Positions 1 through 64,000 of a stretch of DNA of 64,000 bases are shown here, in pieces. The stretch comes from Coprococcus phoceensis (lineage in GTDB: Bacteria; Bacillota; Clostridia; Lachnospirales; Lachnospiraceae). The notes under the pieces were generated by a model. The model did no database searches. It saw nothing but the letters and a program-made list of their open reading frames with translations, and was not told where the DNA came from. How positions within the stretch are numbered: the stretch's first letter is position 1; each line of letters starts with the position of its first letter. Position numbers and translations under genes: made by a program. The stretch covers positions 1,587,421 to 1,651,420 of the forward strand of contig NZ_FNWC01000007.1 in the NCBI RefSeq assembly GCF_900104635.1, in the 5' to 3' direction.

Positions 1-70
1 GGGTATGAAGATCTACGATACGGGAAAGAGCACCCAAAAGATCTACATCCTCAAATCTTACCCCGGCCAT
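1..70 (-). CDS. Partial hypothetical ICE protein (N-terminus only)
   Basis: An open frame starts at ATG (position 70, minus) and overlaps the stop codon of the preceding gene in a TGATG arrangement. It reads about 23 codons without a stop to the window edge, beginning MAGVRFEDVDLLGALSRI. Translational coupling to the upstream gene supports it. The family cannot be told from this fragment; neighbouring genes in related ICEs are often large polyvalent, helicase or methylase proteins. Confidence 0.5.
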   Translation of the reverse strand, partial: MAGVRFEDVDLLGALSRIVDLHT

Positions 71-990
71 CAGCGTTCCCTTTCCGGCACAGGAGGGATC
101 ATCTGCCTTGCTTCATGCTCCGGTTTGTCTGCTTTCAAACGGTCCATCAAAGACGGCTTTGCTTCCGGCACCAGCTCCCGGATTTCTTCATCCGTCTGTC
201 CGTCTGTCAGATCCGGGCGCACAGGAGGTTCGTTGTTCAGCCTGCCATCCAGCATATTGTAGTTCCCGGTTTGTCCTTCCTCATAAAGTTCCGCATTGCG
301 AAGATAACTTTCCGGCGCCTGAAACGGCTGTCCGGCAAACAGAATTTCTCTTTGGGTGGTAAACTGTGCAAGGACCCCATTTTGCAGTCTCGCAAATTCT
401 TCATACTGGCGCAAGGTAAGCCCTCGTTCCAACATTTCCGTCTGGGTATGCGCCCAGCCTTCTCCATAAAGAAAATAATACATATCGGGCTGATCACAGA
501 CAAAACACAGGGAACCGTCCTGATTGTCATAGTAAGATGGCTGCATATCCTGGTAATGGCAACGTTCCTCACGGCCCAAATACACACGGTTGTCCGCACC
601 CAGCATAGCGACCATACCCGCGTAATTACTATGGACCGCAGAGCGGATTTCTACCAGCGGATCTGTTTGAGAAGGGATCTGTCTGCCCGGAATCTCGTTT
701 TGTTTTTCCGCTGCATCATTTCTTGGTATTACTTCTTCATGGCTGCGCGCATCCAGTTCCGGTTGAGATGTTCCTTTCCGAACAGCGCCGGGTTCCGGTT
801 CTTTTTCTTTCACATAGTATCGGACATTTGCTGTCGTATGCTCGTTGGCTTCCTTTGCATAGTTTTCAGCGTCGGCTTTGCTATCAAACTCCAACGGTTT
901 TCCATTTTCCTTGCACCAGCTTTGTGCCGGTCCGAAAATAGAAGTGCTGCTTCGTACTGCCCATACACCATAGGTCCGTTTCCTTTCCAT
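70..990 (-). CDS. Hypothetical ICE cargo protein, 306 aa
   Basis: A 306-residue soluble protein with no signal peptide or membrane segment. The N-terminal 60 residues look like a small domain (GVWAVRSSTSIFG, then a charged KADAENYAKEANEH stretch). A linker rich in P, E and R follows, and the C-terminal half is acidic with many Tyr and Gln. I do not recognise a catalytic motif. It sits in the leftward ICE operon directly after the 210-aa gene and is coupled (TGATG) to the next, partial gene. It is probably one of the accessory 'large polyvalent protein-associated' cargo proteins of these elements; function unknown. Confidence 0.7.
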   Translation of the reverse strand: MERKRTYGVWAVRSSTSIFGPAQSWCKENGKPLEFDSKADAENYAKEANEHTTANVRYYVKEKEPEPGAVRKGTSQPELDARSHEEVIPRNDAAEKQNEIPGRQIPSQTDPLVEIRSAVHSNYAGMVAMLGADNRVYLGREERCHYQDMQPSYYDNQDGSLCFVCDQPDMYYFLYGEGWAHTQTEMLERGLTLRQYEEFARLQNGVLAQFTTQREILFAGQPFQAPESYLRNAELYEEGQTGNYNMLDGRLNNEPPVRPDLTDGQTDEEIRELVPEAKPSLMDRLKADKPEHEARQMIPPVPERER

Positions 991-1003
991 TTCGCATCCC
1001 TCC

Positions 1004-1636
1004 TTATCGTTCCTGCTGTTTGGAAGTTTGTTGCTTTTTTACTGGGTCTGCCGGTTTTGTTGCCTTTAGCTGCTGACGGAGAGAATTCTTATGCTCCGGT
1101 TCGGAATCTGTGATGTTGACATATTCGCCAATGATACAGAGCGCTTCTCCATAACTGCCGGAAGCAAATACCCGGTCAGACATTTCTTTTGCCTGTTCTT
1201 TTAGACCATGCTCCCGCAAAGTACGGGAAGCAATACCAAGCAGATTAAAAATGTTCCCATCTGCTCCGATCAGAGGGCAGTCCGGTTTATCTGCCAATGG
1301 TTCCGGTGTTTCTATAAATCCGCCTAAATAATTCGGCACAAAGTCCGACAGCCATGTGCCGCCATAGACTTCATGGGTCTGTAAACGCCACAGGGCAAGT
1401 TTCCCTATATCCAGTTTCACATCATCAAAAGGGTAAAGCAGACAGGTCAGTTCTCCGTGCTGAAAAGCAAACACATTTTCAAACTGGCTGCCATCTTTCA
1501 ATATGCCTGCATTTGTCAGCATTTCGTTGATCCCGTCCACCCATTCTGTCAGATCTCCGCCGCAGCCCTGTAAAATCAGTCCTTCCTTATCCGGCATACG
1601 GCGAAGATCCTCTGCAGTAATCGTGTTGATATTCAA
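1004..1636 (-). CDS. Hypothetical ICE protein, 210 aa
   Basis: Soluble 210-residue protein without recognised motifs, starting at TTG with a good GGAGG site 8 nt upstream. It begins MNINTITAEDLRRMPDKEGL and ends in a basic tail rich in K, Q and R. The middle holds a Trp-rich stretch (LALWRLQTHEVYGGTWL). It lies 13 bp upstream of the 306-aa gene in the same leftward operon, so the two are probably co-transcribed. It is a conserved-looking ICE accessory gene, but no function can be read from the sequence. Confidence 0.7.
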   Translation of the reverse strand: MNINTITAEDLRRMPDKEGLILQGCGGDLTEWVDGINEMLTNAGILKDGSQFENVFAFQHGELTCLLYPFDDVKLDIGKLALWRLQTHEVYGGTWLSDFVPNYLGGFIETPEPLADKPDCPLIGADGNIFNLLGIASRTLREHGLKEQAKEMSDRVFASGSYGEALCIIGEYVNITDSEPEHKNSLRQQLKATKPADPVKKQQTSKQQER

Positions 1637-1675
1637 AAAATCGCCTCCTATCGTTTTTGTTAAAATATAAGTTTT

Positions 1676-1786
1676 GTCCGCAACTTAACCTCATTTCAAA
1701 GCACCGGAGTATTCTTATACAGCTCCCTTAAAAACAGATGCGAATAGCCATTGAAAATCAAGGACTTTTGGGGCTAAGTTGCGGAC
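1676..1786. repeat. 111-bp element bounded by 12-bp perfect inverted repeats
   Basis: GTCCGCAACTTA at 1676-1687 is perfectly inverted as TAAGTTGCGGAC at 1775-1786; the arms extend to about 17 bp with two mismatches. The 87 bp between hold no convincing gene. It fills most of the 153-bp gap between the Cys-rich VLP gene and the 210-aa gene. It could be a MITE-like insertion, the remnant of an insertion sequence, or an RNA hairpin. No target duplication is obvious in the flanks. Confidence 0.6.
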
Positions 1787-1789
1787 ATA

Positions 1790-2158
1790 TCATGGTTGGT
1801 TTTGCCGCTGCCGGCGTTTGCGTTTCCGCTCGGATTTCCGTCTTGCATAGACCCGGCAGGCATCGGAGCAATATGCCTGGCTGGTTATAGGAAGATATGA
1901 TTTTCCACACACAGAGCATATTTTCTGTCTCATGGAGGTGTCCTCGCCGGTAATGGCTGATTCCAGTGCTGCATCCACCGGCAACACCGCTTTTTCAAAG
2001 TACCGGCAATAAGCACCGGTCCACCATTTATTCAGCATGTAGCAAGGGCTGTCCAGGGGAAGGCAGATCTTATCCTGAGAGTCATAGTTGGCGCAAAGCT
2101 CTGTAACCAGCTTTCGGATTGCAGACTGCTCCGAGCGTTTTAATTCCCTCTCTGCCAT
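1790..2158 (-). CDS. Cysteine-rich VLP-type ICE protein
   Basis: A 122-residue protein with an N-terminal helical part (RSEQSAIRKLVTELCANYD), a central CLPLDSPCYML segment and a C-terminal zinc-ribbon-like CxxCG...CSDAC arrangement (KICSVCGKSYL, then QAYCSDACRVYARR), ending in a highly basic tail of R and K. This matches the cysteine-rich VLP domain proteins found next to topoisomerase genes in Clostridia ICEs. The Cys residues suggest metal binding and the basic tail suggests nucleic-acid contact, both inference. The intact Cys pairs argue for a functional gene. Confidence 0.8.
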   Translation of the reverse strand: MAERELKRSEQSAIRKLVTELCANYDSQDKICLPLDSPCYMLNKWWTGAYCRYFEKAVLPVDAALESAITGEDTSMRQKICSVCGKSYLPITSQAYCSDACRVYARRKSERKRKRRQRQNQP

Positions 2159-2163
2159 AATGC

Positions 2164-2547
2164 CTACCTTTCCGGGTCACTGCTTTGTCTGCCGCCGGAA
2201 ATTCCGGTTGCATCAGTAACATTCCTGGACTGTGAAAGGGCATCGGCGATAGAGTTCCGCTTTTTCTGTTTTGGTTCATGGTAAATAAAAAGTTCGTTTT
2301 TTCCCGGTACATACAACAAGCCATTTTCTTCGCAGCGGAAAATATCACATTCTTTGTCTGTTGAAACGGTATAAAAGTCTTTGTAATCATAAGGTGCTTT
2401 TTGCCGATCCTGATAGGTACACAGCCCTAAGTTGGGGTCACTTGCCAGCCGTTTCGATATGGCGAAAAAGTCGCCTTCTTTTTTGTGAAATTTTCGTATG
2501 GGCGTGAAGTGATAACCGCCATATTCAAAGGTTTTTCGATCGCTCAT
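2164..2547 (-). CDS. Hypothetical ICE protein, 127 aa
   Basis: A small soluble protein beginning MSDRKTFEYGGYHFTPIRKF, with a run of aromatic residues (YQDRQKAPYDYKDFYTV) and a polar C-terminus. Its start overlaps the topB stop by four bases (ATGA), so it is translationally coupled to topoisomerase III. Short proteins with this 'FxYGGYHFTPxRKF' opening occur in related ICE operons, probably as a polyvalent-protein-associated domain, but I cannot assign a function. It lies 5 bp from the Cys-rich VLP gene, so all three are likely one transcript. Confidence 0.7.
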   Translation of the reverse strand: MSDRKTFEYGGYHFTPIRKFHKKEGDFFAISKRLASDPNLGLCTYQDRQKAPYDYKDFYTVSTDKECDIFRCEENGLLYVPGKNELFIYHEPKQKKRNSIADALSQSRNVTDATGISGGRQSSDPER

Positions 2548-4652
2548 TTACGCCTGCCTTTCTTTACTGGAAATTCCAGCTTGAAATTCACATATTTACC
2601 GCCGGTATCATCCAGAATCACTTCCGCATCATAGGTCTTTCCTGTTTTTTCACTGTAAAGCCCGGACATAGAAATACGGCCCTCTTTCAAAAGAGCCGCT
2701 GCCACAGACTTTGTGATGGATTTTTTCTTGCTGGAAAAGAAACGGTTATCTTTCCAAAGAGCAAAAGAACATTCCCTGTTGTCGCAGAAAAAACCTTTCT
2801 TTCCTTCATATACCGGGGCTCCGCAGCGAGGACATACCCCTACGGCTTCATGTGCAGTTCCTCTGGAAGAAGGAAACAGATCCGCAAAACGTTCTTCCGG
2901 GGTAGTATGTTCTTTTACCAGCGTCCGGCTCATATCTGCAATCTGATCCATAAAAGATGTTGCCGACAGTTCGCCATGTTCCACTTGTTTCAGCATGGAT
3001 TCCCATTCTGCAGTTAAGATGGGAGATTTGATATTGTCCGGCAGGACTGCGATCAGGTTCTTTCCTTTTTCCGTAGGAATGAGCTGCTTTTTCTTTCGCT
3101 GTACAAATCCGGCAGAAACCAGCTTTTCCAGTGTTGCCGCACGGGTAGCCGGAGTACCCAATCCTTTACGCTCGGCATCTTCCGGCATATCTTCCGCACC
3201 GGCAGTCTCCATAGCGGACAGCAGTGTGTCCTCCGTATAGTGTTTCGGCGGTGAAGTTTTCCCTTCACGGAGACTTGCTGATACAGCTTCAAAAGTCTGT
3301 CCTTCCTGCAGCACAGGGAGAGCGACAGCTTCATTTTCTTTGTGTTCCGTTTCACTCTGCCTGATACTCATACGGTGAATCCGTTCCACCTCTTTCCAGC
3401 CGGACTGTAAAATAGTCTTTCCTTTTGCCGTAAAAGTATATCCCTGGCAGTCCAATATAGCGGTGACCGCTTCAAATCGGTGTACCTGCGTTGTGGCACA
3501 AAGCAGTCTGACGGCAAGCAGGGTAAGCACATCCCGCTCCCCGGAAGGAAGCTCCGACAGGTCTGTCCGTGCAATCTCCACAGTTGGGATGATGGCATGG
3601 TGGTCGGTCACTTTGCTGTCGTCTGTTACCCGGTCAATGTCCGGCTCTCCGGCGCAGCCTTTTCCAAAGGGCATATTGTCACGCAGCCATAGGATCAGGG
3701 AAGCGGCGGTTGCCTGCATGTCCTTCGTCAAATACTGGCTGTCCGTTCTCGGATAGGTTGCCAGCTTCTTTTCATAGAGAGATTGCACATAATCAAGGGT
3801 CTGTTGAGCCGTATAGCCATAAATACGGTTACATTCCCTTTGCAGAGTTGTAAGGTCATAAAGGCGGGGAGGCTGTATAGTTTTTACCTGCTTTTCCGCA
3901 GAACGCACAAAAGCGGAGTTGTGGTCACAGTCCATACGGATTTTTTCAGCCTCGGATCGTTCCGTCATTTTTTCGCCGGAAGCAGTAAAACCTCCGCAGG
4001 TGATTTCCGGCACATAAAAAGGCTTGCTGATGAAGGATTCAATATCCGACTCACGCTGTACCAAAAGTGCCAGCGTCGGTGACATAACACGGCCGACATT
4101 TAGTGTGACACCATACAGGACAGAAAAAAGCCGGGTGGCATTGATCCCGATCAGCCAGTCGGCTCCTGCCCGGCATACTGCCGCATCATAGAGTTTATCG
4201 TAATCACTGCCGGGACGGAGATGGTCAAAACCCTCACGGATCGCCGCATCCTCCATACTGGAAATCCAAAGGCGTTCCATAGGCTTATTACATCCGGCAT
4301 ATTCATAGACCAGACGGAAGATCAGTTCTCCTTCACGCCCGGCATCCGTAGCGCATACCACAGAATCAACCCGTTTGTCCTTCATCAGCCGGCACAAAAG
4401 GGCAAGCTGCTTTTTCTTATCCTTTGGAACTTCATATTTCCAGTTTTCCGGTAGGATCGGAAGGTCCTCATACCGCCATTTGGCGTACTGTTCTTTGTAA
4501 GCCTCCGGCTGTGCCAGTTCCAAAAGATGTCCCACGCACCAGCTCACCAGATAACCGGAACCTTCGAGATAACCGTCTTTTCTTTCCGTTGCGCCTAATA
4601 CTGCTGCCAGTGACATAGCAACAGAGGGCTTTTCTGCAATCACAAGTTTCAA
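2544..4652 (-). CDS. topB: DNA topoisomerase III (ICE-borne)
   Basis: Type IA topoisomerase of 702 residues, near the usual length for plasmid/ICE TopB. The N-terminal toprim domain begins MKLVIAEKPSVAMSLA and contains TDAGREGELIF (acidic toprim residues). The catalytic region includes the GRVMSPTLALLV segment and the active-site tyrosine region ATYPRTDSQYL. A C-terminal Cys zinc ribbon (CPRCGAPV ... CDNRECSFALW) follows. The start is TTG at 4652, preceded by GGAGG 8 nt upstream. It would relax or decatenate element DNA during replication and transfer. It follows the DUF3789 gene by 3 bp. Confidence 0.96.
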   Translation of the reverse strand: MKLVIAEKPSVAMSLAAVLGATERKDGYLEGSGYLVSWCVGHLLELAQPEAYKEQYAKWRYEDLPILPENWKYEVPKDKKKQLALLCRLMKDKRVDSVVCATDAGREGELIFRLVYEYAGCNKPMERLWISSMEDAAIREGFDHLRPGSDYDKLYDAAVCRAGADWLIGINATRLFSVLYGVTLNVGRVMSPTLALLVQRESDIESFISKPFYVPEITCGGFTASGEKMTERSEAEKIRMDCDHNSAFVRSAEKQVKTIQPPRLYDLTTLQRECNRIYGYTAQQTLDYVQSLYEKKLATYPRTDSQYLTKDMQATAASLILWLRDNMPFGKGCAGEPDIDRVTDDSKVTDHHAIIPTVEIARTDLSELPSGERDVLTLLAVRLLCATTQVHRFEAVTAILDCQGYTFTAKGKTILQSGWKEVERIHRMSIRQSETEHKENEAVALPVLQEGQTFEAVSASLREGKTSPPKHYTEDTLLSAMETAGAEDMPEDAERKGLGTPATRAATLEKLVSAGFVQRKKKQLIPTEKGKNLIAVLPDNIKSPILTAEWESMLKQVEHGELSATSFMDQIADMSRTLVKEHTTPEERFADLFPSSRGTAHEAVGVCPRCGAPVYEGKKGFFCDNRECSFALWKDNRFFSSKKKSITKSVAAALLKEGRISMSGLYSEKTGKTYDAEVILDDTGGKYVNFKLEFPVKKGRRK

Positions 4653-4655
4653 TTT

Positions 4656-4781
4656 TTATTCCTCCTTCATAGTTTCAAATTCTTTATCCGCAAGTTTTCC
4701 GGTTTGCATAAGACACATCAACATAACGCCGGAAGCCATTCCTCCGGCAAAGGTAAGGAAATGTGAAATCAGGTTCCACAT
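4656..4781 (-). CDS. DUF3789-type small membrane protein, 41 aa
   Basis: A 41-residue ORF starting MWNLISHFLTFAGG, with one hydrophobic segment (about residues 4-26) and a charged tail ending KEE. It has a GGAGG site before the ATG and stops three bases before the TTG start of topB. Short proteins of this pattern (DUF3789) are a regular companion of topB in Clostridia ICEs. A single-pass membrane location is predicted; function unknown. Confidence 0.75.
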   Translation of the reverse strand: MWNLISHFLTFAGGMASGVMLMCLMQTGKLADKEFETMKEE

Positions 4782-4846
4782 AAGCATTCCTCCTAAAAAT
4801 GGGTAAAGAAAAACGCCCACTTCAAAGTGAGCGCATCAACAGGTAT

Positions 4847-5356
4847 CTATTTTGTTTTTGGTTTCAAGTGATCCGGCAGGACGATCTCTCCAACCGGGAT
4901 TTCCCGCAGTTCCTTTTTCATCCGATGGGTGAAGCGGATCGTCTTTGCCGTACCGCCGGTTTCCCGTCCGTCATATACAGCGATCACTCGGTCGGAGTGC
5001 TCCACCATATAGCGGTTTCTGTGGGAGTAGACGCTTGGGAGATATTTTTCCTGTATGACAACAACATCCGCACAAGCCTCCAGCAGTTCACGGGTTCTTG
5101 TTTTCTTATTCAGGCTGTCCAGACGTTTGCGGTAAGGGATCACTGCGATCAGCTCCAGCGCCGGATTAGTCTGCTTTCTTTCCAACACCAGCTCTGCAAA
5201 ATACTGATCCACGCCATCTGCAAAGCCACTCATAAAACAGGTAAATCCATCTGTAACGGCAGCATCGATCTCATGTTCCAAAGCGGCTTTTATTTTGTTG
5301 ATCTCATTCTGCGGCAAATCCCTGTGTCCGGTAACACAGCAAGTCTTTCCTTTCAT
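4847..5356 (-). CDS. SLOG-family (DUF1273/YpsA-like) protein
   Basis: A 169-residue Rossmann-like protein. It opens MKGKTCCVTGHRDLP (the TGHR motif of DUF1273/SLOG proteins), continues with FMSGFADGVDQYFAE, in which the GxADGxD element lines the nucleotide pocket, then VIPYRKR and DRVIAVYDGRETGGTAKTI near the C-terminus. SLOG domains bind nucleotide-derived ligands and occur in stress and phage-defence proteins; here a sensing role is inference. Transcribed divergently from an XRE regulator, with a clear promoter (TTGACT, 17 bp, TACTAT) that overlaps a repeat shared with the XRE promoter. Confidence 0.85.
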   Translation of the reverse strand: MKGKTCCVTGHRDLPQNEINKIKAALEHEIDAAVTDGFTCFMSGFADGVDQYFAELVLERKQTNPALELIAVIPYRKRLDSLNKKTRTRELLEACADVVVIQEKYLPSVYSHRNRYMVEHSDRVIAVYDGRETGGTAKTIRFTHRMKKELREIPVGEIVLPDHLKPKTK

Positions 5357-5399
5357 CGGTCATCCCTCCATCTGATAGGTAAATTTCTTCACTTTTCAC

Positions 5400-5486
5400 A
5401 TAGTAATAGATTTTATTTAGCAAGTCAACGATAATACCCTTTTTCTCTTTGCGGATAATAAAGGGGTGTAAGGTACAATCTATTAC
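5400..5486. promoter_or_regulatory. Divergent promoters with paired 10-bp operator half-sites
   Basis: Leftward promoter for the SLOG gene: TTGACT (5428-5423, minus), 17-bp spacer, TACTAT (5405-5400). Rightward candidate for the XRE gene: TTGCGG near 5451 and TACAAT (5474-5479), with a long 19-bp spacer. The 10-mer AATCTATTAC overlaps each -10 region, as GTAATAGATT at 5403-5412 and AATCTATTAC at 5477-5486, so each copy has the same orientation relative to its own gene. This suggests one regulator, probably the XRE protein, controls both. Confidence 0.6.
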
Positions 5487-5505
5487 AGAATGGGAGGTGA
5501 AGGCG

Positions 5506-5820
5506 ATGTATGAAGATTTTGTCCCGGAACGATTAGCGAAGCTGCGGACACAGAAAGGAGTTTCCGCACGCGATATGTCTTTATCGTTAGGTCAGGCAAA
5601 CAACTACATCAATAATATTGAGAATAAAAAGTCACTTCCCGCTATGCAGTCTTTTTTCTACATCTGCGAATATCTGGGTGTGACTCCGCAGGAATTCTTT
5701 GACGAAGGAAATACTTACCCGGAAACCTTGAAGGAATTCATTGCAGAGGCAAGACAGCTTGATCCTCAATCCATGCAATATATCCTTGGTATTATGAAAG
5801 AACTCAATAGCAGAAAGTAG
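5506..5820 (+). CDS. XRE-family helix-turn-helix regulator
   Basis: A 104-residue protein whose first 65 residues form a Cro/CI-type HTH (RLAKLRTQKGVSARDMSLSL, then QANNYINNIENKKSLPAMQ). A short helical C-terminal part (EFIAEARQLDPQSMQYILGI) may dimerise. The start at 5506 is preferred over the upstream in-frame codon at 5449 because GGGAGG lies 8 nt before it. It is the only plus-strand gene in the ICE part. It faces the SLOG gene across a shared control region and probably represses both promoters (inference). A terminator follows at once. Confidence 0.85.
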   Translation: MYEDFVPERLAKLRTQKGVSARDMSLSLGQANNYINNIENKKSLPAMQSFFYICEYLGVTPQEFFDEGNTYPETLKEFIAEARQLDPQSMQYILGIMKELNSRK

Positions 5821-5846
5821 GCGGTCACGGTAATGGCCGCTTTTTT
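5819..5846 (+). terminator. Rho-independent terminator after XRE gene
   Basis: GCGG ... CCGC stem directly at the stop codon, followed by six T residues on the plus strand. Confidence 0.65.
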
Positions 5847-5939
5847 CGTGACTTTCTTTATTATATTTTATAATGTTCTCGAAATGTCCGCTCCCTATAC
5901 CGATAAGTATTCAAAAACTGTTCCCCAAACAGCCTTTTT

Positions 5940-6353
5940 CTATTCGCCGGTACTGCCAAAGCTGCCGGTTCCTCGCTCTGTTCCCAGATCTGTTACAAAA
6001 TCCGCAATGACAGTCGGCGTGATCACAAGCTGCCCGATACGGGCTCCCTTAAAAAGAGACTGCGCCTGATTGCTTACATTGCTGATGATCGCATGGATCT
6101 CTCCTCGGTAGCCGGAATCCACAGGCGGCAGTTCACAGACCAGACCTTTTACCGCCATACTGGTACGGGGAAAGATATATCCCGCATACCCATCCGGTAT
6201 TTCCAGTCCAAAGCCAAGAGGAATTTTGGCGATTTCTCCGGGCTGTAAGGTGCAGTCATAGGGCAGATAAACATCTGCTCCGGCATCATTGCCATGAGGA
6301 CGGTAAGGACGCTGGTGCTCCGGCACGCCAAAATCGATTAGTTTTATTTTCAT
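5940..6353 (-). CDS. dut: dUTP diphosphatase (dUTPase)
   Basis: Hydrolyses dUTP to dUMP and PPi. The 137-residue protein starting MKIKLIDFG carries the trimeric dUTPase motifs in order: GNDAGADVYLP (motif 1), PRTSMAVKG (2), VDSGYRGEIH with the catalytic Asp (3), GARIGQLVI (4) and RGTGSFGSTG (5). The start at 6353 is chosen because it overlaps the thyX stop in ATGA and matches family length; the longer upstream frame lies inside thyX. Paired with ThyX it gives the element a dUMP-to-dTMP route that also lowers dUTP. Confidence 0.95.
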   Translation of the reverse strand: MKIKLIDFGVPEHQRPYRPHGNDAGADVYLPYDCTLQPGEIAKIPLGFGLEIPDGYAGYIFPRTSMAVKGLVCELPPVDSGYRGEIHAIISNVSNQAQSLFKGARIGQLVITPTVIADFVTDLGTERGTGSFGSTGE

Positions 6354-7117
6354 CGGCAGCCTCCTTCCCAAAGAGCGGGATAGTCTTTTTCTAAAATATC
6401 CTCTGGCGTCATATCTGCCTGCAGTTTTCGCCCGCAGGTCATTTTCCCTTCCAGACATCGATCCAACTGACAGAAAGGCCCGGTCAGTGACGGGGCAAAT
6501 AAGGCAGGGCTTAGGTCATAAAGTTCTTTCCAGACCTTTAACAGCACGATCCTTGTTTCATCTGTATTTCTTCGGCATACCCGCTGGCCGATGATATGTT
6601 TCCACTGATAAGGGGTGGCGCTGATGAGCAGTACATTCCGTAATCCCTGGGGCGTGGCATAGCCGGCCGCATCGTGCCCGCTTCCGGCAGTGCACAGGGC
6701 TTCATAACATTTCATGCTTTCATTACAACTTTTTAAGTACAGCTCCCGTACCACAGCCGGAGCCGTCATAATAGAATACGGGACAGCGAAATCCGCCTGT
6801 CCCGTATAGTTGCTGTACTGCAGCGATGCACTCATAAATTTTACTTCGTTCTGGTGGCGGGTGATCTGCGCCAGAAAACGCCTGCTGGCGCCGACAATGG
6901 CTACCGTGATCACCGCAAATTTCTGGATGGTAGGATGGGGAAGCGCCCCCATAGCTGCTACTGTCTGAACGCTGAATGATTTTTCGTAGAGCTCCATCAG
7001 GTCGTCCATTGAGGCAATCTTATGTCCCTGCTGGGTAAGTCTTGCCGCAAAGACCATGTTTTTTTCTGCTTCCGCTACCGCCTGGCAGTTCAAAATTTTT
7101 ACTTCAATCTGTTTAAT
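6350..7117 (-). CDS. thyX: ThyX-type flavin-dependent thymidylate synthase
   Basis: About 255 residues. The ThyX signature region reads ITRHQNEVKFMSASLQYS, a variant of RHR-x7-S with Gln in place of the second Arg. It is followed by the later conserved RNVLLISATPYQWKHII and RVCRRNTDETRI segments. The enzyme would methylate dUMP using methylene-THF and FADH2. The first conventional start is TTG at 7093, with no ribosome site. A GGAGGG ends 8 nt before an in-frame ATT at 7117, giving KQIEVKIL upstream, so an AUU start is likely. The gene overlaps the preceding one and is coupled to dut by ATGA. The RHQ variant leaves some doubt about activity. Confidence 0.85.
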   Translation of the reverse strand: MKQIEVKILNCQAVAEAEKNMVFAARLTQQGHKIASMDDLMELYEKSFSVQTVAAMGALPHPTIQKFAVITVAIVGASRRFLAQITRHQNEVKFMSASLQYSNYTGQADFAVPYSIMTAPAVVRELYLKSCNESMKCYEALCTAGSGHDAAGYATPQGLRNVLLISATPYQWKHIIGQRVCRRNTDETRIVLLKVWKELYDLSPALFAPSLTGPFCQLDRCLEGKMTCGRKLQADMTPEDILEKDYPALWEGGCR

Positions 7118-7430
7118 TGGTATGTCCCTCCTTTACAATCGCTTTCAGTAAGAACAGATAGTTAAGACTGTCTGTGATCTTTTCGTCCCATGTGTCCATC
7201 GGATAAACTGTTTCCTCGGCAAAGCACATATCGTATAGAGAAACAATATGCTTTGCCAGCATACCGGCAAGGGCACGCTGGGGCGTTGTGTGCTGTAAAG
7301 TTGCCGCTGCCTTAAATGCACCCAGCCGGTCCGGATCATCCCCGGTGTATTCTTTGGTTTTCCGTTTCAAGGTATCAGCACAGAGCCGCACCTGTTCGTC
7401 AAAAACGGCATTGACTTCATTTTGCGTAAT
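7113..7430 (-). CDS. Hypothetical protein of the thyX/dut cluster
   Basis: About 105 residues: TQNEVNAVFDEQVRLC, then KRKTKEYTGDDPDRLGAFK and a helical C-terminus ending KEGHTN. No known domain recognised, though the context with thyX and dut suggests a link to nucleotides. The apparent ATG at 7493 lies inside the terminator hairpin of abiEii and is unlikely to be real. The ribosome site GGAGGG at 7443-7438 (minus) is 7 nt from an in-frame ATT at 7430, and there is no ATG, GTG or TTG in a sensible place, so this gene also seems to start at AUU. Confidence 0.65.
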   Translation of the reverse strand: MTQNEVNAVFDEQVRLCADTLKRKTKEYTGDDPDRLGAFKAAATLQHTTPQRALAGMLAKHIVSLYDMCFAEETVYPMDTWDEKITDSLNYLFLLKAIVKEGHTN

Positions 7431-7447
7431 ATAGCATCCCTCCTTTG

Positions 7448-7490
7448 AAAACAAGAAACCGGCTATTCTAAAGCATCTTAGAATAACCGG
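7448..7490 (-). terminator. Rho-independent terminator after abiEii
   Basis: A 13-bp stem with one mismatch (CCGG(t)TATTCTAA against TTAGAATA(g)CCGG, hexanucleotide loop) followed on the minus strand by TTTCTTGTTTT. It separates the AbiE operon from the thyX cluster. Confidence 0.8.
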
Positions 7491-7512
7491 CAAATAAATG
7501 GATATGTAATTG

Positions 7513-8511
7513 TTATAGTGTATTGATCTCTTTTTCCAGTTCCCGGACCGCTGCTATGACTGTCTCAAATGTCGGAACATCCCCATACAACATATCCTGC
7601 ATAGAGTTATAGTCCGCTTCCAATGCTGCAAACCGATATTCCGGCGGGAGTAATTTTAATGTGCCCGGCACAGCCTCCGGGTACTTCGCCCATGCTCTGG
7701 GATAGAATTTCATTTTGAAATCTACAACTTTCTTCAGGAGGTCAAGCCTGGAAAAAGCAGCTTCTTTGACCGGTGTTGCAGCCATGCGGTAGAGATCATA
7801 ATAATGTCTGGAATACCGCTGCGGCATTTCCAAATGTTCCGGTCTGTTCGCTTCATGGTGCAGGATTGTGGCTTTTTCCCAGAAGGTCCGTTCCGGGGCA
7901 ACGGTAAGGATTGCGGTTTCTTTTTGCTCAAAAATCTTCGGATAATATTTTGCCGCGTATGGTTCGATCTGCGCTGTTTTTGCAGGAGTCCACGCTGCCA
8001 GCGCACCAATCTCTAAACGGATCACCTGTAAGGTCGCCGTATTTGTAAAAAGGTGCGGATAGGCGAAAATGACCGTCTGTTTATCCTTTTCATCTATGTA
8101 GACATTTGCTTCACAACCGATTTCCTGGGATAAGCCGGCTTTGACTGCCGGGCAGAATGTTTCGGACAGAAATACTTCCGCACGCGCATTGGCTTCTTTG
8201 TTAAAAGCATCCTGTTTTGTATTGGAACGTTTCTCCCATGGTTCATCTTTGCCATATCCCAATACACGCCAGTCCAGAATCAAATCAATATCTTCTGAAA
8301 ACCGGCTGATCAGGTGAAAGGCTTTTGAAAGGCTGGTACCACCCTTAAAGGTGATGGACTCTTTCCATAGTGAGCGGTGAAATAAATAATCCAGCGTAAA
8401 ACATACCCAAAAGTCTTTTTCCACGATGGCATCATTCAGCCCCATTTTATCTGCTGTATTTCTGAACAGCTCCCTGCGGTCGTTATCTGAAAGTCTTGCT
8501 ATATTTCTCAT
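7513..8511 (-). CDS. abiEii: AbiEii toxin, nucleotidyltransferase
   Basis: Toxin of a type IV AbiE abortive-infection/toxin-antitoxin system, 332 residues. Near the N-terminus it has the nucleotidyltransferase motif KGGTSLSKAF (about 56-65), followed by SEDIDLILD with the metal-binding acidic residues (about 72-80). The long C-terminal helical part includes FWEKATILHHEANR and RHYYDLYRM, typical of AbiEii/DUF1814. Family members block growth by modifying tRNA acceptor ends. The start overlaps the antitoxin stop by four bases (ATGA), ensuring coupled expression. A strong terminator follows. Confidence 0.93.
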   Translation of the reverse strand: MRNIARLSDNDRRELFRNTADKMGLNDAIVEKDFWVCFTLDYLFHRSLWKESITFKGGTSLSKAFHLISRFSEDIDLILDWRVLGYGKDEPWEKRSNTKQDAFNKEANARAEVFLSETFCPAVKAGLSQEIGCEANVYIDEKDKQTVIFAYPHLFTNTATLQVIRLEIGALAAWTPAKTAQIEPYAAKYYPKIFEQKETAILTVAPERTFWEKATILHHEANRPEHLEMPQRYSRHYYDLYRMAATPVKEAAFSRLDLLKKVVDFKMKFYPRAWAKYPEAVPGTLKLLPPEYRFAALEADYNSMQDMLYGDVPTFETVIAAVRELEKEINTL

Positions 8512-9125
8512 TGTACCTTTTCACCTCCACAAATCTGCCGTATCGTATCGTAAACCCAATCCGTAGACTCTGTTGCTTCTTTCAAACAAGCCTGTTTATC
8601 CTTGTCTGTCAGTTTTTCGGAAAGCATCTGTATGACTTCTGGCGTAATATTCGATCTGCCAAGCGTTTTTAATGCCTGTATAACCAAACTTGTCATATAG
8701 GACAATCCGGTAATCTCTTTATTGGTCCGGTGCTTAAATTCCAGCTTTGTAGAGTTCCACTCGTAGGTCTTATATGGACCATCGCTGATATAGGACCATA
8801 CTGCTGTTACCTGTGTTGAAAGACCTAACAGGTTCAATGCTGTATTCCCACATGGAGCAATCGTCCAGTGATAACTTCGTGCCAATGCGTTCGCCACTGC
8901 TTCCGGGTCTGCCGCCACATATTCATCCAGAAGTTTGCTATATTTTGGTTTTTCATAAACACCATTAAGAATCCGGCGCAATATTCCATCTTGAATAAGC
9001 CGATATAAAGCGGAGCGCACTGTATTTGTGTCTGCAATATCCGCAAAATCAGAAGTTGAAAAAACACTTCCTTCCTCCGCAGATAAAATCCTTTCACGAA
9101 TTTCCTGCATATATCCTTTTGCCAC
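8508..9125 (-). CDS. abiEi: AbiEi antitoxin / autorepressor
   Basis: A 205-residue AbiEi-type protein: an N-terminal winged-helix segment (GSVFSTSDFADIADTNTVRSALYRLIQDGILRR, split here only by reading length) followed by the C-terminal antitoxin domain with APCGNTALNLLGL. The start is GTG at 9125, with AAAGGAGGTG 7 nt upstream; the longer frame would place the ribosome site inside the gene. AbiEi proteins repress their own promoter by binding inverted repeats, and a 30-bp palindrome surrounds the likely -10 just upstream. Confidence 0.9.
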   Translation of the reverse strand: MAKGYMQEIRERILSAEEGSVFSTSDFADIADTNTVRSALYRLIQDGILRRILNGVYEKPKYSKLLDEYVAADPEAVANALARSYHWTIAPCGNTALNLLGLSTQVTAVWSYISDGPYKTYEWNSTKLEFKHRTNKEITGLSYMTSLVIQALKTLGRSNITPEVIQMLSEKLTDKDKQACLKEATESTDWVYDTIRQICGGEKVQ

Positions 9126-9141
9126 TGATTTGCACCTCCTT

Positions 9142-9171
9142 TGCAACGAATATTATATACTATCCGTTGCA
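9142..9171. promoter_or_regulatory. Palindromic operator at the abiE promoter, copy 1
   Basis: TGCAACG and CGTTGCA arms separated by 16 AT-rich bases that contain TATAAT on the minus strand, immediately upstream of the abiEi ribosome site. This is the arrangement expected of an AbiEi autoregulatory operator. Confidence 0.6.
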
Positions 9172-9186
9172 TTTTTTCAATCATCT

Positions 9187-9225
9187 GAGGCTCCTATTTT
9201 TTAGTGTTCCCAAAAAAGAAGCCTC
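9187..9225. other. AT-rich hairpin between the two operator copies
   Basis: GAGGCT / AGCCTC arms with partly pairing A and T tracts inside and no T-run after the stem on either strand. It lies in the gap between the 160-aa gene and abiEi; probably a structural or terminator relic. Confidence 0.35.
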
Positions 9226-9260
9226 TGATACACAATAACAGAAGCAAAAGGTATTTGATT

Positions 9261-9290
9261 TGCAACAAATTTTATATATTTTCCGTTGCA
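9261..9290. promoter_or_regulatory. Palindromic operator, copy 2
   Basis: TGCAAC and GTTGCA arms with the same 30-bp span as copy 1 and mostly the same AT-rich centre. It sits at the 3' edge of the 160-aa gene, about 90 bp upstream of copy 1, and probably binds the same protein. Confidence 0.55.
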
Positions 9291-9292
9291 TT

Positions 9293-9775
9293 TTAAGCAC
9301 TCGGCAGGTAGATCCAGTCGTGCATCAGGCACACGCTGGGTTCATCCTCCCTGGGAACCAGACGGTAGGTACATTCCCCATAGACCGTGCGTTTATCCTC
9401 GATCTCCATGCCATAGGCTTTATAAAAGCGGTATTCCAGATTGGAGATAATACAGCGCAGGGTTTGCAGAGCCTCCCTCTGAGCTGATACAATCAGGTCA
9501 CGGTCAATGCTGCGCTTCAAAAACAGCAGCGATTTGTAAAGCTGTACCTCTGTGCGGTAAGGGCGGCAATCTTTCGTTTCCAGCCATCCGCAAAAAGCGA
9601 CCGGTCCGCTCTGGATCACACTGCGGTCCGGGTGATAATACTCATAGCAGTCCAGGTTTGCCGTATTCAGAAGATAGAGCATTTCCCGGACTTCATTTTC
9701 CGGCATGTCGTAAAACCGCAAAAGCGAGCGGTAAAGATGGACATAGCCGGGAATGGAAATCATGGTATTTACCAT
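9293..9775 (-). CDS. Hypothetical ICE protein, 160 aa
   Basis: Soluble 160-residue protein with many Tyr, Arg and Leu (HLYRSLLRFYDMPENEVREM; QLYKSLLFLKRSIDRDLI). No signal peptide, membrane segment or recognised catalytic motif. It follows the adhesin/sortase gene by about 60 bp in the same direction, with a weak purine-rich site (AAGGAGG) before the ATG. Cargo gene of unknown role; the helical character could suit a regulatory or binding protein, but that is a guess. Confidence 0.6.
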   Translation of the reverse strand: MVNTMISIPGYVHLYRSLLRFYDMPENEVREMLYLLNTANLDCYEYYHPDRSVIQSGPVAFCGWLETKDCRPYRTEVQLYKSLLFLKRSIDRDLIVSAQREALQTLRCIISNLEYRFYKAYGMEIEDKRTVYGECTYRLVPREDEPSVCLMHDWIYLPSA

Positions 9776-9837
9776 AAAATAAAATCCTCCTTGTAAACAG
9801 CAGGTGCGGGAGCTTTTGCCCCCGCACCGCCTAAAAT

Positions 9838-12800
9838 CTATATTTCGTTATCTACTTTCACGAGTTTTCCCATGACAAGGAAGCGTCCTGTGCCGCCCGG
9901 CGTACAGGTAGAAAGGGTCAGTACCTTATCACTGCAGGTCACAGTCACATCACTTTCCACCGCGGAACGTTCCTTCATAGCTGTAAGCCAGGTAGTATAA
10001 GCACCGTCATCCTTCCAGGAAAGCTGCCAGGGAGAGGTTTCACTGCCGGATTCTTCCGGCTTTGCTGCAAACGCCGCAAAGATCTCCATGACATAACCAC
10101 CCTTCGGAGTAACGAGATACATCTGCCTGTGGGTATCAAAGTAACTTTGTTCATCGTACCGGTTCAGCAGAGCAAACATGGAACCATCCCGCATATTATG
10201 ACCGTAAATGATCGTATTGCGGTCTGAAAAATCTGCCTGGTTTTCATAGTCGGCAAACAGGCAGCCAACCTTGTTATAGGTCCCGTCATAAAGATGGTTC
10301 AGGTAATACTCGTTGTTGTCGGTCTGCGTCACCGGATAATTGAGCACCGTATCAGGAAGGGAAAGCCATCCGATGATGTCCGGTCCATTTTCACGGAGCG
10401 CTTCAAAGTCTACCGAAGGCAGGATAATATCGGTATCGTCCCGTTTTGGTTCTGTCGGATCGGGTGCCGACTCCGGGGAAGCTGTCTGCTCCGGCACTTC
10501 CACATATCCGGCAAGATCTCGATAGGCATCTTTACTCTCAGCATACTGGTTCAAGTCACGGAACACCAAAAAACCGCTGCCAAGAGCCACCAGAACGCAG
10601 AGTGAAAGGACAGAAACCCCGACAGCCGTTCTTTTCAGGGAAGTCCTGCTGTATTTTCCCTTTTTGAAATAATACACAGCAAATACGCTGCCGCCGATCA
10701 GTGCGGCTGCCAGCAGTCCGCCATACAGGAAAATATACGGATCATCCCCGGTCTGCGGTACCGGCTTTTGAGGGGTGGAAGGATTGGAGGGAACAGAAGG
10801 CTTTTCCGGGTTCTTTGGGTTATCCGGCTTTTCCGGTTTTTCATTAAAGAACTGGACCGTAGATGTCTGATCTGCCTTGATCTCCACCGTAGCGGCATCA
10901 GGAATGATGTAATCCTTGCTTGCCCGGTTTGCAACTTCTGTTACGGTATAAATACCGACACGAAGGCCCTTAACTTCAATCACGCCGGATTTTGGAGTGG
11001 TGAATGTCTCGCAGTAGGAGCCGTCCGCACTCTTAACCTCGATGGCAAAACCATCTTTGCGCCCGTCGCTGGAATCCTTTGTGATCTTTAAGTTGCCGCG
11101 GTAAGCCTCATTGGTAAATCCGTGCCCGGCTTCTCCATTTTCCACAACTGCGACCTGTCCATCTTCTGTGATGGAAAAATAGTAAGCGTTTGAGTCAGGC
11201 TGATAGCCCTCCGGCGCTTTGCTTTCTTTGATAAAGTAGCCGCCAGCCAGAAGGTTTTCCGCCGTATGATAGCCTGCATCGGTTTCTTTCAGCGTACCGA
11301 TCTTTTGATCGTCAGGATCATATTCCTGGTTGGCGTTGGAATCCGCATACAGGTCGAACACTGCACCGGGCAGGAAGCGCAGGAAAGAATTCTTGTCTTT
11401 CTTATCCTCCTTTTCCACAGGGGACGGTTCCTCCACAGCTTCGGTTTTAGTTACCTGCACACTGCCGCGGATCAGGGTGTTTTCCACACGGATCTCGATA
11501 TGCTGTCCGTCTGCACCGATATATACATGGTGCTGCTGCGGGCTTACCGTATAAAGGTCAGGGGCAGAGATCTCCTTGACGATCCAGTGTCCGTAAGGAA
11601 TGTTCTCAAAGGAAAAACTGCCGTCTTTTCCGGTAATAGCAGTAAGCAGCGCATTTTCTTCAGTAAATTCTTCGGTATCAGGTCTAAACAGACCCATGAG
11701 CGCACCGGCAAGCGTGACATCCTCGCCGCCTTCCGGGTTTTCCCCGACTTTTACACCGTCTACACGCCCACGGAGAAGTTCATTGGAAACAGCCTCGCCT
11801 TCATTGACAAGGATCTGTACCAGGGCGGTTTCCTGACCAGCATACTCAAAGACAACCGGATATTCCTGATTCGAAAGGATATAGGCGCCGTTGGTTGTGC
11901 GTTCCTTGACATAATAGCTGCCAAAAGGCAGGTCGGAAGCGAAGGAAGCGCTATAACCGCCGGATTCCTCAGACGAAACAGAGACCACTTCCAGAAGTCC
12001 ACCTGCCGGGATTACGCTGCCATCTGCCGCCGTCAGGTCTGCGGAAGCATAAAGTCCAAAGGAAATATCCTTATATTCCTCGTTCATGCCAAGACCGAAC
12101 AGGTCATCGGTCTCCATTGCCTTGAAAAGTGTGACATCCACTTTCTGGCGTTCGTCATAAAGACCGGCCGCTGTCTGTGTAACCTCTACGGTCTCACCCG
12201 CATAGGTCAGTTCCACATATTCCGGTTGAGGATTCAACACACAGCCGGAAGGCGCCTGACGTTCCTCCAGACGATAACGGCCAAGATAGAGAGACCCGCT
12301 TTTCGCTGTGCCGTCCTCGCCGGTCGTAAGTGTTTCCACAACCGTATCTTTTTCTGCCCGCAAGGTACCGTCACCGGTATAAATATCTTCATCTGCGATC
12401 ACATCATAGACCGCTCCAGGAAGTCCGGCAACCTCATATACCGGTTGGTACAGTCCGTCGTTTTCCTGGACAGAAGCAAATACTTCTCCGGTCTTTGTGA
12501 TGGTAAGCTGGCCTTTCTGCGGCATATTGTACTGAGTGACCGTCACAACCGCCTCGCTGCCGTCAATGGTAAACGGTACCGGCTGATCGGAAAGCACATA
12601 GCCATAAGGGGCAGCCACCTCATAAAGTTCATAATCCCCGGCGGCCAAAGGCTCCGGCAGCATCAGCCAGCCCTCGTCAGAAACATAGAAGGTATCCAGT
12701 GTTTCCGGGTTCGGATAGTAGACGGTCTGGGTGATAAATTCCCCGGTGGAAAGATCCTTGATCTGAAAACCGGTTCCGGTCACAGGGATAATCTTTCCGG

Positions 12801-14748
12801 TCTCTGCGTCACATTTTTCAACTTTCAGACGGGCTGTGATGGTGCGGTTGTTCAGGATATAGCTGTAAGTCTTTCCGTCAGAGGAAATGAATACCGTAAA
12901 GTCCGGGACAAAGGCTTTGCCTTCCTCGCCTGCGATCTGATGGACCGTATAATGTCCATAAGGAAGCGGTTTACTGGAAGCAAAACCATCCGCATCCGTG
13001 GTAAGAAGGTCACGTTCACTTTCCTTTGCCGCGTCATAGCTCCCGGCTGCCTTTAAGTAAACTTCAAAGACTGCGCCTGCTTCCGGGCGTTCGATGATAC
13101 CAGCATTGGGATCGTCGGTATTTTCGCCCTCAGGCACATCCGGGTCCAGGTCATCGGTGTGCTTGACAAGCTGGATACTTCCGTAAATAACCGTTTCCGT
13201 CACCTGATTTTCTGTGGTATTGAGTTCCACTTCATACAGGGAAGGGGATGCACCCACTTCATAAATGGTTTCATTCAGAAGATACCCGGTGCTCGGTTCG
13301 ATTTCCCGGATCGTCCAGCCATCCCCGCATACATAATAGCGGGTCATAAAGCTGCCATCCGGTCCGGTAGTATAAGTGTCGATCAGTTCGCCATCACGGA
13401 AGATCCCATAGGCCGCCCCTGCAAGCGTGGCATCCCCCTGAGCATTTCCGGTGTCAGCATCACTCTTTACCACATGGACGCGAAATTTCTTCAGAATATT
13501 GCTGAAATGTACCGAAGAAGTCTGCCCGCTTTCAATGGTCACGTACTGTGCGGAAGGGGTCACATAGCGGTTCACCGGAAGTTCTTTTACCAGATAGGTT
13601 CCCGGCAGGAGCTTCTTTTCAATCTGGCCGTTTTCTCCGGTCGTAACTTCCTCATTGACTTCATTTCCCAAAATGTCCGTACCGGAGATATGGAAGGTGA
13701 TACCGGAAACAATGCCGTCCTCACTGGTCTTGACAAGTTTTGCGGTACCGTAAGTTTCCGTTTTGAATTTTACAAAGAAGGAAACCGGATCGCTGGCGCC
13801 GGTCATCATGGTCTGGTAGCCGGGTCTGCCCCAGATCAGCATGTCGTTTGCCACCGGGATATTCTTTCGGAATTCAAACAGCACCGGGTCCATCATCATC
13901 TGCCTGCTGGTAAAGGTGTATTCATTTCCGTTTCTTGTCACAGAAACGCCGCTGCCTTTCAAAGCCTCCAGATCGATCTTCAAGTTATTGGTATCTGTGA
14001 CCGTCAGGGTATAGACCTTTTTTTCTACATCCCATTTCAGTTCCAGTTCCGGTGCTTCGCTTTTCTTAGAAGAAGTAAAGGAAGGTACTGTGGAATGGGA
14101 AGCGACCTGTGCAAGAATCCAGTCATAGGCTTTTTCTGCCGGTCGTCCGGCGATCACGCTGAAATACTGGTCGGCGTCTGCGTGGCCGTTTCCGTGGCGG
14201 CTGTACGGATCGCTTCTAAGTTGCTGCTGGTATTCCCAAAGGATGATCTGGGTTGCCATCTTATAGTCATCCTCGTTGATTCCGGAAACAGGGAGCGCCG
14301 CACCGGGTTTCCAGCCATAGATCGCAGTCAGGGTGATCCCCCTCCTTGCCTCGGCAGGAAGCAGGTTCAGGTATTGGCTGTTGGTCCCGCTTTCCGAAAC
14401 ATAGGTATTTTCCGAAGTATGGTAAGGAATCCCGCTCTCCACACAGTAAACCTGGTGGCTGATCCCGTCAGAATCCGTCAGCATATAGTGCCGGTAAGCA
14501 TTGCCCCCGGAACTGGTGTGTACATCGATGGTTCCGTCTGCATGGTAGGCAAGATAGGTGTAAGGCGCCGGGGCACGGTAGTGGTTCCCATCAGAGCCCA
14601 CATACTGGTCGCCCAGCCAGGAGCTTGCCGTCTGTCCGACAGACATGGCAAAAGCCTGAGCCGGAAGAAGCCCCAAAATGCTTGCCATACAAAGCAAAAA
14701 CGCCAACAGCTTGCGAAAGCCGCGGCGTCTGGTTATGATATGTTCCAT
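9838..14748 (-). CDS. Thioester/Cna-B surface adhesin fused to class B sortase
   Basis: A 1,636-residue surface protein. Signal peptide about 1-34 (RKLLAFLLCMASILGLLPAQ). An N-terminal thioester domain is suggested by VYCVESGIPY (Cys102) and MATQIILWEY (Gln167). About eight or more SpaA/Cna-B-type repeats follow, with recurring GxYxLxE endings (for example GTYLVKELP, GRYRLEERQAP). A sorting signal VPQTGDD at 1330 and membrane helix to about 1361 come next. The frame does not stop: a second membrane helix (about 1375-1397) leads into a class B sortase domain with His1517 (IYGHNM), Cys1615 (TLSTC) and Arg1622. In related ICEs adhesin and sortase are usually separate. Probably builds or anchors a mating-contact adhesin. 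Confidence 0.92.
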   Translation of the reverse strand: MEHIITRRRGFRKLLAFLLCMASILGLLPAQAFAMSVGQTASSWLGDQYVGSDGNHYRAPAPYTYLAYHADGTIDVHTSSGGNAYRHYMLTDSDGISHQVYCVESGIPYHTSENTYVSESGTNSQYLNLLPAEARRGITLTAIYGWKPGAALPVSGINEDDYKMATQIILWEYQQQLRSDPYSRHGNGHADADQYFSVIAGRPAEKAYDWILAQVASHSTVPSFTSSKKSEAPELELKWDVEKKVYTLTVTDTNNLKIDLEALKGSGVSVTRNGNEYTFTSRQMMMDPVLFEFRKNIPVANDMLIWGRPGYQTMMTGASDPVSFFVKFKTETYGTAKLVKTSEDGIVSGITFHISGTDILGNEVNEEVTTGENGQIEKKLLPGTYLVKELPVNRYVTPSAQYVTIESGQTSSVHFSNILKKFRVHVVKSDADTGNAQGDATLAGAAYGIFRDGELIDTYTTGPDGSFMTRYYVCGDGWTIREIEPSTGYLLNETIYEVGASPSLYEVELNTTENQVTETVIYGSIQLVKHTDDLDPDVPEGENTDDPNAGIIERPEAGAVFEVYLKAAGSYDAAKESERDLLTTDADGFASSKPLPYGHYTVHQIAGEEGKAFVPDFTVFISSDGKTYSYILNNRTITARLKVEKCDAETGKIIPVTGTGFQIKDLSTGEFITQTVYYPNPETLDTFYVSDEGWLMLPEPLAAGDYELYEVAAPYGYVLSDQPVPFTIDGSEAVVTVTQYNMPQKGQLTITKTGEVFASVQENDGLYQPVYEVAGLPGAVYDVIADEDIYTGDGTLRAEKDTVVETLTTGEDGTAKSGSLYLGRYRLEERQAPSGCVLNPQPEYVELTYAGETVEVTQTAAGLYDERQKVDVTLFKAMETDDLFGLGMNEEYKDISFGLYASADLTAADGSVIPAGGLLEVVSVSSEESGGYSASFASDLPFGSYYVKERTTNGAYILSNQEYPVVFEYAGQETALVQILVNEGEAVSNELLRGRVDGVKVGENPEGGEDVTLAGALMGLFRPDTEEFTEENALLTAITGKDGSFSFENIPYGHWIVKEISAPDLYTVSPQQHHVYIGADGQHIEIRVENTLIRGSVQVTKTEAVEEPSPVEKEDKKDKNSFLRFLPGAVFDLYADSNANQEYDPDDQKIGTLKETDAGYHTAENLLAGGYFIKESKAPEGYQPDSNAYYFSITEDGQVAVVENGEAGHGFTNEAYRGNLKITKDSSDGRKDGFAIEVKSADGSYCETFTTPKSGVIEVKGLRVGIYTVTEVANRASKDYIIPDAATVEIKADQTSTVQFFNEKPEKPDNPKNPEKPSVPSNPSTPQKPVPQTGDDPYIFLYGGLLAAALIGGSVFAVYYFKKGKYSRTSLKRTAVGVSVLSLCVLVALGSGFLVFRDLNQYAESKDAYRDLAGYVEVPEQTASPESAPDPTEPKRDDTDIILPSVDFEALRENGPDIIGWLSLPDTVLNYPVTQTDNNEYYLNHLYDGTYNKVGCLFADYENQADFSDRNTIIYGHNMRDGSMFALLNRYDEQSYFDTHRQMYLVTPKGGYVMEIFAAFAAKPEESGSETSPWQLSWKDDGAYTTWLTAMKERSAVESDVTVTCSDKVLTLSTCTPGGTGRFLVMGKLVKVDNEI

Positions 14749-14787
14749 GAAAAAATCCTCACTTTCATAAAATCTAAAAGGACAGCC

Positions 14788-15906
14788 TTATTTGCTGTCC
14801 TTGTCGTCAAAATCATCCTCGGAAAGATATTCCGGTTCCCCGTATGCCTCATCCGGGTCAAAGCCTTCGCCATAACCGTCATCCTCAAATTCCGCATCGT
14901 CCTCGGCCTGCTGTTTCGGACGCACGATTTTTACATAGTAACCGATCCCGCCGACCGCAAGTAAGGCAGCAAGGATAAACAGGATCGTGCCGACGCTGCC
15001 GGTTTCTTTCTTCGGCTTTTCCGGTTCTGCCGGTTTTTCAGTTTCCGCCGGCTTTTCTTTTCCTTTGCAGCCATTTAAGTCATTTTTGCAGACCGGACAG
15101 CCGGTATTAACCTTTCCTGCCTCACATTTTTCTGTGCAGTTACAGCTTTCTTCCTGGGGGATCATGCTCATGCTGCCATTGTTCTTTTCTGCAAGTGCCA
15201 TCAGGTCGGACTCTGTGACGCCGTTTAAGAAGTAGACATTGTTATCTTCCCGTTTCCCGTCGATCACCAGATAAAAGACATTGCCCGCGTCCGTAGTGAT
15301 GGTGTAAAACTGTTTTTCCCCATCCGTACCGCTGATGTTGTCCTGTACCGTTCCGGTGCCTTCCGGGGTAAATGCACCTTCCGGGATCGCAGAAGTATTT
15401 TCCTGCTGTCCGGTACTGTTATCTGAACCGGAAGAATTTCCGCCGCCGGAAGGGGTTGCAGCGTTTGAGCCGGAAGGTTTTTCTTCCTTAGGCGGTTTTG
15501 TCTGTGTACCGGACGGACTCTGGGGTGCTGTCGTAGCAGGTTTCTTTTCAGGAGCCGGTTCTTTGTAATACGGATTATCCAGCTTTACCATATCAGAACG
15601 GTTGCCGGCATAATCTTTTGCGTATATGCTTACCTGTTTTTCTGTTCCGGCATAATCTTTCAGTGCGACCGACGCTTTCCCGTCGGTGAGGGAGTTGATA
15701 CGGTTTTCATCAACAAAGACCGCCTCCACGCCGGATAGATCGTCACTGCTTTCTATTTTCAGGGCATCGCCCTCCATGGAAGCAGTCAGCGTTGGCGGTG
15801 TGGTGTCTTTGGAACCGCCGGCATGAGCCGTTACAGGTAATGCGCTGACACTTACAAGAAGCGTAAGCGCCAGCAGCAGGGAAAGTTTTTTAAGCCTCAT
15901 GCACAT
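14788..15906 (-). CDS. DUF4366 membrane-anchored ICE protein
   Basis: 372 residues with a signal peptide (KLSLLLALTLLVSVSALPVTAHA), an extracellular domain resembling a small Ig-like fold, a long Pro/Ser/Gly/Thr-rich linker, a conserved region with four Cys residues (CNCTEKCEAGKVNTGCPVC), one membrane helix near residue 310 (GTILFILAALLAVGGIGYYV) and an acidic cytoplasmic tail. This is the DUF4366 layout found in Clostridia ICEs next to DUF4315 and the wall hydrolase. Probably part of the cell-surface side of the transfer machine. It overlaps the DUF4315 gene by 17 bp. Confidence 0.85.
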   Translation of the reverse strand: MCMRLKKLSLLLALTLLVSVSALPVTAHAGGSKDTTPPTLTASMEGDALKIESSDDLSGVEAVFVDENRINSLTDGKASVALKDYAGTEKQVSIYAKDYAGNRSDMVKLDNPYYKEPAPEKKPATTAPQSPSGTQTKPPKEEKPSGSNAATPSGGGNSSGSDNSTGQQENTSAIPEGAFTPEGTGTVQDNISGTDGEKQFYTITTDAGNVFYLVIDGKREDNNVYFLNGVTESDLMALAEKNNGSMSMIPQEESCNCTEKCEAGKVNTGCPVCKNDLNGCKGKEKPAETEKPAEPEKPKKETGSVGTILFILAALLAVGGIGYYVKIVRPKQQAEDDAEFEDDGYGEGFDPDEAYGEPEYLSEDDFDDKDSK

Positions 15907-16135
15907 CCTCCTTCTCCTGCGGTAAAACAGTTTCCGAAGGGGCTGCCTGCTGTGATTTCAAAAAATCCGCAAGCTGCTGGGGCGTCAGTTTGAAACTGCG
16001 CGCCACCGCTACATAATCGGTATTTTCCAGCTCTGTTTTCTGTTCCTCCAGCTTATGGAGCTTTGCCTGCATTTCCGCAATCTTTGTTTTGGTCTTTTCA
16101 ATTTCCTTTTCCAGTTTTTCAATTTTAGGATTCAA
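15890..16135 (-). CDS. DUF4315 coiled-coil protein
   Basis: An 81-residue protein with an N-terminal coiled coil of about 40 residues (EKLEKEIEKTKTKIAEMQAK) and a short SFKLTPQQLADFLKSQ segment. It matches DUF4315, a regular small gene between the NlpC/P60 hydrolase and DUF4366 in these ICEs. It overlaps the DUF4366 gene start and follows the hydrolase by 18 bp. Function unknown; the coiled coil suggests it is a linker or adaptor in the transfer complex. Confidence 0.85.
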   Translation of the reverse strand: MNPKIEKLEKEIEKTKTKIAEMQAKLHKLEEQKTELENTDYVAVARSFKLTPQQLADFLKSQQAAPSETVLPQEKEDVHEA

Positions 16136-16153
16136 TTTATTACCTCCAATCTG

Positions 16154-18841
16154 TTAAGGCAGACGCCCAAATGTATAAAAATGCTGCTGCCAGTAGCTTG
16201 TATTGATGTTTGCATAAGAAATCGGGTCTCCACAGTGGATCATCATTCCATTTCCCACATAGATCCCTACATGGCTTGCGCCGCTGGTGTTGTAGGTCCT
16301 CTGGAAGAAGATCAGGTCGCCCGGTTTTGCATCCGCACTTGATACCGGCGTACATACACCTAAAAGACCATCCGCGGTCAGCCTTCCGAAATTCCAGCCA
16401 ACGCCGCAGTTGTTGATCACCCAGGACACATAGCCGGAACAGTCAAAGGAAGTGGAAGGGCTTGCGCCTCCCCATACATACGGATAGCCAAGATATTTTT
16501 CCGCCTCGGCCATCATTGCGGCAAACTGTTCATCCGCAAGGGCTTCCGGTGGAATGTCATAATCGAAGTAGTTTCCTGTACCGCCTGAACCAACTTCCGG
16601 CAGGTGCCGTTCGCTGGTATCGCCGGTATCGGCAAAATACAGGGGATTCAAATACTGGCCGTCAACCAGGACTTCTAAGTGCAGGTGGGCCCCGGTAGAA
16701 TTTCCGGTATTCCCGACCTTTGCAATCACATCCCCGGCTTTGACCTCCTGCCCGGCAGAAACAAGGATCTGGGAACAGTGCCCGTATTTGGTCGTCAGGG
16801 TATGTCCTTCGTATGCCTCGCCTTCAATAGCGACACACAAGCCATAACCGCCGGCATTTCCCGCAAGGGTGACCGTTCCGTCATGCCCGGCAAGGATCTC
16901 TGTGCCCTCCGGCATCCCGATGTCCACACCGGTGTGATAGTTCTTTTCCCCACTGATGGGATGTACCCGGTAGCCGTAATAGCTGGTCACATAAGGGAGC
17001 CAGTTGGTGCCAAAGACATTTTTGACATACTGGCGGTTTCCTTTTGTCTGCAGCAGGATCTCGCAGATCTCTTTCTGGTCTGCGTTCATCCGGGAAACGA
17101 CCAGGTTTTCTAGAGGTGTGACTGTGAGCTTGACATTTAAGATGCGCCATTCATAAGGCACTTCCTCCTGGGTTTCTTCCCCGGTTTCCGGATCAACGGA
17201 AGTTTCGGTGCGGTAACGGATCTCGGTTTCTTCTGAAAAGGACAGGGTATATTGTTCCTGGAAAAGCTGCCGCAGCACGCTTTCCACTTCATCGTAAGTA
17301 AATCCCTGATAAGCAGAAGTCAGATACCCCATCAGCACATACGGGTCATGCTCGATTGCGCCCAGGTTATACCGGTATTCGTCATAGCCGGGGCGGTCTG
17401 ATTCCACCCGGTCTATTTCCATTTGCAGATCCGTTTCCCATTCGGTATAGGTAAGCTCCGCCTGGTTGATGTCCTGATCATCTGCAAGATAGGTAGAAGC
17501 AGCCAGACTTCCCAAACCGCCGGTCCCGATATTGGAGAACGTGGAAAACAGGGATGTGATCAGGAAAATTACCAAAAGGAGAAGCAGGAGGACAAGGCAG
17601 ATTACAGGGTGCCGTTTGACCGCATGGACAATACCGACGCTGACCCTCTCTGTTGCGACTGCGGCATTTTTTGCCTGTTTCCCGGCTTCACGGGCAGCCT
17701 TGGCATACTGCCTTTTCAGTTTTTGTTTCTGCCATATCCGGGCAATCGCATGTTTCTTCAGCTCCGGGTGGTCGCTAAGAGCCTGCCGGTAAGCAAGTCT
17801 TGCGTTTGCTTTTGCTGATTTTTGCTGTAATTTCGCTGCCTTTCGGTAGGGGGCAGTTTTATGCCGGTGATATGCCGTGCGAAGCCCTGCCTCGCCCACA
17901 AGTTCAGAGCGGTGGGCTGCCTTGATGCCCACATTTTCATCCTCTGCCTCATAAATCTTTTTATGAGCGTAACCAATGGCAGTATTGGCGCCCGCCTTGA
18001 CCGGACGCAGGGGTACAGGTCCTTTTACATGGACCTTTTGGGATTTGACCTCCTTTTCAAATTTTAAGTGTTTTTTGGCTTTTCCGGTCTCCGGGTCGGA
18101 AACCGTCTCCATGCGCAGTTTCTTCCGGGCAGGTAGACGATTTTGCGCCTGCTCTGCTTTTTGTGCAGTCCGTTCCGCCTTCCGTCTTGCATGGGTGAGC
18201 TTTTTATCCTTTGTCTCCGGCGGTAGTTCATCCGCAGTAAATTCCAGCTTGGATGTTTTCGGCGGTTCGCTATCCATACCCTTTTCCTTCTGCGCTGCCT
18301 GTTCCTCCGCCTGTGCCGCTTCCTGAAAACGCTGCTGATATTTGTTCCCATGCTGGTGTGTTCGGTAACGGTGTTCCTGACCGGATCTGTCTGTGCCGTT
18401 CGGTGGGGCTGAGCCTTCGGAAGAAGGAGCATATTTTCCGGTATCATGGTCTGTCACATCCTCTGTTACAAAAGAACGCCTGGAAGCCTCCTGCCGGAAA
18501 TTGCTTCGCACGTTGTCCTGTATCGGGGGCGCTGTCCTGGTAGCATCCGGTGTCTCAAAGTGTTCCGAAAAACCATCCAAAGCGGTTGCATACGCTTCGC
18601 CCTGTTCCAGCAAGGACGCCGGTGTTTCCGGTGACAGATGGGAAAATTCCGTCTGTACAGGGATGTCCTGCCTGTGTGTCTTGCCGTTGACAGAAGAAGG
18701 GGTGTCCCGTGCCCTGCGCAGGTCAAAATCCTGTTCGGTCTGCCTGGCTGCCGGTTGATCCTCCCCGTGGGAATCACGCACCGGCATCCGGGTATCTTTG
18801 CGCCTCCTTTGAAATTCCCTGTCGTGTGCCATTGTTCTCAC
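16154..18841 (-). CDS. Bifunctional M23 / NlpC-P60 cell-wall hydrolase of the ICE
   Basis: 895 residues. The first ~400 are very basic and polar, consistent with a cytoplasmic region. A single membrane helix (PVICLVLLLLLLVIFLITSL) follows. Outside, an M23 metallopeptidase domain shows HTGVDIGMPEG, GNAGGYGLCV and GAHLHLEV. The C-terminal NlpC/P60 domain shows YPYVWGGA, FDCSGYVSW with the catalytic Cys, and ASHVGIYVGNG with the catalytic His. It would open peptidoglycan for the transfer channel, like the VirB1/Orf14-type enzymes. It lies between virB4 and DUF4315 in the conjugation operon. Confidence 0.93.
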   Translation of the reverse strand: MRTMAHDREFQRRRKDTRMPVRDSHGEDQPAARQTEQDFDLRRARDTPSSVNGKTHRQDIPVQTEFSHLSPETPASLLEQGEAYATALDGFSEHFETPDATRTAPPIQDNVRSNFRQEASRRSFVTEDVTDHDTGKYAPSSEGSAPPNGTDRSGQEHRYRTHQHGNKYQQRFQEAAQAEEQAAQKEKGMDSEPPKTSKLEFTADELPPETKDKKLTHARRKAERTAQKAEQAQNRLPARKKLRMETVSDPETGKAKKHLKFEKEVKSQKVHVKGPVPLRPVKAGANTAIGYAHKKIYEAEDENVGIKAAHRSELVGEAGLRTAYHRHKTAPYRKAAKLQQKSAKANARLAYRQALSDHPELKKHAIARIWQKQKLKRQYAKAAREAGKQAKNAAVATERVSVGIVHAVKRHPVICLVLLLLLLVIFLITSLFSTFSNIGTGGLGSLAASTYLADDQDINQAELTYTEWETDLQMEIDRVESDRPGYDEYRYNLGAIEHDPYVLMGYLTSAYQGFTYDEVESVLRQLFQEQYTLSFSEETEIRYRTETSVDPETGEETQEEVPYEWRILNVKLTVTPLENLVVSRMNADQKEICEILLQTKGNRQYVKNVFGTNWLPYVTSYYGYRVHPISGEKNYHTGVDIGMPEGTEILAGHDGTVTLAGNAGGYGLCVAIEGEAYEGHTLTTKYGHCSQILVSAGQEVKAGDVIAKVGNTGNSTGAHLHLEVLVDGQYLNPLYFADTGDTSERHLPEVGSGGTGNYFDYDIPPEALADEQFAAMMAEAEKYLGYPYVWGGASPSTSFDCSGYVSWVINNCGVGWNFGRLTADGLLGVCTPVSSADAKPGDLIFFQRTYNTSGASHVGIYVGNGMMIHCGDPISYANINTSYWQQHFYTFGRLP

Positions 18842-18865
18842 CTCCGATCCATTTTAATTTTTGTC

Positions 18866-21340
18866 TCACGCTTTGGTCCCCGCTACTTCATCCGGTCTTG
18901 TGGTAAGCACGCTGTACAAGAGTGTGTCCTTCGGGAAGTGGTCCACAAAAGGGATGATCACATTTCCAAAGAACAAAAGCCCCTCGCCGGGACCGGAATG
19001 GGTCACATACGAAAGCTGGTGCGGGGAGATTCCCAACTGCTTTGCCAAAATCTGACGGTCTCCCTGGGCCTGGTTGAGCATATAGATAAAGTCCGAGTTC
19101 TCAAAAATATTTTCGATCTCACGGGAAGCCAGAAGGTCCTTGACATTCTGCGTTAAACCTGATGGAATTCCGCCCCATTTACGGAAGCGTTTCCAGATCT
19201 CCACGCTGAAACTTCCTGTCTGCCCTTTCAAAAGAAGATGGAATTCGTCGATATAGAACCAGGTTGTTTTATGTTTGGAGCGATTGGCCGTGACACGGTT
19301 CCACACCGCATCCTGCATGATCAAAAGCCCGATTTCCTTTAAGGCTTTTCCCAGTGACTTAAGCTGGAAACACAGTACCCGGTGTTTATCCATCTGGATA
19401 TTGGAACGGTGGTTGAACACGTTAAGGGAACCATTGACATAGATTTCCAGCGCTGTTGCGATATTCTGTGCCTCCGGTTCAGACTGTTTCAAAAGCAGCT
19501 CGTAAAGATCACCTAAGATCGGCATATTTTCCGGGCACGGGTCCTGCAGGTATTCCCGGTACACCAGTCTGGTACAACGGTCGATGATCGTCCTTTCAAT
19601 GGGGGAAAGTCCTTCTTTGCCGCCGATGATAAGGTCACACAGCGACAGGATAAAATCACTTTTCAAAGTGATCGGGTTTTCATCATCGGAATAGTCCAGA
19701 TTGATGTCCATCGGGTTGATGTAGTTCGTGGAAGTAGGGGAAATATCAATGACCTGCCCCTGGGAACCGAACTGCTGTACCAGCGGCCCATACTCATTTT
19801 CCGGGTCGGCGATAATGATGTCGTCCTCCGTCAGAAGGAACACATTGACGATCTCACGCTTGGCAGAGAAAGATTTGCCGCTTCCTGGGGTACCGAGAAA
19901 CAGCCCATTGGGGTTTTTCAGCGTTTTTCTGTTCGCCATGATCAAGTTATTGGAAAGGGCGTTCAGGCCGTAATACAATGCCTCGCCCTCCTGGAACAGT
20001 TCACAGGTGGTAAACGGTACAAAGATCGCTGTGCTGCTGGTCGTAAGCCCGTGCTCAATCTCAATCTGGTTCGTACCAAGAGCAAGCGAGGACATAAGCC
20101 CCTGTTCCTGCTGGTAATCCAGCCGTTTTAAGGCACAGTTGTATTTCTGTGCCACACCCGAAGCGGCAAAAATATCATTGAACAGCTTCTGACGTTTGGC
20201 AGCGATATTTTCCACCAGTACCGTCACAAGGAACATGCGCTCATTGCGGCTCTGTAAATCCTGCAAAAGATTTTTGGCTTCTTCTCCATAGGTGGCAAGG
20301 TCGGTGGGAATGATGTCCATGTCATACCCAGATCGGACCGCTTTCTTTTGTTCCTCAATGGTCATTTTCTGCAGGTCCGACATTTTACGCTTGATGTTTC
20401 GGATCGCCTGCGCCTGGTCGATAGACTGGATATGCAGGTTGACGGTCACGGCGTCGTTTAAGTCAAGAAGATCCGCTAAAAGCCGGTCGGTAAGCTCCGG
20501 CGCCAAAATCTGCAAAAAGGAGACAGCACCGGAATGATCGCCTACCCGGAATGTCTTTCCATCCTTTGAAAAAGACAGCCCGGATGGGGAAATGAAGTCT
20601 TTGGTAGAAAGACCGGTCTTAGGCAGATCCGACCACTGGAAATGAAACTTTTCCTGACCGTCCGGGTGAAGCTGGCTGTGAAGAAGCTCCAGACGTTCCA
20701 GTCCGTTTAAGGATCTTGCCTGGACTCCAAGGGTCTTGAAATTTGCCAGCACATCCGTTTCAATGCGTTCCAGACGCATTTTAGCAGTACGCAGGTCATC
20801 TGCCTCGATCCCAAAGGTAATGTATTTACGTTTGGTGAGACCGTTATTTCCTTTCTGCAACTGGTTCTTTAACATATCCCCGTATTCCCTGCGGATTCCG
20901 TCATACTCGTCGCCGCGGGGAGGGATGTCAATGCTTCTGGTAAAATCCTGCATATTGGCCCGCTGGTTGATAAAGGTAAGCTGCACATGGATCGAGGCGT
21001 CGAAGTAATTTAAGAAATCGCAGTAACCCTCGAAGATCTGTGCTTTATCATCTGCCTGTGCAAGCTGATAGTTAATATCAAAAAACTGCACCGTTTTGGT
21101 GTAAAGGGTATCAGTCAGCCGGCAGATCCCATCCCGGTACATTTCACGGTAGGGAATGCTCTGCTGGACCGTCTGCGGGGCATCTGCTTTCAGCCCGGCA
21201 AAAAAGCCGCCTTTTTTAGACGGCTTGGAACGGGCAGACTTAGTTTTGCCCTGCTTTGCATCGGCTCTGGTCTTTTTGGCCTGCCTGATGTTTTTTTGCA
21301 GACGCTTTTCCTGAGCTTCCTGCTGCTTGTTTTTTGGCAA
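18866..21340 (-). CDS. virB4: VirB4/TraE-type conjugation ATPase
   Basis: An 824-residue ATPase that powers type IV secretion. N-terminal VirB4 domain, then Walker A LGTPGSGKSFSAKRE and Walker B TTWFYIDEFHLLLK, with a conserved LTQNVKDLLAS region near the end. It starts at TTG 21340, preceded by GGAGG, and overlaps the end of prgI by about 100 bp in another frame. The N-terminus is strongly basic and low in complexity. Together with VirD4, PrgI and TrbL it defines the mating-pair apparatus. Confidence 0.95.
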   Translation of the reverse strand: MPKNKQQEAQEKRLQKNIRQAKKTRADAKQGKTKSARSKPSKKGGFFAGLKADAPQTVQQSIPYREMYRDGICRLTDTLYTKTVQFFDINYQLAQADDKAQIFEGYCDFLNYFDASIHVQLTFINQRANMQDFTRSIDIPPRGDEYDGIRREYGDMLKNQLQKGNNGLTKRKYITFGIEADDLRTAKMRLERIETDVLANFKTLGVQARSLNGLERLELLHSQLHPDGQEKFHFQWSDLPKTGLSTKDFISPSGLSFSKDGKTFRVGDHSGAVSFLQILAPELTDRLLADLLDLNDAVTVNLHIQSIDQAQAIRNIKRKMSDLQKMTIEEQKKAVRSGYDMDIIPTDLATYGEEAKNLLQDLQSRNERMFLVTVLVENIAAKRQKLFNDIFAASGVAQKYNCALKRLDYQQEQGLMSSLALGTNQIEIEHGLTTSSTAIFVPFTTCELFQEGEALYYGLNALSNNLIMANRKTLKNPNGLFLGTPGSGKSFSAKREIVNVFLLTEDDIIIADPENEYGPLVQQFGSQGQVIDISPTSTNYINPMDINLDYSDDENPITLKSDFILSLCDLIIGGKEGLSPIERTIIDRCTRLVYREYLQDPCPENMPILGDLYELLLKQSEPEAQNIATALEIYVNGSLNVFNHRSNIQMDKHRVLCFQLKSLGKALKEIGLLIMQDAVWNRVTANRSKHKTTWFYIDEFHLLLKGQTGSFSVEIWKRFRKWGGIPSGLTQNVKDLLASREIENIFENSDFIYMLNQAQGDRQILAKQLGISPHQLSYVTHSGPGEGLLFFGNVIIPFVDHFPKDTLLYSVLTTRPDEVAGTKA

Positions 21341-21674
21341 TCTTTGTAACCTCCTTCTTTGACATAGATTTATACAGGTTATCCGTCCTGTATGGACGGT
21401 CCTTCGGCCAGAGCTTATAACGGAGCCGGTTCTTCAAAATCTTTTCTGCCGGCTGCCCGTCACGCTCATACATGGCGAAGAAGAAAAAGGGCATCATCAG
21501 CCCGATCATCAAAAGTACAGCCGCCGAGTTCCCGATCGCCCCGCGGGTAAAGAAATACACCGGAAGGCCGACAAGCCCGGCAAGGCTGAAACAAATAAGC
21601 TGGCGCTTCGTCAGATTGAAGGCCAGCTTGGTCTTAACTTTGGTTAAATCCTTTGGTACAGGTACATAAGGCAT
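21240..21674 (-). CDS. prgI: PrgI-family membrane protein
   Basis: 144 residues beginning MPYVPVPKDLTKVKTKLAFN, with two membrane helices (about 30-50 and 55-72: LAGLVGLPVYFFTRGAIGNS, AAVLLMIGLMMPFFFFAMYE) and a basic C-terminal tail. This is the PrgI/TcpE-like subunit upstream of VirB4 in Gram-positive conjugation systems. The C-terminal 33 codons overlap the virB4 start. Probably a channel or ATPase-anchoring subunit. Confidence 0.88.
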   Translation of the reverse strand: MPYVPVPKDLTKVKTKLAFNLTKRQLICFSLAGLVGLPVYFFTRGAIGNSAAVLLMIGLMMPFFFFAMYERDGQPAEKILKNRLRYKLWPKDRPYRTDNLYKSMSKKEVTKIAKKQAAGSSGKASAKKHQAGQKDQSRCKAGQN

Positions 21675-21710
21675 CTATACACCTCCCATCGTAATATAGT
21701 TTCCGGTCCA

Positions 21711-22457
21711 TTAGCGTGCACCAAAATCGCGTACCGCTTTCTCCGCAGCCGGACATTCCCGCACTTCCTGAGCCGCATTTTGCAGCCGTGCCAGGACAGA
21801 AACAGCCGGTCCTCTCTGACACAGGTATTCCTGGCTGTCTCGGATTCCGGCAATATTTTCACGAATATCCATATCCACGTCGAACACATCCGAAACTGGC
21901 AAAAGCCAACGGTCTGCAAAGTATTTCAAAGGATTCTCAAGCGCCAGCACATCATCCAGCATTTCATCCCCGAACTCAAACTTTGTTGTCAGATAGGAAT
22001 ACGCCTCCTGCATGGCTGTAATTTCAGCAGCTTTTTCAATTAAGGATTCCTTATCCTTTGACATAAGGCTTTCCCGGTAGGCAAAGTAATTCTGTCCCAG
22101 TCGTTTCATCAGGAGCGTATATTTGTCCTGTGCGGAAGGCTCGCTTGTGAAATGTTCAAATTTTTGCTCTGCATCAATTTCTTTGAGAAGATCGCAGATC
22201 GGGAAACTGTGTTCATGGTTATTTTCTTCCCAACACCATCGGGCTACATCCAACGGGTCCTGAAAAGAAAGAAGCGCCTCTACTTCCGCCGGAGTAAATA
22301 CATGCTCAACCTTCAGATAATAGTGGAGTTCCGAAAGTCCCTGTAACTCGTAAATACTGCCGATGTTCTGTGCATCCAGCATATCCGCATGAACCTTCAA
22401 ACACTCGTCCAGCCGTTCCATAAGCAGCCGCTTTGCATCTTGTTCTATCAAAATCAC
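21711..22457 (-). CDS. Hypothetical ICE protein, 248 aa
   Basis: Acidic, helical, soluble protein beginning MILIEQDAKRLLMERLDECL. It has a cluster of Trp near residue 93 (DVARWCWEENNHEHS) and no visible catalytic motif. It overlaps the MT-A70 gene stop by four bases, so it is coupled to the methylase. The short gap to prgI (36 bp) also puts it in the conjugation operon. Similar unassigned proteins occur at this place in related elements; the function is unknown. Confidence 0.7.
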   Translation of the reverse strand: MILIEQDAKRLLMERLDECLKVHADMLDAQNIGSIYELQGLSELHYYLKVEHVFTPAEVEALLSFQDPLDVARWCWEENNHEHSFPICDLLKEIDAEQKFEHFTSEPSAQDKYTLLMKRLGQNYFAYRESLMSKDKESLIEKAAEITAMQEAYSYLTTKFEFGDEMLDDVLALENPLKYFADRWLLPVSDVFDVDMDIRENIAGIRDSQEYLCQRGPAVSVLARLQNAAQEVRECPAAEKAVRDFGAR

Positions 22458-23011
22458 CCCTTTCGCTCCGGCATAGTCAGCGTACAGTTCACTTCATTGC
22501 CCCATACATCCCAGCCGGGTGTCTTTTGTCTTGCAAACAGTCCCACTCTGGGCTGATCGCCCATGAGTTTTACGATCTTATCCCGCACCTCGTCCGGTTT
22601 CTTGCTGTGCTGCTCAATATGGGAGATTACAAACTGATGGATTCCCGCACACTGGCGTTTCGGTCGGCCTCTGGTTGCCAGCAGGCAGACCTCCGCATTA
22701 GATCGGGTCCAAAAGCCCATGCCATAAAACCAGCTATCCGCTTTCCGGTTCTGTTTGAGCCATAGAAAAGCCAGCGTTTTATATTTGAATCCCCAGGCAT
22801 CGATCACCCGGAAGGCTTCATTGAGCTGCGGGAAGGTCGCCCACAGAAAAAGGGTGCTGTCTTTTGCGGCAAGTTCCGATACCGGCAGGGCACAGATTTC
22901 TTCAATGCTCATTGTGGGGTAATGGTTCTCCGCAACGCCGCTTCCATGTTTCCTATCATAGCGCCAGGGCGGATCGGCATAGATAATGCCGTACTGTTTC
23001 GTTTCCGGCAT
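22454..23011 (-). CDS. MT-A70-type adenine DNA methyltransferase
   Basis: A 185-residue methylase with the diagnostic DPPW motif (IIYADPPWRYD), followed by HYPTMSIEEICALPV, LFLWATFPQLNEAF and RSNAEVCLLATRG. It would transfer methyl from SAM to N6 of adenine, possibly shielding the element from restriction or marking transferred DNA (inference). No partner nuclease is next to it. It starts at the stop of the SpoVG-like gene and overlaps the downstream 248-aa gene, so the three form one coupled set. Confidence 0.88.
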   Translation of the reverse strand: MPETKQYGIIYADPPWRYDRKHGSGVAENHYPTMSIEEICALPVSELAAKDSTLFLWATFPQLNEAFRVIDAWGFKYKTLAFLWLKQNRKADSWFYGMGFWTRSNAEVCLLATRGRPKRQCAGIHQFVISHIEQHSKKPDEVRDKIVKLMGDQPRVGLFARQKTPGWDVWGNEVNCTLTMPERKG

Positions 23012-23463
23012 TAGCGAGCCTGCTCATTCTTAGATGGGGCAGGTTTGGCCGGCTGTTCTTTGACCTTACCGGCATTTTCCTTCAATGCACCGGTCAGGGA
23101 AGGTTTTTCCGCAGCTCCCTTTGTTGCTTCAAGAGTTGCTTGCAAATTTTCAATAGCCTGCCCATATCCATCGATCAGAGCGTCATTAAGCTGTTTGCGG
23201 AACTCTGCCGTAACCGGCCAGCAGACATCTTTCCAGTTGCCTCCCTTATCCTGGGTTGCGGGCATATTGACATACAGCCCCTTTTCACTGGAACAGATAC
23301 GGAAGCCGTCAATCTTAAAGCATCCGCCAATCGTAACATTGGCAAACGCCAGCAGGTTTCCCATTGGGGCGATCGGACGCACGCGGACATCCAGCTTCAT
23401 GCCGTTTGTCATTTCCGGCGTCTGTGTCTCCGGCGCCATTTTTTCTGTATTGGTTTTACTCAT
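23011..23463 (-). CDS. SpoVG-family protein
   Basis: 150 residues. After a polar N-terminus, the SpoVG fold is visible: KLDVRVRPIAPMGNLLAFAN, CFKIDGFRICSSEKGLYVNM, DVCWPVTAEFRKQLNDAL. SpoVG proteins are small site-specific nucleic-acid-binding regulators. ICE-borne copies are common in Clostridia between TrbL and MT-A70 genes. The C-terminal 50 residues are a low-complexity K, A and P tail. A regulatory role within the element is an inference from family. Confidence 0.85.
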   Translation of the reverse strand: MSKTNTEKMAPETQTPEMTNGMKLDVRVRPIAPMGNLLAFANVTIGGCFKIDGFRICSSEKGLYVNMPATQDKGGNWKDVCWPVTAEFRKQLNDALIDGYGQAIENLQATLEATKGAAEKPSLTGALKENAGKVKEQPAKPAPSKNEQAR

Positions 23464-23501
23464 ATATAAAATCCTCCTTTTTAGAATTGGTTTTGTTCAT
23501 G

Positions 23502-24365
23502 CTATCTTGCATTAAATATGGATTTGGATAACGAACCTGTCTTAAACAGGGCAAAGGCCAGCAGTACCGTATAACCCGCCGTTCCCCAGATCGCGCCGTG
23601 CACGTCGCCGGACGATGGGATAGACTGGACCAGCACTGCATAAATGGCAACACAGATCAGAATCAAAAAACCCTGAAAACCCAGGGCAAAAAGGGAACGC
23701 AGATACCCGGTTCCCATTTGTCCCCATTCCCGGTTTGCCATTGTGGAAAACGGGATCGGTGCAAGGCTCACGGTTAAATAAATCTCGATCATACGGCCAT
23801 ATACAATGACAAAGATCACGATGGACAGTACCCACATACACAGATTGATGATGTTGGTTTCCAGCCACAGTCCAATCAGTTCCCACATTCCCATTACTTC
23901 AAGCTGGGTTTCCAGATCAGACAACGCCGCCTGCACATCCAGGTTCCCGTTTATGACACCGGCACTTTGCGACACCACATTTTGGGCCACATCAAAGACC
24001 GCCATCACAATCGTAAAACAGTTGGTGAGCAGGTAAGTGGCAACAAAAGTCTTGAAAATCCACTTGAAGATGTTGAATGTATCGAATTCGTGCATGTTGT
24101 TCTTTTCGAGAATCATCTGGATCAGTTCATACACCAGAACAAAGGTCAGGATCATGCCCGCAATGGGAATGACGACAGTTTCCGAAAGATTTTGGATCAT
24201 GGAAAATACGCCGCCATTCCAGCCCTGCGGGGTCTGTCCTACTTGATTTGCCACATCCGCAACCTGATTGTTGACGGAGTTGAAAATGCTGGTGTACTGT
24301 CCGGTGATCGCATCGATCAAGCCCTCTTTAATCCAGTCTGTTATCCGTTCAAACAGACTGCCCAT
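23502..24365 (-). CDS. TrbL/CD0411-like conjugation membrane protein
   Basis: 287 residues with an N-terminal amphipathic segment and about five to six membrane helices (for example VIPIAGMILTFVLVYELIQM, LWVLSIVIFVIVYGRMI-like stretch, GFLILICVAIYAVLV, YTVLLAFALF). It matches the TrbL/VirB6-like polytopic protein that follows Maff2 in Tn1549-type ICEs. It probably forms the inner-membrane channel base. It begins 10 bp after maff2 and is followed by the SpoVG gene, all in the same direction. Confidence 0.88.
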   Translation of the reverse strand: MGSLFERITDWIKEGLIDAITGQYTSIFNSVNNQVADVANQVGQTPQGWNGGVFSMIQNLSETVVIPIAGMILTFVLVYELIQMILEKNNMHEFDTFNIFKWIFKTFVATYLLTNCFTIVMAVFDVAQNVVSQSAGVINGNLDVQAALSDLETQLEVMGMWELIGLWLETNIINLCMWVLSIVIFVIVYGRMIEIYLTVSLAPIPFSTMANREWGQMGTGYLRSLFALGFQGFLILICVAIYAVLVQSIPSSGDVHGAIWGTAGYTVLLAFALFKTGSLSKSIFNAR

Positions 24366-24375
24366 AAATCAGCCC

Positions 24376-24591
24376 TTAACCGAACAGGCCGGAAAGCAGC
24401 GGAATCAGCGTTGCACCAACCAGAGCGATACCTCCGCCTGCCATAAGCTGCTTGATCCCCTGGGATTTTGCACCTGGGTTATCATTTCCGTAACCTTCGA
24501 GAAGGTTTACAACACCCCATGCGCCCAGACCTGCGCCCAGGGCGATCACAAGGATCTTCAAAGTATCAATCGCGCTTGCAAAAAATGCCAT
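24376..24591 (-). CDS. Maff2-family small membrane protein
   Basis: 71 residues with two membrane helices: AIDTLKILVIALGAGLGAWG and a C-terminal GGGIALVGATLIPLLSGLFG. This is the Maff2 family, a VirB2/TrbC-like small protein always just upstream of the TrbL-like gene in these ICEs. It may be the pilin-like or channel-lining subunit (inference). A GGAGG site precedes the ATG. Two terminator-like hairpins lie between the coupling-protein gene and this gene. Confidence 0.88.
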   Translation of the reverse strand: MAFFASAIDTLKILVIALGAGLGAWGVVNLLEGYGNDNPGAKSQGIKQLMAGGGIALVGATLIPLLSGLFG

Positions 24592-24651
24592 AATGTTCCT
24601 CCTTTAATTTCAGAAATTTTAATTTGTGATATGGCCGTATCAGGCCGGAAA

Positions 24652-24718
24652 CAAAAAAAGTCGCCGCACTGTTTTTAGAAAAAAATCTGTTTCAAACAGC
24701 ACGGCGGCATGGGGCAGG
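24652..24718 (-). terminator. Strong terminator or attenuator upstream of maff2
   Basis: On the minus strand, GCCGCCGTGCTGTTT pairs (few mismatches) with AAACAGTGCGGCG, followed by ACTTTTTTTG. It sits 60 bp before the maff2 start, so it ends the upstream transcript or attenuates the downstream one. Confidence 0.75.
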
Positions 24719-24795
24719 AAGAATCCTGCGGTTATTTACTTTTCAGGGAGAATCACGAATCCTCAAAAAATCCTCCTTTCATCGTGACAAAAACA

Positions 24796-24828
24796 AAGCC
24801 TGCCGGGGCATCATGCTTTGACAGGCAG
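24796..24828 (-). terminator. Terminator after the coupling-protein gene
   Basis: GCCTG ... CAGGC stem just after the stop codon, followed on the minus strand by TTTGTTTTTG. Confidence 0.6.
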
Positions 24829-24836
24829 GAACAACT

Positions 24837-25241
24837 CTATAAAGTCTGGGAAGCCAGATCTTCGGCTGTGACTTCATAATTGCGGTATCGTTCACCGGGA
24901 CGCATCGGCATCCGGGTAGAAAGAAACTTTTCGATATTAAAAGCGTTCTTCTCATTAAAATCGGAAAGCAGTTTGTAATTTGGGTGTTTGGTTATATCGT
25001 ATTTCCGGGAGAGGAACGGCCGCACACCCCTGATCTGCAGCAGACATTTGCCCCCGTCCATAACTGCCAGTTCATCCACCGACATCAGATCCTTTCCCAG
25101 CTTTTGAAAATTTTGTCCGTGGGATTCCTGATTGCCCTTTGTGACACTGGTGTTATACAGGTCGATGGTCTCTTTCCCCAATAGGGAGTTCCAGCTTTTT
25201 AAGGTGGTTTCTTCTTTGCCTCCTAAGAAAAGAGAGGCGTC
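24837..25241 (-). CDS. virD4: VirD4/TraG coupling protein, exon 2 (C-terminus)
   Basis: After the intron 3' end at 25242, the frame reads DASLFLGGKEETTLKSWNS, then LLGKETIDLYNTS and the conserved DELAVMDGGKCLLQIRGVRP. This continues exactly from Cys480 of exon 1, restoring the IGNC-D-xSLFLGGKE motif of TraG proteins. The 134 codons give a total of 614 residues after splicing, normal for the family. Read alone from TTG 25181 it would be a meaningless 114-aa fragment. Confidence 0.9.
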   Translation of the reverse strand, partial: DASLFLGGKEETTLKSWNSLLGKETIDLYNTSVTKGNQESHGQNFQKLGKDLMSVDELAVMDGGKCLLQIRGVRPFLSRKYDITKHPNYKLLSDFNEKNAFNIEKFLSTRMPMRPGERYRNYEVTAEDLASQTL

Positions 25242-27757
25242 ATGAGGTAAGGTTCAGCTCATCCTTTGCAGGACTTGCGTCCCCTCCCTCCCAAACCGCA
25301 CGTACACCTCTCGATGTATACGGCTTTCCGCTTATTGTATTTGCGGTATTAAGAATGAATCAGTTTATGACATTCGGGGCATACCACAAGAGTTTTCCTT
25401 CTCCTTTTGCGCATAAGGAGTACCCACTCCGCATTGCCCTTTAAGTCTTTTAGTTTCTTTACTTGATGGATTTCCAGATTTCTGCAATCCTTTCCACAGA
25501 GTTCACAGGTATGGCGTTCCACTCTCTGTTTCAGAGTGTTGGTTTTAGCGTATTTTGAGAATTGCGGAAGTTCGCTCACATTGTCAAACTTTGTAGCTGA
25601 TTCTTTTCGCTTAAACCCGTCTCTGTAAAAGGTCGTGGTTTTCCTTCCTGCTCTGGTATCGTATGCGATTGTAAACAGACCTCCAACACAGTATCTGCGC
25701 TTGATTTCGTGAACATTTGTTTTATACTTACAAGCAAATGTCTTGTACATACTGTACTTCATAAGATTGGCAAATCTGCCTATCTTAAAGGAATCATTCG
25801 CTATGGCATAATAGTTGTACAGTCCACGAACTTCCGCATTATATCTCGCCAGAATCTCTATATCGCTTTGATTTACCAGTTTTCCTCTGTGTAGGGCTAC
25901 AAATCTTTCTTTTCCGTTTTCGTTAATCTTGATTTTGATTGCATGATATTCCAGTAACTTTCCCACCCATTTTTCTCTGGGTACAAGTAATTTCACCACT
26001 CCTGCATTGCTTCTGATTTTGTATCCTCCTGCGGATTTCTTTAAATCCTGACTTCTGGATACCGTAATGTCATAGCCTAAAAATCTGGCTCTGTCTCCTG
26101 TATGCGTAACTTTGGTTTTGGTTTCGGACATTTCCAAATCCAGTTCTTCCCTGAGAAATCTGCCGACGTCAGCTTTCATCTGTTCTGCGTCCGCTTTGCT
26201 CCCAATTACTCCAATGATGAAATCATCAGCGTATCGGGTGTACTGAATCCGTTTATACGTCTCATCCAAAGGTTCGGTCGGAGTTAGCTGTCGTGTTTGC
26301 TTTTCAAGCATTTTCAAATGTTTATTGCGTTCCCAGCGTTCTTCTGGAGATAAATCCGCCCACTTCTTTTTGCCCATACATCTATAATAGGATGCCTTTT
26401 TGACAACTTTCTTGTAGTCGGAGTTCATTTGTTTCTTCTTTCCTCGGTTATATTTCTGTGCATATTCCTCCATAAATTTATCTAATTCGTGAAGGTACAC
26501 ATTTGCAAGCACTGGACTGACACCTGAACCCTGCGGTACTCCGCTGTATGTCCGATTGTACGTCCATTGCTCCATATAGCCTGCTTTTAGAAATTTCCAG
26601 ATGAGTTGTAGAAACATTTCATCATCAATACGTTTTCTCAGCAATCTGATGATTGTGTGGTGATTAAAACTGTCGAAGCAGGCGTGTATATCGCCCTCAA
26701 CAAACCAGTTCGTTCCCGTAAAGGTTTTCTGTATCTGGTATAATGCTGTCTGACAGCTTTTGTTTGGTCTGAACCCATGAGATGTTTTCTTAAACACAGG
26801 CTCATAAATGCTTTCTAAAATCATCTTCACTACTTCCTGCACCAGTTTGTCATTGCCCGACTGGATTCCCAACGGACGCTTTTTATTACTGTTTTTCTTA
26901 GCAATATATTCCCTGCGTGCAGGTTTTGGCAGGTAACTTTTATCTCGCATGGATTCAATAATCCTTTGGATTCTTTCGTCACTCATGCCATCAATAGTAG
27001 TTCCATCTGCACCGGCAGTCATACTGCCTGTGTTTGCATATATGTTTTTATATGCAAGCCAATAGAACTCTGGATTGTACAGATTCCGATATAATCTTTG
27101 AAACCTGTAAGATTCATTCTTTGACTTTTCCGTCAAACTACTTAATACTTGGATTGGATTTCTCAATGCCTCTCGCACCGTCCTTTCATATCGTATTAGT
27201 AAATAAGCTGCTCCCCTTCGCCATGTGAACGTCATTAACGTCTCAGACTACTATGGGAGCTGTGTGACCATGCCCGTTACCAGGTTTAGGTCATCCCCAG
27301 TTAGTATTTATGGAATTAGCGTTTCGTGTTGTCGGCACCGACTTTCGCCATTTACCCGCTGTCTTGCGGTTGTCCTTCCATGAGTATCGCTTGCTTTCAT
27401 AACTGCGAAATGAAACCAACATGGAATAGCATACGTTTCAATCCTTTTCGTATGCGGAGTGCGGATTCCCCCACTCTGGCTATCGTTCAGGCAGTTTAGC
27501 TTTGTACCTCATACACGAATTTTTATTCTTGAATTTTCAGATACACAGGATTAGTACCTTATCATTCAGGCTTTTATCCATTGACAAAAGCGACAACATG
27601 CTACACTCCCCTTCGGGTTTCCCCTCTCGGATAAGTTGTAGAATAATAGGCTGTGATTTTTCATCACTTGATACTTTTACCTACTGCTTGCTAAAGGCAG
27701 TATTCCATAAATACCACGCCGCCGAATTTATAATGCGCTGGCGACTTCTGGGCGCAC
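25242..27757 (-). mobile_element. Group II intron with encoded maturase, 2,516 bp
   Basis: Begins GTGCG at 27757 (minus), directly after the TGT codon for Cys480 of the coupling protein, and ends ...CCTCAT at 25242. Domain V is readable near 25,300: GCCGTATACATCGAGAGG, then GTGTACGTGCGGTTT. The last exon bases TAACTGT (IBS1) pair with GCAGTTA at 27406-27400 (six Watson-Crick pairs and one wobble), about 350 nt into the intron, as expected for EBS1. The 27,236-27,757 stretch without a gene is ribozyme domains I-III plus the start of IV. 25,242-25,348 is domains V and VI. Confidence 0.93.
25349..27166 (-). CDS. ltrA: Group II intron reverse transcriptase/maturase with HNH domain
   Basis: About 605 residues. 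Reverse transcriptase motifs: RPLGIQSGNDKLVQ, the GxPQGS element SGVPQGSGVSPVLAN, and YADDFIIGV (active site about 312-315). Maturase X domain with Y-rich LYNYYAIANDSFK, then a C-terminal HNH-type endonuclease with two Cys pairs (CELCG, CPECH). The usual HH of that domain reads HQ (EIHQVKKLKDL), so DNA cleavage may be altered. The start is chosen as TTG 27166 (MRNPIQVLSSL), which gives normal family length; an in-frame ATG at 27235 has no ribosome site. Needed to splice and move the intron. Confidence 0.92.
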   Translation of the reverse strand: MRNPIQVLSSLTEKSKNESYRFQRLYRNLYNPEFYWLAYKNIYANTGSMTAGADGTTIDGMSDERIQRIIESMRDKSYLPKPARREYIAKKNSNKKRPLGIQSGNDKLVQEVVKMILESIYEPVFKKTSHGFRPNKSCQTALYQIQKTFTGTNWFVEGDIHACFDSFNHHTIIRLLRKRIDDEMFLQLIWKFLKAGYMEQWTYNRTYSGVPQGSGVSPVLANVYLHELDKFMEEYAQKYNRGKKKQMNSDYKKVVKKASYYRCMGKKKWADLSPEERWERNKHLKMLEKQTRQLTPTEPLDETYKRIQYTRYADDFIIGVIGSKADAEQMKADVGRFLREELDLEMSETKTKVTHTGDRARFLGYDITVSRSQDLKKSAGGYKIRSNAGVVKLLVPREKWVGKLLEYHAIKIKINENGKERFVALHRGKLVNQSDIEILARYNAEVRGLYNYYAIANDSFKIGRFANLMKYSMYKTFACKYKTNVHEIKRRYCVGGLFTIAYDTRAGRKTTTFYRDGFKRKESATKFDNVSELPQFSKYAKTNTLKQRVERHTCELCGKDCRNLEIHQVKKLKDLKGNAEWVLLMRKRRRKTLVVCPECHKLIHS

Positions 27758-29197
27758 ACAGTTACCGATGACGGTGTCCATGTTGTCTTTATACAGGGCT
27801 TTGAGCTGGCTTTGCGCCTGCAGCACCAGGCAGGCAGAGATCTCACGGCTTCGGATGGTCGCCATAAGACGCTCCAGGTTCGGGATCTGCCCGATATTTG
27901 CCGCCTCGTCGATCAGGCAGCGTACATGGATGGGAAGCCTTCCGCCATATATATCATCTGCCCGTTCGCACAAGCGGTTAAACAAAATGGAATAGATCAG
28001 ACTGATCAAAAATGCAAAGGTCCCGTCCGTATCACTCATAATAAGGAAAAGAGCAGTCCGTTCATCCCCCAGCATATCCAGATCCAGTTCGTCATACATG
28101 GTAATTTCCCTGACTTCTTTAATGTCAAAAGGAGCCAGTCTGGAAGCACAGGAAATAAGGATCGACTTTGCTGTTTTTCCGGCAGCGAGCTTATATTTCT
28201 TATATTGACGCAGGGCAAAATGATCCGGGTCTTTTTGTTCCAGCGCGTCAAAGAGAAGGTCAACGGCATTTTTGAACGATTCATCATCCTCACGGACCTC
28301 CATTGCGTTCAGCATTTCTACCAGTGTGGCAAAATTCTGTTCGTTTGCCGGGGCTTCATAGTAGATATATCCGATCAGTGCCGTATAGAGCAGGGTTTCT
28401 GCTTTGACCCAGAAATCGTCTCCGGCTTTTCCTTCGCCTTTGGTATTGGAGATCAGAGTCGTGACGATTTTCAAAATATCTTTCTCGGAATGAATGTAGG
28501 CGAATGGGTTAAAGTGCATACTTTTCTGAAAATTGATCGTATTGAATACCCGTATTTTATAGGGCTCATAGATGATCTTTCCTTTTTCATTCCGCACAGG
28601 CTTTCCGTCCTTGTCCAGCTTTGGCGTGCCTCGCTGTAACATCTTTCCGCATTCCACAAGGACTGTACCTTTCGGATCGGTGACGACGTAGGAACTGTGC
28701 ATTTGCATCAGATTGGGCTTGATGAAAAAGCGCGTTTTTCCCGAACCTGATCCTCCGACTACCAGTACATTTTTATTTCTTGCATTGGCCGGATTTTTGG
28801 GCCTTCCGTTTAACATCAGTCCTTCACTTTGGGTAAGAATGATATTGTTTTCCGGCTTTGGGTCCATAAACGGGGCAATATCGGCTTTATTTCCCCAACG
28901 AGCTGAACCGTATTCCACATTTTTGCGGTATTTCTTAGCGTCTTTCCCTCTAAGATAGACTGCCAGCCGCATAATGGCTGCACCGCATAAACCGATCAGC
29001 CAGTCCATTGCCGCCCCCGGCCACATACTCTGAAACGCAAGGGCAAAGCCTTCGGACAGTCCTAACAGCTTTTGGGAAGCGTCCGCTCCGGGAGCCAGAC
29101 GCACCGCCTCGCCCAGCTTGGCAAATACCAGAAGGAACAGAACATAAGGCAGATGGAGAATGACCTGTTTTTTCATTGTTTCTGCATCGATCTTCAT
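27758..29197 (-). CDS. virD4: VirD4/TraG coupling protein, exon 1
   Basis: The ATPase that hands the relaxosome to the secretion channel. 480 codons: two N-terminal membrane helices (LPYVLFLLVFAKLGEAV and MDWLIGLCGAAIMRLAVYL), a conserved VEYGSARWGNKADI region, Walker A VVGGSGSGKTRFFIKPN, SYVVTDPKG and the Walker B region VRCLIDEAANIGQIPNL. It ends at MDTVIGNC, after which the intron begins; translation without splicing adds only nine intron-encoded residues. Overlaps the end of pcfB by four bases (ATGA). Confidence 0.94.
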
Positions 29198-29670
29198 CGT
29201 TCCGGTCCTCCGTGTTCTTTGTTCTTTACACGGTCACGGCCAAGCGACTGCGCCAGTTCTTTGAACTTATGAAGCTGTGTAAGCAGCGACGGTCTGGTGC
29301 TGCGTGTAAGGTCTTTCTTTGTATATTCCTTAAATGCTGCCGTCAGTGCATCCGCCTGGTTTGCCTTGAAATATACCGTCCATTTTGGGGGATCGGTCCC
29401 AAGTTCCTTTTCTATATGGTAGCGTACCTGATGTTTCCTGGCATACCGTTCAAAAGAGCGGATTCGTCCTGAAACTTCAATGGTATTAGCTCCGGGGTCT
29501 TTATAAGTCAGCCGCTTCATACTGTTGCGTCCGACTCTTGGCATTGTACGTTCCTGTTCCATCTTTTGGAGTACCGCAGCAATAGCCGCACGCAGTACCC
29601 GCCCTGACAGTTTTGCTGCCTGTATAGAAACAGAAACCGTTCGTTGTTCGAGATCTTCCTGCAAGAGCAT
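29194..29670 (-). CDS. pcfB: PcfB-family (DUF3801) conjugation protein
   Basis: 158 residues, opening with EDLEQRTVSVSIQAAKLSGR and continuing with helical RAAIAAVLQKMEQE. This matches PcfB/DUF3801, a relaxosome accessory protein that contacts the coupling protein in Gram-positive systems. It is encoded immediately upstream of and overlaps virD4, as in pCF10 and Tn1549-like elements. The C-terminal tail is basic. A GGAGG site lies before the ATG. Confidence 0.9.
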   Translation of the reverse strand: MLLQEDLEQRTVSVSIQAAKLSGRVLRAAIAAVLQKMEQERTMPRVGRNSMKRLTYKDPGANTIEVSGRIRSFERYARKHQVRYHIEKELGTDPPKWTVYFKANQADALTAAFKEYTKKDLTRSTRPSLLTQLHKFKELAQSLGRDRVKNKEHGGPER

Positions 29671-29715
29671 CCTCCTTTCTGATAAAATCGGTATTTATAA
29701 TATGGAAATAACTTT

Positions 29716-30531
29716 TTACCGGCTTTCCCCAAGAACCTGCTGTCGGGAAGCGTGTTCAAAGGCTTTTGCTGCCTGATCGACCTGAATTTTAGCGTGTTTC
29801 AAAAGCGTCTTGATGATCGTAGCCGGGCGTTCCTGTTCCTCCAGATGATAGACCATCCCTTTGCACTCATCCGGGAGGTATTCCGCCATATCTTTCAACA
29901 CATCGGAAAAGTTACCCATAAAGCCCCAGCAGCTATCCGACAACTCCCCGTTTTTATAAAGCTCAAACCCATAACATTCGCCACGCAGATAGAAATCATA
30001 AGCGGCGACTTCACTGCGCATCAGTGCGTCCGCTTTCTGCCGGATGGCGCCGGTCATCTTGTCAGCGTCAAATTCCTTTAGGGCATCTTCTTTGGAAACA
30101 TAGATCCAGCCAACCTGTCCGCTGTCCCATTCTGCATGAGGAGCCCTGCCTGAGAAACTTTCTGTACTCATGGCAAGACCGGAGTGGTCGTAGAGATAAA
30201 GGGGGAGCATCAGATACTTTTCCGAAATTACGTTCTGCATTGCTTCATCGATCGCCCGTTCCTCTGTCTTTGGTCCATGCCGGAAACGGCTGCTTACAAT
30301 GTTTACCATCCGTTCATAGCGTTTCATGCCGGCTTCATCATGTCCTACGGTATCTAAATACATTTCCCGCAGGAAGTCATCTTTGTCCATATGGTTGTGA
30401 TGGTCGCCCAGCGCATAGCGGGGATGAAAGCATACCATCGTCCCAAAATGTTCATCTACCTCACGGGGAGAGATCAGAATATCGTCCGGCTGCACCATAA
30501 GGGCATAAGGTTCATTTACTGCCATTAACAT
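29716..30531 (-). CDS. Hypothetical ICE protein, 271 aa
   Basis: 271 residues, soluble. It has an N-terminal segment with YALMVQPDDILISPREVDEH and a middle region with the Trp/Tyr-rich GQVGWIYVSKEDALKEF and YLRGECYGFELYKNGE, reminiscent of uncharacterised cargo proteins that carry antirestriction-like or polyvalent domains. The start could be the second Met (MAVNEPYALM). No metal or nucleotide motif visible. It is followed 45 bp later by pcfB. Function unknown. Confidence 0.7.
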   Translation of the reverse strand: MLMAVNEPYALMVQPDDILISPREVDEHFGTMVCFHPRYALGDHHNHMDKDDFLREMYLDTVGHDEAGMKRYERMVNIVSSRFRHGPKTEERAIDEAMQNVISEKYLMLPLYLYDHSGLAMSTESFSGRAPHAEWDSGQVGWIYVSKEDALKEFDADKMTGAIRQKADALMRSEVAAYDFYLRGECYGFELYKNGELSDSCWGFMGNFSDVLKDMAEYLPDECKGMVYHLEEQERPATIIKTLLKHAKIQVDQAAKAFEHASRQQVLGESR

Positions 30532-30548
30532 AATTGGCTCCTTTCTTT

Positions 30549-30965
30549 CTACAAATCCGGGCCGGAATGGTGCATCATCGGTTTTTCCCGGCGCTCATTG
30601 GTTGCAGGCTGCTTGACTGCAATGATCTCGCCGGCAAGCCTTGCAAATTTTTCAGGGTACTTGAATTGCTCCCCATATTTCTCCATCAGATCCGGGGAAA
30701 GGTCTGTAAAATTTTCCTCGCCAAGACCAACGATCAGAAAATTCCCGGACACAATATCATAGATGTGGCCGTCATCATCAAAGAGAGCCCGGTTCAGAGG
30801 CAGCCCCATCAGCTTGCCTTCTTCATTACAGATCAGAGCCACCGGGTCCTCATACGGATAGACCGCCTGAATATCTCCGCCCACTGCCGCCTGCAAGGAT
30901 TTCAGACCACTTTCGATCTCCGCAGCATAAGGGGACTTGCCCGGCTCTACCATTAACACTTTCAT
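30549..30965 (-). CDS. DUF3846 protein
   Basis: 138 residues beginning MKVLMVEPGKSPYAAEI, with the region DPVALICNEEGKLMGLPLNR and IVSGNFLIVG. This pattern defines DUF3846, a small globular family common on Clostridia ICEs and phages, sometimes in antirestriction contexts. It overlaps the 280-aa upstream gene by four bases, so the two are coupled. The role is not known. Confidence 0.85.
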   Translation of the reverse strand: MKVLMVEPGKSPYAAEIESGLKSLQAAVGGDIQAVYPYEDPVALICNEEGKLMGLPLNRALFDDDGHIYDIVSGNFLIVGLGEENFTDLSPDLMEKYGEQFKYPEKFARLAGEIIAVKQPATNERREKPMMHHSGPDL

Positions 30966-31804
30966 AATTGTATATCCTCCTTCTTTTTCATTGTCGTACC
31001 GGGAGCGGTTGGCGTTTTTTCCTGAGTTTTTGCCACAGAGAGCTTCCCCAGGACGGAAGGCTTCTCCCGGTTTTTGGGTGTAAAAATACCGCCCTCCGAA
31101 ACCTCGGCGGCGGCATGTTCCGTTTTGGCCTGTTCCAGTCCTTCAACCGTATAGCCAGGTAAAAGAGTACCGTGAACCATAAAATGGTGCTCATATTCTT
31201 TCGGGATTGGCGGGGAAATTTCCGTGAATAAATGGGAATAGGCTTTCTTTCGCCCGTCCAGGTATTTTATGGCTGCGTTCTTATCTGTATATCGTTTCTG
31301 GTTTTGTCCGGCAATCTTTGCTCCATATCCCTGCTTCGGGGAATGAATACGGACTTCCCATGTCACATACCAGGCAATCGGAACACTCTGTTTGGTTTCT
31401 CTGTCATATTTCGTATCTTCCCAAATACTGCAGGTCATCTGATAGACCCGGTTGCTGATTTTCTGATCCGCCCTCCAGTTATCGGTGTCTTTCCACTGGT
31501 TGCCGGTATGTTCAATCTCCGGTGTACGAAGATATTCCAAAGCCCGGTTGATCGTCTGTGTTGCCGCTGCCTGCTGTTCCCACTGTTTTGCGGCAGCCAC
31601 CACGATTTCATAGGCTTTCTGCTCCCCGTCGATACTTTCTTGGCGCATGGCTTCCAGGCTATCTGTTCCCATTGTGATCAGAGTAGAAATATCCACATTT
31701 TCACAAACTACGCTGTGTTCAATTTTAAGATCTGATCCCGGCGTTAAGTGGTCGCCATACCGGTAGGCATGGTAATCCCTGTTTTCTTCCAAAATGCTGT
31801 TCAC
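30962..31804 (-). CDS. Hypothetical ICE protein, 280 aa
   Basis: A 280-residue soluble protein starting MNSILEENRDYHAYRYGDHL. A middle helical region (EIVVAAAKQWEQQAAATQTI) and a conserved-looking IAWYVTWEVRIHSPKQGYGA segment are followed by a low-complexity C-terminus rich in K, T and P. It starts 6 bp after the LPD1 gene and overlaps DUF3846. I do not recognise a family; as a member of the same cargo operon it may take part in escape from host defences (inference). Confidence 0.7.
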   Translation of the reverse strand: MNSILEENRDYHAYRYGDHLTPGSDLKIEHSVVCENVDISTLITMGTDSLEAMRQESIDGEQKAYEIVVAAAKQWEQQAAATQTINRALEYLRTPEIEHTGNQWKDTDNWRADQKISNRVYQMTCSIWEDTKYDRETKQSVPIAWYVTWEVRIHSPKQGYGAKIAGQNQKRYTDKNAAIKYLDGRKKAYSHLFTEISPPIPKEYEHHFMVHGTLLPGYTVEGLEQAKTEHAAAEVSEGGIFTPKNREKPSVLGKLSVAKTQEKTPTAPGTTMKKKEDIQL

Positions 31805-31810
31805 CTCCTG

Positions 31811-33835
31811 CTATATTTCCGGCTCATGGTTTTTTCTGGAAATCGTCTGTGCCGGTGATTTTTTATCTGCCGGTCTGTTTGCCGCAAGCTGATCCATCAC
31901 GGAAGGACGGCCGACGCCGAACATGGATAGTTGACCGTCCGCTGCCTCATGAAGTTCAGAAACAGAGAGGGGAAGCGTTACATCAGCATGGGTCAATAGC
32001 TGTTCCCGTTTCAAATCCTGAATGATCTCGTCAAAAACAGCGTTGATCGCACGGCGTTCTTCCCCCACAGGGAAGGCTTTCAATACCTCCATTTCTCCGC
32101 CTTTACCGGAAACCAGGGTAAGGGCACAGTCGGCATGGCCTGCCAGATAATCCGATGTGTAGGGCAGTTTGTCCTTGATATAACAGGCAAAGGCTCTGGC
32201 TGTCATTTCCACGTTGCTGTCCCAATAACCGCCGTCTTTTTCACATTCTTTTCCCATACGTACCGAATTACGGTAAAAATCAGTTTCCGTCCGTCCAATC
32301 TGCGGAGCTTCCTGTGCCTGCATCCCGGAAAGCATACGCTCAAAAATTTCCAGCCGTTCCCGTTCACTTTTGGGAATTACCCGGCCGGTAACATTCTTCT
32401 TAAATGCGCTGATCTGTTCCACAGAGCCGGGTTCGCCGGACAAAAATGCTTCCCGCAAGACTGCGTAGGCTTCCATCTGTTCCTCATTGCCATACCGTTT
32501 CAGGGAGGCAAGAACCGAGGAATCCAGCCAGCTTGCCGCATTTTTCCGGGTGCGTTCTGTTTGTGCTTCCGTGCGCTTTGCTGCCTGTTCCGGTGTTTCC
32601 GGTTTATACTTCATGGTGTCAATGAGTTTTTGGAACGGTGCATAGAGGCGGGGCTGTTCTGACAGCATCCCTTTTGCGCCCATCTTTGTACCAAGATAAT
32701 CGTCAAGTCCATGCCACCATTCATGTGCCAGCGAACCGGCCCCGTGCATTTTCGTAAGATTGATGACTGTACGCAAAGGTTCATAATGAGCTGCAGCATT
32801 GCCGCTGCCTCTTGCACCAAAAGCGATAGCAAGTGTTCCCTGATAAGCAATATCTTTATCGCTGATCTTAAGGGCTGACGCCAGATCCTTTAGTGCTTCA
32901 AATCCCATGTTAAGGGAGGTCTGCCGGTCGTTCTGGTTCATCCAGTTTCCAAACTCACCGCCGCGGAACCCAAAGGTATCAAGATAATGCTGTCCGGTGA
33001 TCTCCACGCCATTCCGATAATCCGGTCCGGTACGTTTGACATGGGCAAGCTGTGGAGGGACAAAACGGATCTTTCCGTTTTTGTTCCTGCCTTTGGCAAG
33101 TTCCTGCACCCATTTCAGGGCAGCTTCTTTGGTCCCAAAATTGGTCCGCAGGATCGAATAGCCTTTTGTCACATAGTAGGTACCGGGTTTCCAGTCCCCA
33201 TTTTTAGAATAGGTCTGTTTCCCGTCGTTGAAGTGGATCGCATAACCTTTCGGTATTTTCTGCTCTTTGGAAACACAAAACTGTTCCTTTTTTGCTTCCT
33301 GAGTAAAGTTGCGCTCAAAATATTCAGCTGAGCGGATCAGCATGGTATTGGACAATTTGTTTGTGATCACGGGATTGTCCTGTCCCTTTTTCGTTGCCCG
33401 GTAATGGATTCCGCTTCCCCAGCCCTGTACCTTTTCTAAATATCCATTGTCAACGAAAAAGCGGTCATAGGCTCTCACAGCATCCTCCACAGTACGGACA
33501 TCTGAAAGCACTGTCTGCAATTCCCGGACTGTTTTTATATATTCCTTTTGTCTCGCGGTCCGTTTTTCCGGGGTGTCATCCGTGCGGTAATACTGAGGGG
33601 AAGCGTTTAAGCCGTCTCTTGCTTTTTTAATAAAATAGACCACGCCAAGAGGAATCCCTTCCTCCAGCATGGCTGCATAGTCCGGCTTTTTCCAAACATT
33701 ATCCTTTTTCACAAATTTTTCGGCTTCGCGCTCATTCATGGCTTCCAGATCATCTGCATACAGCCCGCGGTCTTTCCACAGGTCTTTTTTCGCACCGCCG
33801 ATCTTTTCGCCGAAATCTTCATGCACTCCTGCCAA
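31811..33835 (-). CDS. LPD1-type polyvalent protein with zincin-like motif
   Basis: 674 residues. The centre contains the large polyvalent protein domain signature YLDTFGFRGGEFGNWMNQND plus RQTSLNMGFEALKDLA, followed by a zinc metallopeptidase-like LAHEWWHGLDDYLG (HExxH). Such proteins ride in on conjugative elements and phages and probably act early in the recipient, for example against host restriction (inference from family context). A basic N-terminal part and a low-complexity C-terminus frame it. The intact HEWWH suggests an active hydrolase. Confidence 0.85.
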   Translation of the reverse strand: MAGVHEDFGEKIGGAKKDLWKDRGLYADDLEAMNEREAEKFVKKDNVWKKPDYAAMLEEGIPLGVVYFIKKARDGLNASPQYYRTDDTPEKRTARQKEYIKTVRELQTVLSDVRTVEDAVRAYDRFFVDNGYLEKVQGWGSGIHYRATKKGQDNPVITNKLSNTMLIRSAEYFERNFTQEAKKEQFCVSKEQKIPKGYAIHFNDGKQTYSKNGDWKPGTYYVTKGYSILRTNFGTKEAALKWVQELAKGRNKNGKIRFVPPQLAHVKRTGPDYRNGVEITGQHYLDTFGFRGGEFGNWMNQNDRQTSLNMGFEALKDLASALKISDKDIAYQGTLAIAFGARGSGNAAAHYEPLRTVINLTKMHGAGSLAHEWWHGLDDYLGTKMGAKGMLSEQPRLYAPFQKLIDTMKYKPETPEQAAKRTEAQTERTRKNAASWLDSSVLASLKRYGNEEQMEAYAVLREAFLSGEPGSVEQISAFKKNVTGRVIPKSERERLEIFERMLSGMQAQEAPQIGRTETDFYRNSVRMGKECEKDGGYWDSNVEMTARAFACYIKDKLPYTSDYLAGHADCALTLVSGKGGEMEVLKAFPVGEERRAINAVFDEIIQDLKREQLLTHADVTLPLSVSELHEAADGQLSMFGVGRPSVMDQLAANRPADKKSPAQTISRKNHEPEI

Positions 33836-33865
33836 TCTTCATCACCTCCAGTCAGTGTAAAATTC

Positions 33866-34768
33866 TTATCGCTCCGGGGCAGGGCGGCGTTCTTCGTTTT
33901 TGTGAAGTTGTGGGAGGTTTCCTGTGAGCCGGTCAGTTTCCCTGCGGATCAGTTTGTCCAGAGCGCCTAAATCCTCCGGTGCAATGGCAAACTCCCGGTA
34001 ATTTTCATACCACAGGCCCGTAGAGATTGCCGCGATGGGCGCAATTTTCTCCGAACCGGATGGAAGAAGGCGATACACAGGGGCTTCGTCATAAAGAAGC
34101 ATCTGCTTTGCCGTTCCCTGTGGTATGCGGTACTTATCCATATCCGGGTTCTGGGCTGCCTCCATATATTGCATATTCAGGCGTTCTTCTAAATCCTGGG
34201 GCATATAACGAAATGCCTGATCCATCCACTGTCTGAACATCGTGGAATAGTGGTACTGCCATTCCGTAACTTGATTCGGGGCATAAGAAAATCCCCAACT
34301 TTTCAGAGCATCTTTTTCGTAAAGCTCCATTTCAGTCCATTCTTTCAGGCTGACCGTAGCCGCTGAACCATCTTTGCGTTCAATATTGACGCCGCAGGGA
34401 TAGAGGATATTTCTTTTTATATCCTGCCGCAGCGTGTCTAAATCCATCATCAGGACATCTCCGTACAAGTGACCGCCCTCGCTCCGATCCGTATGAAACA
34501 GGAAAGCCCTCGCTCCGATGAACTCCGTTGTTAAGATCATTTGATGAAGATCCGCCGTAGAACAATAAGCAAATAAGGCGTCGGAAAGCCACATGTGATT
34601 TTTCCCCATGATGGCAATGGAATCAGCCCCGGTATTTGTTGCCAGAGAACGCATATTGAATTCGCATTCTCTAAGAAAATCTCCGGCAAAAATATGGAGT
34701 TCATACGCAAAGACGGATAAGTCTGTATCGCGGATTAAATGAATCTGCGGTAGTGATTCCTGATTCAA
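33866..34768 (-). CDS. Hypothetical ICE protein, 300 aa
   Basis: 300 residues, starting at TTG 34768, with GGAGG 6 nt upstream that lies inside the preceding small ORF. Visible parts: SVFAYELHIFAGDFLREC near the start, MFRQWMDQAFRYMPQDLE in the middle and a C-terminal module AKQMLLYDEAPVYRLLPSGS with LWYENYREFAIAPEDL, which resembles YodL-like domains of ICE proteins (tentative). No transmembrane or catalytic motif. It is followed 30 bp later by the LPD1 gene in one operon. Confidence 0.7.
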   Translation of the reverse strand: MNQESLPQIHLIRDTDLSVFAYELHIFAGDFLRECEFNMRSLATNTGADSIAIMGKNHMWLSDALFAYCSTADLHQMILTTEFIGARAFLFHTDRSEGGHLYGDVLMMDLDTLRQDIKRNILYPCGVNIERKDGSAATVSLKEWTEMELYEKDALKSWGFSYAPNQVTEWQYHYSTMFRQWMDQAFRYMPQDLEERLNMQYMEAAQNPDMDKYRIPQGTAKQMLLYDEAPVYRLLPSGSEKIAPIAAISTGLWYENYREFAIAPEDLGALDKLIRRETDRLTGNLPQLHKNEERRPAPER

Positions 34769-34846
34769 TCAAATTCCTCCTTTCATGTGAAGCAGCTCTT
34801 TGACCTGCTCATTTTCCGCAAACGGCTGGCTATCTGTCCCCGCCAT
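34769..34846 (-). CDS. Possible 25-aa small protein
   Basis: A 25-codon frame starting MAGTDSQPFAENEQ and ending KGGI, with a GGGAGG site 10 nt before the ATG and a stop that abuts the TTG start of the next gene. It may be a short translated leader that couples the 95-aa HTH gene to the 300-aa gene, rather than a functional protein. Confidence 0.4.
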   Translation of the reverse strand: MAGTDSQPFAENEQVKELLHMKGGI

Positions 34847-34850
34847 TTAA

Positions 34851-35138
34851 TCAATCCCTCCCATCTGCCGGTAGCTGCCCGCCGGCAATCTTGCCGACAA
34901 TCTCCGGACCGGTTTCATAAATCTGCATGAGGCGTTTTGCTGTGCCGCAAGGCTGTGCAGCTCCGCTGGTCCAAAGACGCACTGTGGATGGGGCAACATT
35001 CATCAAAAGCGCAAAGCCCTTTTCGTTCATGTCCAGCTTTTTCATCAGCGATTTAACCATATCGGGGCCGTAGTCTGGACACCGGGAAGCCTCGGCAATC
35101 ATCTGCAAAGCGGTATTTTCAATTTTTTTCATTTTCAA
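34851..35138 (-). CDS. Small helix-turn-helix protein, 95 aa
   Basis: An XRE/HigA-like HTH: DMVKSLMKKLDMNEKGFALL, then MNVAPSTVRLWTSGAAQPCG and AKRLMQIYETG. HigA-like antitoxins look similar but no toxin gene is adjacent, so a regulator of the element seems more likely. It lies between the 74-aa gene and the 300-aa gene, same direction, with AGGAGG before the ATG. The C-terminal 20 residues look disordered. Confidence 0.75.
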   Translation of the reverse strand: MKMKKIENTALQMIAEASRCPDYGPDMVKSLMKKLDMNEKGFALLMNVAPSTVRLWTSGAAQPCGTAKRLMQIYETGPEIVGKIAGGQLPADGRD

Positions 35139-35164
35139 ATCCTCCTGTTATTTGTTTTCCAGCC

Positions 35165-35389
35165 TTATGCCGGGGCAAAGCTGATCTGGTTGTGTTTCAT
35201 CCTTTTGGCAAAGTCCGGCATCGAATAATTTACCCCGTCAATTTCTGCATGGGTGTCATCCAGACGATGACAAACAGCAAAGTGCCTGTCCCCGTTTCCA
35301 TAGAACAGGCAGAGTAAACCATTGTCGGGAATGGAAAACAGCGCTTTTCCGGCGCTGTCTGTAAAGCAGATATGTTGAGATCCATTCAT
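35165..35389 (-). CDS. Hypothetical small ICE protein, 74 aa
   Basis: Starts MNGSQHICFTDSAGKALFSI at 35389, where GGGAGG lies 8 nt upstream; the longer frame to 35518 overlaps the toprim gene and has no ribosome site. A small beta-rich domain with FYGNGDRHFAVCHRLDD. Short genes of this kind follow DUF3991/toprim genes in related elements. Function unknown. Confidence 0.65.
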   Translation of the reverse strand: MNGSQHICFTDSAGKALFSIPDNGLLCLFYGNGDRHFAVCHRLDDTHAEIDGVNYSMPDFAKRMKHNQISFAPA

Positions 35390-35402
35390 GTTGAAATCCT
35401 CC

Positions 35403-36383
35403 CTAAATTGAAACAGCCGCCTCTTTTGGGCGGCGTTGGTGCTGGCTGGTTTGCAGTTGTTCCCGAACCAGCAGCAATTTCTCATTGTAATCTTTTCCCA
35501 TCCGGGGAGGGTTGACACTTACCCGGATATGACGGAAACGTTTATCCTCGTGAAGCATGGTCTTGATTTTCCGGGCATTGACAAATCCGGCAAGGTCGTG
35601 GTCCATATAAAGGGTAACACGCCGTATCTCCGGGTGGCGTTCCAGGAAAGAAGTCAGCGCCACATGGGAAGTACCGCCCAAAGACAAGCGATAACCATTC
35701 CATTTCCATCCCTCCAGCTCTTGAAGTGTCGCATGGGAAAGCGCATCAATAGGAGCTTCAAAGACTGCCACATGCCGGCTGCCCGGACTTTGCGGGGGAT
35801 AACAAAAGTTATATCCTTTGTCGCTGCCATAGACATCCTTTTTGAGATTGCCGCTGATACTGCGCATACAGGCAAACTTCGCTTTCCCGGAATCATCTTT
35901 CCCAACAAACACACAAACCGGTTCTCCATGATACCGGGCTTCGTAAAAAATCCCGGCTTGTAAACACTGGCGAATGACTTCTGAGCTGATCCCCCGTTTC
36001 TGCAAATAGAAGACCGCAGCGGTCGCGCAACGTCTGGCCCAGGGGAGAGCGAATGTTTTCTTTTCCGGCTCTTTTGATACCTGTATTTCTGCCGTACTTC
36101 GGTAAGCCGGTTCCTGTGGGATTTCGCCACCTACCAGAGCATGAACCGCATCCACAAGACCATATCCCCGAATCTGGATCAGGTAGTCCAGCGCATTGAT
36201 ACTCCGTCCGCGGCTGTTCCAGTACCAGTACCTTTTCCCGGTCACATATACCAGACTGTCATGCTCCTTATGCCGGAAATTAGGTCCATCCTGTTTCAGC
36301 ACGCCGGGTTCATGGAATTGCAGGTAAGTAAACAAGTCAGCTTCCCGCGCTGCCTGAATCTGTTCTTTGGTTACGCCGGGCAT
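35403..36383 (-). CDS. DUF3991 / toprim-domain protein
   Basis: 326 residues. N-terminal DUF3991 (YLQFHEPGVLKQDGPNFRHK, then the aromatic YVTGKRYWYWNSRGRSI) followed by a zinc-less toprim fold: VAVFEAPIDALSH supplies the acidic first motif and VTLYMDHDLAGFVNARKI the DxD-like second motif. Such proteins resemble primases and act in element replication or lagging-strand synthesis after transfer (inference). It follows the RepA-like initiator gene, consistent with a replication module. Confidence 0.9.
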   Translation of the reverse strand: MPGVTKEQIQAAREADLFTYLQFHEPGVLKQDGPNFRHKEHDSLVYVTGKRYWYWNSRGRSINALDYLIQIRGYGLVDAVHALVGGEIPQEPAYRSTAEIQVSKEPEKKTFALPWARRCATAAVFYLQKRGISSEVIRQCLQAGIFYEARYHGEPVCVFVGKDDSGKAKFACMRSISGNLKKDVYGSDKGYNFCYPPQSPGSRHVAVFEAPIDALSHATLQELEGWKWNGYRLSLGGTSHVALTSFLERHPEIRRVTLYMDHDLAGFVNARKIKTMLHEDKRFRHIRVSVNPPRMGKDYNEKLLLVREQLQTSQHQRRPKEAAVSI

Positions 36384-36460
36384 AGTACCGGCACAGTGTT
36401 TCTTTTCATTGTGCTTTGCCTCCTTCCTGTGATGAAATGAAAAAAGACACCCAAAGGTGC

Positions 36461-37333
36461 CTAACAGCCGTACAGGTCGTGATTGACCTCGGCACGGTAA
36501 TAGCTGTCCATTGTAGCCGGGGCATTATACAGCGCCGCCAGCAGATACGCTTTGATGTTTCCGACCTTCGTTGTGTTCTTGTCGATACAGTCAAAGACAT
36601 ACTCTAAGTGGCCGGAATTGATCTTCAGGAACCGGCTCTTGACGATTTCCCTCGGAAAATCATCTCCGGCAATGCGAATGTAAGGGCGTTTCGACAAAAT
36701 CACTTCAAGCATAAGTTCAAGGGCTTCATCCAAACGTTCCCTGCCATACCGTAAGACCAGTAAGTCATATTCAATATTTTCTTTGATGATTTCACGATAG
36801 GCTTCTATCAGCTCTATCCGATCCATCCCATCCGTGCGGTTTGCCGCTTCCGGCTCTGCCGGATAGATTGATGGATAAGTTATTGATTTATCTTTTTTTG
36901 ATTTTTTTGTTTTTAATGGATTAGTATTTAATTGTGCCGGATTTTCCTGTTCAGGTTCCGCCTGTTTAGGTTTTGCCTGTTCTGGTTTTACCTGTCTTGG
37001 ATTTTCCCGTTTAGGTGAAAGCCCTGTGTTTTCGGTACTTACAGGCTGCTCATGGATCGTATATTCAATGTCTCCCAACTGCCCGTTATCATAGCGGAGG
37101 CGCTGTCTGGTGAGATAACCATGCCGCTCCAGTTCCTTCAGGGCAGTAGTGATAGAATCCACACCATCCTTGCAGATATGGGCGAGTCCCTTTGTGGTAT
37201 AATCCCAATCTTCCGGCAGCGACAACATAAGTGATAAAAGCCCCTTTGCCTTTAAGGACAACTCCGTATTGCGCAGATGGTGATTGCTCATTATCGTAAA
37301 GTCCTTTGTTTTCTCTACACGGAATACTGCCAT
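36461..37333 (-). CDS. RepA-like replication initiator / DUF6017 protein
   Basis: 290 residues. N-terminal winged-helix of the RepA-N/DnaD-like type: HHLRNTELSLKAKGLLSLM, LPEDWDYTTKGLAHICKDG, ALKELERHGYLTRQRLR. A low-complexity middle with repeated KPEQ-like units is followed by a conserved C-terminal domain (DUF6017-like, NIEYDLLVLRYGRERLDEAL). It probably initiates autonomous replication of the excised ICE circle. The basic linker shows a run of near repeats in the DNA (about 36,950-37,020), so length variation is likely there. Confidence 0.85.
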   Translation of the reverse strand: MAVFRVEKTKDFTIMSNHHLRNTELSLKAKGLLSLMLSLPEDWDYTTKGLAHICKDGVDSITTALKELERHGYLTRQRLRYDNGQLGDIEYTIHEQPVSTENTGLSPKRENPRQVKPEQAKPKQAEPEQENPAQLNTNPLKTKKSKKDKSITYPSIYPAEPEAANRTDGMDRIELIEAYREIIKENIEYDLLVLRYGRERLDEALELMLEVILSKRPYIRIAGDDFPREIVKSRFLKINSGHLEYVFDCIDKNTTKVGNIKAYLLAALYNAPATMDSYYRAEVNHDLYGC

Positions 37334-37362
37334 TGTACCGCCTCCTTTCTTCGACTATTCCG

Positions 37363-37884
37363 TTACAAGGCATGATCCCTGCGGTCATAATGGAGATGAC
37401 CGTCAGAGACCTTCGCATGGTTTTTCAGTTTCACTTCGCCCCGTTCCTGGCTCTCTAAAAATTTCTGATAGCCGGCATCTGTAAGGAACAAGCGCATCTT
37501 ATCGCCTTTGTCGCCAACAGGGGAATCGTAAGACAATACATCAAAGACGATCATGTGCTTTACTTCTGGATCAAAGCGTTCAAGTGCCATGATGTCATGC
37601 CCCTTCAATTTTTCTGCCCCTGATTGTTGTCTGGCCTCGGCGATCTTTTCTCCAATCGTCCGGGCTGGATAGGGCAGACGGTAATTCTTCTGAATATCTT
37701 TTACCAAGTCCATGCACTCTGCATTTGACAGAACACGAAGTTTTGCCATAAGACCTTCTGCCGCCTCCCGCTGTTCGGAATTATTTGAATACCGCACGGT
37801 CATATAAAGTTCATTCAGGATCTTTGTCTGATAATCGCCCTCCACTTGAAAGAGCAGCTTTTTTTCCATTTCGTTTAATTCCAT
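37363..37884 (-). CDS. Hypothetical protein, first gene of the ICE right end
   Basis: 173 residues, soluble, helical: MELNEMEKKLLFQVEGDYQT, SEQREAAEGLMAKLRVLSN, ECMDLVKDIQKNYRLPYPAR. No known motif. It is the most upstream ICE gene in the window and lies just inside the element border, with a terminator immediately upstream separating it from the chromosomal transcript. It could be an early regulator of the element, but that is only positional inference. Confidence 0.65.
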   Translation of the reverse strand: MELNEMEKKLLFQVEGDYQTKILNELYMTVRYSNNSEQREAAEGLMAKLRVLSNAECMDLVKDIQKNYRLPYPARTIGEKIAEARQQSGAEKLKGHDIMALERFDPEVKHMIVFDVLSYDSPVGDKGDKMRLFLTDAGYQKFLESQERGEVKLKNHAKVSDGHLHYDRRDHAL

Positions 37885-37918
37885 GTGGATCTCCTTTCTC
37901 TCGAAAATGAGTATGAAA

Positions 37919-37953
37919 AAAGGGCGTCCACCTATAAAAGTGAAACGCCCTTT
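37919..37953 (-). terminator. Rho-independent terminator at the ICE right end
   Basis: AAAGGGCGT ... ACGCCCTTT with a 17-nt loop, followed on the minus strand by further T residues. It would stop host transcripts running into the element. Confidence 0.75.
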
Positions 37954-37999
37954 GGCTTATACACTATTAAATTTTATATACAAAGCAAGTTTGCCGCTG

Positions 38000-38737
38000 T
38001 TATGCCACATTTTGCTGGTATCTCAATGTTACCTTTCCATCCGCCAATACAAGCTTTTCATCTTTGACACGAAAGTTAAAGATACAACAGAATACCTCTT
38101 CCTCTAAAAAAACATGGCAATGCACATACTCTTTCTTACTCTGAAAAAAATCGAAAATACTTTCCTGCACAGATGCTATCTTATCTTTTTGATTTCCACA
38201 CACTTTTTTCAAATTGATCCCCAAAAGTCGATACAGTGTATGCGGAAAATACTCCACAAACAATGCTTCATCTAACTTTTCTTGATAACCACATAAAAAC
38301 CGTTCCATCTGGCTTTGAACGGAATCAATTTCTTTTCGCTCAAGTTCCATTCCCGGAATTTTTCCAGCCACTTTTTTCAAAGTTGAAAGCAAAATTTCCG
38401 GATTTAATGTCGGTTTTAAAATATAATCCACTACCCCATTTAGAAATGTAGCCTTCACATATTCAAATTTATCGTAACTACTCAATATCACAAGCTGCAT
38501 TTCCGGAAAACGTTTATTTAAAATTTCTGAAAATTCAATTCCATCAAGCACAGGCATCACGATATCTGTGAGTACAATACTCGGTTTTGTCTTTTCAATC
38601 ACTTCCAAGCCTTCCTGCCCGTTGGAAGCTTCACCGACAATTTGGAAACCTTCCTTTTCCCAATCCAGCATGTGCTTCATTCCTTGACGCATAATAAATT
38701 CATCATCAATAATTACCACTTTACAATATTCTGCCAT
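38000..38737 (-). pseudogene. Truncated YesN-type response regulator
   Basis: The N-terminal receiver domain is intact: VVIIDDEFIMRQGMKHMLDW with the acidic pair, phosphorylation Asp in PSIVLTDIVMPVLDG, and ILKPTLNPE with the conserved Lys. About 110 linker residues follow, then the frame stops at residue 245. YesN/AraC-type regulators are usually over 400-500 residues with a C-terminal AraC HTH, which is missing. The break falls where ICE-type sequence begins, so insertion of the element probably cut the gene. It lies downstream of lacZ and may once have regulated sugar use. Confidence 0.8.
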
Positions 38738-38814
38738 CCTTACACCTCAATCTATAGTCTAAGGACGAAGAATCTTCGACCCTTCGCCCTTTTACCCAAC
38801 TATATCTTATTATA

Positions 38815-41800
38815 TCACAATTTACTGACATGGAAAGCAATTTCCAAATTTTTATCCGATGGTATCCGATACTGTTCGTGCACCGGTGCTCCCCAGCTGT
38901 CATCTCCTCCAACACCCATCTGTTTTGCAAGAATTCGAACCCATGTATAATGTATTTTCGGTAATTCTTCCTGATGTAATGCATTCTCAAGTTCGTACGC
39001 GCTATATGGAAGGACGCTGCTCTCAAATGGAATCTCTTCACATGTAAATTGAAGACCCCTGCCATACTCATCTGTCACTTTCAGCCATCTTGTTCCTACA
39101 CGATTTCCACACTCCTGAGGAATCAGATAATTCGATAAATTTTCTTTTGCTGTACCCTCAAAAATGCCAAGTCTTGCACCTTCCATTCGGTCGACATAGT
39201 TTTCCTCCGGACCATATCCATAATATTCAAAATTATGATATCTCTCTTTGAGTTTGAAATCCATTCCGAATGCCGGTATTTCAGGAAGACCTTCTGTCCC
39301 TTTGTACAACAAGTGTACATGCACAACACCGTCACCTGACATCACATAGGAAATTGTACTGTATGCTTTTGGAATCGTCGGCAGTTCATACTCAAACGTA
39401 ATCCGAACCTGTTCTTCCAATTCCTCCACTTTCACATCAATGACTTTTTGATACAAACCGGCAGTCAGCCACATACTGCGGTCAAATCCCTGTTTTGCCC
39501 CACGGTCATTGTCGGTACATGCTCTCCAATAACTCGTCTTCGGCGCCCGTGTAATATACTCTGTTCCATCATACTGAAGTGATGCAAGACCTCCCTCACT
39601 TTTTGAGAACATTGCCAGAAAGCCTTCACCCTTCACTCCAATATTGACATCGCCATAAATCACCTGCATCTTTTTCGTCGTTTGTTCTTCCTCTTCCGTA
39701 ACCTTCTTGACAAATTGTCCAAAACAGATCTCATGTCCTGCATCTGCCCAAATCGTGTCCTCCGTCAATTCCATTGCCACTTCATAAGTGTACTCTCCAG
39801 GCTCATCTATATTTGGATAATCCAATTTCACATACTGTTCTTCTTGCGCCTGTACAACTACGTTTCGCATACTTTCAAAGACAGGATAACCATCTAGCAT
39901 CATACGATAGACAAGTGTATAAGCTTCTGTGGAAATAAATAAATTCTCATTTTTTATAAGCACTCCATTTTCGTCCGGAGTCAGTTTCACATTCGCATAG
40001 AGTTGCTTTACTTCCTGTGCTTTCGGAGAGATTTTTCGATCTGCATATACGATTCCATTTGTACAGAATTCATAGTCTGTTGCTCTGTCATCATAATCTC
40101 CACCATAAGCAAACACTTCCTCACCTTGCTCATTCTTCCGAAGCATCGACTGATCGATATAATCCCAAATAAATCCGCCTTGATACAATTCATATTTTGA
40201 CTCTAAATCCGTATATAATTTCATGCCACCGCAAGAATTTCCCATTGCATGCATATACTCACAACTGATATATGGTTTTTTCGGATCATTACTTAGAAAC
40301 GCTTCTATCTCCGCCGGCTTTGCATACATACGACTTTCCATATCACTAATATGATCAAATTCACGATTCCAGAATACACCCTCATAATGAACTAATCTTG
40401 TGTCATCTTTTTCATGGAAATAGTCTGACATCGCCTCAATGCAAGTACCCGCATAAGATTCATTTCCACAAGACCAAATTAAAATAGATGGATGATTTTT
40501 ATCTCTTTCAAACATCGATTTCGCCCGATCCAAAACTGCCTCTTTCCACTCCGGTCTGCTTCCGGGAACATTCCAAGAAGGTTCACACTCCCCCATCTTC
40601 TGCCATGAACCGTGGGATTCCAAGTTTGTCTCATCGATGAGATAAATTCCGTAAATGTCGCACAGACGATACCAAAGACTCTCATTTGGATAATGCGAAG
40701 TACGAACTGCATTGATATTGTGCTGTTTCATAAACTCAATATCCCAAAGCATATCTTCCTTCTTAATAGAACGACCTCTTCGCACATTAAATTCATGCCG
40801 GTTCACACCTTTAAATACAATTCGTTTTCCATTGATATGCATTACTTTGTCAATCATCTCAAATGTTCGGAATCCAACCAATTCCGGAACTGCTTCGATC
40901 AGATTTCCTTTCTGATCTTCCACATACAGATATAATTGATACAAATATGGGTCTTCTGCACTCCATGCATGTACATTTTCAACTTCTCCGCTAATTTCAC
41001 ATATAGAGTTTCCCTTTATATTTTTTTCAAAAACAATCTTTTCTTCTGCATTTAGAAGCACTGCTTTTACTGCACAATCTGTATGTCCCGAAATTTTTAA
41101 TTTGAGATATAATTTCCCGTTTTTGTAAGAATTGTCCAGTGTGCTTTTTACAGATAAATCTTCAATATGTGTTTTTGGAACTGCATACAAATACACATCG
41201 CGGAAAATTCCGGAAAATCTCCAAAAATCCTGATCCTCCAGCCAGCTTGCGCTGCTCCGTTTGTAAACTTCAACGGCCAGTTTATTTTCACCGTCCTGAA
41301 GATACGGGGTAAGCTCAAACTCCGCAGGTGTAAAACTGTCCTCACTGTATCCAATAAACACTCCGTTCAGCCATACATAAAAAGCTGTCTCTACACCTTG
41401 GAAGGAAACAAATACCGGTTTATCCTGTAAATTTTTTTCAAGTACAAAGTATTTTACATAACTTCCCACCGGGTTATATTCTTTCGATACCATCGGCGGA
41501 CGCAGATACTCTGTTCCATCCCATGGATACATCGTGTTGATATATTGGCATCGGTCATATCCTTGCGTCTGAATATGTCCCGGTACTTCAATCGAATCAA
41601 ACATTCTGCAATCAAAGTCTTTCTTATAAAAATCTTTCACTCTCACAGTCGGATTTTTCGCATAGCTAAAATACCATGTTCCATTCAAAGACTGGCGAAG
41701 AGGCATGTCAGCCCCTAACACCATCTCTTCTGTATTTTCATAATAAACATGATCTGAATGTGCTTCTTTTCTATTTACAGCAAACACTTCTGGGTCTTCC

Positions 41801-41832
41801 AACCATGTAAGTCTTGGTTCACTCATCAACAT
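38815..41832 (-). CDS. lacZ: Beta-galactosidase, GH2 family
   Basis: A 1,005-residue LacZ-like enzyme of normal length. N-terminal jelly-roll sugar-binding domain with FWRFSGIFRDVYLYA, an Ig-like domain, then the TIM barrel: GVNRHEFNVRRGRSI, VRTSHYPNESLWYRLCD, acid/base Glu in LIWSCGNESYAG and nucleophile Glu in YISCEYMHAMGNS. The C-terminal Bgal_small_N domain follows. No signal peptide, so it acts in the cytosol on lactose or related galactosides imported by an ABC system. It lies 28 bp after the permease gene, with GGAG upstream of the ATG. Confidence 0.95.
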   Translation of the reverse strand: MLMSEPRLTWLEDPEVFAVNRKEAHSDHVYYENTEEMVLGADMPLRQSLNGTWYFSYAKNPTVRVKDFYKKDFDCRMFDSIEVPGHIQTQGYDRCQYINTMYPWDGTEYLRPPMVSKEYNPVGSYVKYFVLEKNLQDKPVFVSFQGVETAFYVWLNGVFIGYSEDSFTPAEFELTPYLQDGENKLAVEVYKRSSASWLEDQDFWRFSGIFRDVYLYAVPKTHIEDLSVKSTLDNSYKNGKLYLKLKISGHTDCAVKAVLLNAEEKIVFEKNIKGNSICEISGEVENVHAWSAEDPYLYQLYLYVEDQKGNLIEAVPELVGFRTFEMIDKVMHINGKRIVFKGVNRHEFNVRRGRSIKKEDMLWDIEFMKQHNINAVRTSHYPNESLWYRLCDIYGIYLIDETNLESHGSWQKMGECEPSWNVPGSRPEWKEAVLDRAKSMFERDKNHPSILIWSCGNESYAGTCIEAMSDYFHEKDDTRLVHYEGVFWNREFDHISDMESRMYAKPAEIEAFLSNDPKKPYISCEYMHAMGNSCGGMKLYTDLESKYELYQGGFIWDYIDQSMLRKNEQGEEVFAYGGDYDDRATDYEFCTNGIVYADRKISPKAQEVKQLYANVKLTPDENGVLIKNENLFISTEAYTLVYRMMLDGYPVFESMRNVVVQAQEEQYVKLDYPNIDEPGEYTYEVAMELTEDTIWADAGHEICFGQFVKKVTEEEEQTTKKMQVIYGDVNIGVKGEGFLAMFSKSEGGLASLQYDGTEYITRAPKTSYWRACTDNDRGAKQGFDRSMWLTAGLYQKVIDVKVEELEEQVRITFEYELPTIPKAYSTISYVMSGDGVVHVHLLYKGTEGLPEIPAFGMDFKLKERYHNFEYYGYGPEENYVDRMEGARLGIFEGTAKENLSNYLIPQECGNRVGTRWLKVTDEYGRGLQFTCEEIPFESSVLPYSAYELENALHQEELPKIHYTWVRILAKQMGVGGDDSWGAPVHEQYRIPSDKNLEIAFHVSKL

Positions 41833-41860
41833 ATCTCTTTCTCCTTTATTTCTTCTATAT

Positions 41861-42712
41861 TTATCCTTTTACCGAACCTGTCATACCTGCAACAAACTGC
41901 TTCTGCATCACAAAGAAAATCAACGCTGTCGGAAGTGTTGCAATGACAACCGCAGTCATCATCATACCATAATCCGGTGTATAAGAGGACCCCATTGCCG
42001 AAAGTACAAGTGGCAGAGTTCTCTTTTCTGGTGACTGCAATGCAATCAACGGCCATAAATAATTGTTCCAGCTTGTCATAAATGTTACAACAATCGCTGC
42101 CGCATATGTTGATTTCATCGTTGGCATAAAGATTTTAATAAAAATTTTCACTTCTGACAAGCCATCTATTCTTGCTGCTTCAATCAGTTCCTTTGGAAAT
42201 GTCTGTGCATTTTGTTTGAAAAAGAAAATCAAAAAGGCTGTGGCAATTGCGATAATAATAACAGCCATTGGTGTATTCAACGCAATTACTTTCAGCGGTC
42301 CCATGTTAGAGAATTTACTGAACAACCGGAACAGAGGAACCATCAATGCTGCAAACGGAACCATCATAGACAGAAAGATAAAATTGAATACCCTTTCTCT
42401 AGCTTTTGTTTTGTACACAACAAATGCATATCCCGCCGCTGATGACACAACCATCGCAAGCGCTGTTGTAACTATCGCAATTATAATTGAGTTTTTAAAT
42501 GCATTTACATACTGAAGATCTGACGCCAACAATGTTTTCAGATTCTCGAAAAAATATGTTCCCGGAATCATTGTTCCTTTTGTAACTTCTACCGACTTGT
42601 TTGTTGCCGCCACAATCATCCAAAAGAACGGGAACACCGAAATAAACGATACAATCGACAAAAAAACATATCGAAATACATTTAACACTTTTTTACGCAT
42701 CTTTTCCTTCAC
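41861..42712 (-). CDS. Sugar ABC transporter permease (MalG/LacG-like)
   Basis: 283 residues with six membrane helices. First helix VFLSIVSFISVFPFFWMIVA, then SAAGYAFVVYKTKARERVFN, and the EAA loop ELIEAARIDGLSEVKIFIKI that docks on the ATPase. This is the CUT1 carbohydrate-uptake family. The GTG at 42712 overlaps the upstream permease; the ATG at 42700 (MRKKVLNVF) is also possible. It is followed by lacZ, suggesting uptake of a galactoside or oligosaccharide. No ATPase or binding protein is in the window. Confidence 0.9.
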   Translation of the reverse strand: MKEKMRKKVLNVFRYVFLSIVSFISVFPFFWMIVAATNKSVEVTKGTMIPGTYFFENLKTLLASDLQYVNAFKNSIIIAIVTTALAMVVSSAAGYAFVVYKTKARERVFNFIFLSMMVPFAALMVPLFRLFSKFSNMGPLKVIALNTPMAVIIIAIATAFLIFFFKQNAQTFPKELIEAARIDGLSEVKIFIKIFMPTMKSTYAAAIVVTFMTSWNNYLWPLIALQSPEKRTLPLVLSAMGSSYTPDYGMMMTAVVIATLPTALIFFVMQKQFVAGMTGSVKG

Positions 42713-43499
42713 CTACCTTCTTCTGAATAAATGATAAGACAACTATCAACACTACGACAACATAGGAAACTGCTGCTGCATATCCGAAATCTGGTGAATA
42801 TTTAAACAAGAGATTGTAAATATACTGCGAAATCGTGATTGTCGCATTTGCCGGTCCTCCCTGGGTAATATTCATCGTTTCATCGAACAGCTGAAGCGTA
42901 CCAATTGTAGAATTTATTGTCGTAAAAAGAATAATTGGTTTCAGCAGCGGCAATGTCATATATCTGAATTTTTGGAATGCATTTGCACCGTCAATATTTG
43001 CTGCCTCATAAATCGAATCGTCAATGCTCTGTAATCCTGACAGATAAAACACCATATTATAACCTGTCCAGCGCCATGTAATCGCAATAATGATCAATAT
43101 CTTCGCCCAAATCGGATGTGTAATCCATGAAATCGGTTCTGAAATCACATGCAGATTCATCAGTAAAGAGTTAATGAAACCATCCGTTGCAAATAAACTT
43201 TTAAAAATAATAGAATATGCTACTAATGATGTCACACATGGTAAAAAGATTGCTGTACGAAATACTCCTCTGAATTTCAGTTTCTTATCATTCAGCATGG
43301 ACGAAATGACCAATGCCAATAAAATCATAATCGGCACTTGGATAACCAAGAACAATACTGTATTTATCAATGCTTTTTTAAATGTTGTATCTGTCAATAA
43401 TCTCTTATAATTTGTCAACCCATCAAAAGTTAAATTGTTGCCGACACCTGTCTGAAATGATGTGATTTTTGTACTTTTTTTGTAAAATGAAGCAAATTT
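42693..43499 (-). pseudogene. 5'-truncated sugar ABC transporter permease (MalF/LacF-like)
   Basis: The conserved part is present: NYKRLLTDTTFKKALINTVL, five membrane helices and the EAA loop SIYEAANIDGANAFQKFRYM. The frame stays open and protein-like upstream of TTG 43418 (FYKKSTKITSFQTGVGNN) to 43499, but there an in-frame TAG appears and the first membrane helix expected of the family is absent. The gap to the guaB terminator is only 17 bp. So the gene has lost its 5' end, together with any upstream binding-protein gene and promoter. It might still be translated from TTG, but would lack helix 1. Confidence 0.75.
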
Positions 43500-43516
43500 C
43501 TATGCTCGGCACACAT

Positions 43517-43552
43517 AAAAAATAGATTTCGCTAATACGCAATCTATTTTTT
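43517..43552 (-). terminator. Rho-independent terminator of guaB
   Basis: Twelve-pair stem AAAAAATAGATT / AATCTATTTTTT with a 12-nt loop, 12 bp after the guaB stop. The descending arm is itself the T-run on the minus strand. Confidence 0.8.
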
Positions 43553-43563
43553 ACATAATTCTT

Positions 43564-45024
<1,461 letters not shown>

Positions 45025-45075
45025 TCATCCTCTCTTTCTCTTTTTGGTCTGATTATTGTATAATAATACACTAAT

Positions 45076-45100
45076 AAGGAATACTTATAAATAATTCCTT
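45076..45100. promoter_or_regulatory. Dyad AAGGAAT / ATTCCTT upstream of guaB
   Basis: A 7-bp perfect inverted repeat with an 11-nt AT-rich centre, about 60-80 bp before the guaB start. It may be an operator or the upstream part of the promoter. No purine-riboswitch-like core was recognised. Confidence 0.35.
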
Positions 45101-45159
45101 ATATAAACGTTTTTTATAAGGTAGTGTTATATTACAAAAAAGATTCGTTTCTGTCAAGA

Positions 45160-45648
45160 CTAAATAAACACTTTTCTCGGCGCAAGCATTTTCATGCCTT
45201 CCAAAATCGTTTTATTTGGCTCAAAAATAATTTTCACAGTCTGTCCCTGAGAGATTGTCACCATCTCATATGTTCTTGCGCCTTCCACTCCGGAACTAAA
45301 ATCATATGTTTTTGTTCTCTGATACTGCTGCAGTTCAATAGAGCCTGTAGGTGCAAGTACTTCCATATCTCTTACATTCATCTCAAACACTCTTTTTCTT
45401 TTTTGTTTTGCCATAATCTTATCAATATCAAGATCTCCGTTGACATACAGATATTCAAATTCCAGATCAAAACGCTTGAATAAAACGATATCCACAACAA
45501 CCATAATGACCGGAATAATCATCGCCATCGGAAACAGCAGCACAAGAAAAAACGACAACACCGTAACTACTATCAACGCTGTCTTTGCTATCATTGATGA
45601 TGCTTTTGCTTTTTGTTTTACTAATTGTTCTGTGTAATAGTCACTCAT
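45160..45648 (-). CDS. DUF6106-type membrane protein
   Basis: 162 residues starting MSDYYTEQLVKQKAKASSMI, with two adjacent membrane helices (ALIVVTVLSFFLVLLFPMAM, IIPVIMVVVDIVLF) and a cytoplasmic beta-rich C-terminal domain containing YLYVNGDLDIDKIMAKQKRK. This resembles DUF6106, a family of Lachnospiraceae. The start at 45648 has GGAGG 5 nt upstream; the in-frame codon at 45696 overlaps the promoter. Host gene, function unknown. Confidence 0.8.
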   Translation of the reverse strand: MSDYYTEQLVKQKAKASSMIAKTALIVVTVLSFFLVLLFPMAMIIPVIMVVVDIVLFKRFDLEFEYLYVNGDLDIDKIMAKQKRKRVFEMNVRDMEVLAPTGSIELQQYQRTKTYDFSSGVEGARTYEMVTISQGQTVKIIFEPNKTILEGMKMLAPRKVFI

Positions 45649-45678
45649 ACTAACCTCCACTTGTAAATTCATATTATT

Positions 45679-45708
45679 ATTGTAGCACAACTTCAATATA
45701 CTCTACAA
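45679..45708 (-). promoter_or_regulatory. Promoter of the DUF6106 gene
   Basis: TTGTAG (45708-45703), 18-bp spacer and TACAAT (45684-45679), about 30 bp before the start codon. The prophage boundary must lie upstream of this, between about 45,709 and 45,878. Confidence 0.45.
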
Positions 45709-45878
45709 GCTTTCTTCTAATTTAAAAATTTCAACCTTTTTTTCGACAAAATTTCAATATCGGCATTTTGTACAAAACATATGTACTTTTATTGTATATT
45801 CTGTTTCTACTGTTCTTTTTGTAAGCAATCCAATAAGGCTGTACCGTTTCCAGCCAGCCATTATACCCTTTTAATAGA

Positions 45879-46931
45879 TTAACTGATTCTTTTAAGTTCT
45901 TCATCAAATAACTGCCCTGCTGATTTATACCCATGTATGCGCCTTGGATACTTATTTATCCACTCTTCCACTGCCTGTATTTCTTCCTCTGTCCGTCCGT
46001 CAAAATTTGTACCCTTTGGAACTCGGCGGCGTACCATTTTATTTGTTACCTCGTTTGTGCCACGCTCCCAACTGCTGTACGGGTGGCAATAATACATTTT
46101 GGTTCTTTTCCCCTCGCCTATCGCTGAACGCTCCAACTCTGCGCAATACGCAAACTCTGTGCCGTTGTCTACTGTGATACTCTTAAACACCGTCTTAAAC
46201 ATTTCGCCCCAGCGTTTCTCTAATCTGTCAACTGCTGCCACTACTGCCTCTGCACTGTGATCTGGCAATTTAAAAATAATTTCTGCTCGTGTCTTTCGCT
46301 CCGTGAGTGTCAGCAATGTATTTTTCGATTTCCCCCGCTGTCCTATTACGCTATCCATTTCCCAATGTCCGAACTCTTCCCGGTTGTTTATTGCTTCTGG
46401 TCTGTTTTCTATGCTTTCCCCTGCTTCTACCCTTTTCTGTTTCTTTACCTTATTATATTTGCGCTTTTTGTTCTTCTTTACTGGCAAATCCTTATTTGTT
46501 ACCTTTAAAAAGATTCCCTTATCAATATAGCTGTATACTGTAGTGGTGCATATTCTGGTTTGAAATTCTCCCCAGCGTCCCTCTGCTGTCAGTTCCCCTA
46601 TGATTGCGTCCGGGCTGTAATCTTCATTTATTATTTTGTCCTCTATGTAATTTGCCAGCTTAATATCATTTCCTATCTTTAATTGTGTTCCTCGCACTTT
46701 TAAATTTTCCTCATATTTCCGTTGTGCAAGGTCTGCGCTGTATCTCATTTCTCTTGTATAATCACTGTTCAAATGTTCATATTGCCCACGCTTCAACTCG
46801 TTATAAATCGTACTGCGGTGTACATTTAAAATCTCTGCAATCTCTACAACCTTGTGCCCTGCATTATACAAGGCTTCTAATCTGATTCTATCATTGTGTT
46901 TTAATTGTCTGCTACCCTTTTGATTTGCCAT
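45879..46931 (-). CDS. IS30-family DDE recombinase/transposase
   Basis: 350 residues. N-terminal HTH of IS30 type (IRLEALYNAGHKVVEIAEIL, VHRSTIYNELKRGQY), then an RNase H-like integrase core with Asp in HWEMDSVIGQRG, Asp in TVDNGTEFAYC and Glu in SSWERGTNE: the complete DDE triad at normal spacing. IS30 enzymes cut and paste or replicate DNA between short inverted repeats. I could not see a matching inverted-repeat pair close to the gene, and it is preceded by prophage-type small genes under a regulated promoter, so it may be the phage's own recombinase rather than a chance IS. Confidence 0.92.
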   Translation of the reverse strand: MANQKGSRQLKHNDRIRLEALYNAGHKVVEIAEILNVHRSTIYNELKRGQYEHLNSDYTREMRYSADLAQRKYEENLKVRGTQLKIGNDIKLANYIEDKIINEDYSPDAIIGELTAEGRWGEFQTRICTTTVYSYIDKGIFLKVTNKDLPVKKNKKRKYNKVKKQKRVEAGESIENRPEAINNREEFGHWEMDSVIGQRGKSKNTLLTLTERKTRAEIIFKLPDHSAEAVVAAVDRLEKRWGEMFKTVFKSITVDNGTEFAYCAELERSAIGEGKRTKMYYCHPYSSWERGTNEVTNKMVRRRVPKGTNFDGRTEEEIQAVEEWINKYPRRIHGYKSAGQLFDEELKRIS

Positions 46932-46955
46932 GTTCCCGCCCTCTTTCGTAAAACA

Positions 46956-46982
46956 AGCCGCAGGCGTTGTTGTCCTGCGGCT
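46956..46982. terminator. Hairpin between HTH gene and recombinase
   Basis: AGCCGCAGG / CCTGCGGCT, 9-bp perfect stem with a 9-nt loop, followed on the minus strand by a weak T-run (TGTTTTAC). It may dampen read-through into the recombinase gene. Confidence 0.6.
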
Positions 46983-46998
46983 CTCTGTGTGCTTTTTG

Positions 46999-47163
46999 CT
47001 ATTTGCCCTGCAATATCTTTTCTACTATCAGCTTTTCAATGTAATGCGGGCAGCTCCGTATCCCGTTCTCCCAGTTTGTCAGCGTTCTATATGGTATCTC
47101 TAACCATTCCGATACCTCACGCCTGCTCATGCCCCGCTGTTTGCGTGCCTCTTCAATCGTCAT
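46999..47163 (-). CDS. Small XRE-type HTH protein, 54 aa
   Basis: Starts MTIEEARKQRGMSRREVSEW and continues LEIPYRTLTNWENGIRSCPH, a compact HTH like those of phage excision or regulatory proteins. It lies between the 43-aa gene and the recombinase, same direction. Too short to hold an effector domain; it could control the recombinase or act as an excisionase-like factor (inference). Confidence 0.7.
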   Translation of the reverse strand: MTIEEARKQRGMSRREVSEWLEIPYRTLTNWENGIRSCPHYIEKLIVEKILQGK

Positions 47164-47278
47164 TTTATCACGCCCCTTGATTTTCTGTTTTATTCCTGCT
47201 ATATTTACATTATAGCACTTGGGGCGGTTAGCAGGATTGTTTAGGTATCCGCCCCTCGTGTGTTCCCTTTATTCTATT

Positions 47279-47410
47279 TTATTTTCTTACTTCTTCAAGA
47301 ATCTTTTCTATATGTTCTACTGTATGTGTTTCCCCGTTTGTTCTTGCTACTTCTCTAATTGATACCAACATTGCTATTAAATCGGCTTTGCTCATTTCTT
47401 CGTTCTCCAT
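47279..47410 (-). CDS. Small phage protein, 43 aa
   Basis: MENEEMSKADLIAMLVSIRE and a helical C-terminus ending EEVRK. A GGAAAGGAG site lies 6 nt before the ATG. It is the first gene after the TTGACA/TATAAT promoter near 47,460. No family recognised; small, acidic and helical. Confidence 0.6.
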   Translation of the reverse strand: MENEEMSKADLIAMLVSIREVARTNGETHTVEHIEKILEEVRK

Positions 47411-47448
47411 TTTTAACTCCTTTCCTGCTGTTCCCTTGCTACAATTAT

Positions 47449-47497
47449 ATTATATACCCATTGAGTACATTTGTCAATCATTTTTTACTCATTGGGT
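47449..47497 (-). promoter_or_regulatory. Promoter with paired operator, recombinase operon
   Basis: Minus-strand promoter with perfect consensus: TTGACA (47477-47472), 17-bp spacer, TATAAT (47454-47449). The inverted 12-mers ACCCATTGAGTA (47456-47467) and TACTCATTGGGT (47486-47497), related with one central mismatch, sit in the spacer and just upstream of -35. This placement would let a repressor, probably the adjacent 83-aa HTH protein, block transcription. Confidence 0.75.
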
Positions 47498-47531
47498 GTA
47501 TTTTTTATAAAGAAAAACACCATAACTATTG

Positions 47532-47783
47532 TTACAGTGTCCCGCTTTCGTCTGTCAGCCATTCCATGCTTACGCCCAACGCTTTAGAAAATATTTTCAA
47601 TTCGTAATCTGTTACAATTCTTGTGCCCCGCTCTATCCGGCTTATCGAATCTCTTTCTATTGTAACCCCAGCTACCTGCATACGTGCTGCTAAATCGCTT
47701 TGTGTAATTCTGTTTTTCGCTCTCGCCAACCTTATGCGTTCCCCACATAAATTATCTTTCCCTTTGTATGCGTATATTTTCAT
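47532..47783 (-). CDS. Phage repressor-like XRE HTH protein, 83 aa
   Basis: An HTH protein: CGERIRLARAKNRITQSDLA, ARMQVAGVTIERDSISRIER, then ELKIFSKALGVSMEWLTDES. It resembles CI-type DNA-binding domains without a protease tail. It lies just upstream of the operator-bearing promoter of the recombinase operon and faces away from the plus-strand exonuclease gene, so it is well placed to be the immunity-type regulator of this end of the phage. Confidence 0.8.
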   Translation of the reverse strand: MKIYAYKGKDNLCGERIRLARAKNRITQSDLAARMQVAGVTIERDSISRIERGTRIVTDYELKIFSKALGVSMEWLTDESGTL

Positions 47784-47855
47784 TCAGTACGCCCCTATCG
47801 TCTTTGTGTTAATAATCAGAATTTTTCTTGACTTTACCACATTTCAAAAGCATAA

Positions 47856-47883
47856 TTGTGTTAAAGGTCAGCATGACTATAAT
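47856..47883 (+). promoter_or_regulatory. Promoter of the exonuclease-BRCT gene
   Basis: TTGTGT (47856-47861), 16-bp spacer, TATAAT (47878-47883), about 26 bp before the start codon. A TTGACT lies further upstream at 47829. Confidence 0.55.
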
Positions 47884-47908
47884 TTTCAAACGAAAGAGGG
47901 TATTTACT

Positions 47909-48892
47909 ATGTTCATTTCTATCGGTATTGATGAAAACGGGAAACCTTTTGTTGCTACGTCTGATAAATCAGAAAAACCCAGCCGCCCAAATAAAGGGCA
48001 CAGCCTCATTGCCGCACCAGATACTTATACGGTAATCGACATTGAAACAACCGGGCTGGACTCCCGTTATTGTGAAATCATCGAACTATCCGCACTGCGC
48101 TACTCAAACGGTTCTTTAGTTGATTCTTTTACTACTCTTGTTAAACCCACCGAACCTATTGACAGCTTTATAACCGAATTGACCGGGATAACAAACGATC
48201 TGGTTGCTGATGCTCCCACCATTTCCGATGCAATTAAATCTTTCTATGATTTTGTCGGTTCTGATATCCTTGTAGGATATAACGTAAATTTCGATATCAA
48301 TTTTATTTATGACGTATTGCAGGATACGCACAGCATTGATTTTACCAATTCCTTTGTTGATGTAATGCGCTTTGCAAGGAAACTGCTGCCGGAACTGAAA
48401 AACCACAAACTAGAAACGGTTGCCGCTCATTATAAAGTTTCTTCCCCGGCGCACCGCTCCTATGCTGATTGTGAAGCCTGCAACACCTGCTATCAAGCAT
48501 TGCTTTCTGATGCAATTTCACAATACGGGGACTTTGACAGCTTTAAGGCTTCTTATTCCAGCCGCCAGCTACATGCAAAAGATATTACGGCAACTACAGA
48601 TAATTTTGATATCAGCCACCCGCTTTACGGCAAGCTCTGTGTATTCACTGGCACATTAGAAAAGATGCAGCGTAAAGATGCCATGCAACTTGTGGTAAAC
48701 CTCGGCGGGCAGTGCGGGGATAACGTCACAGCCAAAACAAATTATTTAATTCTCGGCAATAATGATTTTTGCAGTCTCATAAAAGACGGTAAAAGCAATA
48801 AACAGAAAAAGGCTGAATCACTTATTTTAAAAGGCAAGGACATACAGATTTTATCTGAAAACGTATTTTATGATCTGGTTTTAAATCAGTAG
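47909..48892 (+). CDS. DnaQ-like 3'-5' exonuclease with C-terminal BRCT domain
   Basis: 327 residues. After about 40 residues the DEDD exonuclease motifs appear: YTVIDIETTGLDSRY (Exo I), GYNVNFDINFI (Exo II) and HRSYADCEACNTCY (Exo III, HxAxxD). A BRCT domain fills the C-terminus: YGKLCVFTGTLEKMQRKDAM, GGQCGDNVTAKTNYLILGN. This exonuclease+BRCT layout is known for bacterial DNA polymerase III epsilon-like proteins. It is the only plus-strand gene in the phage part, with its own promoter and terminator, which marks it as a moron. The start at 47909 has GAGGG upstream. Confidence 0.88.
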   Translation: MFISIGIDENGKPFVATSDKSEKPSRPNKGHSLIAAPDTYTVIDIETTGLDSRYCEIIELSALRYSNGSLVDSFTTLVKPTEPIDSFITELTGITNDLVADAPTISDAIKSFYDFVGSDILVGYNVNFDINFIYDVLQDTHSIDFTNSFVDVMRFARKLLPELKNHKLETVAAHYKVSSPAHRSYADCEACNTCYQALLSDAISQYGDFDSFKASYSSRQLHAKDITATTDNFDISHPLYGKLCVFTGTLEKMQRKDAMQLVVNLGGQCGDNVTAKTNYLILGNNDFCSLIKDGKSNKQKKAESLILKGKDIQILSENVFYDLVLNQ

Positions 48893-48894
48893 GC

Positions 48895-48930
48895 AAAAAG
48901 GGTAACGGCTCACACCGCTACCCTTTCTTT
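48895..48930. terminator. Bidirectional terminator
   Basis: AAAGGGTA-CGG / CCG-TACCCTTT hairpin with a 6-nt loop between the converging exonuclease and endolysin-side genes; T-run on the plus strand and A-run at the other side. Confidence 0.75.
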
Positions 48931-49112
48931 TATCCTCTCATTGTTTCTAATGCTTTTTCAATATTGCTATCGCTCAATAATTCATTGCATCGTTTCTGCT
49001 GTGCTTCTCCTGTGGCTTCTACATCGTATGCCGGGCACTCGTCACAGCCTTTATTGTGCCCGCTACATATTACCAACGCCGCCAAAACTCTGCCCGCTGT
49101 TTGTGCGTCCAT
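48930..49112 (-). CDS. Small phage protein, 60 aa, Cys-containing
   Basis: MDAQTAGRVLAALVICSGHN, then KGCDECPAYDVEAT and a helical acidic end. The Cys residues (CSGHNKGCDEC) could bind metal. It follows the endolysin directly (start within 2 bp of its stop). Unrecognised family. Confidence 0.6.
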   Translation of the reverse strand: MDAQTAGRVLAALVICSGHNKGCDECPAYDVEATGEAQQKRCNELLSDSNIEKALETMRG

Positions 49113-49113
49113 A

Positions 49114-50208
49114 TTATGCTCTTTTCAGATAATCGCTATGGCAGTATCCCGTTACGTTTCCGCAGGCAACATACAGCCATTTTGCACCTGTCCCCTTTTC
49201 TTTGTTGTAATATCCGTAACAATGTACTTTGCCACCCTCTGCGATAGTTCCATAGTCCGCTTTTGTTTTTCCTGCTCCTGCTCTCATGTGCAATTTGTCC
49301 GCTGTAACAACATATGCACCCGCCAGCGTCTTATCAAAACACAACGCTGATTCTGGTTTCTGCGTCTGCTTTAATCCACTGCTGCCGCTTGTGCTGGTAC
49401 TGTTGTTTTTGCTGTTGGCGGTATATGTATAATACTTATTGTTTGTATTCGATGTATAAGCATAGCCGCAAGATGCGCCCGCCCATACAATCTTATACCA
49501 GCCATTTGCCAACACCTCCAGCACTTCTACTTTTGTGCCCGCTTTAATCGAACTGTATACAGTATTGCTCTTTACTTCTGCTACGCTTCTGATGTTCATA
49601 TCGCATTTTGCAACCGCTGTACCAATTCCTTTGCCAGAATAGTTGTTATTTCCGGCGTACCCGCCAATCCCGGCTTTTGCAAGCGTCTGTGCTGCGTATG
49701 TTCCATTTGTCAGCCCGCATACGGTGTGTGAGCTTTCTTTTACATAGATTGCACCTCTTACACAGTAATTTTCATTTTTCAGAAATGCACTGTCTGTAAT
49801 GATTTTGTAGCCCGCAGCCTTTAATGCGTTACGCATGGTTGCTGTAGTCCACCCATTACTGCCATGCGTTACGCCTGCTGCGCCAGATGCAACGGCGCAC
49901 ACGTTCTGGAACTCGCTACAGTCCGTATTGCACAGCCCTACTTTTGACAAATCATAATTTACTTTCTTTGCCTCTGTGTTCAGCGTGTTTCTATCGCCCT
50001 GTCCGTATCCGATATTGTTATTTGCACAGCCTGCCTCTACCGCTTTTGCGTGCTTCTCTCTTACGTTTGCGTCCGGGTGGATTGCCATAAAATCCCATGG
50101 TTTACTATAAAAGTTTCTTACACATACCTCTTTTCCCGTCTGATCTCCCTTTTTTCCGTTAATAGTTCCGTTCTCGCTGATGCTTGCGTGTCCAATCAAT
50201 ACGCTCAT
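49114..50208 (-). CDS. Phage endolysin with SH3-type wall-binding domains
   Basis: 364 residues without a signal peptide. The N-terminal amidohydrolase-like domain begins IGHASISENGTINGKKGDQT and shows YSKPWDFMAIHPDANVREKH and a Cys/His core (LCNTDCSEFQNVCAVA, then ESSHTVCGL), the pattern of phage peptidoglycan amidohydrolases of the NlpC/CHAP-like kind. Two SH3-like repeats follow (DMNIRSVAEVKSNTVYSSIK; KLHMRAGAGKTKADYGTIAE), joined by an S/T/N-rich linker. It would lyse the host at the end of the cycle. Upstream lie small membrane proteins that are holin candidates. Confidence 0.85.
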   Translation of the reverse strand: MSVLIGHASISENGTINGKKGDQTGKEVCVRNFYSKPWDFMAIHPDANVREKHAKAVEAGCANNNIGYGQGDRNTLNTEAKKVNYDLSKVGLCNTDCSEFQNVCAVASGAAGVTHGSNGWTTATMRNALKAAGYKIITDSAFLKNENYCVRGAIYVKESSHTVCGLTNGTYAAQTLAKAGIGGYAGNNNYSGKGIGTAVAKCDMNIRSVAEVKSNTVYSSIKAGTKVEVLEVLANGWYKIVWAGASCGYAYTSNTNNKYYTYTANSKNNSTSTSGSSGLKQTQKPESALCFDKTLAGAYVVTADKLHMRAGAGKTKADYGTIAEGGKVHCYGYYNKEKGTGAKWLYVACGNVTGYCHSDYLKRA

Positions 50209-50229
50209 ATAGTTTTATCCTCATTCTTT

Positions 50230-50580
50230 CTATTCAGCGTCTTTTGTGATTCCTGCCAGTAGTTCCCTTATCTTTTGTACAGTTTCCATGATTTGCTTAT
50301 AAAGGTTGTCATATCCAAACATTGCCGCATAGCATACCAAAAAGCCCAGCGCAATAGCTGCTACCCAGTAATACCACAACATTGCAATATTAAAATACTG
50401 TGCAAATGCTGCTGCGGTAATCAATGTAGAGGCAATGGCTACAATCATTACCCACACCTGCACCGGGAACTTGTCCCACGCAACAACCTTTTTTGTGATT
50501 GCCACAATAATATTTACCCACAGTGTCAAAACCATTACAGCAATCAATGCTGCCGCTACATAAAAAAGTACTTTTTCCAT
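50230..50580 (-). CDS. Phage membrane protein, holin candidate
   Basis: 116 residues with three membrane helices (VLFYVAAALIAVMVLTLWVN, VWVMIVAIASTLITAAAFAQ, WVAAIALGFLVCYAAMFGY) and a charged C-terminus. Size, helices and position beside the endolysin suggest a holin. The tail is rich in K, E and I. Other membrane proteins upstream could play that part instead. Confidence 0.65.
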   Translation of the reverse strand: MEKVLFYVAAALIAVMVLTLWVNIIVAITKKVVAWDKFPVQVWVMIVAIASTLITAAAFAQYFNIAMLWYYWVAAIALGFLVCYAAMFGYDNLYKQIMETVQKIRELLAGITKDAE

Positions 50581-50585
50581 TTTCT

Positions 50586-50924
50586 CTATTCCTTTCCGTT
50601 TTCTTTTTCTTCTGTGTCATTCATGCCACCCATTAACTGCGGGTACTCCTGCGTTATCTTGTCATAAAGAAGCAACCCACCCAACAAAAGCGGTACGCCC
50701 CACCATATAATTGCCGTCATAATGGAAATAATAAATACAACCGTTATGTACAAGCTGAATGGTTCGTTTTCATCTTCTATCGGATATTCCGGGTATAATT
50801 CCTGTTCCTTGGCATCTGCCTTTGCTGCCCACGTAAAAAAAGCAAATAAACCAATAAAAGTAATGATTGCACCTATAAGGTACACAATTCCTATAACTCT
50901 GATATTTTCCATGATAAAGCCCAT
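50586..50924 (-). CDS. Phage membrane protein, 112 aa
   Basis: Membrane helices near the start (VIGIVYLIGAIITFIGLFAF) and again at residues ~60-88 (LYITVVFIISIMTAIIWWGV, PLLLGGLLLY), separated by an acidic loop (EQELYPEYPIEDENEP). AGGTGG precedes the ATG. Possibly a holin partner or antiholin; unproven. Confidence 0.6.
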   Translation of the reverse strand: MGFIMENIRVIGIVYLIGAIITFIGLFAFFTWAAKADAKEQELYPEYPIEDENEPFSLYITVVFIISIMTAIIWWGVPLLLGGLLLYDKITQEYPQLMGGMNDTEEKENGKE

Positions 50925-50933
50925 ATTACCACC

Positions 50934-51257
50934 TTACCCCTCTGCGTTATCGTCTGTTTCTTCCTGCGGCGTTTGCTTACTGGTAACAATCTTGCAGGCG
51001 TTTTCTATTCCTGCTTTAATCAGATATCCACCAACAACTACCCGGAATGTTTCGTTTGATTCTGTAATCAGTGTTGTTATTGCCGCTGTGTTTCCTATGA
51101 ACTGTAGCTCTCGCCAACATAAAACCATTGCGAACACAAACGACACAATGTATAAGAGTGTTACCGTCCACACCACTTTTTTACTGAACTCCCACAGCCA
51201 GCTTACCGCCGCCTGTGGTGTCACTCTTCTACGCCGCTTTCTCCTGCGATATGTCAT
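50934..51257 (-). CDS. Phage membrane protein, 107 aa
   Basis: A very basic N-terminus (MTYRRRKRRRRVTPQAA) is followed by a membrane helix (VVWTVTLLYIVSFVFAMVLC) and a possible second weak one near residue 70. Acidic tail. It sits in the lysis/membrane cluster. The basic tail faces the cytoplasm by the positive-inside rule. Function unknown; a holin-like accessory is possible. Confidence 0.6.
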   Translation of the reverse strand: MTYRRRKRRRRVTPQAAVSWLWEFSKKVVWTVTLLYIVSFVFAMVLCWRELQFIGNTAAITTLITESNETFRVVVGGYLIKAGIENACKIVTSKQTPQEETDDNAEG

Positions 51258-51263
51258 TTACTG

Positions 51264-51620
51264 CTAATGTATCCTTTCTGTTTCTAAATTACCGTCTGAT
51301 AATGGCAGTTGCATAAATCTTTCATGCATTGCGTGTGCTACATCATTGCCGCCCAGCTTTTCATAGGCTTTATATGCTGATGTTTCAGCCTGCTTTGCCC
51401 ATGCCGGGGCTTCTTTGCGTTCCTCATACTTTAGGCAAATATCTATGATTTGCTGCCGCAAAAGTGCCTGCAATCCCTCACGCACTGCCTTGTTTTCTTC
51501 TCTTTCTTCCTTATGCTGCTGTTTCTCTTTTTTATAAAGTGCAATAAGAATTGCATACGCTCCGGCAAATAACCATGCTACCCAGTTTGCCGTAATGTAA
51601 GTTGTTACCTGTTCTACCAT
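51264..51620 (-). CDS. Phage holin-LLH-like or membrane coiled-coil protein
   Basis: 118 residues: one N-terminal membrane helix (ANWVAWLFAGAYAILIALYK) then a charged coiled coil (KEKQQHKEEREENKAVREGL) and a helical C-terminal part. Proteins with this layout (one helix plus coiled coil) occur in the lysis module after XkdX. It is a candidate holin or spanin-like factor. Confidence 0.6.
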   Translation of the reverse strand: MVEQVTTYITANWVAWLFAGAYAILIALYKKEKQQHKEEREENKAVREGLQALLRQQIIDICLKYEERKEAPAWAKQAETSAYKAYEKLGGNDVAHAMHERFMQLPLSDGNLETERIH

Positions 51621-51636
51621 TTTCTCTGTGTTTCTC

Positions 51637-51786
51637 CTATGCCTCGTATTTTTCGCCTGTAATCTGCTCGTACTGTTCCTCTGTAATCCCTCTGCCCTTT
51701 ACCTTACGCTCAATGCGTACCCAGCCTTTTAATGTTGCCTTTGTGATATAGCCTTTATCGTATTTCTTTTTCAGTTCTTCGTACAT
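51637..51786 (-). CDS. xkdX: XkdX-family phage protein, 49 aa
   Basis: MYEELKKKYDKGYITKATLK followed by GWVRIERKVKGRGITEEQY is the complete XkdX pattern. These small proteins are encoded just after the tail-fibre genes in many Gram-positive siphophages. Its place downstream of the DGR, 15 bp after the 101-aa gene, supports that assignment. Function unknown. Confidence 0.88.
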   Translation of the reverse strand: MYEELKKKYDKGYITKATLKGWVRIERKVKGRGITEEQYEQITGEKYEA

Positions 51787-51801
51787 GTCTGTGCCGCCTT
51801 T

Positions 51802-52107
51802 CTACTGCTCCATTAACATTTCAAGTGTGATCTGCGTTTCTGTCTGCTGCATCTGCAATGCAGAAATTTCCTGCATGATTGCCTCTGTAGTTGGGCTTAA
51901 TAATTCTGCCTGCTGGCTCTCATACTCTTCTTTATCCTGCGTACATTCTTCATATACCCACTTTTCGCCTGCCTTGCTTTCCTCATTTTCGTTGCTCATT
52001 GGTACTCTTTCAATATTGCGCCTCTTATATACAAGGTGCGGGCTGCTTGTTATATCCAGCTCTTTCGGTTTTTCTTCTGCGGTGCTTTCTGCTGCGTACC
52101 ATTCCAT
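51802..52107 (-). CDS. Phage tail-region protein overlapping the RT gene, 101 aa
   Basis: Starts MEWYAAESTAEEKPKELDIT, within the last 83 bp of the reverse transcriptase gene but in another frame, with GGAG 10 nt upstream. Acidic, helical, Gln/Glu-rich at the C-terminus (EISALQMQQTETQITLEMLM). It precedes xkdX, where tail accessory proteins are common. It does not resemble the DGR accessory protein Avd, which is basic and helical. Confidence 0.7.
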   Translation of the reverse strand: MEWYAAESTAEEKPKELDITSSPHLVYKRRNIERVPMSNENEESKAGEKWVYEECTQDKEEYESQQAELLSPTTEAIMQEISALQMQQTETQITLEMLMEQ

Positions 52108-53188
52108 TGCGTATGTTCTCCTTTCTTGCGTGCTTTGAAACCAGCGTTTTTAGCACTTTCACTTTTACATATGGTTTTATGTATCTTTCGTAATATGCGT
52201 AAGTGTCACTATGCCAAATCCAGCCCAGCCTAGAAAGTAAACTACCTGCATCTACCCACGTAATCTTTTCTTTTCGCTTTACCCGGTTGACCTTGCCACG
52301 TATGCCCTGTAATATGCTCTTTCGTATCGTTGTTCTATCTCTATAAAATTTGAACCCCATAAAGTCCAGTGGTCTGCCTCTGCGCTTGCCTTTTCTGTCT
52401 ACATAGTCAAAACGGAATACCTGCCAGTTTTTCTTTATTTGTAATCCCAGCTCTTCCGTTATAAATTTCTCAATTTGCAGCCTCGCTTTATGCAGTTCCT
52501 TTTTATTGTTTCCGAATATAACCATATCGTCCATATACCGTATGTAATGCTTTACATGTAACTGCTCCATGATAAAGTGATCTAGTGGCTGCAAATAAAA
52601 ATTACCGAACCACTGTGACGGGTAATAGCCCAATGGCAGCCCCGGTTTATGGCTGTCTATGATAATAAATAATTTCTTTAGCAACTCCCTATCTCTGATT
52701 TTCCGTTTTAGTGCTTTCTTTAATCTTCTGTGCGGCACACTCTCAAAGAAATGCCGTATATCCAGCTTATATATGTACTTGCAGTTTCTGCTATCCTCTC
52801 TTATCCACCGTTCTACGGTTCTTTTTCCTCTGTGTACACCTTTTCCCGGTATACTCCCGTACACATGGTAATACATTCCCCTCATTGCAATCGGCACAAA
52901 TACCCGCATTACGGAATGGTGCGCCATTTGCTCATACATATATTGTGGCTTTACTATCTTTCGTGTTTTCTTACAAGAATTTTCCTGTATGATTTTTGTT
53001 TTATGTCTTTTCGGTGCAAATGTATTGTTCTTTAATCTTTTATCCAGTTCTTTTCTGTAGTGTTCTACATTCGCTTTTACTATCTGCGCCTGTTCTTTCT
53101 TACTCTTTCCTTTTGATGCATTGTATATATCTTTTATTTGTTCCTCTGGTATATACAGTTGTTCGCTTACGCCATTAAAACTAATCAT
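52025..53188 (-). CDS. Diversity-generating retroelement reverse transcriptase
   Basis: 387 residues. Reverse transcriptase motifs in order: KLDIRHFFESVP (first catalytic Asp about 143), LPLGYYPSQWFGNF (about 184), where DGR enzymes carry GxxxSQ rather than the QGxxxSP of intron enzymes, RYMDDMVIFG (YMDD about 218-221), and LDFMGFKFY. No maturase or endonuclease domain. The start is chosen at ATG 53188; a TTG at 53236 is also open. It lies 125-170 bp after the TR. It would copy TR RNA with adenine-specific errors. The 3' end overlaps the 101-aa gene. Confidence 0.95.
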   Translation of the reverse strand: MISFNGVSEQLYIPEEQIKDIYNASKGKSKKEQAQIVKANVEHYRKELDKRLKNNTFAPKRHKTKIIQENSCKKTRKIVKPQYMYEQMAHHSVMRVFVPIAMRGMYYHVYGSIPGKGVHRGKRTVERWIREDSRNCKYIYKLDIRHFFESVPHRRLKKALKRKIRDRELLKKLFIIIDSHKPGLPLGYYPSQWFGNFYLQPLDHFIMEQLHVKHYIRYMDDMVIFGNNKKELHKARLQIEKFITEELGLQIKKNWQVFRFDYVDRKGKRRGRPLDFMGFKFYRDRTTIRKSILQGIRGKVNRVKRKEKITWVDAGSLLSRLGWIWHSDTYAYYERYIKPYVKVKVLKTLVSKHARKENIRNGMVRSRKHRRRKTERAGYNKQPAPCI

Positions 53189-53360
53189 TCTTATTCTCTT
53201 TCTTATCGCCTTGCAGTAATTCGCCACGCTATACAACTAAGGGTTTCGCCCCGGCTACCATACTGCACCTTTTGCGGCTGTATTTTCACTTTCAGCGGTA
53301 TTTCAACCGCCAGCGGTGTAGGAATTTCCGGGGCATTTGGTTAATCTTCCATAATTTGAT

Positions 53361-53475
53361 AAGAATGACCGGGCGCAATGTTCCAGTTCGCATTGCCAGC
53401 GGTGTTGTTCAAGTTCACGTAAGCCCCGCAATTCAGCCCGTTGTTGCAGTTGCCGCCCACAAGAGGCACAGCCAC
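53361..53475 (-). repeat. DGR template repeat (TR), 115 bp
   Basis: A near copy of the 3' part of the variable protein gene. Its coding strand holds 24 adenines, mostly in AAC/AAT codons (AACTGCAACAAC, GTGAACTTGAACAAC), the design that lets adenine mutation explore many residues without stop codons. Compared with VR, 13 adenines differ and none of the 91 other positions do. It lies between the variable gene and the RT gene and has no start codon of its own. Confidence 0.96.
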
Positions 53476-53537
53476 GCCCCGGAAATCCCCTATTATATTC
53501 TCTCTACCGTTATATTTTCGTATGTTGTACTTTCCTG

Positions 53538-53555
53538 CGGGGGAAAAATCCCCCG
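53538..53555. other. DGR target-site hairpin/cruciform
   Basis: CGGGGGA / TCCCCCG, a 7-bp perfect stem with an AAAA (TTTT) loop, 17 bp after the variable gene stop and 39 bp downstream of VR. Known DGRs need such a hairpin after the VR to mark it as the recipient. It has no T-run after it, so it is not a terminator. Confidence 0.7.
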
Positions 53556-53571
53556 TTCCCCCTTTTGCTGC

Positions 53572-54849
53572 TTACGCAGCGTTAGGCATTTTGCAAGAAA
53601 GACCGGGCGCAATGATCCAGTTCGCACCGCCAGCGGTGTTGCCCAAGTCCACGCAAGCCCCGCAACACAGCCCGCGGTTGCAGCTGCCGCCCACAAGAGG
53701 CACAGCCACAATGCCCGTATTCAACCAAAAGTAATCACACAAATATGTTGAGCTGCTACCTGTATATGTTACCGGGAAACGTCCCGCTTTCGTCATAACA
53801 GTATCTTTCATGTAACCACCAACACTACCGCTTACTCCGTAATCTGCAAAATCCAGTACTTTTTCAAATCCTGCGCCAGTTAAATTGCAATCCCCATACG
53901 GCTGCACTTTCACAACACCTTTATCGCATACCATTTGACAGATACGCTCCCACTGATCGCCCCACATTGCCTCTGTATGGAATACCTTAATCTGCTTGTT
54001 TCCGGCATTATATCCGTAAAACTGCCCTTTATCGTCCATACTGCCTGAGGCAAGTACTCCGTAATACTTCGTTGAATCATTCACATAACCGCTCATATTT
54101 CCATTGCCGTATGCTTCTTGTAAATCCTCTGTTTTTGCCATAATCTTTAACAGTGCAATAATATAATTCCATTCCCACCAGCTTGTATGCTCCCATACAT
54201 CGCCGTTTGCTTTAATGTATGTACGTTCCTGCGTTGCATTTTTGCTTGCCATTGGCTGCTGCCCGCTTAAAGACCTTGCCACGTTGCTTAATAATGTAGG
54301 TGTATAGATTCTGCGGTAAAATCCCTCTCTGATAATTCCGTCTGGTGCAGTTCTGTGGTATGCGTTGTACCCGTCATCATATTTTACATTGCTCCAAATG
54401 ATATATTCGTCTGTAGCTGTTTCGTACTGGCACAGCCAGCCGCCCATAAATGCTGCCATTGCATTACCTGCATAATCCACGTTTGCCGCATCACTTGCCG
54501 TTGTACCGTCTGCCTTTAATGCGTAATTTGTTGCCAGTAACTTGTAGTCCTCTGTGCCGTCAAATTTAACCATGCAAGGGTAGTTATTCTTTACAAATTC
54601 AACATTGCCCCAGCTACCATAGTTAAATGTGCCGTCCGTATAATTCATTGCCGCAGGTGTCATGCCTACAGCATCATATAAGTATGTTACCCGGCTCTTT
54701 TTTCCGCTGTCGCTCTTATTGATTTTGATACCATAGCGTACCGCTTTTTTATGTTCCCCGCCGCTTTCCTCTAATGCAGCCAGAATTGCGTTTGTATTTG
54801 CGTGTGTACTGTCCAATGTTTCTTTATCTGCTAAATAAATTCTTGCCAT
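53572..54849 (-). CDS. DGR variable protein, putative phage receptor-binding protein
   Basis: 425 residues, AAGGAG before the ATG. The protein is rich in Tyr, Gly, Asn and Trp, with a C-terminal lectin-like region: KVLDFADYGVSGSVGGYMKD, FPVTYTGSSSTYLCDYFWLN, then VAVPLVGGS, ANWIIAPGLS. The last 38 or so residues are the VR; variable positions are 389, 392, 395, 399, 401, 403, 408, 412 and 417. DGR targets usually have a C-type-lectin fold with the changing residues on the binding face. Placed between the BppU-like baseplate gene and the RT, it probably forms the tip that contacts the host. Confidence 0.92.
   Translation of the reverse strand: MARIYLADKETLDSTHANTNAILAALEESGGEHKKAVRYGIKINKSDSGKKSRVTYLYDAVGMTPAAMNYTDGTFNYGSWGNVEFVKNNYPCMVKFDGTEDYKLLATNYALKADGTTASDAANVDYAGNAMAAFMGGWLCQYETATDEYIIWSNVKYDDGYNAYHRTAPDGIIREGFYRRIYTPTLLSNVARSLSGQQPMASKNATQERTYIKANGDVWEHTSWWEWNYIIALLKIMAKTEDLQEAYGNGNMSGYVNDSTKYYGVLASGSMDDKGQFYGYNAGNKQIKVFHTEAMWGDQWERICQMVCDKGVVKVQPYGDCNLTGAGFEKVLDFADYGVSGSVGGYMKDTVMTKAGRFPVTYTGSSSTYLCDYFWLNTGIVAVPLVGGSCNRGLCCGACVDLGNTAGGANWIIAPGLSCKMPNAA
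53595..53709 (-). repeat. DGR variable repeat (VR), 115 bp
   Basis: Codons 381-418 of the variable protein. Nine codons differ from TR, all at TR adenines: AAC to AGC, AAC to CGC, AAT to TGT, TAC to TGC, AAC to GAC, AAC to GGC, AAT to GGT, AAC to ATC and CAT to CTT (nine A-to-G, one A-to-C, three A-to-T). This is the product of at least one past homing event. Confidence 0.96.
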
Positions 54850-54859
54850 GCTCTGCTCC

Positions 54860-55861
54860 TTATACTGATTCTAAATACACCATGCCGCCATTAATCCCTA
54901 TTGTGTAGGTAATGCCCGTTGTGCCGTCCGTCATGCTGTTAATTCCCTTTGCCATATTCTCACAGGCTGCCGCCGCTTTATTTGCCGCTGCGGCTGCATT
55001 ATTGGCGGCGGCTGCCTTTGTGTTCGCCTCGCTGGTTGCTGTCTGTGCGTTCTGTGTTGCTGTTACTGTATTGGCTTTGGCTTCATTTGCCGCCGATGCT
55101 GCATCATTCGCTGCCTTAGCTGCGCTGTTCCCGGCTGCGGCTGCTGCATTTCCTGCTTTCGCCGCATTGTTGGCGGCTGTAGCGGCTTCGTTGGCTGCAT
55201 TTGCTGCACTGTTGGCTGCTCCTGCTGCCGCTGTCGCATCTTTCTTTGTCTTGTCTACGCTGTTTGCCGCCGCATTTGCTGCCTCTGCTGCATCGTTTGC
55301 CGCCTTGGCTGCATTGTTCCCGGCTGCGGCTGCTGCATTTCCGGCTTTCGCTGCGCTGTTTGCTGCTGCCGCTGCTGTATTGGCATCTGTTGCAGCCTGT
55401 TCTGCGCTCTTGGTTGCATTTATCGCCTTATCAGTCTGCTTATTCATCGCAATAATGCTTTCTGCCATATCCAGAAACTCATTATCGCTTATCAGCCCGT
55501 TTTCCTTGTACACCGTTGGCGTAATCTTCGTGTAATACGTTGCGCTTCGTAATACGGCTGTTCCGTTGTATAAAACAATTTCCCCACGCCCAGTGCCGGA
55601 AACCGCCAGCATCTGCTCTGTATATGTCACTGTAATAACATTTCCGCTTATTGTGGCATTGTTTAATACAAATTTGCCGTCCGGCTTGTAATACTTGATT
55701 TTGGCTGTTGTCCCGGCTGGTATGGTAAACTCTTTCTTATTCTCCAATAGTGTAACTTCTACTATCCGGCTTTCTTTTTCCCCAGCTTTCGCCACGACAT
55801 ACTCAAAAGGTGCGCTGCCGTCAAGCTCAATCTGTATTCTCTGTACATTCTGTAACGCCAT
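54860..55861 (-). CDS. BppU-like baseplate protein with Ala-rich coiled coil
   Basis: 333 residues. The N-terminal ~130 residues form the BppU/DUF2479 domain (VQRIQIELDGSAPFEYVVAK, EFTIPAGTTAKIKYYKPDGK, RGEIVLYNGTAVLRSATYYT), which docks on the phage baseplate. Residues ~160-310 are a low-complexity Ala/Asn/Lys coiled coil with internal duplications (units such as NAAKAGNAAAAAGN occur at least twice), and the end is a small domain (TYTIGINGGMVYLESV). It probably carries the variable protein; the genes are 10 bp apart. Confidence 0.85.
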   Translation of the reverse strand: MALQNVQRIQIELDGSAPFEYVVAKAGEKESRIVEVTLLENKKEFTIPAGTTAKIKYYKPDGKFVLNNATISGNVITVTYTEQMLAVSGTGRGEIVLYNGTAVLRSATYYTKITPTVYKENGLISDNEFLDMAESIIAMNKQTDKAINATKSAEQAATDANTAAAAANSAAKAGNAAAAAGNNAAKAANDAAEAANAAANSVDKTKKDATAAAGAANSAANAANEAATAANNAAKAGNAAAAAGNSAAKAANDAASAANEAKANTVTATQNAQTATSEANTKAAAANNAAAAANKAAAACENMAKGINSMTDGTTGITYTIGINGGMVYLESV

Positions 55862-55864
55862 GTG

Positions 55865-56131
55865 CTACTCCTTTCTGCTCAATGCATTAAGCAAATCCTT
55901 ATTTGCACAGCCCCTGATATCCGCAAGTACTGCCGTTACAATCAGATCTGTTAAATATGCTGGCAGTCCATAGGCTGCCTGTACTTGTAAAATTGCTAAT
56001 GTCATATCTTCATGCGCTCGGCTTGTAAGTATTCCCATTGGCTCACTCTGTTCCTCTTTTGGTTCATCTGGTAACGGCTGCTCTATATGTTCCTCTGTTG
56101 CCTGCTGCATTTCTTCCTGTTCTTTGCTCAT
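55865..56131 (-). CDS. Small phage tail-region protein, 88 aa
   Basis: MSKEQEEMQQATEEHIEQPL, an acidic disordered start, then a helical end (MTLAILQVQAAYGLPAYLTD). The start at 56131 is chosen for GGAGAG upstream; the codon at 56155 overlaps the preceding gene. Unrecognised; probably a tail accessory. Confidence 0.65.
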   Translation of the reverse strand: MSKEQEEMQQATEEHIEQPLPDEPKEEQSEPMGILTSRAHEDMTLAILQVQAAYGLPAYLTDLIVTAVLADIRGCANKDLLNALSRKE

Positions 56132-56144
56132 TGCGCACTCTCCT

Positions 56145-56300
56145 TTATTCTTCATTCATTGCAATCAATACTGCCTCTGTAAAATTAAATGTATCCGTCT
56201 TTGCTTTGTTTTCCTCTTCCTGTAATGGTGCTGGTGCTTTATTTAATTCAAGCGGCAACGGTGTTGCCTCTTCTGTAATTTCAACCTGTTCTTTTTCCAT
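56145..56300 (-). CDS. Small acidic phage protein, 51 aa
   Basis: MEKEQVEITEEATPLPLELN, an acidic N-terminus and a helix (DTFNFTEAVLIAMNEE). GGAG 6 nt before the ATG at 56300; the longer frame overlaps the tail gene. The next gene also opens with an acidic EQEE segment, suggesting a related pair. Confidence 0.6.
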   Translation of the reverse strand: MEKEQVEITEEATPLPLELNKAPAPLQEEENKAKTDTFNFTEAVLIAMNEE

Positions 56301-56311
56301 GTCCTGCTCCT

Positions 56312-59300
56312 TTATTGTGGAATACTTGTTATTAAGCCATTCTTTATATACACGTTTCCATATGTCCAACCAATACCGCCGTTATTGTCTGTTTTATGTA
56401 TTTCCAATACAACTGGTAATGTCCCTGTAAAAGTTGTATAACCATTTGCGCTACAGTTCCGCAGGTCTACATTGTCCAGTATCCAGCCATGCCCATACAT
56501 ATTGCACCCCAGATGTAAGCCCACTTGTGTAAATATGCTGTTCGCCCTCGAATAACATAATATGGTTGTATAACTGCTTGCCCCCTCTGTAGGTTTTTGT
56601 GCCCATGCCATATACTTTCCTTGCGTTTCTAAATCAAATACAAGCCCTTTATGTGCATTATTATCTACCCACTGGTTTGTGCCAATTTTTCCAACATAAT
56701 AATTATCTCGGTAAAAATGGTTTCCCTGTTCATCAAATACAGCACGTTTTTTAGAGGCACTTACACCATAATCATAAATTGCAATTTCTCCTGCGTTAAT
56801 CTGCACATATTTTGAGCTGTTATTAAATGCAACAATGACATTGTTGTAGTACTGTGTAATATAGCTACCTACATTTCCTTTTGTTACGCAGCTTGTGATA
56901 TTTTCAGCATTTACTTTAATAGAGGCTCTTAATTCGTCCTCTATCCCTTTTGCTCTTTTAACTTCCTGCGTAATAGAATCACTGTTTATTTTTAACTGTG
57001 CCTCTGTATATACCGACATCTGCCCCAGCACTTCTACATCTTTTACATATACCGCTGCCCCTTGCGTATAGGCATACAAATATAAATACCTTGTGCTGGT
57101 GCTTTCTGGTAATGTTACCTCTCTTTCTACGGTTGTCCATTCTGTGCTTTTCAGTAATCCGTATGCCGTTGTCTGTGTGGAATAAAAAGTACACTGTACT
57201 CTTGCGTTGCTTTCGCTCCCGCTTGCCGCTGCTGCCTTATACCGCACTCTATACGTTCCGGCTGGCAATACGCCAATCTTGCACCGTATGTATGATGGTG
57301 TGCTGGAAGTTTTTGAGATCTTGGCGCATACCCCCAGCGTGCTATCCGTAATAACCTCATTATTTTCACTGCTCGTATACCATTCATCTGTAAAACCGTC
57401 CTTGAAATCTCCACCTGCTACATAATTGTGCATGTTATGCTCTTCAATAGTTTTGCATAGCAATGTAATTTCTGATGCTGTGCTTTCAATTTTTGCCGTC
57501 ATTTCCTTTGTGACGGTTTCGCCCACACTGTTTGCTTTCTCTGCTGCATAGGCATTTGCTGCTGCCTCTATTGCAATAGAAACGGCTGTTTGATACTCCG
57601 TAACCGCACTGCCATACTCGCTGTATGCTGTTCGGTATGTTTCCATGTTTTTTTCAATCTCTTCTTTTGTTTCAGAATTTATAACGTTGTTGATTGCTGT
57701 AACCAGCACATTATATTTGGCAGTATTGGCAGTTCCAAATACAGTAAGCCACGCTTTATGCATTGCATTCAATTCCGCAGACGGCACATAATCATTATCA
57801 AATAACTCTTCGTGTTTTGCGTCTGCCTCTTCTTTTTCTTTCACAATGATCTGCAACATTTTCTGTATGGCAGCCTTTTCAGATTCCGTTATTATCCCGT
57901 CTGCTACTGTTGTTTCCAGTTCATTGTTGATATCGTCAATAGCGTTATTTACGTCTTGAATTTCTTTGTTGGTACTTTCTTGTAACCCATTCGCATACTG
58001 CTTTGCGCTGTTTAATGCTGCCTCTGCTGCATCTGTTGCGTGTTTAGTTACTTTGTTCCTGTACTCAACATCTAACGCCTCTGCATACACTGTCCCAGCT
58101 TTTAATATTGCCCCGGTTAATTCCCCGGCGGTAATAAAATCTGCTACTATCTGACCGTCTGCGGTTATTGCTGTCGTGAACTCTCCATTTACTCCCGTAC
58201 TGCTGTGCCCCAGTCCGGCAAGATTCCAACGCCATACGTTTTTAGCTTTTGACGTATCCGGCGTATCAAGTATAAATATTTCCTGTGGGTTCTTTTCCGG
58301 GTGTAATACCACATAACCACCGCTGTTGCCAGTGATTGCCGCAGTCACATTTTTAATGGTGTTCTCAATCTGCTTTTTGATTTGCTCCGCTCTTGTCTGG
58401 TTCTTTACTATCAGCTCCTGCGCCTCTTTCTGTGCCGCAGTAATGGTTTTAGTCAGATTCGTGCGGGCTGCTCCAATTTCAAGCGATTCGTAACGTTCTT
58501 TTATGCTGTCATATTTTACTTTCGTAATCTTTGCTTTTACGTTGATATCAAGCGGCAAGATTTTAACCGTAACAATATCGCACAGCTTTACACTCTCAAA
58601 AGCCTTTATATTTTTATAATCTTTGGTTTTCTTCAACGATGCAAAAGACAAGGTAATATTTACTTTTGGCTCTATACTTAATTTGCCCAAATACTCTTTT
58701 GCCTTTGCTCGCAGCATGTCAGTAGTAATTATTGTTCCGCTTTCCCATTCCCCGGAAAAGTCTACAATCTCACACCGCAGCGTTGCATATTTGTTTGCAT
58801 TCTCATGCTGTAATACCTTTTCCGGCAATGTTATGTATGTTTTCTGCTCCGCTCCCTCTGCGGTATATTTCGCATATGGGAAAATTACCGTTACAACATC
58901 TGCAATATTCTTTTCCTGCTTTGCATCTATCAGATTCTTGCCGTACTCAATCGTTACGCCATTGTCTACGCCCCTTGCTTTTAAAAGCTCTACTCTGTAA
59001 TTGTCGTAGTGATATTCTCCACCCCATACGTCCAATAAGCTGCCCTCTGTGCCGCCCATAGCGTTTCTGACGCTTACAGCCCCGTCTATACTGGTGCTGT
59101 TGGTTGTGGTAATATCACTTGCACAGGTAAACTCATGCGGCAATATCGCTGCGTCCAGCAACTCATGTAATGCCCGTTCTCCGTTTACCTCACTTACTGT
59201 AAAACAGTCTACCGGGTTGCCGTTCAGTTCATAACTGATATGTTCCCCGTACCATGTTGTATTTTCTCCTACAGCTTTCGTATGGTTGTAAATACGGAAA

Positions 59301-59524
59301 AGCTGCGGGTTATCTTCATCATTCGCCTTTGCTTTTATGATTGCGTCATTCTCTAAGTATTTCGCCAAATGTCCTTTTGTCGGATACGTCAACGCAAGCT
59401 CATATATTCCGTTTCTTTCCTCGGTTACAATGCAGCTTACCGCATCTGTTAAAAACCCTATTCCATTTGTCGTAAAATCTTTTTCTAAGGCATCATATAG
59501 AATCGGTATCAAAGTCTGCACCAC
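56312..59524 (-). CDS. Phage tail endopeptidase / minor structural protein
   Basis: 1,070 residues. The N-terminal ~380 are the prophage endopeptidase tail domain: VSCIVTEERNGIYELALTYP, HISYELNGNPVDCFTV, WGGEYHYDNYRVELLKARG. A long helical stretch (about 380-640, NNAIDDINNELETTVADGII) and a carbohydrate-binding-like beta region (about 690-820) follow, with a C-terminal domain at the end. It forms the tail tip hub and may open the host wall. The start overlaps the Dit gene stop by 16 bp. Confidence 0.88.
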   Translation of the reverse strand: MVQTLIPILYDALEKDFTTNGIGFLTDAVSCIVTEERNGIYELALTYPTKGHLAKYLENDAIIKAKANDEDNPQLFRIYNHTKAVGENTTWYGEHISYELNGNPVDCFTVSEVNGERALHELLDAAILPHEFTCASDITTTNSTSIDGAVSVRNAMGGTEGSLLDVWGGEYHYDNYRVELLKARGVDNGVTIEYGKNLIDAKQEKNIADVVTVIFPYAKYTAEGAEQKTYITLPEKVLQHENANKYATLRCEIVDFSGEWESGTIITTDMLRAKAKEYLGKLSIEPKVNITLSFASLKKTKDYKNIKAFESVKLCDIVTVKILPLDINVKAKITKVKYDSIKERYESLEIGAARTNLTKTITAAQKEAQELIVKNQTRAEQIKKQIENTIKNVTAAITGNSGGYVVLHPEKNPQEIFILDTPDTSKAKNVWRWNLAGLGHSSTGVNGEFTTAITADGQIVADFITAGELTGAILKAGTVYAEALDVEYRNKVTKHATDAAEAALNSAKQYANGLQESTNKEIQDVNNAIDDINNELETTVADGIITESEKAAIQKMLQIIVKEKEEADAKHEELFDNDYVPSAELNAMHKAWLTVFGTANTAKYNVLVTAINNVINSETKEEIEKNMETYRTAYSEYGSAVTEYQTAVSIAIEAAANAYAAEKANSVGETVTKEMTAKIESTASEITLLCKTIEEHNMHNYVAGGDFKDGFTDEWYTSSENNEVITDSTLGVCAKISKTSSTPSYIRCKIGVLPAGTYRVRYKAAAASGSESNARVQCTFYSTQTTAYGLLKSTEWTTVEREVTLPESTSTRYLYLYAYTQGAAVYVKDVEVLGQMSVYTEAQLKINSDSITQEVKRAKGIEDELRASIKVNAENITSCVTKGNVGSYITQYYNNVIVAFNNSSKYVQINAGEIAIYDYGVSASKKRAVFDEQGNHFYRDNYYVGKIGTNQWVDNNAHKGLVFDLETQGKYMAWAQKPTEGASSYTTILCYSRANSIFTQVGLHLGCNMYGHGWILDNVDLRNCSANGYTTFTGTLPVVLEIHKTDNNGGIGWTYGNVYIKNGLITSIPQ

Positions 59525-60273
59525 CTCGGTATAATTTCCACTTTTGTTACATTGCCAGCCCAGCTTATGTTATTTGCTCCTGCTGTCAGCTTCGGGAAAA
59601 GTTCAGTAACCATTTTACTGTTTTGTAGCAGATCACCTTTATATGCGTTCATTATTTCGCCGTCAATCTCAATGTATTCGTTCACATCTTTAAAGGTGTG
59701 TGCCCGGTTATTGATATACAGCGTAATGCCACCACTTCCCGTTATTTTTATATACGGCGTTGCCGTAAATCCCTCTGTGTTGTATATGGTTGCTGCTTTC
59801 GTTAGGGTTATTGTCTTATCCCCGTTCAGCCGTCTTTCATATGCTTTGCACATGAATGTTATTTCTATCTCTCCCAGTAACCGCTTTGCCAGTTCTGACA
59901 CGCTGGCGTTACTGTTTATATACGCCAGCCTATAACGTTCTGTATTGTAAGTGTCGTACAGCCTGCTATACTCTATTCCCGGCGCATACAGCCACATATA
60001 AATGCTGTGTGCCAGTTCTTCTAAGCTCCTGCCCTGCGTGGCATCTACGCAGCATGTATATTTCTGCTCATAGTCTTTAAATCTCTGGTTGTCCAGCGTG
60101 TCTATTCTGTTGTCCTGTATCAAAATGCCTCTTGCTGGCACTTCTACGGTGTCAATCTCCGGCTCTGCTGCTGAATCAGCGGCACTCTGCCCGGTAATAA
60201 ATAAGCCCATATCCAACGAATTTATGCCATTATAGGTAAAGCTATTTGCGCTTTCAAAATATTCACTAAGCAT
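59509..60273 (-). CDS. Distal tail protein (Dit)
   Basis: 254 residues: SFTYNGINSLDMGLFITG at the start is typical of siphophage Dit, followed by TVEVPARGILIQDNRIDTLD, LEELAHSIYMWLYAPGIEYS and a C-terminal beta domain with GNVTKVEIIPRWCRL. It joins the tail tube to the baseplate and tail endopeptidase. Overlaps both neighbours (tape measure by 8 bp, endopeptidase by 16 bp), typical of tail operons. Confidence 0.9.
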   Translation of the reverse strand: MLSEYFESANSFTYNGINSLDMGLFITGQSAADSAAEPEIDTVEVPARGILIQDNRIDTLDNQRFKDYEQKYTCCVDATQGRSLEELAHSIYMWLYAPGIEYSRLYDTYNTERYRLAYINSNASVSELAKRLLGEIEITFMCKAYERRLNGDKTITLTKAATIYNTEGFTATPYIKITGSGGITLYINNRAHTFKDVNEYIEIDGEIMNAYKGDLLQNSKMVTELFPKLTAGANNISWAGNVTKVEIIPRWCRL

Positions 60274-63166
60274 ATGCCGCCTCTTCCCTTTCTTTTATTT
60301 GGTCTGCAATTTCCAATATTTCCTCTGTAAGTTCTCTTATGTCCTGTTCCCTATTGTTGTAAAAATTCTCAATTTTTAACTGAATTTCATTTGTTGTACT
60401 GCCGCCCTGTTTACCGTTTACGGTATCCATTGCGGTATTTCTTGCCGTTGGTGTCAATGGCGTTACAATCGTCTGACCGTTTACCATTTGTATTAACTCT
60501 GGTCCCGCCTCTGCAACCATTGCCGCACCGTTCTGTAATACACCGCCATGTGCCAGCCTTGGCAGGCTTAAATATCCCAGCCCGCCTATATTTACGCCCG
60601 GTATCTTATTGATTAAGCCGATTGCCCCATTTATCAGCCCTATTGCACTGTTAATGGTTCTTTCAATCGTACTTATTACTCCGTTGATTCCGGCACGTAC
60701 TGCACCACTGATTGCATTTGATATTGCAGTACCCAAATTAGAAAACGTGCTTTTGATTCTGTCCCATAAACCGCTGAAAAAGCTGCCCCAGTTTGCAAAT
60801 ACCTGTTTTACAGCCTCCCACGCTGCACTAAATGTTGTCCTAAAGAAATTTCCTACCGCACTGAATATTATTTTTACACTGTTCCATGCTGTGCTGAAGA
60901 AATTAGCAAACCCAGCCCAAATGCTTTTAATTCCGTTCCATGCGTCACTGAAATTCCCCGTTAATACATCTTTTACTACTGAAAAGATTGTTTTAATACC
61001 ATTCCATACTGCTTGGAAATACGCTACTACAACGTCCCATACCGCCTTTATGACTTCCCACGCCGTACTAAAGAACGCCCCCAGCACTTCCGCTACCACA
61101 GAAAATACAATTTTGATATTTTCCCAAATTGTAGTAAAGTACATTACCGCAACGTCCCAAACGGTTTTTATCAGCTCCCACGCAACCGAAAAGAAGCCGC
61201 TTAATACTTCGCCAACTACAGAAAATACAGTTTTTATTGCTTCCCACAAAATCATAAAATACGGTGCTACCAAATCCCACACAGCCTTTATAATTTCCCA
61301 TGTATCGCTAAAAATCTGTGCGATATCTGCCATGATCTGCTGAATTACGCCCCATATCATTTCTATGTACGGCTGTATAAATCCCCATATCTCCTGCATT
61401 TTGTCCCATACTGCGCTTATAAATTCTTTGATTGCATCAATGGCATTTCCTACAAAATCTTTGATTGCAGAAAAAATGCCGTCAACTATTTCTCTAAACC
61501 ATTCACACTTGTTATATAGGACAACCAACGCCGCCACCAATGCGGCTATTGCTATCACTACTATCATTACTGGATTCGCTGCCATTACTGCATTTACTGC
61601 TGCAATCGCAGGCTTTAACATCTTGCATACGTTTATTATGCCCGATATCGCCCCCGCCACCTTGCTTATAATCAATAATGCCGGGGCTAAAGCTGCCACA
61701 ACTGCCAGAATAATAGCAATCGTTTCTTTCTGCCCATCTGACAAGTTTCTAAACCAGTCCGTAAAGTTCTTTACTGCACTTGTTACTTTTTCAATGGCAG
61801 GCTTCAATGCTGATAACGCTGTGCCTGCCAAATCACTGCCCGCAAGTTTCAGATTATTCAGCGTTGTTTTCGCTTCGTCCCATGGGTCTAATGTTGCCTC
61901 ATAGGTATCCTGTACTACGTTCCCGTAATCGTCCAACGATGCGCCCAAATCGTCTAAGCTCAACTTACCCTCTCGGATCGCCTGCGCCATTTCCGCAAAA
62001 CCTTTAGAGCCAAACGTTTCCTGCGCTATAGATAACGCCTCTGTTTCTGTGCTGGCGTTTTTGATTCTGTCAATCGTCTTTTGCAGTGCTTCATTTGTGC
62101 TTAATCCCTCTGCGGTATAATTCTTAACGGACTTTTTCAATCCTGCCATTGCTGTTGTTGCATCAACACCGTTGTTCTCAAATGCAGCCAGTAAATTTAC
62201 ACTTTCTGTAATCCCCAGCCCCATTTCTTTTAAGGTGCTGCCGTTCTGCATCAATGAATTTTCCAACGTATCCATTGATAACCCGGTATCCTGTCCTGTC
62301 TTTGTCAGAAGTCCCAGCACATTGCCTGCCTGTGATGCGTCAACATTGAATTTATTTAAAATCGTATCAACGTTATCTATTGATGTATTGAGGTCTGTAT
62401 CATTGATTTCAGAGAACTCTATAAACTGCTGTGACAGTTTTTCAAGTTCTTCCCCTGTAAGCTGGAAACGTGTATTTACTTCTCCGATTGCCGTACCTGC
62501 TGTTTCTGCATCAATCGGCAAACTTGTAAATATGTTTTCCATGCTGCCTTGCAGGCTTTCCAGTGCTTCGCCTGTTGCGCCTGTTTTGGTTATCACAATG
62601 TCATAGCCATTATCTATGTCCATTGCTGCCGCATACGATGCAGCCCCCACCGCTGCCGCTCCTGCTGATAACGGTGCTAATGCTTTTGCCGCTGCTCCTG
62701 CTTTATTGCTCACAGTGTCCAGCGCACTTGCCGCTGCATCAATCTTGCTTACTTTTTCTGCTGTATCGTCTGCTGCATCAGCCACGCCCTCAAGCTCTTT
62801 ATTGCTTTCCTGCGCCTGCTGCTCCAAATCTCCCAGTTTGATTTCTGTTGATGCAATTTCTCTTTGTAACGCTCGGTACTGTTCCTCGCTTACTTCGCCA
62901 TTTTCAAACTGCTCCTGTACCTGTTTTTCCGCTTCTTTCAGCGTATCCAGCTTTTCTTTTGTACTTCCTATAGCTTCTTTCAGAATCTTTTGTTTTTGTG
63001 CCAAAAGCTCTGTATTTGAGGGATCTAGTTTTAATAGCTTGTCTACTTCCCTCAATTCTTTCTGTAAAGAACTGCATGAGCTGTTTACCCCGGAAAGTGC
63101 TTTTGATAATTTGGTAGTATCGCCGCCAATTTCTATGGTAATGCCTTTAATGTTTCCTGCTGCCAT
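60266..63166 (-). CDS. Tape measure protein
   Basis: 966 residues. An N-terminal coiled coil (LQKELREVDKLLKLDPSNTE, ALQREIASTEIKLGDLEQQA), a central conserved TMP region (AAMDIDNGYDIVITKTGATG, ATTAMAGLKKSVKNYTAEGL), a membrane helix block (TIAIILAVVAALAPALLIIS, PVMIVVIAIAALVAALVVLY) and then tryptophan-rich repeats of ~35 residues (AWELIKTVWDVAVMYFTTIW, AWEVIKAVWDVVVAYFQAVW). Its length sets tail length, about 140 nm if 0.15 nm per residue (inference). It is encoded right after the tail-assembly genes. Confidence 0.93.
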   Translation of the reverse strand: MAAGNIKGITIEIGGDTTKLSKALSGVNSSCSSLQKELREVDKLLKLDPSNTELLAQKQKILKEAIGSTKEKLDTLKEAEKQVQEQFENGEVSEEQYRALQREIASTEIKLGDLEQQAQESNKELEGVADAADDTAEKVSKIDAAASALDTVSNKAGAAAKALAPLSAGAAAVGAASYAAAMDIDNGYDIVITKTGATGEALESLQGSMENIFTSLPIDAETAGTAIGEVNTRFQLTGEELEKLSQQFIEFSEINDTDLNTSIDNVDTILNKFNVDASQAGNVLGLLTKTGQDTGLSMDTLENSLMQNGSTLKEMGLGITESVNLLAAFENNGVDATTAMAGLKKSVKNYTAEGLSTNEALQKTIDRIKNASTETEALSIAQETFGSKGFAEMAQAIREGKLSLDDLGASLDDYGNVVQDTYEATLDPWDEAKTTLNNLKLAGSDLAGTALSALKPAIEKVTSAVKNFTDWFRNLSDGQKETIAIILAVVAALAPALLIISKVAGAISGIINVCKMLKPAIAAVNAVMAANPVMIVVIAIAALVAALVVLYNKCEWFREIVDGIFSAIKDFVGNAIDAIKEFISAVWDKMQEIWGFIQPYIEMIWGVIQQIMADIAQIFSDTWEIIKAVWDLVAPYFMILWEAIKTVFSVVGEVLSGFFSVAWELIKTVWDVAVMYFTTIWENIKIVFSVVAEVLGAFFSTAWEVIKAVWDVVVAYFQAVWNGIKTIFSVVKDVLTGNFSDAWNGIKSIWAGFANFFSTAWNSVKIIFSAVGNFFRTTFSAAWEAVKQVFANWGSFFSGLWDRIKSTFSNLGTAISNAISGAVRAGINGVISTIERTINSAIGLINGAIGLINKIPGVNIGGLGYLSLPRLAHGGVLQNGAAMVAEAGPELIQMVNGQTIVTPLTPTARNTAMDTVNGKQGGSTTNEIQLKIENFYNNREQDIRELTEEILEIADQIKEREEAAYA

Positions 63167-63167
63167 G

Positions 63168-63443
63168 CTACCGCTCTCCTTTCCGCATCTTTTCCCGTAG
63201 TTTCTTTCTATCCGGCTTTGTTTGTTCCATTCTCCAGCAATTATCTAAGTACTCTCTGCCCTCTTTCGTCTGCATGAGCCTGTGTATATTTGCCTCTCGC
63301 ATAAAATACAAATACAAATCTATGGGCATTTCCTGTACGTCAGATATCGTGATATTCAGATAATCAATTACCAGTTTTTCCCCTTTTGTATTCAATCTAT
63401 AATGCACTTCGTCCCCGCTGCCGCCGCCCGGATAATACGGCAT
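63168..63443 (-). CDS. Tail assembly chaperone-like protein 2
   Basis: 91 residues: MPYYPGGGSGDEVHYRLNTK, then YLNITISDVQEMPIDLYLYF and a basic tail. It follows the 110-aa gene with no spacing and precedes the tape measure gene, the normal site of the second assembly chaperone. I see no classical slippery heptamer for a -1 frameshift at the junction. Confidence 0.75.
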   Translation of the reverse strand: MPYYPGGGSGDEVHYRLNTKGEKLVIDYLNITISDVQEMPIDLYLYFMREANIHRLMQTKEGREYLDNCWRMEQTKPDRKKLREKMRKGER

Positions 63444-63445
63444 TT

Positions 63446-63778
63446 TTAATTTGGGTTATTCTTAATCGAATTGACAAAATCGCCGTAATCGTTAATGTAT
63501 GCCACGATTTCCTCAATGTCGTACTCTTCACTTTCCAAATACTCTGCTGTAATCCGCTCCCCATTTTTATTGTTAGATAAGATTTCAGCCATAAGTGACA
63601 GCATTGTTTTATATACCTCTTTGCCGTCTACTTCCTCTTCGTCCAGCTCGCTAATTTCCTGCATCTTTTCAAATGTGCTTTTCTTCGGCATGTTTACAAT
63701 TACTACTTTGCCGTCTTTCAGTGTTGTTGTATAAAAACTTCGTTTCATTTTTCCAAAATTAAAACTTTTGTTTGCCAT
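63446..63778 (-). CDS. Tail assembly chaperone-like protein 1
   Basis: 110 residues starting MANKSFNFGKMKRSFYTTTL, acidic in the second half (QEISELDEEEVDGKEVYKTM). Position between the tail tube gene and the second small tail gene, and size, fit the first tail-assembly chaperone of siphophages. The stop is 2 bp before the next start. Confidence 0.75.
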   Translation of the reverse strand: MANKSFNFGKMKRSFYTTTLKDGKVVIVNMPKKSTFEKMQEISELDEEEVDGKEVYKTMLSLMAEILSNNKNGERITAEYLESEEYDIEEIVAYINDYGDFVNSIKNNPN

Positions 63779-63798
63779 GCTTTACTCTCCTTATTTTT

Positions 63799-63822
63799 GG
63801 CTGCGGGAATTGCCCCGCAGCC
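63799..63822. terminator. Hairpin after the tail tube gene
   Basis: GGCTGCGGG / CCCGCAGCC, a 9-bp stem with a 5-6 nt loop. The T-run is on the plus strand, so on the phage (minus) transcript it acts more as an mRNA-stabilising or attenuating stem than as a full terminator. Confidence 0.55.
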
Positions 63823-63828
63823 TTTTCT

Positions 63829-64000
63829 TTACGCTTCTGTAACGATATCCTCGTCAAAAATCAGTAATGTACCGTCTTTATCCATTGGGTGTGCCTTAAA
63901 CTGCGGCTCTATTGTGCTTTCTGCATCTTTGGCAAATGTAAAGCTAAAGCCCGCCTCATTTCTTCCCACAATCGTTACTCTGATATCTCCGTCCTCACTA
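63829..64000 (-). CDS. Tail tube/major tail protein, C-terminal fragment
   Basis: The frame runs off the right edge. The last 56 residues are SEDGDIRVTIVGRNEAGFSF, then TFAKDAESTIEPQFKAHPMD and an end of LLIFDEDIVTEA. The beta-strand pattern and its position before the tail-assembly and tape measure genes suggest the major tail (tube) protein. Confidence 0.65.
   Translation of the reverse strand, partial: SEDGDIRVTIVGRNEAGFSFTFAKDAESTIEPQFKAHPMDKDGTLLIFDEDIVTEA

What the first reader, a model, noticed from the sequence alone, without database searches (positions are those of the whole stretch)
52025..54849. Complete diversity-generating retroelement in the prophage tail module
Seen directly: a variable gene, a 115-bp VR at its 3' end, a matching 115-bp TR, a hairpin and an RT with the DGR form of motif 4 (LPLGYYPSQW). 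TR and VR differ at 13 positions, all at adenines of the TR coding strand (13 of 24 adenines; 0 of 91 other bases). Family knowledge: BPP-1-type DGRs make phage receptor-binding proteins variable. Inference: this phage can switch host receptor.
Basis: partly seen in the sequence, partly recalled or inferred. Interest (0 to 1): 0.9.

Follow-up and report, generated by a model that had tools for sequence, protein, structure and literature searches.

The report
Two-target diversity-generating retroelement in prophage
A gut-bacterial prophage carries a known kind of mutation machine that keeps rewriting the tip of a predicted tail protein, and the same machine also rewrites a second, shortened copy of that protein encoded about 24 kb away among the phage's early genes.

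Summary
TR 53361-53475 and VR 53595-53709 differ at 13 of 115 positions, all TR adenines (chance 5e-11), beside a DGR-type RT and a tail-protein gene. It is a real diversity-generating retroelement, but not BPP-1-type in layout: no avd was found. It fits the 'target-TR-RT, no avd' lineage 3 of the literature.
The same TR serves VR2, about 24.4 kb away outside the window, in an N-terminally shortened paralogue (VP2) among early genes. VR2 is present in all three prophages compared: this one and its two closest relatives.
Both targets changed after strains diverged: VR1 at 13 of 24 TR-adenine positions and 0 of 91 others, VR2 at 12 of 24 and 0 of 91. Database proteins agree.
The TR transcript is closed by a stem found across the clade, with a G-U bias that points to RNA pairing; one Avd-bearing group has a similar stem, placed differently.
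Receptor switching stays an inference. Multi-VR and Avd-less DGRs are known; the early-module second target and the stem are the fresh parts.

The parts
53572..54849 (-). variable protein gene VP1 (425 aa): tail-type protein with DGR variable-protein fold, VR at its 3' end
53595..53709 (-). VR1, 115 nt, codes for residues 381-419 of VP1
   Evidence: 13 of 13 differences from the TR at TR adenines; 13 of 24 A and 0 of 91 other positions differ from strain JCM 15917
53567..53580 (-). target hairpin 1 after VR1 (5-bp stem, GTAA loop)
   Evidence: relatives keep a stem here with changed sequence (by eye)
53538..53555 (-). target hairpin 2 after VR1 (7-bp stem); the same element follows VR2
   Evidence: a hairpin after the VR in 47 of 84 loci, after the TR in 4 of 84, in shuffled VR flanks 5 of 84
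53476..53489 (-). 5' arm of the stem that closes the TR transcript
   Evidence: inverted repeat; clade-wide tests
53361..53475 (-). TR, 115 nt, 24 adenines, all in codon positions 1 or 2
   Evidence: same as the TR of JCM 15917 at all 111 positions compared, apart from a G-run indel
53321..53334 (-). 3' arm of the closing stem
   Evidence: 17-bp stem in MFE and centroid folds
53201..53320 (-). structured spacer RNA between TR and RT (Rfam RT-4 / RT-18 type)
   Evidence: RF03025 62.5 bits, E 2.8e-10, below its gathering score 73.5; RF03021 40.4 bits, just below 41.3
52025..53188 (-). DGR reverse transcriptase (387 aa from the inferred ATG; 403 aa from the TTG at 53236)
   Evidence: PF00078 E 5.1e-14, PHROG 1423 E 3e-92; LPLGYYPSQW and YMDD

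Best explanation
This is a working, Avd-less phage DGR with one template and two targets. Shown: one TR, an RT of the DGR type, a conserved RNA between them, and two VRs that differ from the TR and between strains almost only at TR adenines. Inferred from the BPP-1 mechanism: the TR transcript, held by a closing stem and the RT-4/RT-18-type spacer RNA, is copied by the RT with errors at adenines, and the cDNA replaces VR1 or VR2, guided by the shared 3' sequence and the hairpins that follow the VRs but not the TR. The rewritten codons would form the binding face of a lectin-type domain at the C-terminus of VP1 (tail module) and VP2 (early module). VP1 is most likely a tail-tip receptor-binding protein. 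VP2 lacks VP1's first 25-35 residues and lies outside the tail module; I think it is a second ligand-binding protein and a partner in gene conversion with VP1.
Against: No reads, expression or homing data. VR2 in this genome has one extra nucleotide relative to the TR that shifts its frame, so this copy of VP2 ends abnormally. VR residues are modelled with low confidence (pLDDT about 25-40), and Foldseek alone gave no PDB match at E <= 0.001 (TaqVP 0.011). Absence of Avd rests on profile searches. The RNA fold of this one sequence is only mildly better than shuffles (z -1.31; 26 of 200 as good). That VP1 binds a receptor is not shown.
Confidence: 0.9

Rival explanations
1. A decayed DGR: past activity left diverged repeats, but the element no longer works.
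For: VR2 of this genome is frame-shifted. 20 of 127 related RT loci showed no DGR-like repeat to my finder; I did not sort how many of these are cut by contig ends.
Against: RT open with YMDD; TR the same between strains at 111 compared positions while VR1 and VR2 differ at 13 and 12 of 24 adenine positions with no other substitution; spacer RNA and hairpins kept.
Confidence: 0.08
2. VP2 and VR2 are a passive leftover (a duplicated tail gene fragment), not a second functional target.
For: VP2 lies outside the tail module and lacks VP1's N-terminal residues; this copy is frame-shifted; of 397 family genomes 7 held a relative and only the window's own held more than one.
Against: Same neighbourhood and shortened start in the three prophages compared, with the frame kept in the other two. 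A 390-aa intact form has its own database clusters, one with 1672 members (P0054). Entropy is concentrated at TR-A codons in 68 VP2-like proteins.
Confidence: 0.2
3. The closing stem is a DNA feature (inverted repeats around a movable TR cassette) and not an RNA structure.
For: Inverted repeats flank the TR directly.
Against: In a search blind to wobble pairs, mismatches inside stems (score >= 22) were G-T 51, A-C 4, other 27; in mismatched-locus control stems (score >= 18) G-T 24, A-C 18 of 113. Pairing in the TR-to-RT transcript gives that bias; DNA symmetry does not.
Confidence: 0.06

Closest known systems
Avd-less DGRs of lineage 3 (Wu et al., as described in passages of PMC7290462 on crAssphage LMMB)
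   Same: target-TR-RT order; no avd; lectin-type target; in this clade 92 of 99 loci leave no gap of 300 nt (VR-TR) or 350 nt (TR-RT) for it
   Different: here a second, remote target in the early module; RT placement in lineage 3 not tested by a tree against Wu's set
Bordetella phage BPP-1 DGR (mtd-avd-TR-brt)
   Same: adenine-biased TR/VR differences (18 of 22 at A in my finder), VR at the 3' end of a tail gene, structured spacer between TR and RT (RF03022 in BPP-1); hairpin after the VR (PMC3240598 passages)
   Different: BPP-1 has avd and one annotated VR in the stretch seen; here no avd was found, the spacer is of RT-4/RT-18 type, and the closing stem's 3' arm begins about 25 nt after the TR
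Two-VR DGRs of Faecalibacterium prophages Lelie, Lagaffe_CP and CP11 (PMC11792537, section 30 and passages)
   Same: gut prophages with one DGR and two variable regions; in Lagaffe_CP the two targets are homologous; both regions vary across cognate genomes of Lagaffe_CP and CP11
   Different: here the second target is N-terminally shortened, sits in an early operon and forms mosaics with the first; I did not compare with their genomes
TaqVP, Thermus aquaticus DGR variable protein (PDB 5vf4)
   Same: best and far-leading VIA-align match for VP1 and VP2 models
   Different: 11-12% identity; VR loops not reliably modelled here

Membership tests
Diversity-generating retroelement | TR and VR near-identical, differences at TR adenines | tested here: met
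   13 of 13; VR2 15 of 15 substitutions, plus one indel
Diversity-generating retroelement | RT of the DGR type beside the TR | tested here: met
   PHROG 1423 E 3e-92, LPLGYYPSQW and YMDD; 107 of 127 loci (related RTs, with this genome's second DGR) also show A-biased repeats. That the motif-4 form marks DGR RTs is recalled
Diversity-generating retroelement | VR in a gene for a ligand-binding-type domain | tested here: met
Diversity-generating retroelement | ongoing VR diversification | tested here: met
   strain comparison and database entropy; variation within one clone not testable without reads
Diversity-generating retroelement | RT-dependent homing | not testable with these tools
   needs culture
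BPP-1-type DGR cassette | avd gene | tested here: not met
   no hit over cut-off to PF05635 or PF22296 in the own genome (best E 0.36 and 0.108); Avd-like ORF in 1 of 101 loci of this clade, against 53 of 53, 72 of 73 and 7 of 7 in three Avd groups
Lineage 3 DGR (PMC7290462 passages) | target-TR-RT order without avd | tested here: met
Lineage 3 DGR (PMC7290462 passages) | RT falls in lineage 3 on a tree | not tested
   the reference RT set was not at hand

The most novel reading that the evidence does not exclude
One DGR runs a two-gene system: a tail-mounted variable protein (VP1) and an early-module, N-terminally shortened twin (VP2) that is not mounted on the tail. VP2 is diversified from the same template and acts outside the virion (for example masking or sampling host surfaces in the lysogen) and as a reservoir that trades blocks with VP1 by gene conversion. 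The RT works without Avd on a TR locked in a closing RNA stem that sets the ends of the cDNA, a task that in BPP-1 is partly given to the avd message.
Probability: 0.2. Interest if true: 0.75.

Novelty: new member of a known kind. Interest (0 to 1): 0.45.

Why it matters
It shows a DGR whose target proteins have large metagenome clusters diversifying two paralogous lectin-type proteins from one template, one of them outside the tail module, which makes the open question of why some phages keep two DGR targets testable. The conserved stem around the TR gives a concrete, testable RNA part for Avd-less DGRs.

Tried and rejected
Rejected: 'the closing stem is special to Avd-less DGRs and replaces Avd'. 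In the first windows (45/60 nt) it looked so: 52 of 85 loci here against 3 of 32, 0 of 49 and 0 of 6 in the BPP-1-, ACA1- and hankyphage-like groups. Wider windows then showed a stem in the Avd-bearing ACA1-like group, with its 3' arm 50-59 nt after the TR in 27 of 49 against 9 of 294 controls. The BPP-1-like group gave only a weak sign (6 of 32 against 9 of 192 at 60-69 nt).

Led nowhere or weak: Pfam gave VP1 only one match below its cut-off, NCBIfam nothing for VP1 or VP2, and sequence search of solved structures no convincing relative (best E 0.17). Foldseek's best PDB match for VP1 is TaqVP at E 0.011, none at 0.001 or better. The DNA of the cassette has two distant matches among 50,697 phage records. 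RNA folding energy of the single TR RNA is not exceptional. Cross-locus control stems have similar median gaps (4 and 23 nt) to real ones (3 and 25 nt), though a wider spread, so the medians alone prove little. A longer, more basic RT C-terminal part in this clade (median 153 residues from YxDD, net charge +22, against 116/+6 in BPP-1-like and 128/+15 in ACA1-like; hankyphage-like 217/+13) is only suggestive as an Avd substitute. Most VP1/VP2 mosaics looked at lie on short contigs and may be assembly joins; P0002, P0039 and P0040 lie on contigs of 36, 104 and 21 kb, and for P0039 and P0040 shared ancestry could also explain the pattern. In the VIA-align second look only TaqVP stood clearly above background for both proteins; absence of Mtd or TvpA from those lists excludes nothing. 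Only three prophages bear on VR2: of 8 records searched with this TR, 4 matched, the two close ones three times each, two others once each; that search could not show a VR2 made from a diverged TR.

Rows dropped before counts: 20 of 127 RT loci without a DGR-like repeat; then repeats under 90 nt, under 75% of differences at A, or a VR-TR gap of 700 nt or more, leaving 101, plus this window and the second DGR = 103, of which 85 non-redundant; this window's copy is represented there by L055. Of 174 Avd-group loci 133 gave a usable TR/VR. Of 702 VP1 homologues 120 were listed; 28 and 68 were used, sorted by length alone, so a few mosaics are among the 68. Eleven of 121 small ORFs were not put in the Pfam scan: one with a bad coordinate and ten near-duplicates or overlaps left out by hand.
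Full report
Observation. The DNA is as described. TR 53361-53475 and VR 53595-53709 (both minus strand) align without gaps over 115 nt with 13 differences, all at the TR's 24 adenines; the chance of that if 13 changes fell at random is 5.1e-11. The TR adenines are all in codon positions 1 or 2. RT 52025-53236 carries YMDD and LPLGYYPSQW; the ATG at 53188 is the likelier start, because relative L055 keeps it in frame (judged by eye). VP1, the variable gene, is 53572-54849.

Surroundings. Homology to the prophage of [Ruminococcus] faecis JCM 15917 runs from about window 45.7 kb to 81.8 kb in extended coordinates, so the prophage extends beyond the window. Genes seen include lysin, RT, VP1, a BppU-like protein, tail endopeptidase, Dit and tape measure in the window, and capsid, portal, terminase, ParA, a rolling-circle-type Rep and an SSB-like gene beyond it.

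A second target. Searching the own genome with the TR region gave four places: the TR, VR1, a third match at C7:1665324-1665446, and one belonging to another DGR at C7:1214350. The third is VR2. Against the TR it has 15 changed adenines, no changed base among the other 91, and one extra nucleotide. It lies in VP2, a paralogue of VP1 (L139:14328-15476, minus) beside an SSB-like gene; homology to VP1 begins near VP1 residue 35, so VP2 lacks roughly the first 25-35 residues. The extra nucleotide shifts the frame of this copy. The gene lies in the same place with a shortened start in JCM 15917 and in IMG/VR prophage UViG_2788500232, where the frame is kept in both; in all three VR2 is about 24.4 kb from the TR. 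Six further, more distant records searched with this TR gave one match (two of them) or none (four), which tests little because their TRs differ. VR2 is followed by the same hairpin-forming element as VR1. PMC12875486 (passages seen) mentions slippage as a cause of insertions or deletions within AAC repeats, there in multiples of three; the extra nucleotide here lies in an AAC-rich stretch, so a slip in copying is a fair but unproven guess for its origin.

Activity. Between this genome and JCM 15917 the long collinear matches of the prophage are 92-95.5% identical. VR1 differs at 13 of 24 TR-adenine positions and 0 of 91 others; VR2 at 12 of 24 and 0 of 91; the TRs are the same at all 111 compared positions. 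JCM 15917 has GGGG runs lengthened by three G at several places, counted as indels and probably an assembly fault. Among VP1 homologues (702 found, 120 listed), the nearest, P0001, whose cluster has 1906 members, differs from VP1 at 11 of 425 residues: 10 in the VR, 9 of them at TR-A codons. Mean column entropy at TR-A codons, other VR codons and the rest is 2.35, 0.49 and 0.82 bits for 28 VP1-like proteins, and 2.31, 0.17 and 0.37 for 68 VP2-like ones. Both genes thus look like real targets in nature. Of 397 genomes drawn from the family, 7 hold a relative at E <= 1e-30, and only the window's own holds more than one, so the pair is rare among the species genomes held although its proteins have large metagenome clusters.

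Exchange between the targets. P0002 (40 members, 36-kb contig) is VP1 with a block of 13 consecutive informative sites of VP2 type. P0039 and P0040 (104- and 21-kb contigs) have VP2-type ends and VP1-type blocks between; there, shared ancestry is an alternative. Six further mosaics examined lie on contigs of 1.4 to 6.5 kb and could be assembly errors. Gene conversion between the targets is the simplest reading of P0002.

No Avd. The own genome has no match over cut-off to PF05635 or PF22296. In the clade, VR-TR gaps have a median of 139 nt and TR-RT gaps of 133 nt; 7 of 99 loci have a VR-TR gap of 300 nt or a TR-RT gap of 350 nt or more. Of 110 small ORFs near these RTs one matched bAvd, one 23S_rRNA_IVP and one HRDC. 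An Avd profile found one in 1 of 101 loci of this clade against 53 of 53, 72 of 73 and 7 of 7 in BPP-1-, ACA1- and hankyphage-like groups. PMC7290462 (passages seen) states that about a quarter of DGRs have no accessory homologue and that lineage 3 has target-TR-RT order without avd, so this is a known form.

RNA. The TR-RT spacer matches Rfam RT-4 (62.5 bits, E 2.8e-10) and RT-18 (40.4 bits), both under their gathering scores. RT-18 is over gathering in 8 of 12 sources, one of them this genome's second DGR; the two closest relatives, L009 and L055, gave nothing over gathering. Phage FP_Epona has RT-4 at 124 bits, LBR48 RT-18, jmh42_hp RT-3, and BPP-1's spacer is RF03022, Phage_DGR. Directly outside the TR, arms 53476-53489 and 53321-53334 pair and form a 17-bp stem in the MFE and centroid folds. 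UViG_2788500232 keeps the stem with paired changes (by eye). With one scoring rule for real and mismatched flanks, a stem of score >= 24 is found in 52 of 85 non-redundant loci against 22 of 850 cross-locus pairings, with median gaps of 3 nt before and 25 nt after the TR; the few control stems have similar medians but a wider spread. With Watson-Crick-only scoring it is 27 of 85 against 4 of 850, and 1 of 84 around the VR. Mismatches inside real stems (score >= 22) are G-T 51, A-C 4, others 27; in control stems (score >= 18) G-T 24 and A-C 18 of 113. That points to pairing in the sense transcript. A stem with its 3' arm 50-59 nt after the TR occurs in 27 of 49 ACA1-like, Avd-bearing DGRs against 9 of 294 controls, so the stem is a DGR feature with clade-specific geometry and not an Avd substitute. 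A hairpin follows the VR in 47 of 84 loci, the TR in 4 of 84 and shuffled VR flanks in 5 of 84; PMC3240598 (passages seen) describes such hairpins for other phage DGRs.

How it most likely works. By analogy with BPP-1 (passages of PMC12875486 and PMC3240598; a 2025 structural paper that I recall was not held), spacer RNA recruits the RT and primes cDNA at the TR's 3' end, adenines are miscopied, copying ends near the TR's 5' edge, and cDNA replaces VR1 or VR2 at hairpin-marked sites. In this clade the closing stem begins a median of 3 nt before the TR, where it could stop the RT; that is inference.

Known or new. Multi-VR DGRs are common: 271 of 948 in PMC6642488 (passages). Two-target gut phages are described in PMC11792537 (section 30 and passages) and PMC10743442 (passages), remote targets for Treponema denticola in PMC4891356 (passages), and wide DGR activity in PMC8144416 (passages). 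I did not see the early-module twin or the TR-closing stem in the listings of library searches or in the passages opened, but subscription papers are not held, so neither can be called unpublished. Verdict: a real, well-supported member of a known kind with an informative second target.

Noticed in passing
window 45879-46931 and prophage ends near 45.7 kb and 81.8 kb (extended): An IS30-like DDE transposase ORF (HTH_38, and rve below its cut-off; the IS30 label is recalled) lies at the prophage's left end and in the matching DNA of two relatives; no integrase was seen among 25 prophage ORFs scanned (not all ORFs), and the prophages here and in JCM 15917 lie in different sites flanked by different A/T-rich direct repeats of about 15-17 bp (by eye): this phage may integrate by transposition.
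   Followed up: partly
L140 (G000:C7:1206000-1220000): A second DGR in the same genome: TR/VR of 118 nt with 11 of 11 differences at TR adenines, an RT and a VP1-like gene.
   Followed up: partly
window 53201-53320 and loci L157-L166: Rfam families RT-3, RT-4 and RT-18 (and weakly RT-17, below gathering) fall in the TR-RT spacer of DGRs, the slot of RF03022 Phage_DGR in BPP-1: they look like one functional class.
   Followed up: partly
L009, L153 (R. faecis JCM 15917 assembly): Several GGGG runs read as GGGGGGG, a likely assembly artefact.
   Followed up: no
window 25349-27235: A 628-aa ORF with a reverse transcriptase domain matched in two pieces, by eye a group II intron protein with a zinc-finger-like tail.
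   Followed up: no
window 53306-53319 and 53392-53405: A 14-nt stretch of the spacer repeats part of the TR/VR; it may be chance or an old TR trace.
   Followed up: no
P0013: A 398-aa homologue on a 6.5-kb contig ends in what looks like the unmutated TR sequence in frame, as if VR and TR had recombined, or by an assembly join.
   Followed up: no
L017, L068, L128: Related DGR loci with two or three A-biased VR copies for one TR.
   Followed up: no
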